The notes under the pieces: model-generated
What the model was told of the DNA's origin: nothing
The model's input: the letters and a program-made list of their open reading frames with translations, nothing else
Databases searched by the model: none
Made by a program: the position numbers and the translations under genes
From: a virus
Length of the DNA stretch: 41,455 nucleotides
IMG/VR virus record: IMGVR_UViG_3300010392_000340
Span: 1 to 41,455 of that record
Strand: one strand, 5' to 3'
Part shown: one piece after another, positions 1 through 41,455 of the stretch
Layout: each line of letters opens with the position of its first letter
Position numbering within the stretch: the stretch's first letter is position 1

Positions 1-12
1 GGCGGCGACACC
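1..12. other. Left genome terminus, putative cos overhang
   Basis: GGCGGCGACACC is repeated exactly at the other end (41444-41455), as expected for a cos phage whose 12-nt cohesive ends were filled in during library making. It shares GGCGGCGAC with the lambda overhang (GGGCGGCGACCT). The lambda-type terminase genes start about 170 bp from the opposite terminus, as in lambda. A 12-nt overlap left by circular assembly is the alternative, but it is shorter than usual assembly k-mers. Confidence 0.7.
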
Positions 13-545
13 TGATCCAGAAAAACACCAGGAAGGACCCGAACAATTTCTTTCACTTAGGTCATGCCTCATAGGTGGTTGTGATTGGGATCTGTGCGCT
101 TGATCTTTGCTTTGCTCTTTGAGTTGCGGGCACGGCAAGACAAGAGACTCCTGTTATAAAGACACTTGCCGAAAGTTTTTCTTTCATGTCTCCAAAGAGG
201 TTTCTCATTCCAACTCTGACTCGCCAGTGGATGCTGTTCACCTGGTCTCTAGCAGGGTTTAGGTCAGTAGCTTCAGGCAATCAACGTGTGCTCAGTATGT
301 CAGCACTATTGCCTGGTGATGTTTAGGGCACATCACTGCCAGTCTCTCTTGCTCCCGTCGTCGCATGGTATACGTGTACAATAGACTCACTTGTTGACTT
401 GATGTTGCGTGCACTAATAGCTTCACCAACCAGGCAAGTGCCCCTGGTCCTGAGTGCAGTGTGTACCTGGTAGGGTAGTCCAGATCTGGATTGATCTCAA
501 GGGCCTGGCCAATGTTTTTGATTGGTTTCTTTTTGTTTCAGTTAT
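13..545. other. Non-coding left-end region
   Basis: No convincing gene. The one ORF of some length (62-280, minus) would start with TTG, has no ribosome binding site and resembles nothing recognised. There are short inverted repeats, for example ACCAGG/CCTGGT around 430-450 and CCAAT/ATTGG followed by a T-rich run at about 508-533 (a weak plus-strand terminator shape). A loose plus-strand promoter-like pair (TTGTTG, 18 nt, TAATAG) lies near 392-421. In the lambda arrangement this would be the right arm next to cos. Confidence 0.4.
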
Positions 546-842
546 TTAGTGGGATGCACGCCATGCCCAATCATGGGCTTTTGATGTTGCTTGTTGCAGT
601 GTCTCTTGTCTTTCCAGCAGCACTGTAACATATGCCAGGAAAGGTCCACGCTGATCAAGATCCAGCTCTTCACATTTCAACACAAGGTCTTGCATCAATG
701 GGTGCCATATGGGCAGCTCTGTTTTTTCTTGGATGTGTTGGAGATGATAGTCACAGGTACGCAACACAACTGCCTCCCTGTGAAAGGTATTGGCAAAGCT
801 GATAAGGAACACTTCAATTTTATTTTTCAATCTTTTCAACAT
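546..842 (-). CDS. Hypothetical protein, 98 aa
   Basis: The start chosen is the ATG at 842, preceded by AGGAAGAG with a short A-rich spacer; the GTG at 878 is in frame but has no such site. The protein opens with a basic stretch (MLKRLKNKIEVF), then a mixed alpha-helical segment, and ends with several Trp and His. No domain recognised and no membrane segment. It is the last minus-strand gene before the terminus and sits downstream of a clear terminator (881-909), so it needs its own promoter or read-through. Confidence 0.55.
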   Translation of the reverse strand: MLKRLKNKIEVFLISFANTFHREAVVLRTCDYHLQHIQEKTELPIWHPLMQDLVLKCEELDLDQRGPFLAYVTVLLERQETLQQATSKAHDWAWRASH

Positions 843-880
843 TTTTCTCTTCCTGGTTTTTCTGTTCCTGGCCTCCACTG

Positions 881-909
881 AAAAACGGGGCCAGGATCTC
901 TTTGGCCCC
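881..909 (-). terminator. Rho-independent terminator after the minor tail Z-like gene
   Basis: On the minus strand the stem GGGGCCA/TGGCCCC (arms 903-909 and 887-893) with a 9-nt loop is followed by GTTTTTC (881-886). It lies about 90 bp after the stop of the gene ending at 997. Confidence 0.75.
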
Positions 910-996
910 TACACAAAAATTAAGATTTTAGCTTTTTGAGATCCCAAGATCTCTGTATCAACCAAGATCCCAATTGTGGTCTCAGTTGTATTTTTT

Positions 997-1680
997 TCAC
1001 ACTTTTTTCATGCGTGAAGCTCTTTGTTTCCGAGCAAGCTTGTCCAATCTGAAGTTGAGCTCTTTTTCAAGTGTATCTTGAAACTTCCTTGAAACCAATT
1101 TCAAGATCTTTGCTTTGTTGTGAGGTCTCATCATAACAATACCAACACCACCAACAGCTTGGTTTTTGAAACCATCACCACGCTTCCCTTTGAAGACTTG
1201 CTTTGTGTTGGCTTTTTGAATGAAGGCACCCTTGAGCGTGTAGCTTTTGCCTTTGACAATCTCAACTTTGAGTTTTCTTCTTTTGTCTTTTGTTTTTTGA
1301 CCTTTTCTTTTTCCCTTTCTGATTTTTGCACCTTGCTTGACACCTTTTTGCTTGATGATCTCCTTTGATCCCCTGACAAACTTCAGGATTGAAATTGTAC
1401 GCCCAGAGTACCAAAGAGATCCTTCCAGCTCAGAAAGCAAAGATCCTGAAGCTCTTTTTAACTTCATTCTTTCTTTAATTGATTTTTTTGTGAGTGACTC
1501 ACTTTTTGATGATCCAGTCTTGTATCTTGCTGCAACAATCCTCACTGACTCTTTTCTGGCCGTGATCAAAGTTTTGTTGATGGCAGCTTTTGCAGATTGC
1601 ACAACAACTTTCTTTTTCATGTCGTCAAGGTAGTCTTCAAGGCTTTCAATGTTGCTTGTGATGTCAAAGTCAATGCTCAT
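997..1680 (-). CDS. Minor tail protein Z-like (phage GPZ family)
   Basis: The protein has 227 aa. The N terminus (MSIDFD, then a helix with DYLDDMKKKVVVQSAKAAINKT) and a very basic middle rich in KGKRKGQKTKDKRRK match the general look of the phage minor tail protein Z family (alpha-helical N terminus, RK-rich core, beta region near the GGVGIVMMRPHNK segment). In lambda, gpZ helps tail completion and DNA injection. The ATG at 1680 was chosen because upstream codons (to 1875) look non-coding. No Shine-Dalgarno is visible; a TACAAT box ends 6 nt before the ATG, suggesting a leaderless transcript. It is oddly far from the other tail genes. Confidence 0.65.
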   Translation of the reverse strand: MSIDFDITSNIESLEDYLDDMKKKVVVQSAKAAINKTLITARKESVRIVAARYKTGSSKSESLTKKSIKERMKLKRASGSLLSELEGSLWYSGRTISILKFVRGSKEIIKQKGVKQGAKIRKGKRKGQKTKDKRRKLKVEIVKGKSYTLKGAFIQKANTKQVFKGKRGDGFKNQAVGGVGIVMMRPHNKAKILKLVSRKFQDTLEKELNFRLDKLARKQRASRMKKV

Positions 1681-1686
1681 GAGACT

Positions 1687-1692
1687 ATTGTA
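1687..1692 (-). promoter_or_regulatory. Putative -10 box of a leaderless promoter
   Basis: TGGTACAAT on the minus strand (an extended -10 type is possible) ends 6 nt before the ATG at 1680, so transcription would start about at the start codon. The -35 is poor (TTGGTG at a 19-nt spacing). The same TACAAT-6 nt-ATG geometry occurs at 8384-8398. Confidence 0.45.
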
Positions 1693-1806
1693 CCAGAAAG
1701 GGGCCCGGATACACCAAGCCCCTTTGGTGTTGAGAGAGACTGACCATGTTGAAGCATGATCACACAACCTTGCACATTTTAATTGGGGATGTCGATCCAG
1801 GTCAAG

Positions 1807-1867
1807 AGTAAGTCGGGGCCATCCATGGCCCCTTGTGAGACTTACTTGTTGGGAGGCAACTCCCCAC
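1807..1867 (+). ncRNA. Structured 5' leader of the amidase gene (two hairpins)
   Basis: Hairpin 1 pairs AGTAAGTC plus GGGGCCA (1807-1821) with TGGCCCC (1826-1832) and GACTTACT (1839-1846). It has a TCCA loop and a 6-nt bulge on one side, giving 15 pairs. Hairpin 2 has GGGAG (1851-1855), a GCAA loop of the GNRA type, and CTCCC (1860-1864), with further pairs outside one mismatch. They lie 120-180 nt before the amidase start in an otherwise empty 306-bp intergenic stretch. No U-run follows, so a simple terminator is unlikely. A regulatory leader or small RNA is inferred. Confidence 0.4.
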
Positions 1868-1986
1868 ACACACATACTTCAATTTTAGGTCCAGGATGCT
1901 TTGAGCACAACGTCAAAGGTCTTCCAAAGTCTTTCATTGATCCATTACACCCAATTGAGTCATACTTGTTTGATCAGGAGGTTTTG

Positions 1987-2664
1987 ATGTTCAAAAAGTT
2001 TTTCAAGAAAGTGAAAGAGATCTGGAAGGATCTGATTGGGAGGTCTCCAAGGCCAGAGATCCCAAGTGATCCGGTGCAAGGATCTCAAGTGAAGGTTGCT
2101 TTGGTGGTTGGTCACAATAGTGAAGACCAGGGAGCAATCAACTACATTGGTGAAAGTGAGTACTTGTACAACTCAAGGATTGCAAGACTTGTACAGGACC
2201 GATTAGCAAGAAAAGACATTGGTGCTGCTATTGTGAAAAGAAAGCCTGGTGTTGGTTATGATGCCCAAGTGAGATCTGTGAAGAAACAGATCCAGAAACT
2301 CAATCCGGTGATTGGGATCTGCTTACACTTCAACTCATACAAGAAAAAAGCATATGGCTGTGAGGTCCTGGTGACTCATGGATCACGGCCAGGTCATGCC
2401 AATTGGGATCTTGCTGATGCAATCACTGATGGTCTAAATGAGCGTCTTGGATTGGTTGAGAGACATCAAGATGGTGTGAAACCAATCAAAGCCAATCATG
2501 GTGGATCTGGGATGCTCACCATGCTTGAAGACAACCTGGTGACTGCAGTTTTGGTTGAGCCTGTCTTTGCCAATCTTGAGACCAGGGAGTCAAAGATCTT
2601 CTTTGAAAGAGAAGATCTGTATGTTGAGATCTTAGCAAAAGCAATTGGAAAGTATCTGAAGTGA
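1987..2664 (+). CDS. N-acetylmuramoyl-L-alanine amidase (endolysin)
   Basis: 225 aa with Amidase_3-like features. A VALVVGHNSEDQGA strand carries the first metal-ligand His (about residue 43), followed by Glu in a GESEYLYN segment, a second His in ICLHFNS, and a late Glu in VEPVF. This family cuts the bond between muramic acid and the peptide stem, releasing progeny. The N terminus is basic and amphipathic (MFKKFFKKVKEIWK) rather than a cleavable signal, so export would need a holin. The start at 1987 follows CAGGAGG with ideal spacing; longer upstream starts lack this. It is one of only three plus-strand genes and is separated from the holin-like genes. Confidence 0.85.
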   Translation: MFKKFFKKVKEIWKDLIGRSPRPEIPSDPVQGSQVKVALVVGHNSEDQGAINYIGESEYLYNSRIARLVQDRLARKDIGAAIVKRKPGVGYDAQVRSVKKQIQKLNPVIGICLHFNSYKKKAYGCEVLVTHGSRPGHANWDLADAITDGLNERLGLVERHQDGVKPIKANHGGSGMLTMLEDNLVTAVLVEPVFANLETRESKIFFEREDLYVEILAKAIGKYLK

Positions 2665-2698
2665 AAAAAAGAAAGGGAGGGCGCATCACCACCCTCCC
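2663..2698 (-). terminator. Terminator of the minus-strand accessory block
   Basis: On the minus strand GGGAGGG (2692-2698) pairs with CCCTCCC (2675-2681) across a 10-nt loop and is followed by TTTCTTTTTTT. The U-tract overlaps the amidase stop region, packing convergent transcripts closely. Confidence 0.75.
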
Positions 2699-2741
2699 CT
2701 GGCCCTGGGCCTTATCCAGGAAGACGTTGCCCTATGGCCTG

Positions 2742-2776
2742 GCCCCAAGTCTTTGGAGGTCATCGGGGCTTTTTCT
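2742..2776 (+). terminator. Putative amidase terminator
   Basis: The plus-strand stem GCCCC (2742-2746)/GGGGC (2765-2769) is followed by TTTTTC. The loop is long (18 nt) and the stem short, so the call is moderate. The T-run lies inside the 3' end of the convergent gene at 2760. Confidence 0.45.
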
Positions 2777-3407
2777 TACCTTTCTTTTTATCATCAAAGC
2801 TCAATTGGGGCAATCCTTGATCAACAGTCAGCATCATCTGAGAGATACCTTGACCAAAGAAAGCATCAAGACGCTCAGCAACTTTCTCAAGTGTTGTGTA
2901 GATGTTTTCAACAAAGATCTCACGCTCAGATGAGTGCTCAACCTCATACTCAAAAGGTGAGTTGAAAAGAGATCCATCAAGATGCTTGTGGTGCATGAAA
3001 GATCCATTGACATCAACTCTGATTGCAACCTGGTAGTCAAAAGAAACCTGTACACCATGATCACCGTAGCAGTTGAAGTCATCACGTATCTCTTCACCAT
3101 CAGCATCACTGAGCAAGATCTTGATGTCATACAGTATCACTTTGGTCTCAGTTGAGATCTCTTCAACACAAGCTTCCCTGTGTCTGGTTTCAACTTTTTT
3201 GAGCTCGTTAAAAAGCACAGAAAGGTCTGACATCTCGTACCAATCAAGATTGAAGTGCTCTTTGATTGCAGCTTGAAAGTCCTCATCCTCACACTTTAAA
3301 AAGAAAGTGCATGAGTCTCTGTACAGGTGCACAGTGTACTCAACATCTTTTCCATTGATCCAAAGACTCTTGGTGTAGAGTTTTGGACCTTTGCCATGGT
3401 TATTCAT
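2760..3407 (-). CDS. Hypothetical protein, 215 aa
   Basis: The ATG at 3407 follows GGAGGT with good spacing. The protein is acidic in the middle with many Asp/Glu/Lys, contains a YGDHGVQVSFDYQVAIRVDV segment likely to form beta strands, and ends in a basic tail (DDKKKGKKKPR). There is no signal or membrane segment and no domain I can name. It is the last gene of the leftward accessory block and follows the PP-loop gene at 3469, so it may be co-transcribed with it. Confidence 0.7.
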   Translation of the reverse strand: MNNHGKGPKLYTKSLWINGKDVEYTVHLYRDSCTFFLKCEDEDFQAAIKEHFNLDWYEMSDLSVLFNELKKVETRHREACVEEISTETKVILYDIKILLSDADGEEIRDDFNCYGDHGVQVSFDYQVAIRVDVNGSFMHHKHLDGSLFNSPFEYEVEHSSEREIFVENIYTTLEKVAERLDAFFGQGISQMMLTVDQGLPQLSFDDKKKGKKKPR

Positions 3408-3468
3408 TTCCGACCTCCAGGGAAAAGAGATCCAGGCCAGGCCTGGATCTTAATTGTTTTTTTTCTGA

Positions 3469-4521
3469 TTAGTATCCAGTACTGATACAGTGACCGTTGC
3501 GAAACTCATGCTCAAGAAGATCTTCAGTGGAAACATCTTCAAACTTTTCCAGGGCAAGTCTGAGCTCTTCAACAAGAGTCTTGCTGCTCCCAAGAGCTGC
3601 AATGTTGGTTGCACCTTTTTCAGCTTGGATTGGTGCCCAGGTGTTGAGTTTTCTTCTCTCAGCTCTGATCCAATCAAGCAGGTCATTGCGTCTTTCTTTC
3701 AGTCTCCACATCAACACAAGAGTCTGCTTGGTGATGTTGGGGCACATCTTGCACATTGAAGGGCCACAAGCACCATGAGGTGTTGACTCCATGAAGGCAA
3801 TGCAACCGTTGCGATCCAATTGCAGATCTGTGATCAGTGGAAAAGTTTTCTCAACAGACTGCCACCACTTTTGAGGCTGATCTTTTGAAGCACCTTCCAT
3901 GCGTTTTTCTTCACCAACTGCAAAGCCAATCATGACTTCAAGCTTTCTTGTGTGACCACAAAACTCAACCAGGTCACGCTTCCCATGGTCACGCACTTTT
4001 TCCTTCCCAAGTAGCTCAGCACAAAGGCTGTTCATGTAGCGGTAGAAAGGAAGGATCTTCAGGTTGCTTGTGCAACTTGGATTGTTTCTCACTGGAAGTG
4101 AGTCATTGCTTTCATTCTTTGCTTGAAGAGAGTTGGAAGCACTGGTGTGAAAAGCAGTGATGATGTGATCAGTGTCACGGCCTTTGGCCTGGTGAAAGTC
4201 AACAGTGCTGTGCTTGGTTTTCTTGCTCTTGATGTTACCGGCCAGGTGTACAAACTTGATCCCATATGCAGCACAAAGATCCTTGATCATCCAAAGGTGC
4301 TCATACACTTCTTTTCTTTCATTGCCAGTGTCACAAAAGATCACAATCAGTGCGCGGCCTTGAAGTTTCTCAAGAGCAAAGGCAGGATTGTACACAAGCT
4401 GATACAGGATGGTTGTTGAGTCTTGACCAGCTCCAAAGGAAAGGGCCAGGATGCCTTGCTCAAGAGCTTTGGCATTGGTCCAGATTAGTTGCATTGGGTT
4501 TTGAGCTGTTGTGTTTTTCAT
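3469..4521 (-). CDS. PP-loop ATP pyrophosphatase, PAPS reductase/DndC-like (A)
   Basis: 350 aa. The ATP-binding PP-loop is SFGAGQDS (residues 28-35), followed by an IVIFCDTGNE strand. A CTSNLKILP motif (Cys about 150) matches the CTSILKTGP of the second PP-loop gene (5440-6288). Three Cys in CGPSMCKMC (about 252, 257, 260) could, with Cys150, hold an iron-sulfur cluster as in DndC-type proteins. The family activates a substrate with ATP for sulfur transfer or sulfate reduction. The start follows the recurring GGAGGTCATC leader; upstream codons to 4632 are the promoter region. The true substrate is unknown: DNA phosphorothioation, tRNA thiolation or IbrA-like regulation are all possible. Confidence 0.8.
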   Translation of the reverse strand: MKNTTAQNPMQLIWTNAKALEQGILALSFGAGQDSTTILYQLVYNPAFALEKLQGRALIVIFCDTGNERKEVYEHLWMIKDLCAAYGIKFVHLAGNIKSKKTKHSTVDFHQAKGRDTDHIITAFHTSASNSLQAKNESNDSLPVRNNPSCTSNLKILPFYRYMNSLCAELLGKEKVRDHGKRDLVEFCGHTRKLEVMIGFAVGEEKRMEGASKDQPQKWWQSVEKTFPLITDLQLDRNGCIAFMESTPHGACGPSMCKMCPNITKQTLVLMWRLKERRNDLLDWIRAERRKLNTWAPIQAEKGATNIAALGSSKTLVEELRLALEKFEDVSTEDLLEHEFRNGHCISTGY

Positions 4522-4536
4522 GATGACCTCCAAGTG

Positions 4537-4610
4537 ATTGATAGGTCTATAGTACCTTAATTGGTGCGCATTGCCAAAACCAGGCACTTGTGAGGCTGAT
4601 CCAGGCCTGG
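4537..4610 (-). promoter_or_regulatory. Sigma70-type promoter and repeated operator of PP-loop gene A
   Basis: TTGGCA (4572-4577), a 17-nt spacer and TACTAT (4549-4554) form a near-consensus promoter reading leftward. Just upstream of the -35 lies a 27-bp block at 4581-4607 (plus-strand CAGGCACTTGTGAGGCTGAT then CCAGGCC) that recurs with one mismatch at 6349-6375 before the other PP-loop gene. Its position suits an activator site or operator. Confidence 0.7.
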
Positions 4611-4735
4611 ACCTGGAGGGGAGTGCCAACAATTGGTGGTGAGCTCATCTGAAGCTCTCAGAGCTTTTCTAAGGGCCTGGCCCAGATCCCATGTCTTTGG
4701 TAGGGCCAGGAGCTTTGAAGCGATCCAGGAGGATC

Positions 4736-5113
4736 TCAGGAAGTGTACTTTGTGGTGATGTGATGCTCATTCATGATGGCAAAGCAAGCACCACTGTGAG
4801 TCTCATAGGTGTCGCCACCACATAGGTCATCATTGGGGAGCTGGTGCCTGAAGACCTTGAAGAGGTTGGGCCCTTCAGTCATCTCATACTCAACAACCTG
4901 GTACTCATCACCTTCAACCTCATAGTGAGCAATTGACCAGGGGCTTTTCATGTTTTCCATGAAGAGCTGCTCTTCACTGTGCTCCCAGGCCTCACCATCA
5001 ACCAGGTAGTCAATGACCTTCACACCAAGACTGTTGTGACCAATACATACTTTGGTGATCTTCTTTGTGTTGTGTAGGAGTTGCAAAAATTTTTTGATCT
5101 CATTTTTTTTCAT
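4736..5113 (-). CDS. Hypothetical protein, 125 aa
   Basis: Two ATG codons stand side by side (5116 and 5113). The second keeps the phage's usual GGAGGT-4 nt-ATG spacing and was chosen. The protein is acidic with a lysine-rich N-terminal helix (MKKNEIKKFLQLLHNTKKI) and a DEYQVVEYEM strand, and ends near CFAIMNEHHITTKYTS. No family recognised. It lies between the two PP-loop genes and is transcribed with PP-loop gene B. Confidence 0.7.
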   Translation of the reverse strand: MKKNEIKKFLQLLHNTKKITKVCIGHNSLGVKVIDYLVDGEAWEHSEEQLFMENMKSPWSIAHYEVEGDEYQVVEYEMTEGPNLFKVFRHQLPNDDLCGGDTYETHSGACFAIMNEHHITTKYTS

Positions 5114-5126
5114 CATGACCTCCAGT

Positions 5127-5149
5127 GATCCTGGCCCAGGGCCAGGATC
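5127..5149. repeat. 23-nt perfect palindrome built from GATC, CCTGG and GGCC
   Basis: Arms GATCCTGGCCC and GGGCCAGGATC surround a central A, just upstream of the gene ending at 4736. The right 17 nt (5133-5149, GGCCCAGGGCCAGGATC) recur exactly at 12201-12217 and 15355-15371. No U-run follows on either strand, so it is not a standard terminator. Confidence 0.7.
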
Positions 5150-5165
5150 TTGATTGGGTTTTCAA

Positions 5166-5387
5166 TTAAAGATTGTCGATCTGTTCACTGAGAGACTTGT
5201 TGACGTGCTCAAGTTGGTCAATCAGATCTTTAGTGTCACGGTTGATCCCAAAGTTTTCCATTACACCACACTCAAGATCTTTGAGTGCGCTGAGTGCATC
5301 CATCACCTTCAGGTTTTGATCAACCAAGAGTGCCTTCACGGTTTCTTTTTGTTTTTGATCCATTGCTCTTTTGTTTTTCTTTGCCAC
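5166..5387 (-). CDS. Hypothetical protein, 73 aa (GTG start)
   Basis: The start is GTG at 5387, at exactly the same distance from GGAGGT as the ATG starts of neighbouring genes (GGAGGTCAAC then GTG). The protein is helical and charged (MAKKNKRAMDQKQKETVKA), then two helices with heptad-like Leu/Val spacing, so a small coiled coil is likely. No family recognised. It is immediately downstream of PP-loop gene B. Confidence 0.65.
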   Translation of the reverse strand: MAKKNKRAMDQKQKETVKALLVDQNLKVMDALSALKDLECGVMENFGINRDTKDLIDQLEHVNKSLSEQIDNL

Positions 5388-5439
5388 GTTGACCTCCAAA
5401 GAGGCCAGGCCGCTTGGGACCTGGCCGGTTATATTTTTA

Positions 5440-6288
5440 TTAAGCTACTTCAAGACCAGTTGAGAGAAGAGCATCAACGTCAACACCTTCACCTTCCAAG
5501 ATGTCGATGAGTGAGATCTTTTGCTCAGGTTTTGTTTTTGTTGCTCTCTTGTACTTGAAAGTTGTACTGATCTTTTCTTCAGCTCTGATGTAGTCAGCTA
5601 CAATGTCAGGAGCGTGCTCAGCTGCAATTCCAATTTCTCTGTTGGAAGAAAAGATGCAGATTGCACAAGATGCTCTTGATACTCCCCATGAGTAACATGG
5701 GTGTGTTGGGATCTTGTTTTCTTTGATTAGCTTCCACACTTCAGTTTCAAGCATCTCCAAGATTGGTGAGTACTTCACAACAATGCGTGATCCATCTTTC
5801 TTTGTGTTTTTGTTGTCTGGTCTCCAGGCCTCAAGCTTTGCACGTTGAGTTGACTCTTCAGCTCTTTCACCGATCAGCACAAGCACGTTTCCTTTCAGTT
5901 GACGTGCGTACTTGTCGATTGGTCCAGTCTTCAAGATTGAAGTACACCATCTGTTGGCCATGTCAGGCACCATGTACTCTTTTGTCTCACCAGTCTTTCT
6001 GTCGATACGTGGGGCAGTCAATTGGTCAAGAAAGCCTTTCTTGTTTCCTTTCTTGTCAACGGCCTGGACAAAGATTGGATCAACACCAAAGTGAGCACAT
6101 TGCTCTTCAACAATTGCTTTGGTCTCATGCCAGTCAATGTCAATCACAGCGTGCACATAGTGAAAAGTTGCATTAGGGTGTGACGCTTTCATCTCTTCAG
6201 CTTTGAGCATTAGGATTGAAGAGTCTTTCCCTCCTGAGATTGAAACAATGATGTGATCTGCTTGTGTTGTTGTTGTAAATGTTTTCAT
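5440..6288 (-). CDS. PP-loop ATP pyrophosphatase, DndC/PAPS reductase-like (B)
   Basis: 282 aa. PP-loop SGGKDS at residues 18-23, RWCTSILKTGP at about 113-123 (Cys115), GERAEESTQR at about 140, and Cys198, Cys208 and Cys211. PP-loop plus RWCT..LK plus a C-terminal Cys group is the pattern of DndC-like members of the PAPS reductase family, where four Cys hold a 4Fe-4S cluster and ATP activates a sulfur-transfer step. No DndA/D/E-like partner is seen. The ATG at 6288 follows GGAGGTCATC; the TTG at 6300 is part of that leader. Both PP-loop genes share the promoter architecture. Confidence 0.82.
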   Translation of the reverse strand: MKTFTTTTQADHIIVSISGGKDSSILMLKAEEMKASHPNATFHYVHAVIDIDWHETKAIVEEQCAHFGVDPIFVQAVDKKGNKKGFLDQLTAPRIDRKTGETKEYMVPDMANRWCTSILKTGPIDKYARQLKGNVLVLIGERAEESTQRAKLEAWRPDNKNTKKDGSRIVVKYSPILEMLETEVWKLIKENKIPTHPCYSWGVSRASCAICIFSSNREIGIAAEHAPDIVADYIRAEEKISTTFKYKRATKTKPEQKISLIDILEGEGVDVDALLSTGLEVA

Positions 6289-6305
6289 GATGACCTCCAA
6301 AAGTT

Positions 6306-6375
6306 GTTGATAACTAATATTAGTCTGATTGGTGCTATTTTCAAAAATCAGGCACTTGGGAGGCTGATCCAGGCC
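6306..6375 (-). promoter_or_regulatory. Sigma70-type promoter and repeated operator of PP-loop gene B
   Basis: TTGAAA (6339-6344), a 16-nt spacer and TAATAT (6317-6322) read leftward. The 27-bp block at 6349-6375 matches 4581-4607 with one mismatch. Alignable blocks continue to the start codon (ATTGGTGC, TTGATA, CATGATGACCTCCAA on the plus strand), so the whole promoter-leader unit looks duplicated. Confidence 0.7.
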
Positions 6376-6425
6376 AGGATTGGCAAAAAGATGCCCAGGA
6401 TGGTTGGCAGTGGTATCCTGGAAGT

Positions 6426-6659
6426 ATGAGGTCCCTGATCATGATGATCCTGGCCCTGGTTGTGATCTGGGATGAGGATCTGATTGACCAGGAAAACAAG
6501 ATCACAGTTTTTGACTACACTGAAGAAAAAGAGTCACCATTGATTGAGGTGTATTGTGCTGAAGGTGTCACTGACTGCAAAGATGATCCTCCCAAAGAAG
6601 TACACCCAATGAATTATGATGATCTAATTGATGTGATCAACTCTTCTTTTGATTTTTGA
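6426..6659 (+). CDS. Small hypothetical protein with hydrophobic N terminus, 77 aa
   Basis: A plus-strand ORF that fills the space between two minus-strand genes and ends 22 bp inside the convergent SprT gene. Residues 3-15 (SLIMMILALVVIW) are hydrophobic and could be a short signal or membrane anchor; the rest is acidic with two Cys (CAEGVTDC). The ribosome site is weak (TCCTGGAAGT before ATG). It has the high GATC content of the genome. Real coding is likely but not certain. Confidence 0.5.
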   Translation: MRSLIMMILALVVIWDEDLIDQENKITVFDYTEEKESPLIEVYCAEGVTDCKDDPPKEVHPMNYDDLIDVINSSFDF

Positions 6660-7089
6660 TCTCATCCTCTTCAGAGATGTATCCTGTCTCAGAAAGTTTT
6701 TGCATGAAATTTAAAGTGATGAGTGACTCAATCTCACCATGCCTGGGAGTATGATCAAAGTCAGTGATGATGTGAGCAAGCTCATGGGAAAGAGTTTTCA
6801 AGATCTCAATCTTGGTGCACCTTTTTTGTTTCATGTGACACTTGTTTCCACCAAAGGGCTTGTGTTTTTTTTGCCAGTGCAAGTACAGTTGGATCTCAAA
6901 AGTATCATCATCATACTGGATGGCCTGGCCAACACAAGGTTGGACCGTGCTGAGATGGTGCCACTTGATGGCAGTGATCCTGGTCAATCCCTTGAAGTTG
7001 AAAGTTTTGGTGTGAGTGAGCTCTTCAATGAAGGGCCTCACCCAATCAAGACGCTTTGAGATCTTCAGATCTTGCATAGTACCTGCCAT
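6637..7089 (-). CDS. SprT-like zinc metalloprotein
   Basis: About 150 aa. It has the HELAH zinc motif near residues 102-106 with a following HTPRHG that supplies the third His (about 117), the layout of the SprT/Spartan catalytic core. Cellular members cut proteins crosslinked to DNA; phage copies are usually unassigned. The N-terminal part (ITAIKWHHLSTV...DTFEIQLYLHW) fits the beta strands before the active helix. ATG at 7089 or 7077 (the latter after GCAGGT) are both possible. It overlaps the end of the metallophosphoesterase gene, suggesting translational coupling and a shared task. Confidence 0.75.
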   Translation of the reverse strand: MAGTMQDLKISKRLDWVRPFIEELTHTKTFNFKGLTRITAIKWHHLSTVQPCVGQAIQYDDDTFEIQLYLHWQKKHKPFGGNKCHMKQKRCTKIEILKTLSHELAHIITDFDHTPRHGEIESLITLNFMQKLSETGYISEEDEIKNQKKS

Positions 7090-8386
7090 CAATCACGCAC
7101 CAATCATCATGCGTGAAGTGTATCTTTTGGATTGACTCTCTTGTCTCACAGTTGATGATCACTTCAAGAAAACCAGTATTCCAACCTGAAGTGTTGCCCA
7201 GGTACTCAGCGTCTTTGACGTGCATTGCTGGTGTTTGACTCCAAGCCAATTGTTTCACCAGGCCGGTGATCTCATTCACATAGGCATATGACTCAATTTT
7301 TCCAGTGTGATGATGGCCATTAGATCCTGACATTGCTTTGAGTCTCTTGTCAGGGATGTGAGTGAAGACAAAAGTGTTGAAGTAGATCCTATAGTTTTTT
7401 TTGCATTGGTTTTTGATGTCTTTGTTGGAGTACGCTGCCAGGTCAAACTTTGATGCCCAATTGATCTCAAACTCATCAAGACCAAAGATGTCTGAAAAAG
7501 AAAGACCAACAACATCAGAAAGAAGTACTCTCACATTGGGAGTTGCATCACAAAGCAATCGAAGGAGGCGCATCTCATGGTTGCCAGCAATCAGATCAAT
7601 CTGTGAGTGAGGGCAAGCTTCCCTCAAAGGTCTGAAGACTCTTTCCCTCACAAAGTCAAAGCGACCAACAATGTCAATGTGTCTGATGTCTATGTTGTAC
7701 TTTCCAAACTCTAGGAGATCATAGATGTCACCATTGAGCACAATCACATCTGGTTGCTTGATCCTGCACTCTTCAATGAAAACTGAAAGTGAAAACTCAC
7801 AACACTCTTTGTCGTGCAGATCACTCATGGCAAGTATCGTTTTGATGTGATACGGCCTGGGAGTCTTCACGTACTTGTTGAAGTATGGAAGCACTTCCTT
7901 TTCAAAAAAAGCTCTATAGTGATCAATGCTTGCTTGCTGTGCAATTGCTCTTTCAACTTTGTGCTGATGCCTTGTCAGCTCCAGGCCTGCTTGTCTCCTG
8001 TACTCTTGAAAGGTCCCAAAGTGTCGGCCCCAAGTACTGTCACTGTATCTTCCATTGTGTCTGTAGAAGTCGCGTGTGATGTGCTTGCCCCAATTGGCTT
8101 CCTGGAGATCTCGAAGATCCTTGATGCAATCTTCTTTGGAGGCATCAGCATCAAAACCTTTGTCAATTTCAGAGAGAAGTGCACGCTGCCTGGTAGTCAG
8201 GCTTTCAACGTAGGATTGAGATGCTTGCTTCAAAAACTCTTTCCATCCCCCGAAAAGTTTTGTCAGCTTTGGTCTTGAGCACTTTGCGTGCTTCAAAAAC
8301 TCATCTCTTTTGATTTTTTGCCTGGGATCTTGATGCTTCCTTTTCAGATCCACAAAGGCACTAATGAGGTCTTTCCTTGAGCTCAT
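7046..8386 (-). CDS. Metallophosphoesterase with N-terminal DNA-binding-type repeats
   Basis: 446 aa. Residues about 180-365 carry the calcineurin-like signature: MSDLHD (189-191), NGDIYD (219-223), AGNHE (268-271), FTHIP (His344) and GHHHTG (358-361). The first 150 residues hold two units ending in FGGWKEFLKQA and HFGTFQEYRRQAGL, like the short repeats found beside HNH homing nucleases, which bind DNA. The combination suggests a DNA-targeted nuclease or phosphatase rather than a metabolic enzyme; this is inferred. No Shine-Dalgarno is visible; a TACAAT box lies 6 nt before the ATG, pointing to leaderless translation. Confidence 0.8.
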   Translation of the reverse strand: MSSRKDLISAFVDLKRKHQDPRQKIKRDEFLKHAKCSRPKLTKLFGGWKEFLKQASQSYVESLTTRQRALLSEIDKGFDADASKEDCIKDLRDLQEANWGKHITRDFYRHNGRYSDSTWGRHFGTFQEYRRQAGLELTRHQHKVERAIAQQASIDHYRAFFEKEVLPYFNKYVKTPRPYHIKTILAMSDLHDKECCEFSLSVFIEECRIKQPDVIVLNGDIYDLLEFGKYNIDIRHIDIVGRFDFVRERVFRPLREACPHSQIDLIAGNHEMRLLRLLCDATPNVRVLLSDVVGLSFSDIFGLDEFEINWASKFDLAAYSNKDIKNQCKKNYRIYFNTFVFTHIPDKRLKAMSGSNGHHHTGKIESYAYVNEITGLVKQLAWSQTPAMHVKDAEYLGNTSGWNTGFLEVIINCETRESIQKIHFTHDDWCVIDGRYYARSEDLKAS

Positions 8387-8392
8387 ACTCTA

Positions 8393-8398
8393 ATTGTA
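8393..8398 (-). promoter_or_regulatory. Putative -10 box of a leaderless promoter
   Basis: TACAAT on the minus strand ends 6 nt before the ATG at 8386, the same spacing as at 1687-1692. No good -35 is visible upstream (a T-run and AACACC). Confidence 0.45.
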
Positions 8399-8457
8399 CA
8401 TGATGACTTAAAAAAAGGTGTTATGCGTTGCTCAGTGCACCCTAGACATCACCTGGA

Positions 8458-8727
8458 TCAACCTGAGATCTTCAGAGTTGTCTCTTCAGTGTGATCAATG
8501 ATCCTGACATCACCTTCAGTTTCGATCCACACACGTGCACCACACTCCAAAGCTTTCCCAGGGTAGATCACACGTGCAGCAACCTCACCATCTCTTCCCA
8601 GGATCTCAACTTCATGGCCATACTCATTGCCATACTTACTTTTGACAGTGACCACAGGAAGGTTGGCACCCTTGATGTTTTGCTTGATGTTGTGTTGGTT
8701 GACGTGAATTTTTTTGATTGATCCCAA
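8458..8727 (-). CDS. Hypothetical protein, 89 aa (TTG start)
   Basis: The reading frame is open to 8877 but overlaps the next gene. AGGGAG followed by a 6-nt spacer and TTG at 8727 gives a start 10 bp after that gene's stop, and this was chosen. The protein (LPVVTVKSKYGNEYGHEVEILGRD... then GARVWIETEGDVRII) looks all-beta, like small phage proteins with an SH3-like or OB-like barrel. No named family; function unknown. Confidence 0.6.
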   Translation of the reverse strand: MGSIKKIHVNQHNIKQNIKGANLPVVTVKSKYGNEYGHEVEILGRDGEVAARVIYPGKALECGARVWIETEGDVRIIDHTEETTLKISG

Positions 8728-8737
8728 TTGGTGCTCC

Positions 8738-9025
8738 CTATGTTTTCTTTTTCCTAGTATGAGTTGGCCCTGGGCCAGGATCAAGATCCAGGTTGTCAGG
8801 TTGGATCTCAACCAATTGAGAAACATGAAGAAAGATCCTGTACTTTTCCATGAAGTCTTCAATCTCTGTTGCACCAATGTTGACTACATTGTCACCTTCC
8901 ATCCTGACACAAAGACCACCAGTGACTGCAGATCTCTTCACGCATATGATCCTGTGAAAAGGTATCACTTCAGTACCAGCTTTTGAGATCCAGGCAATCA
9001 TCAGATTGTCATCTTCATTGGTCAT
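8738..9025 (-). CDS. Hypothetical protein, 95 aa
   Basis: The ATG at 9025 follows GGAAGGT with a 4-nt spacer. The protein has IAWISKAGTEVIPFHRIICVKR and VNIGATEIEDFMEKY segments, a mixed alpha/beta fold resembling small phage proteins that read 'IPLDRIVYVE...' (no formal family known to me). It ends in a tail (DLDLDPGPGPTHTRKKKT) encoded by the GGCC/CCTGG/GATC composite, so the tail may be a by-product of that motif. Confidence 0.6.
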   Translation of the reverse strand: MTNEDDNLMIAWISKAGTEVIPFHRIICVKRSAVTGGLCVRMEGDNVVNIGATEIEDFMEKYRIFLHVSQLVEIQPDNLDLDPGPGPTHTRKKKT

Positions 9026-9284
9026 GGCAACCTTCCTTTTTCTTTCTTTGGTTGTACGCAACAAGCATCATTGGCTTCAGTGCTGTGATGGTGCGCATCT
9101 TTTGGATTGTGATGTGATACTCCCTGAGAAGTGAGGCACATCTGTTGGCCTGGATCTGGATCTTTCCTGAAGATCTCATCAGATCCCTGGCCTGTTGTTG
9201 GTGGATCTTGACTCTTGCTTCCTGGACACCAAGGGCCAGGAGCAAAAGCCCAATAATTGTGAAATAAAAAGAGTGCGCTCTCAT
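9015..9284 (-). CDS. Small membrane-anchored protein, 89 aa
   Basis: One N-terminal hydrophobic segment (about residues 5-18, FYFTIIGLLLLALG) is followed by a basic, Gln-rich helical domain with two Cys. Start and upstream stop share ATGA, so it is translationally coupled to the ParB-like gene. The topology (short inside, long basic outside helix) resembles i-spanins, but no partner is adjacent. Function unknown. Confidence 0.6.
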   Translation of the reverse strand: MRAHSFYFTIIGLLLLALGVQEARVKIHQQQARDLMRSSGKIQIQANRCASLLREYHITIQKMRTITALKPMMLVAYNQRKKKEGCHDQ

Positions 9285-9940
9285 TCTTTGGTCACTCTTT
9301 TGACTTTTGGATTGCCCTTGAAGTCTTTGAGTGCAAAGAGAAGAGCATCAGAGTCAGTGTCAAGATTGTGCTCTTTTCTGATTGCACCAAGCTTTGCATC
9401 AACTTCAATCATCTGCTTTGCAGTCATGAAGAAAACCATCTTTGATTGAGGGCCAGAAGAGTCTTTGCTTGCAACAGACTTGTTGCTTTGGTTGAGCTCT
9501 TCCTTTTCTTTTTTGATCCTGGCCTCTTCATGAGCATCAACTTCAGAAAAAATCATGCTGTCAATCTCTTCAATGTCCAGGCCTGGGATCTCAAGATCAT
9601 CACCAATTGCATCCAGATCCAGGATCATCTCTTTGAGAAGATCATCATCCCAATCAGCAAGCTCACCAGTCTTGTTGTCAGCAATGTTGAGTCTCATGAA
9701 GTCAGCTTCAGTCATCTCTTTGACAATCACTGGCACTTCCTGGAGCTCCAAAAGTTGAGCAGCAAGAAACCTGGTGTGACCAATGCAGATCCTGTTTTTT
9801 TGATCAATGACAATTGGTTGCACGAAACCGTTTTGCTTGATGCTTTCAGCAACAGCTTCAACGGCGGCCTCATTGTTTCTTGGGTTTTTCTCATATGGTT
9901 TCAATTGGGAGATCTTTTTGTGGATCATCTTTGGTTTCAT
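9281..9940 (-). CDS. ParB-like N-terminal domain protein
   Basis: 219 aa. The first 110 residues fit the ParB/Srx-type fold: LKPYEKNPRNNEAAVEAVAE, then QNGFVQPIVID, IGHTRFLAAQLL, VPVIV, and a DNKTGELADW segment as in phage ParB domains that accompany DNA methyltransferases. The rest is acidic with a coiled linker and no methyltransferase. No ParA is present, so plasmid partition is unlikely. A ParB-like protein beside PAPS-reductase-like proteins recalls the IbrB/IbrA pair. GGGAGGTGGTCA precedes the ATG. Confidence 0.8.
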   Translation of the reverse strand: MKPKMIHKKISQLKPYEKNPRNNEAAVEAVAESIKQNGFVQPIVIDQKNRICIGHTRFLAAQLLELQEVPVIVKEMTEADFMRLNIADNKTGELADWDDDLLKEMILDLDAIGDDLEIPGLDIEEIDSMIFSEVDAHEEARIKKEKEELNQSNKSVASKDSSGPQSKMVFFMTAKQMIEVDAKLGAIRKEHNLDTDSDALLFALKDFKGNPKVKRVTKE

Positions 9941-10089
9941 TGACCACCTCCCAGATCCTCAACAGCTTCAACAACTTTTCCAGAAACTCTTTTGAGGTTT
10001 ACTTCAAGCATAACTAATTGACCATTGAGCTCTTTGATCAGATCAAGCAACTGCTTCATTGCCTGGATCTGTTTCAACACTTTTTCCAT
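9937..10089 (-). CDS. Small coiled-coil protein upstream of the ParB-like gene, 50 aa
   Basis: A short ORF with start ATG at 10089 (a second ATG at 10092 is in frame) after AAGGGGGC. Its TGA overlaps the ParB ATG as ATGA. Leu/Ile/Val at heptad-like positions (VLKQIQAMKQLLDLIKELNG) predict one long coiled-coil helix. Tight coupling and clean coding style support it. Function unknown, perhaps a partner of the ParB-like protein. Confidence 0.65.
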   Translation of the reverse strand: MEKVLKQIQAMKQLLDLIKELNGQLVMLEVNLKRVSGKVVEAVEDLGGGQ

Positions 10090-10106
10090 CATTGCCCCCT
10101 TGCAAT

Positions 10107-10379
10107 TTATTTTTTGAGCTGCTCTTGCAGCGTTTTCTCTTCAATGCTTTCCTGGATTGGAAGCAACATCAATCCAAGATCCTCAAGTGCCTGGTAGTCA
10201 GGACAACTTGGTGAAGTGTTTTTCAAGATCCATCTCATCTCTTTGCGATCCCAATCAGCTCCCCAATCTTCCAGGTCTCTTTTGTGATCTTGTGTTGGCC
10301 CTGCAACAATGTAGTCACGCACATCATCTGGGATCTGATCATCAAGATAGATCCAGGCCGAGCTTTCTTGCTTGCTCAT
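10107..10379 (-). CDS. Hypothetical protein, 90 aa
   Basis: The ATG at 10379 follows GGAAGT. The frame stays open upstream, but that part is a shadow of the overlapping gene 10342-10695. The sequence (SAWIYLDDQIPDDVRDYIVAG...WDRKEMRWILKN) is acidic and compact, with no recognised family. It overlaps the previous gene by 38 bp, consistent with coupling. Confidence 0.6.
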   Translation of the reverse strand: MSKQESSAWIYLDDQIPDDVRDYIVAGPTQDHKRDLEDWGADWDRKEMRWILKNTSPSCPDYQALEDLGLMLLPIQESIEEKTLQEQLKK

Positions 10380-10695
10380 GCAACCACTTCCTTTCTTGCT
10401 TTTCATTCTCTTTTTCTTTTGGTGTTTTTCTCGCCTCAACCAACCTGGTCTCTTTGTCATAGCACCACACTCCATGGTGATTTCTTTTCTCGAAGTTCCA
10501 CACCCTGTCTTCAGGGTGAGGCCTGGCCTTGATCCACTTGATTGCTTCAAACTTGAAAACCTGAAATTTATTTTTTGGAAGATGGATGATATCCACTGGT
10601 ACTTCTTTGTGAGGTGTCCTGATGATGATCCCAAGACGCTCAGGTAAAAGGTCCAGCACGTTTTCAAAAGAGATCCCAAAGCACTCCCCTTTCAT
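10342..10695 (-). CDS. Hypothetical protein, 117 aa
   Basis: Starts at ATG 10695 one base after the preceding stop. Mixed beta N-terminal half (GISFENVLDLL...LGIIIRTPHKEVPVDIIHL) and a basic helical C-terminal end (KTPKEKENEKQERKWLHEQARKL). Several Trp and His. No recognised family or membrane segment. Confidence 0.65.
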   Translation of the reverse strand: MKGECFGISFENVLDLLPERLGIIIRTPHKEVPVDIIHLPKNKFQVFKFEAIKWIKARPHPEDRVWNFEKRNHHGVWCYDKETRLVEARKTPKEKENEKQERKWLHEQARKLGLDLS

Positions 10696-10929
10696 TCAAC
10701 TTCCCTCTTGGAAGACAAGTGTGTTGTTTTTTCTGTCAACTCTGAGCAATCGAAAGATCTTGCCGTTGATCTGATAAAAATCGGGGTAGAGTGAGCAAAA
10801 AGTGCCATCTTGCCTTTGGACCATGAAGATCTTTGCCTTGGTGATCTGGTAGTCACCATCCCTTCCAATGACAAGTGCACGCACTGATGTTTCCAAGACG
10901 TGCAAGCGTGCTGTTTTTTGATCTTCCAT
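10696..10929 (-). CDS. Hypothetical protein, 77 aa
   Basis: The ATG at 10929 follows AAGGTGAGAGC. A TACAAT sequence lies 23 nt further upstream (10952-10957), so a promoter may sit at the end of the ATPase gene. The protein appears to be mostly beta strands (ALVIGRDGDYQITKAKIFMVQ, then GTFCSLYPDFYQI). No recognised family. Confidence 0.65.
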   Translation of the reverse strand: MEDQKTARLHVLETSVRALVIGRDGDYQITKAKIFMVQRQDGTFCSLYPDFYQINGKIFRLLRVDRKNNTLVFQEGS

Positions 10930-10960
10930 GCTCTCACCTTTCCCTCACTTGATTGTATCA

Positions 10961-11788
10961 TCACTGGTCTTTCTTTTGGTACTTGCCCAGGTAGTCTCTT
11001 TTTTTGAAGATCTTGTTGACAGTGGAAAAAGGTGCTTTCACATCGGCCACATAAAAATCTTTTTCAAAGACCAAAGCGTACCAACCTGCAGCATCTTTGT
11101 GATGCCTGTGCTTTGCAACTCTGAGAAGAGTGAAGATCTGATCATTGGCAATAAACTTTTGAAAACAATAAAAATACTCGGTGGCCAGGGGTAGCTCTTT
11201 TGATCCCCTGATCATCTCAGGTGTGATCACATTTTTGAAATTGTCGTGCACCTTTGAGTCTGTATGTCCCACGTAGAAAACTGCTTTTCCAGTCAGCTTT
11301 GGAAAGTTTTTCAAAAACTCAGCTGATCTGTTTTGCCCGGCCAGGCCGTATCTCATGTTGTAGAAAGCTGATGTTGTCACGTTGTCAATGAAGACAATCC
11401 ATGGATCTGACTCTTCAACCATCTGATTGAAGTACTCAAAAAAGTCTGATTGGTTTCTTTTGATCTCTTCAGGGATCTCTTTCTCTTCAACAAAAACAAT
11501 GTTGGCAAGCACTCTTTGATCCATCTTTGAGATCAGTGCCTGGTACTCTTTCACAGTTTCTTCAGACAACCACACCATCACTTTGTGATGTGTTGCTGCT
11601 TCAACAATGAGTGCTTTGGTGAGCGTACTTTTTCCAGCTCCAGTTGTTGAGATGATCCCATGAAGGCAACCTGGTCTGAGTCCTTTGTGAGCTTTCAAAA
11701 ACTCGTACCGTGAAGGCACAAAGATCTCTTCCTGAAGTTTCAAGTGCTCATCAATCTCTTTTTGATCCACAGGATGCTTGATGCTCAT
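10961..11788 (-). CDS. RecA/DnaB-like replicative ATPase
   Basis: 275 aa. Walker A is STTGAGKST (about 47-55) after a GCLHGIIS strand, and Walker B is WIVFIDN (about 135-141). VFYVGHTD lies further on, where RecA-fold ATPases have a sensor residue. This is the core of DnaB C-terminal or RepA-like hexameric helicases; the usual DnaB N-terminal domain is missing. Together with the replication protein upstream it should form the phage replication initiation unit. ATGA overlap with 11785-12273. Confidence 0.75.
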   Translation of the reverse strand: MSIKHPVDQKEIDEHLKLQEEIFVPSRYEFLKAHKGLRPGCLHGIISTTGAGKSTLTKALIVEAATHHKVMVWLSEETVKEYQALISKMDQRVLANIVFVEEKEIPEEIKRNQSDFFEYFNQMVEESDPWIVFIDNVTTSAFYNMRYGLAGQNRSAEFLKNFPKLTGKAVFYVGHTDSKVHDNFKNVITPEMIRGSKELPLATEYFYCFQKFIANDQIFTLLRVAKHRHHKDAAGWYALVFEKDFYVADVKAPFSTVNKIFKKRDYLGKYQKKDQ

Positions 11789-12273
11789 TGTCTCTTTGTC
11801 TCCATGAGGTTTTGGAGCTCATCAAAACCTGATTGCTCTTCAGTTTTTTGAGATCTCTCATTGAGATAGCCTTCAAACTTTGAGGCCTGGAAAAGGGTTG
11901 ATGGCCTGAGATACTTGTCCCAATAGTGATCACCTTTCCAAGATCTCACTTTGTTTTCAATCACTGTCTTGAAGTCTTCCAGGGTAGCCCCTTCATTGAT
12001 CCTGGCCAGGATCAACTTTTGATTGGCAGCTGCTTTGGAAGAGTATCTCTTGCCAGTCTTCTCATTGAGAAACCTGATGACATCATCAACAATTGTCATG
12101 CGTGCAGTTGGATCTTTCTTCAGCTTGCTTGGGATCTTTTCACCAATCACAATCTCAGTTGTATCAGAAAAAAAGATTGTCTCACCACTTTCCTGGGCCT
12201 GGCCCAGGGCCAGGATCAACATCTGAAGATCCATTGGCTTGAGATCCTGGTTGCACTTGTATTTTATCCTCAT
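11785..12273 (-). CDS. Phage replication protein with conserved C-terminal domain
   Basis: 162 aa. Residues about 65-140 match the conserved phage C-terminal domain often called Phg_2220_C: VIRFLNEKTGKRYSSK, LILARINEGATLEDFKTVI, NKVRSWKGD, KYLRPSTLFQASKFEGYLN. Proteins with it sit beside helicase or loader genes and act in origin recognition or helicase loading. The usual winged-helix N-terminal part is short here. Start ATG overlaps the exonuclease stop (TAGTATG). Confidence 0.8.
   Translation of the reverse strand: MRIKYKCNQDLKPMDLQMLILALGQAQESGETIFFSDTTEIVIGEKIPSKLKKDPTARMTIVDDVIRFLNEKTGKRYSSKAAANQKLILARINEGATLEDFKTVIENKVRSWKGDHYWDKYLRPSTLFQASKFEGYLNERSQKTEEQSGFDELQNLMETKRQ
12201..12217. 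repeat. Dispersed 17-mer GGCCCAGGGCCAGGATC (copy 2)
   Basis: Exact copy of 5133-5149 and 15355-15371. Here it is inside the N-terminal coding part of the replication protein, where it encodes part of LILALGQAQ on the opposite strand. Confidence 0.7.
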
Positions 12274-12845
12274 ACTAAAGTACCAGTGTACAGATCCTCA
12301 CCAGTCATGATCTTGCAATAGATTAGAGCACAGGCCCTGGCATCAGAAAGTGCCTGGTGATGATCAAGTCCAATCTCATAGTGAGCTGCAACAGTGTTGA
12401 GCTTGTGATTGGGAAGCTGTTTCAGTTTCTTTTTTGCCAGGTTGACGGTGCTGATTGGTTGATCATTGAAGATCTTGTGAAAAGATGCCTCAACTCTTTC
12501 CTTCATGAAAGTGAGTCTCACCCAATCATAGTCAAACTTTCCCTGTGCGTGATACACCATTGGGAGTTGGAAGAGATCCTGGATTGGCAAAAACCAATCA
12601 CAGATCTCTTTGATGGTGTCGATCCTTTCAGGAAACTGTGATGCTTGCCAGTATGAGATCCCATGGATCTTCTCAGCTTCAGTACTGTAGTACTTGCTTG
12701 ATTGGGGCTTGAGTGAAAACTCAACCTCCCTTCCAAGTGTGTAGTTGTCTAAGATCTCAACAAAAGCGGCTTTGATAACATCACCACCCATCTTGTCAAA
12801 GTGCGTGGTCTCAACATCACAGGCAATTGCTCTGACAAAACTCAT
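12270..12845 (-). CDS. DnaQ-like DEDDh exonuclease
   Basis: 191 aa. The ExoI motif AIACDVETTHF (Asp10, Glu12), a middle VYHAQGKFDYDW segment for ExoII, and the ExoIII motif HHQALSDARACALIY with His and Asp are all present. This 3'-5' exonuclease fold serves proofreading or recombination; no phage polymerase is seen, so it may act with the host polymerase or in DNA breakdown. Coupled by ATGA to the small gene upstream. Confidence 0.85.
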   Translation of the reverse strand: MSFVRAIACDVETTHFDKMGGDVIKAAFVEILDNYTLGREVEFSLKPQSSKYYSTEAEKIHGISYWQASQFPERIDTIKEICDWFLPIQDLFQLPMVYHAQGKFDYDWVRLTFMKERVEASFHKIFNDQPISTVNLAKKKLKQLPNHKLNTVAAHYEIGLDHHQALSDARACALIYCKIMTGEDLYTGTLV

Positions 12846-13021
12846 CTTGTCTGCTCCACAATGATTGGAGTGAGCTCTTGCTCTTTTGCTTGTGCAGTTT
12901 TCATGATCTCACTTTTTGCAAGCTCAATTGCCATCAAGCAGTCACTGAGATCTGAAGCATCATCTTTGACCATGACATCAATCAACTTGTCTTTGAGGTC
13001 CAATGCGTTTTGAAATTTCAT
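12842..13021 (-). CDS. Small hypothetical protein, 59 aa
   Basis: The ATG at 13021 follows AGGAGTGCAATC and overlaps the methyltransferase stop as ATGA; the same overlap occurs at its end with the exonuclease. The protein is predicted to be helical (MKFQNALDLKDKLIDVMVKD, then LMAIELAKSEIMKTAQAKEQE). No family recognised. Confidence 0.65.
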   Translation of the reverse strand: MKFQNALDLKDKLIDVMVKDDASDLSDCLMAIELAKSEIMKTAQAKEQELTPIIVEQTR

Positions 13022-13980
13022 GATTGCACTCCTGGGCAATAGCTCATGATGTGCTCAATCACATCAACGGTCATTGCTTTTCCCATCAGTCGATGAGCTG
13101 CAGTTGTTGAAACTTCAGAGCACCAAAAATCAGGAAAGGTCTGAAGACGCTCTGACTCCAATGGAAAAAGCGGCCTCCAACTGTTGGCTTCCAGGTTATA
13201 TGGAAGCAACTCTTTTCTTTCAAAGACCTTCCTGGGCTTGAAGTCCAATCTCTTCTTTGAAAAGAAAGTCATTGCTTCAGATCCATTGATTGATCCAGTC
13301 AAGCAGTTGGCCTTGCCATCTTGCCTGAAACGCTCATCAAAAGATCTTGGTTTCTCACCTTTGGCAGGCCTGGTGCTTTTGCTCCAGCTGTATCCATACT
13401 TGAAAGGGCACCTGATCTTGATGTCAATGAGTTGAATGAAACGGTTTTCAGGTTGAGGCACATCCCAATTGCACCAATAGAGTCTGGATCTGTTTTGAGC
13501 AGAAACCAGGCCGCTGTTGATCTCGACTGGTTGCACTCCCAAGATCTCAGAGATCTCATCCCTGGCCGCCTTGCTCATTGAGCTCACGTTTTCCAGCAAA
13601 AACCACTTGGGTTGGATCTTCTCAATTGCTTCAACGTACTTGTAGAAAAGTTTTGAGTCTTTTCCCTGGAGATGCTCACGGTGATCATGCCCTGACTTGC
13701 CTGCGTTTTTGATGATACTCAGGTCAGTACAAGGTGATCCACCAATGATGAGATCCACATCCCCAAAGAGATCCCAATCAGAAAACTCTGAAACATCTCC
13801 CAAGTGAGGCACGGCCCTGGTCTGACAAAAGTGCTTGGTGAAAACCTTGATTGCATCTTTGTTGATCTCAAAGAAACCTTTGCAGATGATGTCATCAAGA
13901 TCACATACTGCTTCAGCAAGTGCACGGTGCACGCCCAAAGATCCACCACCAGCTCCAGAAAAAAAGTCCAGGTAAATCAC
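13018..13980 (-). CDS. DNA cytosine-5 methyltransferase, Dnmt3-like
   Basis: 320 aa with the C5-MTase motifs in order: DFFSGAGGGSLG (I, about 5-16), GGSPCTDLS (IV, catalytic Cys84), WFLLENVSSM (VI, ENV 130-132), QNRSRLYW (VIII, about 162), and a C-terminal SERLQTFPDFW...AHRLMGKAMTVDVIEHI (IX-X). The last part resembles the Dnmt3-type ending (R-L-F/x-F-P ... R-L-L/M-G-x-S/A) rather than the common GNAV. The target-recognition segment between VIII and IX is short. No restriction enzyme lies nearby, so it is an orphan. Candidate targets include GGCC, CCWGG and GATC, all over-abundant here; this is inference. Confidence 0.88.
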   Translation of the reverse strand: MIYLDFFSGAGGGSLGVHRALAEAVCDLDDIICKGFFEINKDAIKVFTKHFCQTRAVPHLGDVSEFSDWDLFGDVDLIIGGSPCTDLSIIKNAGKSGHDHREHLQGKDSKLFYKYVEAIEKIQPKWFLLENVSSMSKAARDEISEILGVQPVEINSGLVSAQNRSRLYWCNWDVPQPENRFIQLIDIKIRCPFKYGYSWSKSTRPAKGEKPRSFDERFRQDGKANCLTGSINGSEAMTFFSKKRLDFKPRKVFERKELLPYNLEANSWRPLFPLESERLQTFPDFWCSEVSTTAAHRLMGKAMTVDVIEHIMSYCPGVQS

Positions 13981-14213
13981 AATCTACCTTCCACTTGAAG
14001 GTGATTGAGTTGAGCAGCAAGCTCCATCTGGGCCAGGCCACGTGTACAGTGTGCCATCTTTCCATTGAGTTTTGTGTTGCCTTTGACAACTTCAATCTGT
14101 GACAAGCTGCTCATTTCAATGAGCTCTTCCCTGGTGAAAAACATCCCTTTCTTGACGTTGGCATCCAGGATCTCTTCCTTCACCTGGTCTTCTCTGACAA
14201 TCATGTACTTCAT
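13977..14213 (-). CDS. Hypothetical protein, 78 aa
   Basis: ATG at 14213 overlaps the preceding stop as ATGA, and its own stop overlaps the methyltransferase start. Sequence MKYMIVREDQVKEEILDANVKKG then FFTREELIEMSSLSQIEVVKGN suggests two short helices or strands. No known domain. Confidence 0.6.
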   Translation of the reverse strand: MKYMIVREDQVKEEILDANVKKGMFFTREELIEMSSLSQIEVVKGNTKLNGKMAHCTRGLAQMELAAQLNHLQVEGRL

Positions 14214-14542
14214 GACTTCACCTCTTCTCTGATCTCAGTGTGAAAGTAGTAGTGAACAGCACGGGCCATTGCCATCTCAAGTGTGAGATCTACAATTGTG
14301 AAACAAGTCCCATGGTAGTTGGATTGCAATCCTTCAGGTGGCCACTCTGACTCATCTTCATTGCTCACAATGTAGCGGCCAAAGATCTTGTCAAACTTCA
14401 TGACCAGGGAAAAGGGCATCATCTCAACACAATCAATCAACCAATTGACTGAAAGTGGTGAAACAACTTTTTTCCCAAGCATGGTCCGTACAGTGTCGGC
14501 CAGCTGATCTGGATTGGTTGATGTTGGTTTAATTTTTGCCAT
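14210..14542 (-). CDS. Hypothetical protein, 110 aa
   Basis: The ATG at 14542 follows GGGAGAGACATC; the open frame beyond it (to 14677) runs through a terminator hairpin and is not used. Segments LGKKVVSPLSVNWLIDCVEMMPFSLVMKFDKIFG and CFTIVDLTLEMAMARAVHYYF suggest an alpha/beta protein. It is the first gene of the replication-modification operon. No family recognised. Confidence 0.6.
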   Translation of the reverse strand: MAKIKPTSTNPDQLADTVRTMLGKKVVSPLSVNWLIDCVEMMPFSLVMKFDKIFGRYIVSNEDESEWPPEGLQSNYHGTCFTIVDLTLEMAMARAVHYYFHTEIREEVKS

Positions 14543-14551
14543 GATGTCTCT

Positions 14552-14587
14552 CCCATGTACGTGTGAAAAAAGGAGGTGAGCAAAAGC
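14552..14587 (-). promoter_or_regulatory. Possible promoter of the replication operon
   Basis: TTGCTC (about 14577-14582), an 18-nt spacer and TACATG (14554-14559) lie 11 nt before the start codon at 14542. The -35 falls inside the terminator hairpin. Matches are partial, so confidence is low. Confidence 0.3.
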
Positions 14588-14597
14588 ACCCACCTCC
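14566..14597 (-). terminator. Strong terminator between the HTH gene and the replication operon
   Basis: Minus-strand stem GGAGGTG/CACCTCC (arms 14591-14597 and 14572-14578) with a 12-nt loop, then TTTTTTC. It lies about 50 bp after the end of the small regulator gene, so the replication operon needs its own promoter or antitermination. Confidence 0.8.
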
Positions 14598-14645
14598 AAG
14601 CCCCCGATCAGTACGGCAATACCTACCGGCCAGGTTGCAAAAGTT

Positions 14646-14840
14646 TCAGACTTCCAGAAAAACTTTGCATTGATCATCAGACTCGATGGCCTTTCTGATC
14701 AACACTTCTTTGGTCTTTGGGATCTTTTGATCTCGCAACCAAGCTTCAATGTTTCTGGTGGAATTTTCTCCAAGGATCTGTGCAATGTGCAGGAGTCCGG
14801 CCTTGTCCACGGCCTTTCTCAACAACTCAAGTGTGCTCAA
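14646..14840 (-). CDS. Small HTH-like regulator, 64 aa (TTG start)
   Basis: TTG at 14840 is preceded by TTGGAGG and a 6-nt spacer. The segment AGLLHIAQILGENSTRNIEAWLRDQKIP has the length and pattern of a Cro/CI-type helix-turn-helix, followed by a helix (TKEVLIRKAIES). Placed beside a divergent intergenic region and before the replication operon, it fits a Cro-like transcription switch. The family assignment is by pattern only. Confidence 0.6.
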   Translation of the reverse strand: MSTLELLRKAVDKAGLLHIAQILGENSTRNIEAWLRDQKIPKTKEVLIRKAIESDDQCKVFLEV

Positions 14841-15049
14841 CTTTTGCCTCCAATTTGTGCGTGTGTCATTTCAATGTGCAAAAAAATGTACAGTTTTTCA
14901 ATCAGTTTTTCTGACAATCTTTGTTTTTCGAGAAAACACAATCACTTTGTGCAGCGTGCGTGCAACCTGGAGCATTGTGCTTTCCAATTGGGATCTTCTC
15001 TGTAAAAATTTCAACAAGAAAAAAAACACACATCACCAGGAGGATGGCA
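14841..15049. promoter_or_regulatory. Divergent control region
   Basis: 209 bp between the HTH-like gene (leftward) and a coiled-coil gene (rightward). TTGTGC or ATGTGC occurs four times on the plus strand (14855, 14874, 14947, 14975) and a related TGTACA at 14887, possible operator half-sites. TTGCAC (14876-14881, minus strand) followed by ACAAAT is a plausible leftward promoter. The plus-strand promoter is unclear. Confidence 0.45.
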
Positions 15050-15502
15050 ATGGCAGGATCAAAAAAGAAAGCCAAAAAGGCCCGTAGATCATCGGGGGCA
15101 ACTGATGACCTTCAGAAAAAATTTGAAGAGCTCTCAGGGGCAAAAGAAGAGCTCGAAAAAACCAACAAAGACCTGGAAGCAGCGTTGCAACCATGGGAAG
15201 AGCTCAAAAACTTTGTGAAAGAGTACGCACCTGAAGAAAAACAAGATCTGCACCCTGCAGTTGTTTTGCTTGGGATCATGGAAAAACTCCAGGAAGACCA
15301 GGAAAAAGAAAGATCTTGGGTTGAAGATACAGATCAAGGCCAGGAAGATGGCCAGGCCCAGGGCCAGGATCTAATTGGTGAGCTCAGAGTTGAGATCCTG
15401 GATGAGTGCAAGAAAGTTGCAACCAATGAAGTTTCTCACTGCTACACCCTTGTGCAAAAGACCAGGGAGCTCATTGAGATTGAAAAAGAAAAAGCATCCT
15501 AA
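15050..15502 (+). CDS. Coiled-coil protein, 150 aa
   Basis: The start is the ATG at 15050, 6 nt after AGGAGG; an earlier ATG at 15044 touches the ribosome site. The N terminus is very basic (MAGSKKKAKKARR), then a charged coiled coil (LQKKFEELSGAKEELEKTNKDLEAAL), a short GQ-rich stretch made by GGCCAGG repeats, and a last helix. It could bind nucleic acid through the basic end. No family recognised. It stands alone on the plus strand between early and late regions, so it may have a regulatory role. Confidence 0.7.
   Translation: MAGSKKKAKKARRSSGATDDLQKKFEELSGAKEELEKTNKDLEAALQPWEELKNFVKEYAPEEKQDLHPAVVLLGIMEKLQEDQEKERSWVEDTDQGQEDGQAQGQDLIGELRVEILDECKKVATNEVSHCYTLVQKTRELIEIEKEKAS
15355..15371. 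repeat. Dispersed 17-mer GGCCCAGGGCCAGGATC (copy 3)
   Basis: Exact copy of 5133-5149 and 12201-12217, here in the sense strand of the coiled-coil gene, where it and two preceding GGCCAGG units encode a GQ-rich stretch. Confidence 0.7.
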
Positions 15503-15537
15503 AAAGAAAAGGGGCCATCCGGCCCCTTCCTTTTCTC
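15501..15537. terminator. Bidirectional terminator between convergent genes
   Basis: Stem AAGGGGCC (15509-15516)/GGCCCCTT (15521-15528) with loop ATCC. T-rich runs follow on both strands (CCTTTTCT rightward, TTTCTTTTT leftward). It ends the coiled-coil gene on one side and the leftward late operon on the other. Confidence 0.85.
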
Positions 15538-15554
15538 TGAGATCTTCATGATCT

Positions 15555-16238
15555 TCAACATCCAGAGCACTGGATCTCTTCAACATCCAACACACCTTGC
15601 AAGAGTGCTGGATCAAGATCCAGATCTTCAGTCCCAATCCTTATATATAAGTCAATGTCTTGATCATTTTTCACTTCCAAAAGTGCAACATCATCAGTGG
15701 AAAGAGTCACTTTCAAGTGCCCTTGCTCTTCACTGACAATCTCAATCCCACTTGCCTCTTCACCTTTTGTTTCTTCAGTCACCACAGGATCAACTGCAGA
15801 TCCAGTCAGAGTCAGGTCATGCTCAGAGATGATGAGCATTGGTTGCTCTCTCTTTGCATCAGATCCTGAAAAGGTGATCTCAAAGACACCACTTCCCTGG
15901 TCAACAACTGCAACACCACTGAGCTCATTGAGCGCATTGAGTGCTGTCTGGATCTCAGCTGCAGTTGAATCAAAGTCCAATTGGGATGTGATCTCTTCCT
16001 GAAATTTCAATTTAAAGTTTCCAGCATCAGCTGCTTTGAGATCAAGTTTCTGGACCTCATCAATACCAGTTGAGACTGGTGCGTACTTGGTGAGACAACC
16101 ACTTGCATGATTGATCTTCACCCTGATGATACTCCAGCCACTGACTGACTTTGGTTGTCCTTTCTCGTTTTGCACAAAAAGATCAAAAGTCTTTCTGCGG
16201 CCTTTTAAAATTTTTATTTTTCTTTCACTGCAACTCAT
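15555..16238 (-). CDS. Putative structural (baseplate/tail) protein, 227 aa
   Basis: The ATG follows GAGGTCATC. The middle contains a pattern common in phage structural beta domains: AGNFKLKFQEEITSQLDFDSTA, then IQTALNALNELSGVAVV, GVFEITFSGSDAKREQPML. The end repeats acidic DLDLDPALL and a final CSGC. Last gene of the late operon, after which the bidirectional terminator lies. Exact role unknown; tail-tip or fibre accessory is inferred from position. Confidence 0.55.
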   Translation of the reverse strand: MSCSERKIKILKGRRKTFDLFVQNEKGQPKSVSGWSIIRVKINHASGCLTKYAPVSTGIDEVQKLDLKAADAGNFKLKFQEEITSQLDFDSTAAEIQTALNALNELSGVAVVDQGSGVFEITFSGSDAKREQPMLIISEHDLTLTGSAVDPVVTEETKGEEASGIEIVSEEQGHLKVTLSTDDVALLEVKNDQDIDLYIRIGTEDLDLDPALLQGVLDVEEIQCSGC

Positions 16239-16720
16239 GATGACCTCACTGTTGATTGGTTGTCTTGTGTTTTTGCATTGCTCAGATCATCCTGGACACC
16301 AGTGCCCAGATCATCATCTTGGATCTTGATTGTACCAGGGCCAGGATCTGAGATCTTGATGTTGGCCTGGTTTTGTCTTGCTTTGGTGATCAATCTGTCT
16401 GGTGTGTTGACCACAATCACATCTCCAGATCCACCAGCTGCTCTGTTGATTGTTTCAGTCACCTGGCAATAGTCATCACTTTCAATTGTGAGACCTGGAT
16501 TGGTGAAAACCTTATAGGTCACAGTGAGAAAAGCCTCATCAGGCATGGTGAGTGAGTCGTCAAAGTATCGACCATCACCCTCATCTGTGAGTTGCTTTGG
16601 TGATCCTGTGATGTTGGATCTGTTGGGCCTTAATACTTCGGCCTGCACGTACAATGTTGTGCCTTCAGGACACTCCAACTGTGCAACCAAAGGGATCTTT
16701 TCACCAGGTACAACATTCAT
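16235..16720 (-). CDS. Putative structural protein, 161 aa
   Basis: ATG at 16720 overlaps the stop of the membrane protein gene as ATGA. The N-terminal 100 residues are beta-rich (KIPLVAQLECPEGTTLYVQAEVL, FLTVTYKVFTNPG), like an immunoglobulin-type or BppU-like baseplate domain. The C-terminal part has low complexity (GPGTIKIQDDDLGTGVQDDLS). No named family. Confidence 0.5.
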   Translation of the reverse strand: MNVVPGEKIPLVAQLECPEGTTLYVQAEVLRPNRSNITGSPKQLTDEGDGRYFDDSLTMPDEAFLTVTYKVFTNPGLTIESDDYCQVTETINRAAGGSGDVIVVNTPDRLITKARQNQANIKISDPGPGTIKIQDDDLGTGVQDDLSNAKTQDNQSTVRSS

Positions 16721-16959
16721 GATTTTTTCAAACCTTTCTGGATCTTTTCCAAAGTTGGTGTGATTGTGATTGGCCAAAACAGATGGCCCATTGTGAAACC
16801 AAAGGCAAAAGTGATTGCTGGATACTTGTGCCCCCACACTCTCAAAAGATGTGAGATACTTGCTTCAGTACCACCTTCAGCAATTGCCCATACATCATAC
16901 AATGCAATTGCAACAATCATTGCCATGGTGAAGATCACTGTGATTTTTTTTGCTTTCAT
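16717..16959 (-). CDS. Small two-segment membrane protein, possible holin
   Basis: 80 aa with two hydrophobic segments (about 6-25, TVIFTMAMIVAIALYDVWAI, and about 45-65, YPAITFAFGFTMGHLFWPI) joined by a polar loop and ending in a basic tail, typical of class II holin topology. A conserved-looking GGTEASISH loop and FxxGFxMGHLFWP end recur in small phage membrane proteins of unassigned role. It lies far from the amidase, so the holin role is only inferred. Confidence 0.55.
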   Translation of the reverse strand: MKAKKITVIFTMAMIVAIALYDVWAIAEGGTEASISHLLRVWGHKYPAITFAFGFTMGHLFWPITITPTLEKIQKGLKKS

Positions 16960-16968
16960 TTTTTTCTC

Positions 16969-17880
16969 CTATGACTCATCAACAAACTCATTGGAAAGAT
17001 ACTGAAGGATTGAAGCACCACCAAGTGTTGCTGGTTTTTCATTCAACCATGGATCTGTTGCAGGTATTGGATCTGGTGTTGCTCCAGAATCACCATTGGC
17101 AGCAATCTCCAGGGCAACAACAACAACCTTTCTTCCAAAGTTGGGATCTTGTGGATCTGTCACTGTTGATGAGCTTTTCCTGAAGTTGTCAAACTCATCC
17201 TCAAAGCGATCCATGAAGTCTCTTCCCATGAAGAGCACTGTTGTTTCTGGTAGATTGTGAGGTGCTGCCATCAATGCCTCTTTCATGAAGGCAAAAGTTG
17301 GAAGCTGAACAGTGTTGACAATGTTTCCACGTCTTCTCAATCCCTCTTCAATCATTGCAAGTGGTGAGTTGTAATACACCTTTGTTGTGACTTTTTTGTC
17401 AGGATGATCACTCTCATCATTGTTGATCCATGTCCTGGTTGTGGTCCTGGTCAATGGAAAACCAAAAGAGTCTCTTGTGTACGCCATCTCAACCTTGAGC
17501 ACCTCATCGGTGCAGGCAAGATCCCTACACCAATACACTTTTTGGAGCTCTCCCCTCAAAAAGGTACGCTTGGGAAAAAGATCCTCATGAAGCTCAACTC
17601 TGTAGTCAATCTCCCTGACATCCTGCTTTTGCACATATGTCATGGAAAAGATCTTTGGTGTTTTTTCCCAGGTATTATCCTCATCAACAAAGTTGAGAAG
17701 AAAAGTGAATCTAAAATAAGTTTCATCAGCACTGTCAAAAGTGTCTGAAAAATAAAATTCTGTTATATTTTCAAAGGCAGTCAGGCCATGTGCCATTGGT
17801 CCCAATTGAGGATCTTCTCTGATCTCACGCTCAAGTCTAATTGGGAAAGAGTATGTTGAAGAAACTGAAACCGTCTTCAA
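16969..17880 (-). CDS. Hypothetical late protein, 303 aa (TTG start)
   Basis: GGAGG then ATCAA then TTG at 17880, and the TTG overlaps the preceding stop (TTGA), which supports this start over upstream TTG codons. The protein is beta-rich at the start (YSFPIRLEREI, FYFSDTFDSADETYFRFTFLLNFVDE) and has a helical C-terminal half. No family recognised. It follows fibre genes in the late operon, so it is likely a virion or tail-tip component. Confidence 0.6.
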   Translation of the reverse strand: MKTVSVSSTYSFPIRLEREIREDPQLGPMAHGLTAFENITEFYFSDTFDSADETYFRFTFLLNFVDEDNTWEKTPKIFSMTYVQKQDVREIDYRVELHEDLFPKRTFLRGELQKVYWCRDLACTDEVLKVEMAYTRDSFGFPLTRTTTRTWINNDESDHPDKKVTTKVYYNSPLAMIEEGLRRRGNIVNTVQLPTFAFMKEALMAAPHNLPETTVLFMGRDFMDRFEDEFDNFRKSSSTVTDPQDPNFGRKVVVVALEIAANGDSGATPDPIPATDPWLNEKPATLGGASILQYLSNEFVDES

Positions 17881-18371
17881 TTGATCCTCCAACAATCTAT
17901 CCTGATCTCTGTGAGTTGGGCCAGGCCGTTTCCTGATGTCTTTTGCACCACTATCTCAAGTGTGAGATCTCCCTGTGCAGGGTGATCAATGTTTCCAGAA
18001 AAACCATTGATTGAGTTGAGATTGGTGCCCATCTGCTCAAAGTCCTTCAGTACATCTGTGCCATTAAACAAAACTTCAGCAAGTGAGTTGGTGTTTGCCT
18101 TTGAGTTGGTGTGCACCCATGACCATGATCCACGATAGGTGCCAGCTGGTGCATTGGGGATCACAACTGAAATTGCAGTCACTGGTGAAGTTGATCCTGT
18201 TGAAAAGGATGCAACCTCATTGTAGCCATAGTTTTTCCCAAAGTTTCTATTGGCAAGCTCAGTGAGTGCAGCTTGCACAGTAGCACCAACAATGTCAGTG
18301 CCACTGTTTACATACTCAACAAGACTGGCAAGTCTGTTGAAGCACCACTTTGAGAAGTCAAGCTTTGCCAT
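17877..18371 (-). CDS. Putative tail fibre/tip protein, 164 aa
   Basis: Begins MAKLDFSKWCFNRLASLVEYVN and continues with VGATVQAALTELANR, a pattern common near the start of phage fibre-associated proteins. It then has a beta-rich C-terminal domain (ISVVIPNAPAGTYRGSWSWVHT, LTLEIVVQKTSGNG) like a receptor- or trimer-binding jelly-roll. Sits directly after the fibre gene 18383-19495. Role inferred. Confidence 0.55.
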   Translation of the reverse strand: MAKLDFSKWCFNRLASLVEYVNSGTDIVGATVQAALTELANRNFGKNYGYNEVASFSTGSTSPVTAISVVIPNAPAGTYRGSWSWVHTNSKANTNSLAEVLFNGTDVLKDFEQMGTNLNSINGFSGNIDHPAQGDLTLEIVVQKTSGNGLAQLTEIRIDCWRIN

Positions 18372-18382
18372 CGGTTCCCTTT

Positions 18383-19495
18383 CTAATAATCGAGTGACTC
18401 GAAACGTATATCAAGCACATCACCATTGACCAGGATACTTGAAAGATCTCCAGCAAAAGTGATCCTTGTTTTTGAGGATGCCCCTCCCTGGTAAGATGCA
18501 GTCCAATCAACCGTCTTCTTTTGCTTGATCCCAAAACGTGGGAACACAACTTCAGAGTCTTGATTGGCAACCTTTGAAAGATCAACGTACCCATTGGAGA
18601 TGTCTGTTGTATTGAGAGTGAAACTTTCTTCAAAAGTTTTTCTTCCAACTACAGCACCACCCTTGATGTCAGTTGTGCCTGTCACCAGGTCACTGTCAAC
18701 AATCACAACCAATTGGTTGCCTGAAAAACCAAGGCCATCACCATTGTCAACTGAGAGTGTCTGACCTGACTTCAAAAGACCAGCACCAGCAACAATCACT
18801 TCACCCAATTGGGCAAAAGAAAGCGCATCAGTCCCAAGGATCAATGGCCCTTGTGGATCTGTATCAGATGACTTTGAAGTCAAGATGTATCCAAGTGAAG
18901 CGTTTTCAGATCCTTCACTCACTTTAAAAAACATCCCTTGAGTCACAAGAGTTGGATCACCAGCTGAGTTGTCAGCATCAGATGTCCTGGTCAGTATCCA
19001 TGGATTAGATCCATCACCAAGTTGAGTGACCTCATAGATCCCATTGGTCAATTGAGAAGACTCATTCTTCACACCAATGCGATCACCAACAGAAAGAGCA
19101 ACACCATCTTGAGATGGAAGAGCACCGTTTGATGATGCAGTCAGTGTTGCACCATCTCCAGCTGTGCCGTTGTTGTACACTGAAGCTGGAAGAGCAGCGG
19201 TTGTTGCAACTCGCACTGACTCTTTGGGATCTCGAAGACCTGCCATGAAGTTTTCCAGGAAAGCTTTGGTGACAGCATCTTGAGGATCTGCAGGATCGGC
19301 CAGGTTGGTGATCTTGTTTCCTTCCATCGAGACTTCACGCAAAAGCTCCAGGATGTCTGTTGCTGAAAGTTTCAGCAATCCAATATTGGCACTGTCTCCA
19401 GAATTGCGTGCTTCCAAGGGAAGGTTGTTGCGCAAAAGTATCTGCAGATCTGTGATTGTTTTGTCTTGAATAAATTTCCCAAGCAATCTTGACAT
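18383..19495 (-). CDS. Tail fibre protein, 370 aa
   Basis: Start ATG after AGGAG. The N-terminal part (MEGNKITNLADPADPQDAVTKAFLE) is the fibre motif in which each unit links to trimer formation. The middle VRVATTAALPASVYNNGTAGDGATLTA...GDRIGVKNESSQLTNGIYEVTQLGDGSNPWILTR is a well-known phage tail-fibre domain. The C terminus is a beta-rich knob. It should bind the host surface or connect to the baseplate. Confidence 0.8.
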   Translation of the reverse strand: MSRLLGKFIQDKTITDLQILLRNNLPLEARNSGDSANIGLLKLSATDILELLREVSMEGNKITNLADPADPQDAVTKAFLENFMAGLRDPKESVRVATTAALPASVYNNGTAGDGATLTASSNGALPSQDGVALSVGDRIGVKNESSQLTNGIYEVTQLGDGSNPWILTRTSDADNSAGDPTLVTQGMFFKVSEGSENASLGYILTSKSSDTDPQGPLILGTDALSFAQLGEVIVAGAGLLKSGQTLSVDNGDGLGFSGNQLVVIVDSDLVTGTTDIKGGAVVGRKTFEESFTLNTTDISNGYVDLSKVANQDSEVVFPRFGIKQKKTVDWTASYQGGASSKTRITFAGDLSSILVNGDVLDIRFESLDY

Positions 19496-19508
19496 GATTT
19501 TTCTCCTA

Positions 19509-19769
19509 TTAATAAGTGATGATTAGATGATCACCGTTTTCAAGTATCGTTTCCAGGCCGTATCCATCCCAGGAAACAACCTGGCCTGTGACAATGTAGT
19601 CAACATTGATCCTTTGCACAGGACCATTGGGGCAATCCACAACAACATTGTTGGGATCTGTTGGGATCTCAGAAAGCGTGACCTGCTTTGCAGTGGCCTG
19701 GGAAGAGTTGATTGTGTATCTGTCAACAAGTCTTCCACCACCTTTCCTTTTTCTTGGGATCAGGGCCAA
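19509..19769 (-). CDS. Small beta-rich structural protein, 86 aa (TTG start)
   Basis: The start is TTG at 19769, 6 nt after GGAGG. The C-terminal 50 residues (NNVVVDCPNGPVQRINVDYIVTGQVVSWDGYGLETILENGDHLIITY) match a small beta domain frequently found near fibre or head-decoration genes in marine phages. Likely a virion or fibre accessory protein. Confidence 0.6.
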   Translation of the reverse strand: MALIPRKRKGGGRLVDRYTINSSQATAKQVTLSEIPTDPNNVVVDCPNGPVQRINVDYIVTGQVVSWDGYGLETILENGDHLIITY

Positions 19770-19781
19770 CTGATGCCTCCC

Positions 19782-20141
19782 CTATCTTGTACGCTTTGAG
19801 CGTCTTTTCTTTGGTTTTTTTGCAATTTTTTTTCTCACCTCTTCTTTGAAGTCAGAAAGATCACCGTAGTCTTTGGGAAGATACCCAATCACTTTTTGAC
19901 AGTCAGAGACATCTGACTCTTCAGGATCTGAAACAGCACCAAGAAAGTCTTTGGTGTGTCTGTACATCCTGGTGAAGCAAGCTGACTCATCTTCATTGAT
20001 GTATCTGCGGCCTGTTTCTGGATCTGTATCCAGCACCAGGTTGATCTGTCTTTGTGGAAGATCTCGGATCTCAGGGCCCTTGCAACTAAGGCAAGTTACC
20101 AAAAGAGTCACGCACATCATCTTTGCTTTGAGCAGCTTCAT
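19782..20141 (-). CDS. Putative lipoprotein, possible outer spanin
   Basis: 119 aa. Starts MKLLKAKMMCVTLLVTCLSCKGP: a basic start, hydrophobic stretch and Cys residues that could serve as a lipobox (LVTC or LSC). The mature part is charged with a strongly basic end (KKIAKKPKKRRSKRTR). Its 5' end overlaps the 3' end of the gene 20086-20286 in another frame, as in Rz/Rz1 pairs. A spanin role is inferred from layout only, and the upstream partner lacks a clear single membrane span. Confidence 0.5.
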   Translation of the reverse strand: MKLLKAKMMCVTLLVTCLSCKGPEIRDLPQRQINLVLDTDPETGRRYINEDESACFTRMYRHTKDFLGAVSDPEESDVSDCQKVIGYLPKDYGDLSDFKEEVRKKIAKKPKKRRSKRTR

Positions 20142-20286
20142 TTTTTTCAACCTTTTTCTTGGTTTCTTTTTTTCTTTTTATTTTTTCAACAGAGTTTTTG
20201 CCCCAATCAAAAAGGGCCTTTGCCAGGTCAATCAGCAAAGGCTTCACAACATATGTCATCAAAGCTTTTAAAATTGTTGCACCCAT
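20086..20286 (-). CDS. Small amphipathic/membrane protein, 66 aa
   Basis: ATG after GGAGGGCCTCG. The first 28 residues (GATILKALMTYVVKPLLIDL) form a hydrophobic or amphipathic helix; the rest is a highly charged coil (KIKRKKETKKKVEKNE). Small proteins of this build occur in phage lysis regions. It overlaps the lipoprotein gene by 56 bp. Function not proven. Confidence 0.5.
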   Translation of the reverse strand: MGATILKALMTYVVKPLLIDLAKALFDWGKNSVEKIKRKKETKKKVEKNEAAQSKDDVRDSFGNLP

Positions 20287-20318
20287 CGAGGCCCTCCTGG
20301 TTTTTTTCTCTTTGGGAT

Positions 20319-20561
20319 CTAGCCCTCTTCACCGTCAATCTTGTCAACAAGCTTGTCCAGTGCCTCTTCAACTTTCCCTTTCACAGCACTCCAGATCATG
20401 TCATCATACTTGTTTTCACTTTCTTCAATGACTGCACCAACAATGTCCAGTGCAAGATCCACAAGCTTTTCAGCTGCGTCTTCAGCAAGATCCAGGCCTC
20501 TTGCTTTGGCCATGTCCAAAACTTTTGATTTAAAGTCTTGTTTCAATTTTTTTTCTGTCAT
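20319..20561 (-). CDS. Hypothetical helical protein, 80 aa
   Basis: The ATG at 20561 follows GGAGATAAAA. All-helical, acidic, alternating (AEKLVDLALDIVGAVIEESENKYDD, VEEALDKLVDKIDGEEG) without a membrane span. Lies in the possible lysis block between the XhlA-like and amphipathic genes. No family recognised. Confidence 0.6.
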   Translation of the reverse strand: MTEKKLKQDFKSKVLDMAKARGLDLAEDAAEKLVDLALDIVGAVIEESENKYDDMIWSAVKGKVEEALDKLVDKIDGEEG

Positions 20562-20592
20562 TTTTATCTCCAAGCCTTCGGGCACCATTGCC

Positions 20593-20808
20593 CTATAGTC
20601 CAATTTTTTTCACAAAGTATTCTTTGGCAGTCACAATCATGGCAATCACAATCAGGGCCTGGCCCTTGAAGATTAGAAACTTTCTGTCAAGCTTGTCATG
20701 TTTTGCATCAATGTGATCCAACTTTTCCAAAACGTGCATCTTGAAGTTTTGATCATTGTTGGGATGAGCAAGTGCTTTGTGTACAGCTTTCTTCTCTTCT
20801 TTTGCCAT
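20593..20808 (-). CDS. Membrane-anchored coiled-coil protein (XhlA/holin-accessory-like)
   Basis: 71 aa. A helical coil VLEKLDHIDAKHDKLDRKF is followed by a single hydrophobic segment near the C terminus (ALIVIAMIVTAKEYFV), the layout of hemolysin XhlA-type proteins that sit beside holins. Start ATG at 20808 keeps GGAGGT-4 nt-ATG. Part of the possible lysis block. Confidence 0.55.
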   Translation of the reverse strand: MAKEEKKAVHKALAHPNNDQNFKMHVLEKLDHIDAKHDKLDRKFLIFKGQALIVIAMIVTAKEYFVKKIGL

Positions 20809-20823
20809 CATAACCTCCAAGTA

Positions 20824-21576
20824 TCAGTTGACGCAACCATCCAACTCAGCAACAAGAGCAGTCTTGTCACCGCTTGTCACAAGACTTCCATCTGGAGTCA
20901 CGGCCAGGATCTCTGACCTGGCTGTTGAAAGTGATCCAGCATCCAAAAGCTGAATGATGTCACTATAGGTCTGCACCAATTGTTTTTTCTGACCATTGGA
21001 AAGAGACTTTGAAGCGTTTTGCACAAGCATCCTGGCCTTCACCCTGGCACCACACTTTGAAGCTTTCAAAGCGGCCTGGATTGCTGCCTCATCTGCAGCT
21101 TTTGCTGCACGTGAAGACTCCCAAGCATCTCTTTTTGATTGGGAAAACCTTAAAGCCTTTAGGCCTGTTGGCACCATCACGTACCCTAGCTGCTTTGTAC
21201 AATAGACCTCATTGGGTGAAAGTGTGAAAAAAGAGCTGAAACCTGTTGCGTGATTGGTACAGACTTTTGCAGCAAGCTTTGCTTGACAGTCGGCCTCATC
21301 ATCACAACTTTCCACATCTTCTTTTGCAGCAAAGATCGGTTGATCAAAGTCTGGTGCTTCACCATCTACCTTTTCAACCTCATGCCAATCAACTCCCTTT
21401 GGTCTGCAGATACATTGCTCACCTGGTTTTTCACTGCAACTCACAGATCCAGCACCGGATGTGAGTGCAATTGCTTTGTCAATTTCACTTTCTGGCAAGC
21501 AGATCTGCTGCTCCTCGGCCTGGCCCAGTGTTGATAAAAATAAAAATAAAAATAAAAATTTAAAAACATATTTCAT
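20824..21576 (-). CDS. Secreted cysteine-rich protein, 250 aa
   Basis: MKYVFKFLFLFLFLSTLGQA is a clear signal peptide (predicted cut after GQA). The mature part has about a dozen Cys, many in pairs (CSEKPGEQCIC, CDDEADCQ), so disulfide bonds in the periplasm are likely, and a helical C-terminal half. The signal core is encoded by a perfect TTTTTA hexamer repeat (about 21535-21560). No family recognised. It follows a second secreted, fibre-like protein. A phage-encoded periplasmic or surface factor is inferred. Confidence 0.65.
   Translation of the reverse strand: MKYVFKFLFLFLFLSTLGQAEEQQICLPESEIDKAIALTSGAGSVSCSEKPGEQCICRPKGVDWHEVEKVDGEAPDFDQPIFAAKEDVESCDDEADCQAKLAAKVCTNHATGFSSFFTLSPNEVYCTKQLGYVMVPTGLKALRFSQSKRDAWESSRAAKAADEAAIQAALKASKCGARVKARMLVQNASKSLSNGQKKQLVQTYSDIIQLLDAGSLSTARSEILAVTPDGSLVTSGDKTALVAELDGCVN
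21535..21562. repeat. Hexanucleotide tandem repeat in signal-peptide codons
   Basis: TAAAAA is repeated about four times in a row (plus strand), giving Phe-Leu repeats in the signal core of the gene above. The unit is 6 bp, so unit changes stay in frame and alter only the length of the hydrophobic core. Confidence 0.6.
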
Positions 21577-21589
21577 GGTCCCCCCTTTT

Positions 21590-23602
21590 TTATTCTTCAC
21601 TAAAGCAGATTAGAGTCACACTTGAGTCAAGGTTCGATGCTGTATTTGAGGTTGCGATACCACCTCCACCTGCAAAGCCTCCAAAGTCAAGCACTCCAGA
21701 TCCATTGGCCCTAAATGTTGACTGGCCACTTTTTCCGGTCAAAAAACATGAGGTTGCATTGTTATTCTCACCACTGCCTTGACAAAGACAAGTCACATAC
21801 TCATTGGGCTTGAAGACAGCATTGGACAATGCCGCATATGCCCCAACAGATCCCCTTGTCACGTTGCCCATGATCCAGTCATTGACTGGCCCCCTTTCCA
21901 CAAAGATTGTGCAAGGTGAAGATGTACATCCCTCTTCGGCACCTGCACCGCCAAAACCAAGACTCCAGATCTTCAATCTTTTGTTTTGATCCCCTTGATA
22001 GGCTTGACCACCAATAAGGATTGGGGTTGGTTTATTATCACCTACTTTTTCAACAGTAATACTCATATCGTTTTCATAAGAAACAGATCCTCTTGCAAGC
22101 AAATAGGTGCCGTTTCCGTTTGCTTCCCTAAATAGCTTAACCATTTTTGCACCAGAGGTTGAAAAACTAAACCTTTCACAAAGCCTATGCGCCGTTGATC
22201 CTGTAGGGTCGCCACCTGTCCAAGAAGTTCCTTGTTGAATTATCGAATCATCAATAAGTCCAGTTTGAGACAATCTGAAACCTGTTGAATTGGTACTGAT
22301 TGAATATGTCCAATTGAAGCAATATTTATACTCTCCAGCAGAAGGAATATCTGTTTCGATTGATAATTGCTCATTACCAGCGGAGCAAGTTAATCCGGTA
22401 GATGGGTTTCCACCAGAGCAGCCAATTTTTGCGCTTCCTTTATGAAGCACCATATCAAGAGAAGCATTGTTATCTACAACTACACCTGTCGAAGCCCCAG
22501 AGATATTCGCTCCACCAATACTTGCTTTTACGAAAAATCTCGAAGTGTCGTAAGTTACAGCTTTGTTTTGTTTTTGAGCATCCACACCTTGCTTAGTTAT
22601 AATAAGATGAACGTCCATATCAGTACCGGCACCACCAGTACTTAAAGTTGCATAATCAAATCCAGATGTAGTTACATTATCCGAGTCGATGTGTCTCACG
22701 TTGCCAATAGTATCAGCAATTAGTGCAACAGCTATAACAGGGTTTACGGTATAGAAACCAGCAGTAAAATTTACTGTGACAAGTCCTGCGCCTATTCTAT
22801 TTACTGATGCAACACAATTTCCATTGTCAGACAACACAGAAGCAGCACCGTTGTTTTGAATAAAAACAGAGCATACATTCTGGGAATCAACATCAATAAC
22901 ACCTTTATTTGAACCAGCAAAAGCATCGTCAAGATCAAGTGTTCCGGGTGCACTTGCTTCAATGGCCATGTAATAAGTTCCAGCCGTTGTTAGTCCAGAA
23001 ATAACTGATCTTCCAGTATTTTGAAAAGAAGCTGTGTCATTGTCGCCAAAATCCAATCTTCCAACAGGAGTAGCTTCGCCAGTTTTATAAAGCTTTAATG
23101 AAAAAGAATCATCACCTTGTTTGTATCGAGAATCTATTTGACCATAAAGATCAAGAGTATCCGACCAAGAAAAAGAATCAGAGTCACATTTTGCAGTATT
23201 GTCGGAAGCAACAATTCTCAAAAAACTTTTATTGCTTTCAGTTCCGCTTGAATAACTTTCTTGGGTAAAAGTTCCGTTGCCTGAACAGGTCCAAGCATCT
23301 ACAGGAGAGCCAACGTCCTCAAAGCCAGAATTACCAACAAGGTTTACACCTCCACCAGCTCCACCAGCTCCAGATCCAGATCCAATCTTTTTGACAATGC
23401 TTCCATCATCATTGGAAAACTCCAGGGCATTGGTAGTCTCGTTGGATCTGATCCACCGATTGTCACCAAGTCTGAGATACTTGTCAGCTGAAGATCCTGG
23501 TTTCCCAAGTTTCAGCTCATCACTTGTGATCTTTGCGGCCTGGCCTGAAAAAGCCATCACCGTCAAAACAATTAATAAAATAAAATTTTTAAAGGTTTTC
23601 AA
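21590..23602 (-). CDS. Fibre-like protein with signal peptide and swapped central domain
   Basis: 670 aa. The first 22 residues (MKTFKNFILLIVLTVMAFSG) look like a cleavable signal, unusual for a tail fibre. Next comes LKLGKPGSSADKYLRLGDNRW and a Gly-rich hinge (GSGSGAGGAGGG), then NLVGNSGFEDVGSPVDAWTC, a common start of carbohydrate-binding-like fibre domains. The C terminus is Gly- and Cys-rich (GGFAGGGGIAT). DNA from about 22030 to 23340 lacks the GATC/CCWGG excess of the genome, pointing to recent exchange. It may be a receptor-binding or exported adhesin; both readings remain open. Confidence 0.65.
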   Translation of the reverse strand: MKTFKNFILLIVLTVMAFSGQAAKITSDELKLGKPGSSADKYLRLGDNRWIRSNETTNALEFSNDDGSIVKKIGSGSGAGGAGGGVNLVGNSGFEDVGSPVDAWTCSGNGTFTQESYSSGTESNKSFLRIVASDNTAKCDSDSFSWSDTLDLYGQIDSRYKQGDDSFSLKLYKTGEATPVGRLDFGDNDTASFQNTGRSVISGLTTAGTYYMAIEASAPGTLDLDDAFAGSNKGVIDVDSQNVCSVFIQNNGAASVLSDNGNCVASVNRIGAGLVTVNFTAGFYTVNPVIAVALIADTIGNVRHIDSDNVTTSGFDYATLSTGGAGTDMDVHLIITKQGVDAQKQNKAVTYDTSRFFVKASIGGANISGASTGVVVDNNASLDMVLHKGSAKIGCSGGNPSTGLTCSAGNEQLSIETDIPSAGEYKYCFNWTYSISTNSTGFRLSQTGLIDDSIIQQGTSWTGGDPTGSTAHRLCERFSFSTSGAKMVKLFREANGNGTYLLARGSVSYENDMSITVEKVGDNKPTPILIGGQAYQGDQNKRLKIWSLGFGGAGAEEGCTSSPCTIFVERGPVNDWIMGNVTRGSVGAYAALSNAVFKPNEYVTCLCQGSGENNNATSCFLTGKSGQSTFRANGSGVLDFGGFAGGGGIATSNTASNLDSSVTLICFSEE

Positions 23603-23611
23603 TTTTTCCCC

Positions 23612-24181
23612 CTATGCTCTGAAGACAAAAAGTTGTGTCATTTTTAAAGTACCAACATATGTTGTGCCAGTCAGATCATCAGTTGTGACTTGTGTGACTG
23701 CAGCATCAGTGTCAGCATCATCAATTGAGAAGATTGTACCAGCATCACTGAAAAGTGAAGTGCTTTCTTGCTCCCAATTGTCATCAGCTGAGTTGTATCT
23801 TTCCATCAAGATCCCCATCTCAACAACTGATTGAGAGTCTGTTTTTCTTTCAATGTAGTATGATGAGATTCTGGCAACAAAGACTGACTTGTTGAGCACT
23901 GGAAGACCAGTGATTGCAGATGGTCCAGAGTTGTTGGCAAGCGTGTGATTGACTGGATCTTTTCGGCCTCCACGCAAAGCAAGCTCCAGGAGCGCATCAT
24001 TGAGTTGCCCCTCATTGCCTTTCACAAGTGTGATGCCCATCTCTTCAATTGGCTTGATGATCTCTTCCTGGACATGATTCAACCACTCATCACTCACAAC
24101 AGTTGCTGGTACAGATGTCTGAGGATCACCTTCAGTGAAGCGATTAGTACCAGTTGCTCCCTCGCTGTCAATTCTAAACAT
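23612..24181 (-). CDS. Tail fibre/collar protein, 189 aa
   Basis: MFRIDSEGATGTNRFTEGDP followed by VPATVVSDEWLNHVQEEIIKPIEE and QLNDALLEL is the standard start of phage tail fibre proteins that attach to the baseplate in P2- and Mu-like phages. The remaining C-terminal part is beta-rich. It directly follows the gp48-like gene, the expected position of a fibre gene. Confidence 0.8.
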   Translation of the reverse strand: MFRIDSEGATGTNRFTEGDPQTSVPATVVSDEWLNHVQEEIIKPIEEMGITLVKGNEGQLNDALLELALRGGRKDPVNHTLANNSGPSAITGLPVLNKSVFVARISSYYIERKTDSQSVVEMGILMERYNSADDNWEQESTSLFSDAGTIFSIDDADTDAAVTQVTTDDLTGTTYVGTLKMTQLFVFRA

Positions 24182-24191
24182 TCACGGCCTC

Positions 24192-24812
24192 CTATGGTGT
24201 GAAACTAAAAAGTGCAATCGTATGAGCAGGCTTGTGCTTGTTGATCAAGCACTCAATTGTTGGGTTGGAAAAAGATCTCAGTGGATCTCCAGCTCTTCCC
24301 AGGCCAGCTCTGAAAACAGTAGCTGATGCAATTGGTGCTGAAACAATGAAAGCGTATCTCCAATTGCCATTGGTCAACCTATCTCCAGCTCTTCCCTGTC
24401 CTGCTCGAAAGGGAGGCTGATCTGCAACGTCAATGACATCAATGTCAATGCCAAAGCTTGCAACAAGTCTCTTGTAGAAGTCGATGTTTTGACCACCTTG
24501 AGTTGTGAGTACCTGGATGATCCTGTCTCTTCTTTCCTGTATGGAAAGGTTTTCAGGGTTTTGCTCACACTCATCAGGAAGATTGAGAAGACGCTCCCAA
24601 TCGGTCAAAAGATCTGTTGTTGTGTCAGGGAAAACATCATCAATGAAAGCAAGTGCTGCCTCATCAACTCGGCAAGGTTCGTACCCAAGAGAGTCCAGGA
24701 GTTTTCTGAAAGAAGATCCCTCTTCATTTTTCAGTTTCCAGGCCGCGCCTCTTGGAAAGAGATCTTTGATGATCTTTCTGTACTTCTCTAAAATGTTTAG
24801 AGTGCTTGCCAC
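24192..24812 (-). CDS. Baseplate protein, Mu gp48-like (DUF2313/YmfQ)
   Basis: 206 aa, GTG start after AGGAAAC. LEKYRKIIKDLFPRGAAWKL is the conserved opening of this family, followed by DDVFPDTTTDLLTDWERLLNLP and RRDRIIQVLTTQGGQNIDFYKRL, which are highly typical. It links the baseplate wedge to the fibres. Overlaps the gp47 gene by 16 bp. Confidence 0.88.
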   Translation of the reverse strand: MASTLNILEKYRKIIKDLFPRGAAWKLKNEEGSSFRKLLDSLGYEPCRVDEAALAFIDDVFPDTTTDLLTDWERLLNLPDECEQNPENLSIQERRDRIIQVLTTQGGQNIDFYKRLVASFGIDIDVIDVADQPPFRAGQGRAGDRLTNGNWRYAFIVSAPIASATVFRAGLGRAGDPLRSFSNPTIECLINKHKPAHTIALFSFTP

Positions 24813-25900
24813 GTGAAGTTTCCTGCTGTTATTAGTTCACCTGTACCAGGTGTGATGTCATCTGGTGCAGCTGCATTGATTGTCTGTATCTCATAGTCTT
24901 CCAGGCCAACTGCAATGCCAATTGAAGTCCTGATTTTTGAAAGCTTGATCACACCATCATGAGTCTCAGTTGCTGACTTGTATGATCCCTCAAGTTGAGC
25001 TTCACGCAAGATGAGATCTTCAATCTCTTTTTTCACAGCGTCTTGCACTGATGCTGTATTGGGGCTGATCTTGATGTCAAAGTCAGCTGGTGCAAGTGTT
25101 GGTGAAAAGACCTGGACCAAAGCAGTCACAGGCTTGAAAGTTTCAATTGCATCAGTCACTTCCTGGAGCTTTGCACCTGAAGCTGGAGCAATTGGATCTT
25201 CACCATCCTCAACAAAAGAGCAATCAACTGTACCTGGCCCTGATCCCAAAGGAAGCACCCAGGCCCTGGTCACACCAGGCACGGCAAGCATTGTCTGTAT
25301 GTAGTCATTGGCAGCACCACCAAGTGGTGCTTGCTGTACTCTTGAAACAAGTCTGGATCTCAATTGAGCATCAGTTTCTCTGTCTTCACCTTCAACTTCA
25401 GTGCTTGCAACAGTTGCATCACTGTCAACATCAACAATTGGTGAGGCCAGGGAAAGAGTCTCACCATCGGCCAGGTTTCCATTGTCACCGGCCTCAACAG
25501 CAATCACTTTTCCAACTACAGATCCACCAACTCCAATGGTTGCTTCAGCATCAAGTGTGTACTCAGTACCGTCACCTCTTGTGTAAACAGTTGAAGCAGG
25601 CACAGTGCCCCCTTCGTTTCCTGTGATGGTGATGTTGAGCTCAGTGAAGGTTGCTTCATTTCTGAAGATCCCCCAAAAGGCTGACCACCGATCCAAAAAC
25701 TCTGTCTCAGCTGTATCAGGAAAAACTTGCTCTGAAGTAAAATCAAGATACCCAAAGAGAAGATGTGAAAGACCAGCAAGAGCTCTTGCAATGACACCAA
25801 CAAAGGATCTTCTCAGGACCGTTGTGATCCCCAATCCACCTTTGATGTCACCTTCAACTCTTTCAATTAGCTGATCAAGTGTTGGTCTGTTAAAGGGCAT
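24797..25900 (-). CDS. Baseplate wedge protein J (Mu gp47-like)
   Basis: 367 aa. VFPDTAETEFLDRWSAFWGI, the EGGTVPASTVYTRGDGTEYTLDAEATIG beta segment, RLVSRVQQAPLGGAANDYIQTMLAVPGVTRAWVLP, and QEVTDAIETFKPVTALVQV are the landmarks of Baseplate_J. It forms the wedge ring around the hub of contractile tails. Confidence 0.93.
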   Translation of the reverse strand: MPFNRPTLDQLIERVEGDIKGGLGITTVLRRSFVGVIARALAGLSHLLFGYLDFTSEQVFPDTAETEFLDRWSAFWGIFRNEATFTELNITITGNEGGTVPASTVYTRGDGTEYTLDAEATIGVGGSVVGKVIAVEAGDNGNLADGETLSLASPIVDVDSDATVASTEVEGEDRETDAQLRSRLVSRVQQAPLGGAANDYIQTMLAVPGVTRAWVLPLGSGPGTVDCSFVEDGEDPIAPASGAKLQEVTDAIETFKPVTALVQVFSPTLAPADFDIKISPNTASVQDAVKKEIEDLILREAQLEGSYKSATETHDGVIKLSKIRTSIGIAVGLEDYEIQTINAAAPDDITPGTGELITAGNFTWQAL

Positions 25901-26353
25901 CTATTGCCTCCTGATCTCTTGTTGCTCCCAATTGATCTGAAACCTGGTGCTTTCACCATCTGGTTTTTCAATTTCAACTGCACTGATCAGCCAATTGTTT
26001 TCATTGTACACTGAAGATGCGTTGACATCTTTGGCAACACCATCTTCAAGCATCCAATTAAGGCTTTCAACAATGTAGTCTTCAGATCTTCTGAGAGTCT
26101 CAGTTGTTGTTTTTTCTCTATTGATCAACCAAAGTCTTGATCCAATCTGGTCATTGGGAAACTCGGGAAACATATCCCCCCACCAACCACGCTTGGAAGT
26201 TTCAAGATCTGGAAGATCCTCATCATCAACTCTTTTGTCAGTGAAAACTGAAATTGCAACAGATGTCTCCAGGCCATCATCAGCCTTGAGATCATCAGCT
26301 TCAACCACCAGGTCAAAAGCTTTGTCACAGAAAAAAAGTCCGATGTCATTCAT
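25901..26353 (-). CDS. Baseplate protein, Mu gp46-like
   Basis: 150 aa. GWWGDMFPEFPNDQIGSRLWLINREKTT is the GP46 signature, with the following SEDYIVESLNWMLEDGVAKDV. A lysozyme-like-free gp25 relative that joins the sheath to the baseplate. ATGA overlap with the gene upstream. Confidence 0.88.
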   Translation of the reverse strand: MNDIGLFFCDKAFDLVVEADDLKADDGLETSVAISVFTDKRVDDEDLPDLETSKRGWWGDMFPEFPNDQIGSRLWLINREKTTTETLRRSEDYIVESLNWMLEDGVAKDVNASSVYNENNWLISAVEIEKPDGESTRFQINWEQQEIRRQ

Positions 26354-26586
26354 GAAATTGTATCCTCTTCACCAGTACCATTGACGGTACTTCCACCAAC
26401 CTGCACATTTTCAACTGTCACGTTGGTTGTGATCTCCATGTTGGCAATGATCTCTTTGATGATCTCATCAGCAATGGCCCTCCAGTATGGTTGCAAAAAT
26501 GTGACATCAGATCCCCCAATGTTTCCATTGAGAGATTGCAATCTTGTCACAATTGCATCACCAAGCCTGTCTTTATCCATTGCCAT
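26350..26586 (-). CDS. Small baseplate-region protein, 78 aa
   Basis: MAMDKDRLGDAIVTRLQSL then FLQPYWRAIADEIIKEIIANMEITTNV. Small proteins with this DKDRLG...WRAIADEII pattern commonly lie between gp45 and gp46 in Mu-like tails; the name is unset. AAGGTG precedes the ATG. Confidence 0.7.
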   Translation of the reverse strand: MAMDKDRLGDAIVTRLQSLNGNIGGSDVTFLQPYWRAIADEIIKEIIANMEITTNVTVENVQVGGSTVNGTGEEDTIS

Positions 26587-26589
26587 CAG

Positions 26590-27141
26590 TTACACCTTGA
26601 AAGTTTTTAGCTTGTCTATAGTTGCAGTCAGATTGGTGATACTTGTTTGAGTGTGAGGTTGTGGCCCAATAGCGGTCACAGTGAGCTCATCCCTTGCTCT
26701 TTCAAAGTACTCAACCAGTACACTGATTAACTCATGATTGGAGTTGTTGATCTCAATTTTTTCAACCAATCCCTCCAGGTTTTCACCTTTCAGCCAAAGA
26801 TACTTTCCACTTATATTGTACAGGGCACTGTCACCTTCGTTCAATCCTTTCAATCGGTGATCTCTTGACTCGGTGCCAATGATGATCCCATGATCCCTGT
26901 TGCCACCAAGTGACAAAAAGATGACATCAGATCCCTTGGGAGGATGTGATGTGAAACCAAAGTGCTGGATCATCTCAGTCTTGTCTTTGGTCTCATCGGC
27001 CAGGAGTGTGACAGAGCTCAGTTGGATGTCTTTGGAGCTGTCAACAGCGGCCAGGACACCTCTTCCAATCATGAGCAGCACCTTGTCTCTCATTGGTCCA
27101 ATCCAGTGCTCAAAAAGCCTCCTGATCATGTCTGCTTTCAT
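26590..27141 (-). CDS. Baseplate spike assembly protein, Mu gp45-like
   Basis: 183 aa. The RLFEHWIGPMRDKVLLMIGRGVL opening, MIQHFGFTSHPPKGSDVIFLSLGGNRDHGIIIGTESRDHR, and SALYNISGKYLWLKG are typical of the gp45 family (OB-fold, then a beta-helical tip). It is the central spike that pierces the outer membrane. ATGA overlap with the gpP-like gene. Confidence 0.9.
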   Translation of the reverse strand: MKADMIRRLFEHWIGPMRDKVLLMIGRGVLAAVDSSKDIQLSSVTLLADETKDKTEMIQHFGFTSHPPKGSDVIFLSLGGNRDHGIIIGTESRDHRLKGLNEGDSALYNISGKYLWLKGENLEGLVEKIEINNSNHELISVLVEYFERARDELTVTAIGPQPHTQTSITNLTATIDKLKTFKV

Positions 27142-28265
27142 GCGTTGTGTCCTATAGTGTCAAGGATGCTTCCACCCTCTTCTTTTTTGTTTTTTTCTTT
27201 TTGAAACTTCATGGCATCTTTTTCAATGAGCTCAAGATCCACAGATCTTCCAGCATCAGTCTGAGTGTACGTGATACCACTGATCAAAAGTGTGTCATTG
27301 ATCCCAAGTGAAAGAGCTTTGAAGGGCACAAGCTCATTGATCTTCCAGATTGTGCCATCTTTTTTTCTCCAGGAGTTTACAGATCCATTGCACTTGAAGG
27401 CCTTGGAGGATCTGATTGATGTCTCATACTGTGCACGTTTTTGAGCTGCATCAGTATCACTTGCTTGATCGGCCAGGATTGTCAGTGGTCTGTACCTGGT
27501 GACTGCTCGATCAAAGGCCTGGCCCTTTCCTTGACTGGCATCTTTTGTGCCACCCAATGTACCAGGTTGTTGACCTTTCACAGTTACCTGGGAAAACCTT
27601 TGTGAGTTGTCAAAGTTGGCACCAGTGACTCTGATGTTGACACCTTCAACAAGCTCAGTGCCACTTCTTTTGGTTGCAACCTTGTCAAGCACCAGGTTGC
27701 CATGTGTTGAAGTGAGCAAGATGATCTCTCTTGCTTTTGCGGCCCTGCTCAAAGCTTCAAAAACTTTTTCACCAATCTTGATGGAAAACTTTTCAAACTT
27801 TTTTCCAAGATCTACACCATTGGGGTTGAGCACTTTGATCCCAAAAGGTGAGCAAAGTTTTTCTGCAATCTGTCTGAGATCCTGGCCATTAAATTCATTG
27901 GAACCTTCAGCACTGCAGTCAATCAGATCTGCAGTCCTGTCTCTTCCAGCAATGCTGAAGTTTCTTGATCCTGAAGTGATGCTCACATTGAAAGTGTCCA
28001 CCCAACCTTCAAAAATTGCTTCCTTTCCAATGTGACAATGGATGCGATCACCTGGCTTGATCCCAAAGTCACCCATGGGTTGCCACACATCTGTGATCAC
28101 AATTTCAAAAGATCCTGCCATGTTGAGCAAGTTTCTTTTCACTGTTATATTTTTGAAACCTTCAAAGACTTTGTTGTTGACGTATAATGTTGCAGCATCT
28201 TCTCTCAAAGTCCCATAGTCAAAAGGGATCTTTGGTCTGTGACTCACTTTGGGAGTATCAGACAT
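27138..28265 (-). CDS. Baseplate hub protein, Mu gpP/gp44-like
   Basis: 375 aa. Contains GSFEIVITDVWQP...KPGDRIHCHIGKEAIFEGWVDTF and SGSRNFSIAGRDRTADLIDCSAE, LRQIAEKLCSPFGI, the tail-hub (gp27-like) pattern. GGAGGTGCTTG lies ahead of the ATG at 28265, 8 bp inside the gpN-like gene. Forms the hub at the end of the tube. Confidence 0.9.
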   Translation of the reverse strand: MSDTPKVSHRPKIPFDYGTLREDAATLYVNNKVFEGFKNITVKRNLLNMAGSFEIVITDVWQPMGDFGIKPGDRIHCHIGKEAIFEGWVDTFNVSITSGSRNFSIAGRDRTADLIDCSAEGSNEFNGQDLRQIAEKLCSPFGIKVLNPNGVDLGKKFEKFSIKIGEKVFEALSRAAKAREIILLTSTHGNLVLDKVATKRSGTELVEGVNIRVTGANFDNSQRFSQVTVKGQQPGTLGGTKDASQGKGQAFDRAVTRYRPLTILADQASDTDAAQKRAQYETSIRSSKAFKCNGSVNSWRKKDGTIWKINELVPFKALSLGINDTLLISGITYTQTDAGRSVDLELIEKDAMKFQKEKNKKEEGGSILDTIGHNA

Positions 28266-29445
28266 CAAGCACCTCCAATTGGGTGCCTTTGCTCACGCTG
28301 CCTGGGTTTCTGATGTTGTTTCTGTCAATGAGATCTTGCTCATTGGTTGGATCTTGAAAAAGATCATATGTCAGCACCAGTGTGTTGGTGTCTGTTTCTG
28401 TTTCAATCACTTTGATGTTGGGAAGATCAGCATCCACATCTGGAAGAGCATCAACCAGGTTGGCATTGACATCAGCAAGGGCCTGGAAAACTTCAGTGCC
28501 ATCATCCTCTTTGATCTGCTCTTCAAGTGTTGCTGAGATCTCTTCTCTTTCTGAAAGTGCATCATTGAAGGATGCGTACTCACCAGCCGCGGCCTGGCCT
28601 GCAGCATCTGCAGCTGCAATCCTTCTCATGAAATTGTTGAAGCTTTGTTGGTTTTGTCTTTCCTGGTTTCTGATTGGTGTATCTCCAACAACATTGTCAT
28701 CACCAAAACCAAAAAAAGTACCAAGTGCATTGGCCTTGTCTTCAGCTCTTGAAAAAGCATCTTGGAGATACCCAAAAGAATCCAGTAGCCGGGCCGCCAA
28801 CTGATCGGGGGCTTGGAGCAAGTCATTGACCTCGGCCACTAGATTTCTGGTGGAAAAGGCCAGGTTAGTGATACCTTCAGCAACATCTCCACCAAGACTT
28901 GCAACCTTATTAAATTGATCTGATGCTGCTTGCACTCCAGCTCTTGCTGAGTCAACAGCAAAACCTGGAAGACCAGCAACTGAAAACTTGTCCTCAAGAT
29001 CTGCAACTGTTGCAGATGTTGAAGCATCTATTGCTTCCTGGAGTACGGCACCCTTGTCATTGGTGCCTTTGGGAAAAAGATTGTCTCCAGCTTCAAAAAA
29101 CTTTGCTGAAAACTTTGCAATTGCCCCTTCCACATTGCTTTCTGAAATTGTGACCGTGCCAACCTGTACACGTACAGCTCCCCAATAGGGATGGATGAGC
29201 TCCCCTGGCCCGGAGATTGTGAAAACTCTTCTCAGATCTTGCTTTGCCTGGAAGTAGTCGTCACCAAGCACGTGACCTTCAAGCTCAAAGTTTTCTGGTA
29301 TCCTTCCAAGATCTTCAGTGAAAGGTGTTTCTCTGTTGGGGTACTCATGTTGTATTGCACGTCTTCCCAGAGTCAGTGTTGAAGTGTCAGTGAAAAACTC
29401 AACACCTCGAAAAGATCCAGGTCTCAGGTTGTCTTTCCAACTCAT
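28258..29445 (-). CDS. DNA circularisation/tail protein, Mu gpN-like
   Basis: 395 aa. The N terminus (WKDNLRPGSFRGVEFFTDTS, GRRAIQHEYPNRETPFTEDLGRIPENFELEGHVLGDDY, GPGELIHPYWGAVRVQVG) is the DNA_circ_N signature. The family is named after an old view of circularisation and is now seen as a baseplate/hub protein. Long helical linker after about residue 150. ATGA overlap with the tape measure. Confidence 0.9.
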   Translation of the reverse strand: MSWKDNLRPGSFRGVEFFTDTSTLTLGRRAIQHEYPNRETPFTEDLGRIPENFELEGHVLGDDYFQAKQDLRRVFTISGPGELIHPYWGAVRVQVGTVTISESNVEGAIAKFSAKFFEAGDNLFPKGTNDKGAVLQEAIDASTSATVADLEDKFSVAGLPGFAVDSARAGVQAASDQFNKVASLGGDVAEGITNLAFSTRNLVAEVNDLLQAPDQLAARLLDSFGYLQDAFSRAEDKANALGTFFGFGDDNVVGDTPIRNQERQNQQSFNNFMRRIAAADAAGQAAAGEYASFNDALSEREEISATLEEQIKEDDGTEVFQALADVNANLVDALPDVDADLPNIKVIETETDTNTLVLTYDLFQDPTNEQDLIDRNNIRNPGSVSKGTQLEVLDV

Positions 29446-31271
29446 CCAGCTGCTCCAGTCAGGTTGTCAACAATGCTTTCCCTGTCATCAAGCATGATGA
29501 CAGTATCTTTTGGCACGTTGGAAAAGTTGACATCCAACACACCTTTCTTTTCTCTTTTCTTTCTTTCACTTGAGTCTTTGATTGCTTGGGTTGCTTTGGT
29601 TGGAGCTCCACCCTCATCAGGGAGCTTGAAACCTTGTGCACGTAGTTTCTCATCAGTGTCATCACCAAGGCCAAAAAGACTTGAGATCCCAGAGATCTTC
29701 CCAATCCACTTCACCATGTCTTTGATCTGTTGAAGAGGATCTGTGAAAAGATCAACAAAGAAAGCCTTGATTGGCTTCCAATTTTTATAAATTAAATAAG
29801 CAGCACCAGCAACCAATAGAAACTTTGCCATCAAGATTGCAGCTGGTATTGCTGCAGCTGCCAATGCAACCTTGAGTGCACCCAAAACAGCAACCAACAT
29901 ATTGAAACCAGTGACCATGGATGGCACCATGAAAAGTATTGTGCCCAAGATCCCAACAAAGGGACCGATCACGGCCAGGACACCACCAATGATGACAATC
30001 CACTTGAGCATTGTCTTGTTGGTGGTGGAAAGACCTTGGAGAAACTTAGTGAGCTTTGTCACAATTTCAACAATGCGATCACCAAGCTTTTTGCCCCCAA
30101 AGTCAAGATCCAGGATTGCAAGTTGTACGCCTTCAAAGGCTGATCCTAATTGGGTGAAAGCTCCACCCAATCCTTTCATCATGGTTTTGGCCATCTTCTT
30201 TGCAGCTTTTGGACCGTCTTTGTCTAATAGACCAACCAGCTTTTGCACGCTATTCAATCCTGTCTTTGCATCTATTTTTCCAACTGCATTGAGCAGTACA
30301 TCTGCACCAGCTACAGCTCTTTTTCCAAAAATTTCATTGAGCACAGCAAGCTTTTTGGCACCCTTGATGCCTTTTGCTTGAAAGCTCTTGTTGAGATCCA
30401 CCAGGATCTCACCCATGTCTCTCAGTTTTCCAGTGGCAGGATCTACACTCTTGACTCCCAACTCACCCATGATCTTTTTGATCCTGGTTGTTGGTCCTGC
30501 CAATTGTGAAAACATCTGCTTCAATGTTGTACCAGCTTTTGATCCCTGGATACCAGCATCACCAAGTTTTGCAGTCAGTGCTGCAACAGTTTCAAAACGG
30601 TTTCCAGCTGCAAAAGCAACCGGCCCAGCGTCTTTGAAAGTCTCACCAAGCATCTCAAGATTGACGTTTCCTTTTGCAGTAGTGAGTGCAAGTTTTCCTG
30701 CAATCTCATTGGCCTGCTCAGCTTTCTTTCCAAAACCACCCATGATGTTGGAAAGTATGTCAGCACTTTGAGCAAGCTCAGTACCTGAAGCTGCAGCAAG
30801 TGCAAGTGTTGGTCCTGTACCAGCAATGATCTCATTGGCATCCCAACCGGCCTGGCCAAAGAAGGCCATGGCATCAGCGGCCTGGGAAGCACTGAAAGCA
30901 GTTTCACTTCCAAGTTTTTTTGCCTCTTTTCTCATTGCCTTGAGTGCATCACCTGACTCACCAGTCAGAGCACTCACTTTGTTCATTGATTTTTCAAAGT
31001 TGATCCCTGTGCGTACAGCAAGGGCACCAAAAGCACCAATTGGTGCAGTCAATCCAACAGTGGCTTTCTTGCCAATGTTTTGCATTGACCTTCCCATCTT
31101 TTTTGCTGACTTGGTGAAACCTTCAGATCTTCTTTGAAGTAGTTTGAAAGATGTGCTTGCCTTTCTCACTGAGCGTGTCATGCCTGGCATCTTGTTTTTG
31201 ATCCCATCAATGACTCTGCTCATGTTGTCAATGGCCTTGAGTCTGAGTTTTCCTTCAGCCGTTTTCGGCAT
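29442..31271 (-). CDS. Tail tape measure protein
   Basis: 609 aa. The N-terminal TMP core ALTGESGDALKAMRKEAKKLGSETAFSASQAADAMAFFGQAG is diagnostic. Hydrophobic helices at about 415-500 (WIVIIGGVLAVIGPFVGILG and following) may insert in the host membrane during injection. Its modest length predicts a short tail. Starts inside the frameshift-extension ORF of the chaperone gene. Confidence 0.93.
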   Translation of the reverse strand: MPKTAEGKLRLKAIDNMSRVIDGIKNKMPGMTRSVRKASTSFKLLQRRSEGFTKSAKKMGRSMQNIGKKATVGLTAPIGAFGALAVRTGINFEKSMNKVSALTGESGDALKAMRKEAKKLGSETAFSASQAADAMAFFGQAGWDANEIIAGTGPTLALAAASGTELAQSADILSNIMGGFGKKAEQANEIAGKLALTTAKGNVNLEMLGETFKDAGPVAFAAGNRFETVAALTAKLGDAGIQGSKAGTTLKQMFSQLAGPTTRIKKIMGELGVKSVDPATGKLRDMGEILVDLNKSFQAKGIKGAKKLAVLNEIFGKRAVAGADVLLNAVGKIDAKTGLNSVQKLVGLLDKDGPKAAKKMAKTMMKGLGGAFTQLGSAFEGVQLAILDLDFGGKKLGDRIVEIVTKLTKFLQGLSTTNKTMLKWIVIIGGVLAVIGPFVGILGTILFMVPSMVTGFNMLVAVLGALKVALAAAAIPAAILMAKFLLVAGAAYLIYKNWKPIKAFFVDLFTDPLQQIKDMVKWIGKISGISSLFGLGDDTDEKLRAQGFKLPDEGGAPTKATQAIKDSSERKKREKKGVLDVNFSNVPKDTVIMLDDRESIVDNLTGAAG

Positions 31272-31407
31272 TGATCACCTCTTCAAGTCTTTCTGACCAA
31301 AAATACAGATCATCTTTGGTCATGTTTTCAAGCTCGCTTGGTTGGAAGTGAAAGCCCCTGGCCAAAGCTCCAAGCGTACTCTTCCAATTTTTAGGCCAGG
31401 CTATCCG
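31255..31407 (-). CDS. Frameshift extension of tail assembly chaperone (Mu gp42/P2 GpE'-like)
   Basis: An ORF without its own good start, in the -1 frame relative to gene 31401-31676. It encodes RIAWPKNWKSTLGALARGFH then FQPSELENMTKDDLYFWSER, like the GpE/gp42 extension (helix with F-H-x-x-x-x-E-L, then M-T-x-x-E/D-L-x-x-W). A -1 slip on TTC (31407-31409) just before the TAG at 31401-31403 would give a 140-aa fusion. A CCTGGCC/GGCCAGG hairpin begins 6 nt downstream. Programmed frameshifting here is known for tail chaperones; the exact site is inference. Confidence 0.65.
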   Translation of the reverse strand, partial: RIAWPKNWKSTLGALARGFHFQPSELENMTKDDLYFWSERLEEVINAENG

Positions 31408-31676
31408 AAAGCACCAAAGTACTCTGATGCTCTGTTGGTATCTTCCATGGAAAGCTCATCAATGACTGCATCCATCTCACCAGCAAGTTTTGCAATCACA
31501 TCAAGCACTTCACTCATGCCTGGATTGGAAGAAAGTCCACGCAAGTGTTTTGCTCTTGGTTCTTCCAGGTGAAGCTCATCAACTTTTTTGGTTCCGATTG
31601 TCACAGGGTTTTTCAAAGGTAGGATGTACTTTCCATCTTCAGTTTTTTTCAATGTATCTAAAATTGTTTTTGCCAT
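31401..31676 (-). CDS. Tail assembly chaperone (Mu gp41/GpE-like)
   Basis: 91 aa. KYILPLKNPVTIGTKKVDEL and LEEPRAKHLRGL, MSEVLDVIAKLAG are the typical tail chaperone features (P2 GpE/Mu gp41). It precedes the tape measure, which it coats during tail assembly. ATG after GGGGGCAATC. The frame ends with GAFG and TAG; the frameshift product is described separately. Confidence 0.88.
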   Translation of the reverse strand: MAKTILDTLKKTEDGKYILPLKNPVTIGTKKVDELHLEEPRAKHLRGLSSNPGMSEVLDVIAKLAGEMDAVIDELSMEDTNRASEYFGAFG

Positions 31677-31693
31677 GATTGCCCCCAAAGCAA

Positions 31694-31714
31694 AGGGCCC
31701 CTGGCCGGGGCCCT
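31694..31714 (-). terminator. GC-rich hairpin between tail tube and chaperone genes
   Basis: AGGGCCCC (31694-31701) and GGGGCCCT (31707-31714) form an 8-bp perfect stem with a 5-nt loop. Minus-strand U-content after it is weak (TTGCTTT), so partial termination or mRNA 3'-end protection, lowering chaperone relative to tube output, is more likely than full termination. Confidence 0.6.
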
Positions 31715-31726
31715 GGTTGTTATTTT

Positions 31727-32083
31727 TTATCTAATCTCATCAGCTGAAAGGCCTTCAAAACGTGCATCAATTTCACCCTCTTCAGTTGTGGCGTTGCCAT
31801 CACCGGCAAACCAAGCTGAGTTGAGTGAGATGATCTTGTCATTGGCAAGCTCCAGGATGACTTGTGCATCTTTCAGGTTGAGCAATTGCTCCAAAGAAAG
31901 ATCTGGTGAGTCAGTGATTGTACCTTCAATGAAAGGTACTTGTGGCATCTCTTTGTATCCATGTACAGAGTCAGATCCAACAACTGCTTCACGCTTGTCA
32001 GCTCCCAGGTTGTATGTCCAAGATCCTTTGGCACGGTATTGATTGCCATCGGCTTTAATTAAAATTTTTCCACCTACTCTCAT
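31727..32083 (-). CDS. Tail tube protein (Mu gpM-like)
   Basis: 118 aa. GGKILIKADGNQYRAKGSWTYNLGADKREAVVG, GYKEMPQVPFIEGTITDSPDLSLEQLL, and VILELANDKIISLNSAWFAG match the Mu-type tail tube. It forms the inner tube under the sheath. Follows the sheath by 10 bp. Confidence 0.9.
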   Translation of the reverse strand: MRVGGKILIKADGNQYRAKGSWTYNLGADKREAVVGSDSVHGYKEMPQVPFIEGTITDSPDLSLEQLLNLKDAQVILELANDKIISLNSAWFAGDGNATTEEGEIDARFEGLSADEIR

Positions 32084-32093
32084 TGCTCACCTC

Positions 32094-33569
32094 CTACAGT
32101 AGAAACTTGAATTGAACGCCCATGACTCTGAGTTGGTTGACCAGATCTGGTGGCAACATGAAGTCAAGTCTGTTGGGATCTGCATCAGATCTCTCAACAA
32201 TTAGCTGCTCTTTAAATTGATCCAGGCCTTCAACAAGTCCAGCACTTTCCCATTGTCTGAAACGATTGACAGCTTCAGACTTTCCAAGTCCTGGTGTCAT
32301 GATTGGTTGACCTTCATTGAAGGAAGTACCATCATTGGCAAGCTTATGTCTTGGATACTTCCCAAGCATATAGTTTCGCCAATCGTATCTCAAAAATGAA
32401 AGAGTCAACAAAGTGTTGAGATCCAAGTATGAGATGTCAGCTGCACCAGCATTGTTGGTCTTGTATGTTGTGATCACTCTTTCAATGACAACTCTGTCAA
32501 CAACCACTTTGGTTGTGAAGATCCCATTGAAAAGAAGTGTGTTGCGATCCTCAAGTACTCTTTGCTCGGCCTGGGAAGGCACTGCCATCCCTGAAACCTC
32601 AAGAGTCTGAAAAGGCCTGGCCGGATCAATCTCACCAGCACGTGCAACAACAGCTGCAATCCTGGAGATCTGACTTGCACCGTGCTCAGGTCCAATTGCA
32701 TCTGCAACCATCAAAAATTGAGAGTTTTTTGTGTTTCCTTTGGTGATCTGCTCACCAAGAGTCCCAACATGATAATGGAAAGCATAACCATCATTCTGCT
32801 TCACAGGACCAAAGCGATCAGCAAGCTCTTGAGCAAGCTCATCCATGTTGGCCGAGTCGTTGAAAGCATTGATCATGATGATGTACTGCTTGTCATCAAT
32901 TGCAGCAATTGCATTGGAAAGATCAGGTTGCCCTGTTCCACCGTTCATTGCAACAATGGTTGCTGTGAGACCTTCAGGTGACTCATCATCAGCTGAAAAA
33001 TTCAGTCTGACATCAATGTCATTGCCAGTGATCCCTTTGTTTTTTGCAGTGAAGTTGATCTGAGTGTCATCTCCACCATCAACATCAGCACTCAAAAGAA
33101 GTGAGGCATCAGCATCCAGTGCAGCTTCAAGATCTGCAGCGATTGACGTTTGAGTCTGACCAGCTGTGACTGCAATTGCAACTCTTTTGCTTGCAATGTA
33201 CAGAGCAAGTACACCATCTTTGGTTGATGCAGTGTCGATCTTGATAGATCCTGTTGCAGCAACTGAAGCACCAGCATCTTCCACTGGCATTGCGTACAGC
33301 TCATTGAAAGTGTTGACCTCACGAAAGGCCTTGCACATTTCAGCAAGCAAAGATCCCTGACCAAAAAGAGCATCAACATTGGATGCACCAGCATCAATCA
33401 GTTGTGACTCTTCAGCCGCTGCAGATCCTGCAGCAAGCTTTGGACCAAAGATCATGGCCCGGTAGGGCTGTTGGTTCGGGCCTTGTTGGGCCGCGCTGTT
33501 GTCAAACTCGGCATAAAGAAAAGGTACTCTGAGATTGGCAGGCACCTCATTGAAAGCAACATTGCTCAT
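32094..33569 (-). CDS. Tail sheath protein (Mu gpL-like)
   Basis: 491 aa. NLRVPFLYAEFDNSAAQQGPNQQPYRAMIFGP at the N terminus, FAFHYHVGTLGEQ-type segments, then VVIERVITTYKTNNAGAADISYLDLNTLLTLSFLRYDWRNYM near the C terminus, are Mu-sheath landmarks. Forms the contractile outer tube. ATGA overlap with the DUF2635 gene. Confidence 0.93.
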   Translation of the reverse strand: MSNVAFNEVPANLRVPFLYAEFDNSAAQQGPNQQPYRAMIFGPKLAAGSAAAEESQLIDAGASNVDALFGQGSLLAEMCKAFREVNTFNELYAMPVEDAGASVAATGSIKIDTASTKDGVLALYIASKRVAIAVTAGQTQTSIAADLEAALDADASLLLSADVDGGDDTQINFTAKNKGITGNDIDVRLNFSADDESPEGLTATIVAMNGGTGQPDLSNAIAAIDDKQYIIMINAFNDSANMDELAQELADRFGPVKQNDGYAFHYHVGTLGEQITKGNTKNSQFLMVADAIGPEHGASQISRIAAVVARAGEIDPARPFQTLEVSGMAVPSQAEQRVLEDRNTLLFNGIFTTKVVVDRVVIERVITTYKTNNAGAADISYLDLNTLLTLSFLRYDWRNYMLGKYPRHKLANDGTSFNEGQPIMTPGLGKSEAVNRFRQWESAGLVEGLDQFKEQLIVERSDADPNRLDFMLPPDLVNQLRVMGVQFKFLL

Positions 33570-33841
33570 CTTTCACCCTCCAGGTTTTTGGTTGAGTTTT
33601 TCTTTGAAGTTTTCTTCTTTGTTTTTTTCTTTGGTGCCTCATCAGTTTTCACTTCTTTGGCATCATCTTTTTTTTCTTCTTTGGGTGCGCTTTCAACCTC
33701 TTCAACATCACCATCTTTCAATCTTTTGATCCAATAGCGGTTGCGTGGTACATCAGCACCTTGTGCTGGAAGAAAGCGTCTTGATTCAGGGTACGGCACC
33801 TTGAGATCTTTCCTTGGTTTCACTTTAATAATTTTTCTCAT
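33566..33841 (-). CDS. DUF2635 protein (Mu gp38-like)
   Basis: 91 aa. YPESRRFLPAQGADVPRNRYWIKRLKDGDVEEV is the DUF2635 pattern that always precedes the sheath gene in Mu-like phages. A lysine/glutamate-rich tail (KKKTKKKTSKKN) follows, longer than usual. Role not known. Confidence 0.85.
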   Translation of the reverse strand: MRKIIKVKPRKDLKVPYPESRRFLPAQGADVPRNRYWIKRLKDGDVEEVESAPKEEKKDDAKEVKTDEAPKKKTKKKTSKKNSTKNLEGER

Positions 33842-33851
33842 TCAATTGCTC

Positions 33852-34415
33852 CTATTGAAACTTGATCTCATCTTTTGCATCACCGTCTTTGTTTTCATTG
33901 GCTTCCCAAGTGTTGCCAATAGTTTTGAGGTTGTCAGGTATCACCTTTCTTTCCTCATTGGTGTAGTACTCAATATTGTACACCAAGCGTGCAGATCCCA
34001 ATGGATTAGATCCAGCACCTTCAGTGTCATACAGAGTTGATCCCAACTCAAAGTCATTGATCAACTCACAGTTTTCTTCTTTGTCCATCATCTCATACAA
34101 GTCACCACCTCTTTCCATCACGTCTTCAACGGCCTGGGAAAGCTCATCCATCTCATCCAGGAGTTGTGGATCAGTGTCATGAGTTGTCTGGATCTCAATC
34201 TCAACTTGGAGATTTCTCTTGTATGTCTTTGGGGTTTCCATGTAGCGGTCAACGTCTTCACTCCTGGTGAAAACATTGATGACTGGAAGCTCTTTGTCTT
34301 CATGGGAAATTGATCGGCCAGGGAAGACATCAGATCCAACACCTGGGATGGCAGCGTCTTTCAAGATCTCAACAACCTTGTGCCTAATCTTTTTTCTTTT
34401 TGATGCGCTTGCCAT
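33852..34415 (-). CDS. Tail completion/terminator protein (gpU/gp37-like)
   Basis: 187 aa. IRHKVVEILKDA, then VFPGRSISHEDKELPVINVFTRSEDVDRY, LQVEIEIQTTHDTDPQLLDEMDELSQAVEDVME, match the lambda U/Mu gp37-like fold seen in many tail terminators. An acidic end (EANENKDGDAKDEIKF) is extra. ATG after AAGGTAGAAC. Overlaps the previous gene by 32 bp. Confidence 0.75.
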   Translation of the reverse strand: MASASKRKKIRHKVVEILKDAAIPGVGSDVFPGRSISHEDKELPVINVFTRSEDVDRYMETPKTYKRNLQVEIEIQTTHDTDPQLLDEMDELSQAVEDVMERGGDLYEMMDKEENCELINDFELGSTLYDTEGAGSNPLGSARLVYNIEYYTNEERKVIPDNLKTIGNTWEANENKDGDAKDEIKFQ

Positions 34416-34734
34416 GTTCTACCTTGTGCATCAGGAGACTGGCACCACCCTGGCCATCTTCCCTGATCTCGTAAATGTTGAAGGTCAGGTTTCTGATCTT
34501 CAATTGATCTCCAGGTCTGATCTCAATTGGGATCTCATGAAGATTGATCCCAAGTACAGGTTGATTGGATGAGATCACCTGCTCAGTGTCTGGATCTACG
34601 GCCTCATAGTCATTGTCAAAGATCCCTTTGATGTTGTACCGGCCGCCTCGCTTTGGAAGCAAAAGACAATCTTCTCCAAAAGTTTTTGTGCAGGTTTTGA
34701 GCAGCTTGCTCACTCTGTCTCTGAAGTCTGTCAT
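34384..34734 (-). CDS. Head-tail joining protein (lambda FII-like)
   Basis: 116 aa. MTDFRDRVSKLLKTCTKTFGEDCLLLPKRGGRYNIKGIFDNDYEAVDPDT..QPVLGINLHEIPIEIRPGDQLKIRNLTFNIYEIREDGQGG is the head-tail joining protein pattern (Phage_tail_attach/FII type), beta-barrel. Joins the tail to the head. ATG after GGGACCAGG. Confidence 0.8.
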   Translation of the reverse strand: MTDFRDRVSKLLKTCTKTFGEDCLLLPKRGGRYNIKGIFDNDYEAVDPDTEQVISSNQPVLGINLHEIPIEIRPGDQLKIRNLTFNIYEIREDGQGGASLLMHKVEHGKRIKKKKD

Positions 34735-34750
34735 CCTGGTCCCAAAGATG

Positions 34751-34772
34751 GCCAGGCCCCTAAAGGCCTGGC
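34751..34772 (-). other. Hairpin after the capsid decoration gene
   Basis: GCCAGGCC (34751-34758)/GGCCTGGC (34765-34772) with loop CCTAAA. The T-run (TTTTTTT) follows on the plus strand, so it could end antisense transcripts; on the late strand it lacks a U-run and more likely stabilises the 3' end of the capsid-region message. Confidence 0.5.
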
Positions 34773-34786
34773 CTGGTTTTTTTCAA

Positions 34787-35143
34787 TTAGTTGTATGAAG
34801 GGCCTGGACCTTGACGGTCATTGATCATGACTTCAATTGAAGTTGCACCAGCATCAGCTGGAGCAGTTACTCTACCAAGATCAAAGTCTTTGGCACCGTC
34901 ACCACTTTTCACAACACTTGAAGTGTCAGCATCATAACCAACAAGCTCACCTACAGTGTAAGCTGATCCATCTTTTCCAAAAGACTTCACACCACTTGTC
35001 TCATACTCACCAGCATCAGCCGATCCATAGTCAGCAACTGCAACACCAGCGTATCCATTGCCAATGTCATAGGCCTCACCAGATACAGCTGCAGATCCTT
35101 TTGAAACGGTGATTGTATGTCCTGATTGTACTTTGTTTTTCAT
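34787..35143 (-). CDS. Capsid decoration protein (DUF2190-like)
   Basis: 118 aa. GHTITVSKGSAAVSGEAYDIGNGYAGVAVADYGSADAGEYETSGVKSFGKDGSAYTVGELVGYD is a DUF2190/gpD-like capsid cement pattern: small Gly/Ala-rich beta domain directly downstream of the capsid gene. Strong CGGAGGATTGAA before ATG suggests high expression. Confidence 0.8.
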   Translation of the reverse strand: MKNKVQSGHTITVSKGSAAVSGEAYDIGNGYAGVAVADYGSADAGEYETSGVKSFGKDGSAYTVGELVGYDADTSSVVKSGDGAKDFDLGRVTAPADAGATSIEVMINDRQGPGPSYN

Positions 35144-35172
35144 TTCAATCCTCCGATTGCTTCAGTTAATAA

Positions 35173-36615
35173 TTAAACACCAGTTGATTTATAGAAAGGT
35201 CTCCAATCAAGCACTTTGGAAGCAAAGTGATACTTGATCTTGATCTTCATTGCATCATCCTCAAAGGCACGCTTTGTTTCAATGATTGGTGACTCATTCC
35301 CACGTAGTCTTGCAATCTCGATCATTTCAGCCTGGGCCTGGGAAGCAAAAAGATACCAGGCAACAGCTGAGTCATCGTCAAGACGGATCTCAGAAACATT
35401 GCTCATGGTTCCTTTGAAAGGATTGACCTGTGAGTCTTGATTGGGAGTTGTACCACCAAGAAACTGTAACGCAGTTGTCTCAAGGGCAACAGGTGTCACC
35501 ATGTACTCAGGAGACAAGTCAAGCTTGGCACCGTCAAGACCAACTTGTGATCTCATTGCAACCTTTCCTGAGTTGACGTTGGCAATGTCAATCACACCAC
35601 TTCCAAGGTTTCCATGGTCAACATGGAAAAGAGCTTTTCCATCTCCCATTAAAGGATTGGATGTGATCTGCTTCCATACGAGATCACTTTCAAGATCTCT
35701 TGCACGGCGGCCCATCTTCTCAGCAAGCAATAGGAAAGATCCCATGTCATCATTGAGAAGAAGTCTCTCTGAAACAGAAAGGATGCGGCCATACTTTGCA
35801 ATGGCATACTCTTCTTTTCCTTCAGAGATTGATCCATGCTTGTACTCACCTTTTTCATTCACTTCCAGGAGTACTGGAGCATCACCAAACTGAGTTGACT
35901 GAATTTTTTTGAAGTCTGAAACTGTGCGTGACCTTGTGAAAGGTGCAAAAGTCTGAGATCTCTCAGAGTACGCACGCTGTAGTGACTTGTTGGTCACATC
36001 AGCAAGCAAGAAAGGAAAGTCAGATGTTGAGTGTGTACGTTGACCGTACTCACCTTTCAACTCACCACCAATTGCAAGCTTTGCAATGTCCATGCGTGAA
36101 AGATTTTTAACGTCAATACCTTCAGACTCCATGAAGCGTCTTGCAACTTCCAGGATGTCAGATCCTTTGAAGTCACGTGCACCATCGAGTGCTTCAGGTG
36201 TTTCACTTGAGTACATCTGCTCAATAGCATTGGAGCAGGCTTGGTTTCTTAATTGTTTGTTGTTCACGTCATTCACCTCCACGGCTGATCTTGTGCTTGT
36301 TTCTTTGTTTTTGTCAGCAAGAGTTTTGATGATTGCTTCACGTGCCTGATCAACTGTCTTGTCTTCAGAGATCATGCCTTCGGCCACATCATCGGCCAGG
36401 CCAGCAGCTTTCACTGAAGATCTGATCTCTGATTGACGTTTCATTTCAACTTTTCTTCCCTCTTCAACAAGAGCATCACGGTCAACTGTTTCTTCAACAG
36501 TTTCAATGATCTCTTCAGTTGGAAGATCTGTTGTTGTTTCTTTAGGAGTCTCCACAGTTTCAGCTGATCTTGTTTCTTCAGCTTGTGACTCCAGCTCAGT
36601 GTTGTTGTCTTTCAT
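35173..36615 (-). CDS. Possible internal-start product: scaffold plus capsid
   Basis: Within the fusion gene, CAGGAGGAAACC is followed by an in-frame ATG at 36615 (MKDNNTELESQ). This is one of the best ribosome sites in the window and lies exactly between protease and scaffold. It would make a 480-aa protein without the protease, like the nested Nu3 in lambda's C gene, and let the phage make far more capsid than protease. Seen in sequence; use of the start is inferred. Confidence 0.6.
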   Translation of the reverse strand: MKDNNTELESQAEETRSAETVETPKETTTDLPTEEIIETVEETVDRDALVEEGRKVEMKRQSEIRSSVKAAGLADDVAEGMISEDKTVDQAREAIIKTLADKNKETSTRSAVEVNDVNNKQLRNQACSNAIEQMYSSETPEALDGARDFKGSDILEVARRFMESEGIDVKNLSRMDIAKLAIGGELKGEYGQRTHSTSDFPFLLADVTNKSLQRAYSERSQTFAPFTRSRTVSDFKKIQSTQFGDAPVLLEVNEKGEYKHGSISEGKEEYAIAKYGRILSVSERLLLNDDMGSFLLLAEKMGRRARDLESDLVWKQITSNPLMGDGKALFHVDHGNLGSGVIDIANVNSGKVAMRSQVGLDGAKLDLSPEYMVTPVALETTALQFLGGTTPNQDSQVNPFKGTMSNVSEIRLDDDSAVAWYLFASQAQAEMIEIARLRGNESPIIETKRAFEDDAMKIKIKYHFASKVLDWRPFYKSTGV

Positions 36616-37182
36616 GGTTTCCTCCTGTTCGACAATTTCAACATCATATGTTTCTTCACTTTCTTCATGACTCCTGACTTGGGAGTACTCATCAAAAGGG
36701 ATGTTCACAAAGCTGACCTCCATTGGAGTCCAGCTGGTTGCTCTGTATGTTGGGATCTCATCACCTTTCCTGGAGACATCAGTGTACTCTTCCACGTTGT
36801 ACCCAACTGAGATATTTCTGATGATCCCATTTTCAATGTCACGCACAATCCCTTGCACGTCTTCACGATCTGAAAACCTGATGGTGGCGACACCCTCACC
36901 CTTTTTGATTGATGCTTTTTCAACAACACCAATTGCATCTCTGAGATCTCTTGATTGGTGATTGTTGAGTACAGCTGCACCGTTGTTGAGTCTTTCAAGA
37001 TTGACATCAGTGCGCTTCAAGGAAAGCTCTTCAAAGTAGACTCCCCTTGAGAAAGAAAACCTTTTCCCTTTTTTTCCAGTGGTCCAGGTGACATCAACTG
37101 TCCTGGTTTCTGCATCAAAAGTGCCAGGTTGAAAGGCTGCCCTCATTTGGCCAGGCCCAATGTTTATTTTATTTTTTTTCAC
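35173..37182 (-). CDS. Prohead protease-scaffold-major capsid fusion
   Basis: 669 aa. Residues 1-175 are a U35-type prohead protease, with His in LNNHQSRDL and Ser in GIIRNISVGY. Residues about 180-320 are an acidic helical scaffold-like linker. The C-terminal 350 residues are the capsid (TRSRTVSDFKKIQSTQFGDAPVL...EKGEYKHGSISEGKEEYAIAKYGRILSVSERLLLNDDMG). The protein would cut itself free during head maturation. ATGA overlap with the portal gene. Fusions of this type are known. An internal start is described next. Confidence 0.88.
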   Translation of the reverse strand: MKKNKINIGPGQMRAAFQPGTFDAETRTVDVTWTTGKKGKRFSFSRGVYFEELSLKRTDVNLERLNNGAAVLNNHQSRDLRDAIGVVEKASIKKGEGVATIRFSDREDVQGIVRDIENGIIRNISVGYNVEEYTDVSRKGDEIPTYRATSWTPMEVSFVNIPFDEYSQVRSHEESEETYDVEIVEQEETMKDNNTELESQAEETRSAETVETPKETTTDLPTEEIIETVEETVDRDALVEEGRKVEMKRQSEIRSSVKAAGLADDVAEGMISEDKTVDQAREAIIKTLADKNKETSTRSAVEVNDVNNKQLRNQACSNAIEQMYSSETPEALDGARDFKGSDILEVARRFMESEGIDVKNLSRMDIAKLAIGGELKGEYGQRTHSTSDFPFLLADVTNKSLQRAYSERSQTFAPFTRSRTVSDFKKIQSTQFGDAPVLLEVNEKGEYKHGSISEGKEEYAIAKYGRILSVSERLLLNDDMGSFLLLAEKMGRRARDLESDLVWKQITSNPLMGDGKALFHVDHGNLGSGVIDIANVNSGKVAMRSQVGLDGAKLDLSPEYMVTPVALETTALQFLGGTTPNQDSQVNPFKGTMSNVSEIRLDDDSAVAWYLFASQAQAEMIEIARLRGNESPIIETKRAFEDDAMKIKIKYHFASKVLDWRPFYKSTGV

Positions 37183-38570
37183 GTACTCACTCCAGTCGTT
37201 TGAAGGTTGCCACTATTATTAGTATTTCTCGGATCTGTATCCAGGATCAAGCCTTTTTCATCAAGCTCTTCATTGTCTTCCTGGATTGACCTGGTTATAG
37301 CTTCAGGATCTCTTCCCAAAGATTTGATTGCAGATGGTCTTGACTCCAGGCCTGCTCTGATTGCAGTGACCATGGCATCAATCTCTTTTTGAGGATCAAT
37401 CAACTCACGCTTTGGAGCAATGTGCTCAAAAATGAGATCACTGAAAACAGCACCACGCAAAGTCAGCAAGAGCAAAAAGTCTTGCTCAGCTGGTTTCAAA
37501 AAGCCATTGATCATGATCCCAGATCTCCACGCATCAAAGTTGCGTGACTCTTGTATCCATCCCATGCGGCCAGAAGAAAAGTTGGTGTTGCTATAGTCAC
37601 CAGTCAGTGACTCATATGTGATCCCAAAGGCTGAAGCAATCTCTCTGTGATTCACTTTCGTGAACTCATCAAAGTTTTCTGCCTTGGGAGGATCTGCAAA
37701 GTCAATTGTCTTGCCTGGTGGAAGGTGCTCAATCATTGCAGGCACCATCTTCTCACCAAGATCTGAGTTGTCATCACACTCAACATCAGCTGAGATGTCT
37801 GAAACAAAAGCAACAAAAAGATTGGCAATCTTTTGCCTCATCACTGTTGCGTCTTTGAAGTCGTCAAGATCTTTGAGTCTAATCATACAAGGGGATGACC
37901 AGGGCACTCCACGTGCCTGGCCTGGTCTTTCTTGCCTGTATAGGTGAAAGATCTCACTGGCCGGTATCCTGAAGATCCTTGTTGATGTGTGCAGGCCGAC
38001 TGACCCTGGATGTTGTTGATAAATATGGTAGGCGATCCTTTGCCCATCAGGTGAAAACTCAATCCCTTGTATGACATGATTGCCGTTGGGTTGCATCCCT
38101 TCAGCATCAGTTGCCAAAAATTCTGACTCTAGTACTTGGTATTTAATTGGGAAAAGTGGATCATCAACGTATCTTTTTCTGATGAGCACCTCACCACTTT
38201 CAACAACTGCATCCATGGCAAGACGTTGGAGACCATCAAGGTCATGTCTTCCATCAAAGTCACAGTTGGTGGTTTCGGCCCAATCTTTCCAGATCTGTTT
38301 CACCTGGTCACTTGCATTGCCAATCTCAGTCTTGATCCCTTTTCCAACAACATTGTTGGTGATCACCTCATTGGCTTTGTGAGCAAGAGAATTGTTTCTT
38401 CTCAGAAACCTGGATCTTTCCCTCAACCAGGGAAGATCTCTCTTGATCATTGCATTGGAGTCACCACTTTGTGTGATCCAACCTGATGTGCGTCTTCCAG
38501 TGGAAGCTCCCTCATATGCGCTTGATCTTTTTTTATTTTTTGAAAACTTGATTGGCCATTGAAATTTCAT
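37179..38570 (-). CDS. Portal protein (lambda gpB-like)
   Basis: 463 aa. RRTSGWITQSGDSNAMIKRDLPWLRERSRFLRRNNSLAHKANEVITNNVVGKGIKTE is the typical start of phage_portal_2, then ASAFGITYESLTGDYSNTNFSSGRMGWIQESRNF, another strong landmark. Dodecameric DNA entry/exit vertex of the capsid. Abuts gpW. Confidence 0.93.
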   Translation of the reverse strand: MKFQWPIKFSKNKKRSSAYEGASTGRRTSGWITQSGDSNAMIKRDLPWLRERSRFLRRNNSLAHKANEVITNNVVGKGIKTEIGNASDQVKQIWKDWAETTNCDFDGRHDLDGLQRLAMDAVVESGEVLIRKRYVDDPLFPIKYQVLESEFLATDAEGMQPNGNHVIQGIEFSPDGQRIAYHIYQQHPGSVGLHTSTRIFRIPASEIFHLYRQERPGQARGVPWSSPCMIRLKDLDDFKDATVMRQKIANLFVAFVSDISADVECDDNSDLGEKMVPAMIEHLPPGKTIDFADPPKAENFDEFTKVNHREIASAFGITYESLTGDYSNTNFSSGRMGWIQESRNFDAWRSGIMINGFLKPAEQDFLLLLTLRGAVFSDLIFEHIAPKRELIDPQKEIDAMVTAIRAGLESRPSAIKSLGRDPEAITRSIQEDNEELDEKGLILDTDPRNTNNSGNLQTTGVST

Positions 38571-38819
38571 TCAGCAAAGATCCTTTGAGTGCTCAGCTTT
38601 CAACCTGACACCACCAAAGAGACCTTTTTTTCCTGGTGAGCATTGACCAATACCCAACTCTTTTCTCATGAGATCCCTGATCTTCAACATATCTTTCAAA
38701 GATCTGTACTCAATCTCTTTGTCTGAGTACTTCACTTTTTGTGCACCTTCAGCAATAGCTGCTTCCAGATTTTTCAGGTTTTCTTTTGTGAAAGTTGGTT
38801 GATCTTCTTTGGTTGCCAT
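38571..38819 (-). CDS. Head-tail connector gpW-like
   Basis: 82 aa. LKNLEAAIAEGAQKVKYSDKEIEYRSLKDMLKIRDLMRKELG is the gpW fold signature (helix, beta, helix). In lambda gpW sits under the portal and helps keep DNA in the head. Located between terminase and portal exactly as in lambda. Confidence 0.92.
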   Translation of the reverse strand: MATKEDQPTFTKENLKNLEAAIAEGAQKVKYSDKEIEYRSLKDMLKIRDLMRKELGIGQCSPGKKGLFGGVRLKAEHSKDLC

Positions 38820-40757
38820 CTAATCCCAATAAGTGCTGCGCTCTCTTTTTTTGCGCTTCACCACTTTTTCTTTTCTTTCATTGTCCACAGGTTGCAGGTT
38901 TTGCGCAAGTTTTTGTTGGGCCAGGAGTCTTTCCCATCCTGACTCTTTGAGTCGATCAGCTCCAACAATGAAGGCAATTGCACGGTTGTACACGTGAAGA
39001 TCCAGGATCTCATTTCGCTCCCTGGTCTTTTTCCATACTGTCTTGATCTTGCCTGTGCGCTTGTCTTTCTTCACTTCTTTCTTTTCTGCAGTGAGCTGTT
39101 GGAAGTACTCCATGTCATATTGTGGGAAGTGAATGAAACCACCAGGGAAACCATCCATGATGTCATCTGGCATTGGGTGCATCAAGTCACCATACAGCTC
39201 ACTCTTGATGATGTTGACACCAATTGGCCAAAGCCTCACCCCACGTTTTCTCTTTTTTCCTGATGTGCCTTTGAGATCCACTGCACTTGGAGTCCCAACC
39301 ATGATCTTCAATTGCTCCTGGCCTCTGATTGGTATCACCTTGTTGGCCGGGTATCTCTTGCAAAAGTTGTACACTCTTTGGGTTTCATAACCTGAGTCAA
39401 TGCCTGCCATGAGGATTGGGATCTCGAAACCATCAACGTGCTTGAAGCTTGTGGCCAGGTACTCTTGGAGGGCATCCCACACTTCAGACTCCTGGACATT
39501 GCCAGGCAAGACCTTGTGCTCAATTGACCATCTTTCCAGGCCAGGCCCCCAACCAATGCACTCAACTTCAATCCTGTCTTTCTGGATGTCAGCTGCAGCT
39601 GAAATAAAGTGCACGCCTCTTGGTACAGATCCAATATTGTAGATCTCACGTCTTTGGTACAACATTTCGTGCTTGGGTGACTCACCCTTGACCTCATACA
39701 CTTCACCTTTGGCAGTGTTCACCCAAGTGATCATCAACTCTTCATTGGCCCTTGCTTTCACAAAGTCCTGGGCCATCTCTTTCCAGGAGTACCAACCAAG
39801 TGGTGAGTACAATGCTGAAAGGTGAAAGCCTGGGATCTCACTCTTTGGGTTGCGTGCAATCCACTTTCCTGCTCTGAGCATCTTGGTTTTTTTTCCTTCA
39901 GAGATCTCTTCACCACAATGCTTGCAATAGTATGAGGCACCAGTCACCAAAGGCACCAAAGATCCATTTTCCATCTCAAACTTTGCTTCAGGATCAACTT
40001 CAAAAGAGATCTGATCCCAATCAAGTACCTGGTACTCATCACAGTGAGGGCAAGGCACGTGAAATTGCCTTTGATCACTTGCTCTGTACTCCCGATCAAT
40101 CTTTGAAGATCCTTTGAGCGTTGGAGTTGAAACCAGGAAAGCTTTTCGATTGGAAAAGGTCCTGGATCTCACCATGGCAAGTGCAATGGGATCTCCCTGG
40201 CCTTCAACATCATCAGGGTACTCATCAATCTCATCCAAGAAAAGTTTTTTTGCAGGCACTGACTTCAAACCTGAAGCACTGTTGGCACCTGTGATGATCA
40301 AAGATCCACCGTCAAAGTTTTTGAAGCGTGCACTTGATCCCTCTTTTCTTCCTTTGTGGTCCTGTACTTTTTCTCTGATGCTTGGAGTGTCTTCAATTAG
40401 TGGTGTGATCCTGAGCTTGGTGTTGGTCTGGACATCTGGAAGTGATGGCCACACAACCATTGTTGTTGCTGGATCATGATCAATTGTGTACCCAAGCCAA
40501 TTGTTTCCTGCTTCAGTACCACCAACCTGAGATCCCTTTTTGAAAACGACTTTTTTTGCCCTGCTCATATGGCTGAGCTCATCCATGATCTCTTTCAAGT
40601 AGGGAGTGCGATCAGTTGACCATCGGCCAGGTTCTGCAGATGTTTTGTCTGAGAGAAGTCTGTACTGGTCGGCCCATTGACTTACAGTGATCCTCTTCTT
40701 TGGCTTGATCCCAACCTGGAAAGCTTTTGAAAAAACTTTGAAAGCATTGGCAATCAT
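38820..40757 (-). CDS. Terminase large subunit (lambda gpA-like)
   Basis: 645 aa. RITVSQWADQYRLLSDKTSAEPGRWSTDRTPYLKEIMD is the GpA opening; KGSQVGGTE is the Walker A-type loop and KKLFLDEIDEYPDD the Walker B. The nuclease half has AGIDSGYETQRVYNFCKRY. This type of terminase cuts at cos. ATGA overlap with the small subunit. Confidence 0.95.
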   Translation of the reverse strand: MIANAFKVFSKAFQVGIKPKKRITVSQWADQYRLLSDKTSAEPGRWSTDRTPYLKEIMDELSHMSRAKKVVFKKGSQVGGTEAGNNWLGYTIDHDPATTMVVWPSLPDVQTNTKLRITPLIEDTPSIREKVQDHKGRKEGSSARFKNFDGGSLIITGANSASGLKSVPAKKLFLDEIDEYPDDVEGQGDPIALAMVRSRTFSNRKAFLVSTPTLKGSSKIDREYRASDQRQFHVPCPHCDEYQVLDWDQISFEVDPEAKFEMENGSLVPLVTGASYYCKHCGEEISEGKKTKMLRAGKWIARNPKSEIPGFHLSALYSPLGWYSWKEMAQDFVKARANEELMITWVNTAKGEVYEVKGESPKHEMLYQRREIYNIGSVPRGVHFISAAADIQKDRIEVECIGWGPGLERWSIEHKVLPGNVQESEVWDALQEYLATSFKHVDGFEIPILMAGIDSGYETQRVYNFCKRYPANKVIPIRGQEQLKIMVGTPSAVDLKGTSGKKRKRGVRLWPIGVNIIKSELYGDLMHPMPDDIMDGFPGGFIHFPQYDMEYFQQLTAEKKEVKKDKRTGKIKTVWKKTRERNEILDLHVYNRAIAFIVGADRLKESGWERLLAQQKLAQNLQPVDNERKEKVVKRKKRERSTYWD

Positions 40758-41287
40758 GCCCCTTGCTCCAGGATCTTTGCCAGGTCAATGGAAGAAAGAT
40801 CTTCCAGGGCAATGGTGATGTTTTTTTCCAGGATGTCTCTGATCTCATCCTGGTCTTGCTCAGCTGAAAGGATTGGTGAAAGTTTTTCTGGAAGAGCAAG
40901 CAAGCGATCCCTCACAACTCTTCCCAGGCCCTGGGCCAATGCCTTCACATCATCAGTGTTGCAAAGTTTTCCTGCCTTTTTCTCATAGGCAAGTTGCAAG
41001 TTTTTCGCTGCAAAGGTTTCTTTGGCAGCTCTTGCTTTGGAGTATGATTGGGAAGCGGTATTGTTATGGTACAGAGTCTGAGAGTTTTTGTTGTTTTCTT
41101 TGGTGTTTCTCAACCACAACTCATCAGCCAACTCACAAGCAATTTTTTTGTTGCCTCTTTGGAGGATGACTGCATCAGCAATCCTTCCTGAGTTGATTGC
41201 ATCAGTCACTGAAGCTTGCTTGACGTTTCTGTGCCGTGCGTACTCCCTGATGCCCATGATGGTGTAAGATTTTTCTGTCTCTTTCAA
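40754..41287 (-). CDS. Terminase small subunit (Nu1-like), TTG start
   Basis: 177 aa. The winged-helix IMGIREYARHRNVKQASVTDAINSGRIADAV, then KIACELADELWLRN is Nu1-type DNA binding, followed by a helical dimer region. TTG at 41287 is preceded by GGGGGC with 6-7 nt spacing; the ATG at 41257 is possible but lacks a ribosome site. Binds the cosB region and brings the large subunit to cos. Confidence 0.85.
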   Translation of the reverse strand: MKETEKSYTIMGIREYARHRNVKQASVTDAINSGRIADAVILQRGNKKIACELADELWLRNTKENNKNSQTLYHNNTASQSYSKARAAKETFAAKNLQLAYEKKAGKLCNTDDVKALAQGLGRVVRDRLLALPEKLSPILSAEQDQDEIRDILEKNITIALEDLSSIDLAKILEQGA

Positions 41288-41443
41288 TTGGTTGCCCCCA
41301 ACCGTTTCACTTTATTTTAAAGGCCGATTGATGGCCTGGTCAATTTTTCAATGGCCTTTTTCTGACATTGCTTGTTGGTTTTGACGCTGGTGCATGATTT
41401 TTGAAAGGTGCAAAAAACGGAACAAAAAACGCAAAGAAAAAAG
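41288..41443 (-). promoter_or_regulatory. Putative cosB/terminase recognition region
   Basis: This region lies between the terminus and the terminase small-subunit gene and has no ORF of note. CAAAAAACG occurs twice, at 41411-41419 and 41423-41431 (12-nt spacing). On the terminase strand these read CGTTTTTTG, reminiscent of the pyrimidine-rich R sites bound by lambda terminase. An imperfect inverted repeat has arms AAAGGCC (41319-41325) and GGCCTTT (41353-41359) and may be a structural or terminator element. Function is inferred from position and repeats only. Confidence 0.4.
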
Positions 41444-41455
41444 GGCGGCGACACC
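41444..41455. other. Right genome terminus, putative cos overhang
   Basis: Exact copy of bases 1-12. One extra G precedes it, so the local sequence reads GGGCGGCGACACC, even closer to the lambda cos core. It lies 156 bp upstream of the terminase small-subunit start, the expected place for cosN relative to Nu1/A-type terminase genes. Confidence 0.7.

Follow-up and report, generated by a model that had tools for sequence, protein, structure and literature searches.

A finding new to this study is that two divergent PP-loop genes, which we call A and B, are recurrent neighbors, with B-like genes lying on the same strand as A and within 5 kb of it. Our preferred reading, which we hold tentatively and rate at slightly less than an even chance, is that they make up a two-protein sulfur-transfer module, recurrent without being obligate, that is found in phages and other mobile elements and most likely acts on nucleic acid. 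This reading draws on homology and fold, on the cysteines and promoter that are conserved, and on the pairing of the genes in genomes. The window, by which we mean the whole stretch of DNA that was analyzed, is the 41,455-base IMG/VR virus record IMGVR_UViG_3300010392_000340, and it carries contractile-phage genes for the sheath, tape measure, baseplate, portal, and a head/protease protein. Both open reading frames (ORFs) named in the original prediction were located on the minus strand: gene A at positions 3469 to 4521 (350 amino acids, a divergent PP-loop protein) and gene B at positions 5440 to 6288 (282 amino acids, a protein with the PAPS_reduct fold). Between them on the same strand are a small ORF with a GTG start and a charged product of about 74 amino acids (5163 to 5387) and a 126-amino-acid ORF without an assigned function (4736 to 5116; weak match to phrog_23107, E = 0.0055). 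Downstream of A, a hairpin scan placed a terminator-like structure of 10 pairs followed by CTTTTCC (3428 to 3450, minus strand), which is weak evidence of a terminator because the scanned region held 10 such sites against 7.5 expected.

Gene A encodes the motifs SFGAGQDS, DTGxE, and CTSNLKxxP, a cysteine at position 240, C257xxC260P, and a C-terminal GHC. It matched phrog_424 (E = 6.6e-17), while a Pfam search returned no match, and its relatives include A_G001 (56% identity) and A_G002 (55%). The alignment of A sequences revealed an altered PP-loop, GxGQDS. The C terminus reads GHCISTGY, and its cysteine is nearly invariant, being replaced by G or Q in 3 of 21 relatives. Gene B has the canonical SGGKDS loop together with RWCTSILK, HPCYSWG, and CAIC, and it matched both PF01507 (E = 3.8e-18; 66.5 bits against a cutoff of 22.5) and phrog_424 (E = 1e-39). 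Its relatives include those of contigs G002 (75% identity), G003 (73%), and L070 (59%). No cysteine follows C211 in the B sequence, which therefore lacks a C-terminal catalytic cysteine. The CTSxLKxxP motif attributed to both proteins was present in each (CTSNLKILP in A and CTSILKTGP in B). A similar four-cysteine arrangement had also been proposed; three cysteines are indeed conserved in both proteins (C150, C257, and C260 in A; C115, C208, and C211 in B), but the fourth sits at different places, C240 being conserved in A and C198 not being conserved in B. The resulting C...CxxC set was found in every aligned A and B sequence and also in DndC, SspD, and TtcA, and it was absent from Escherichia coli CysH in the alignment. 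This three-cysteine site is probably an iron-sulfur site in A and B.

The two proteins had been described as paralogues, which holds at the level of the superfamily and no closer, given 20% identity between A and B and a BLASTP E value of 0.54. With that divergence and their placement in separate clades, we rejected a recent duplication. Our maximum-likelihood tree covered 228 columns and included 21 A sequences, 16 B sequences, one CysH, and no BrxP reference; the DndC sequence of L144 and the SspD sequence of L146 were left out of a second tree. Each family was monophyletic, with support of 98.1/99 for A and 95.2/98 for B, and the two were not sisters. The grouping of A with SspD was weak (74.7/79), and that of B with DndC was unsupported (15.6/56). 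E. coli CysH paired with CysD (93.1/99) outside both clades, YbdN stood on a separate branch, and neither A nor B grouped with TtcA. Because the A and B clades lie outside CysH, DndC, SspD, and IbrA, with neither nested in any of them, the phylogeny does not assign the two genes to separate housekeeping families. Judged by sequence, A and B are two deep lineages of anciently diverged PP-loop (N-type ATP-pyrophosphatase) proteins.

Searching solved structures by sequence yielded no useful match, but a fold search with AlphaFold2 models did. The model of A (pLDDT 87) resembled yeast PAPS reductase (Z = 10.5), NcsA (10.3), YcfA (9.4), and LarE (9.2), and that of B (pLDDT 80) resembled the APS reductase 2GOY (Z = 15.9) and NcsA (13.5). 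A common fold is by itself no demonstration of function for A or B.

We drew relatives of A from viral contigs, genome contigs, and plasmids and ran a B-family profile on the surrounding ORFs. In a non-random sample of virus loci, gathered by shared peptide patterns and including related contigs that are not fully independent, a same-strand B-family gene lay within 5 kb of A at 7 of 25 A-bearing loci (L070, L072, L074, L076, L080, L083, and L085). None of 51 control loci, each with another, only distantly A-like PAPS-like gene, had B at a comparable score, a single weak match reaching 42 bits; the difference gave a Fisher P of about 2e-4 to 1.5e-3, with control loci that were shorter on average. 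B was the commonest neighbor family of A. A pair within 5 kb also occurs in the window and in the related phage contig G002. When whole contigs were considered, B was found in 9 of the 25 A-bearing relatives searched as well as in the window (G003, which lacks A, was left out). The two genes were at most 5 kb apart in 8 of the 10 contigs with both, against 1.6 expected from random placement. Two pairs overlap, through an ATGA stop/start in L070 and by 11 nt in L072. Bacterial pairs, with B just upstream of A, were found in Chitinophaga (L044), Rhodocytophaga (L045), and Marinobacter (L047); the Chitinophaga B gene contains an in-frame stop, and two small ORFs separate B from A in Rhodocytophaga. 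The paired B genes come from several B sublineages in the tree. Because such pairs adjoin beyond chance expectation, both in further viruses and in a small number of bacterial genomes, we suggest that A and B work together.

The association is not obligate. G001 carries A without B, G003 carries B without A, B-like genes also occur in isolate phages that lack a close A, and about 16 of 26 A-bearing contigs, the window included, showed no B, many of these contigs being fragments. The gene trees also disagree: between L070 and the window, identity is 59% for B and only 31% for A. The heteromeric enzyme suggested in the original prediction thus gains independent support from the recurrent adjacency, but an obligate form of it is unlikely because numerous elements have one gene and lack the other. 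A is rare in chromosomes: an additional sample of roughly 760 genomes, drawn from one phylum and one class, contained no close A beyond the two known carriers.

The upstream regions of A and B share a 27-bp block, as proposed, at positions 4581 to 4607 and 6349 to 6375 (both minus strand) with one mismatch; the window holds no third copy at up to seven mismatches. The blocks sit in a 52-bp ungapped similarity that scored 32, was found nowhere else in the window, and compares with a maximum of 15 for random 300-bp pairs drawn from the window and 18.5 for the next best of 3,307 pairs of upstream regions. A common leader, GGAGGTCATC followed by ATG, was also borne out (4519 to 4531 for A and 6286 to 6298 for B, minus strand), and GGAGGTCATCATG occurs twice in the window, only upstream of these two genes. 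The upstream regions also contain 42-bp promoter-like elements in equal register on the minus strand, reading CAAGTGCCTG..TTTTTGAAA..TAATAT before B (6317 to 6358) and CAAGTGCCTG..TTGGCA..TACTAT before A (4549 to 4590). Of the near-consensus promoter that had been claimed, the layout is conserved in a second phage, but sigma-70-like hexamers were no commoner in the region than chance (6 found against 7.7 expected), so that the putative promoter rests on this conservation. In G002, which carries both A and B, the layout AAGTGnnTG - TTTTTG - TAATAT recurs with identical spacing upstream of four units, namely the ORFs at L002:2811 and L002:4512, a small gene located ahead of B (L002:3295), and A itself. 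When the four G002 sites alone were used to build a matrix, it ranked the B element first in the window (19.0 against 7.3 for the next) and did not recover the A element; conversely, the matrix derived from the window sites alone ranked the B-unit site first in G002.

With four copies in G002, we rejected an operator specific to the A/B pair. The element is better read as a predicted type of phage accessory-gene promoter that is reused over the accessory region and not private to A and B. Its conservation across phages makes coregulation plausible, and because each gene stands behind its own copy, A and B are probably made together. The common upstream element thus supports the proposed coregulation of paralogues but not its being unusual: with four accessory units behind it in G002, the arrangement is better explained as a reused phage promoter.

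The neighborhoods of A lean toward nucleic acid and defense evasion without proving either. Plasmid relatives lie next to ArdC (pTi) or near thermonuclease-family genes, and genes near the genomic copies code for ArdA, ParB, methylases of the C5 and N6 types, and a macro domain, most of them seen a single time. This context is weak support for a DNA target because the enrichment of C5 methyltransferases near A was not significant (P = 0.11). Phage KB12-38 encodes DndB (1.9e-56) and a C5 methylase alongside two PAPS-like genes. A ParB-like ORF also lies in the window, at 9281 to 9940, and a PAPS-like protein with a ParB-like gene in one region recalls IbrA/IbrB (YbdN/YbdM); unlike in that system, the ParB-like gene and B, which lies downstream of it, are separated by about 3 kb that holds other genes, and YbdN falls on its separate branch. 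GAAC/GTTC, the Dnd core, was strongly rarer than expected in the window, G001, G002, and L070. Many other tetramers (among them ATCG, AAAT, ACGA, and GTAA) were skewed as strongly, so we rejected this depletion as evidence of phosphorothioation.

Sulfur insertion through a [4Fe-4S] cluster is described for PP-loop enzymes in two earlier papers (PMC9283937 and PMC10067955). In the proposed mechanism, B, with its canonical loop, would activate the substrate by adenylation, and a host cysteine desulfurase would supply sulfur that is carried on the cluster and cysteines. A may act as a partner or second sulfur-transfer subunit, with its altered loop and its extra conserved cysteines, including that of the C-terminal GHC. 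The most likely target would be nucleic acid, whether a tRNA or the DNA of the phage, and evasion of host defense would be the benefit. Iron-sulfur binding, complex formation, sulfur transfer, the target, and the benefit are all inferred. A bolder version of this scheme seems to us unlikely as a whole: in it, two separate PP-loop lineages make up a two-subunit sulfur transferase of mobile elements, which escapes host defense by giving the nucleic acid of a phage or plasmid a sulfur modification not described so far.

A and B could instead be independent accessory genes with their own substrates that have a promoter type and cargo region in common, their adjacency reflecting modular cargo exchange. 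We regard this as possible, though on the unlikely side: each gene is found without the other, the gene trees mismatch, and the G002 promoter also precedes unrelated small genes, but B is the top neighbor family of A at distances far below random placement, the 51 control PAPS-like loci have no B nearby, and the overlaps in L070 and L072 fit poorly with free exchange. It is highly unlikely, in our judgment, that the pair is a reduced phosphorothioation-type unit in which an SspD-like A and a DndC/BrxP-like B, with a host desulfurase and DNA-recognition partners, mark phage DNA. The C...CxxC set and PP-loop are shared with DndC and SspD, several relatives of A match SspD, KB12-38 pairs its two PAPS-like genes with DndB and a C5 methylase, and the best defense-library matches of B in PADLOC were to BrxP (1e-20), SspD (2e-13), and DndC (3e-11), those of A being weak. 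Yet B scored 36.3 bits against a cutoff of 290.4 for DndC (TIGR03183), which A did not match, and the SspD model gave 48.6 bits for B and 20 for A compared with 307 to 456 for genuine SspD. Both proteins fall outside the DndC and SspD clades, B aligns only to positions 131 to 345 of the 779-position model of BrxP (BREX type 4) and so departs from its full-length architecture, and no Dnd or Ssp partner was identified among the matches listed (25 of 66 PADLOC families, 23 window proteins).

TtcA, TtuA, and NcsA are tRNA thiolases. We likewise consider it highly unlikely that A, B, or both act as such enzymes, in which case tRNA thiolation might serve to adjust translation or to protect against anticodon nucleases. 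The folds lie near NcsA, TtuA, and LarE, the three-cysteine set is that of TtcA by alignment, and a two-protein PP-loop thiolase, Ctu1/Ctu2, is known from eukaryotes (PMC10067955). The SGGxDS loop of such enzymes is intact in B (SGGKDS) and altered in A (GxGQDS). However, neither protein groups with TtcA, two divergent proteins are involved rather than one, a tRNA-binding domain was not identified in A or B, and the mobile-element neighbors are DNA related. We consider it extremely unlikely that A and B are assimilatory PAPS reductases, that is, cysH auxiliary metabolic genes, the usual annotation of phage copies, also in phages with two cysH genes (PMC10914622). Such an assignment would fit the matches of the A fold to yeast PAPS reductase and of the B fold to the Pseudomonas aeruginosa enzyme (2GOY), and the PF01507 match of B. 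Against it, the cysteine set differs from that of E. coli CysH, B has no C-terminal catalytic cysteine, the A terminus has GHC in place of ECGxH, with a cysteine that is not universal, both clades stand apart from the E. coli CysH/CysD branch, and the genes belong to mobile elements. For A and B here, the label of sulfate-assimilation gene is probably wrong on present sequence evidence.

Two PAPS-reductase-like genes in one phage, and solo copies, have been noticed before. The COBRA study reported 167 phage cysH genes, with two each in three circular genomes, and interpreted them in terms of sulfate assimilation (PMC10914622), and solo SspD/DndC-like genes in Sinorhizobium prophages were described with their function left open (PMC12429752). 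Our literature search, with subscription papers and preprints outside its coverage, found no description of the A/B pair, the separate clades, or the recurrent adjacency. In viral metagenomes, cysH is often reported as a sulfur gene, and the usual interpretation is that it aids sulfate assimilation; for the A/B family, the sequence evidence speaks against that role and points to sulfur transfer. The recurrent neighbors offer a concrete two-gene set for expression and assay, the overlapping pair of L070 being compact. If the target is DNA, the module would extend sulfur-based modification from bacterial defense to the phage side.

Tetranucleotide use was strongly skewed beyond codon usage across the whole window, and likewise in the related contigs G001 and G002 and the virus locus L070. 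By tetranucleotide counts in the window, the Dnd core word GAAC/GTTC was rarer (35 observed versus about 250) and GATC was commoner (503 observed versus about 260), with GAAC/GTTC rarer in G001, G002, and L070 as well. The skew of these words was matched by many other tetranucleotides. Palindromic GGCCTGG / ATCCTGGCC stretches were found repeatedly between window genes (e.g., 3428-3450, 4590-4610, and 5120-5150), and are perhaps terminators or a repeat family.

Upstream of the region containing the PP-loop gene (A) and the PAPS_reduct-fold gene (B), the window encodes a ParB-like ORF (9281-9940) and a C5-cytosine methylase (13018-13980). Another ORF (7046-8386) combines a calcineurin-like phosphoesterase with homing-endonuclease-associated repeats (PF18780) and is kept in relatives (72% in G001, 62% in G002).

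In Chitinophaga, the B-like gene (L044:3870-4961) carries an in-frame stop after KES, suggesting that it may be decayed or two-part. In the virus locus L085, the B-like gene (2062-4458) overlaps A and encodes a protein of 799 aa, whose long N-terminal part weakly matches DUF3140.

In the plasmid collection, 1,624 records matched B-like proteins at <60% identity, 1,147 of which were of conjugative type. In Streptomyces phage Gilgamesh, a queuine tRNA-ribosyltransferase lies two genes away from the B-like gene (L019:5727-6614) and is a base-modification neighbor.
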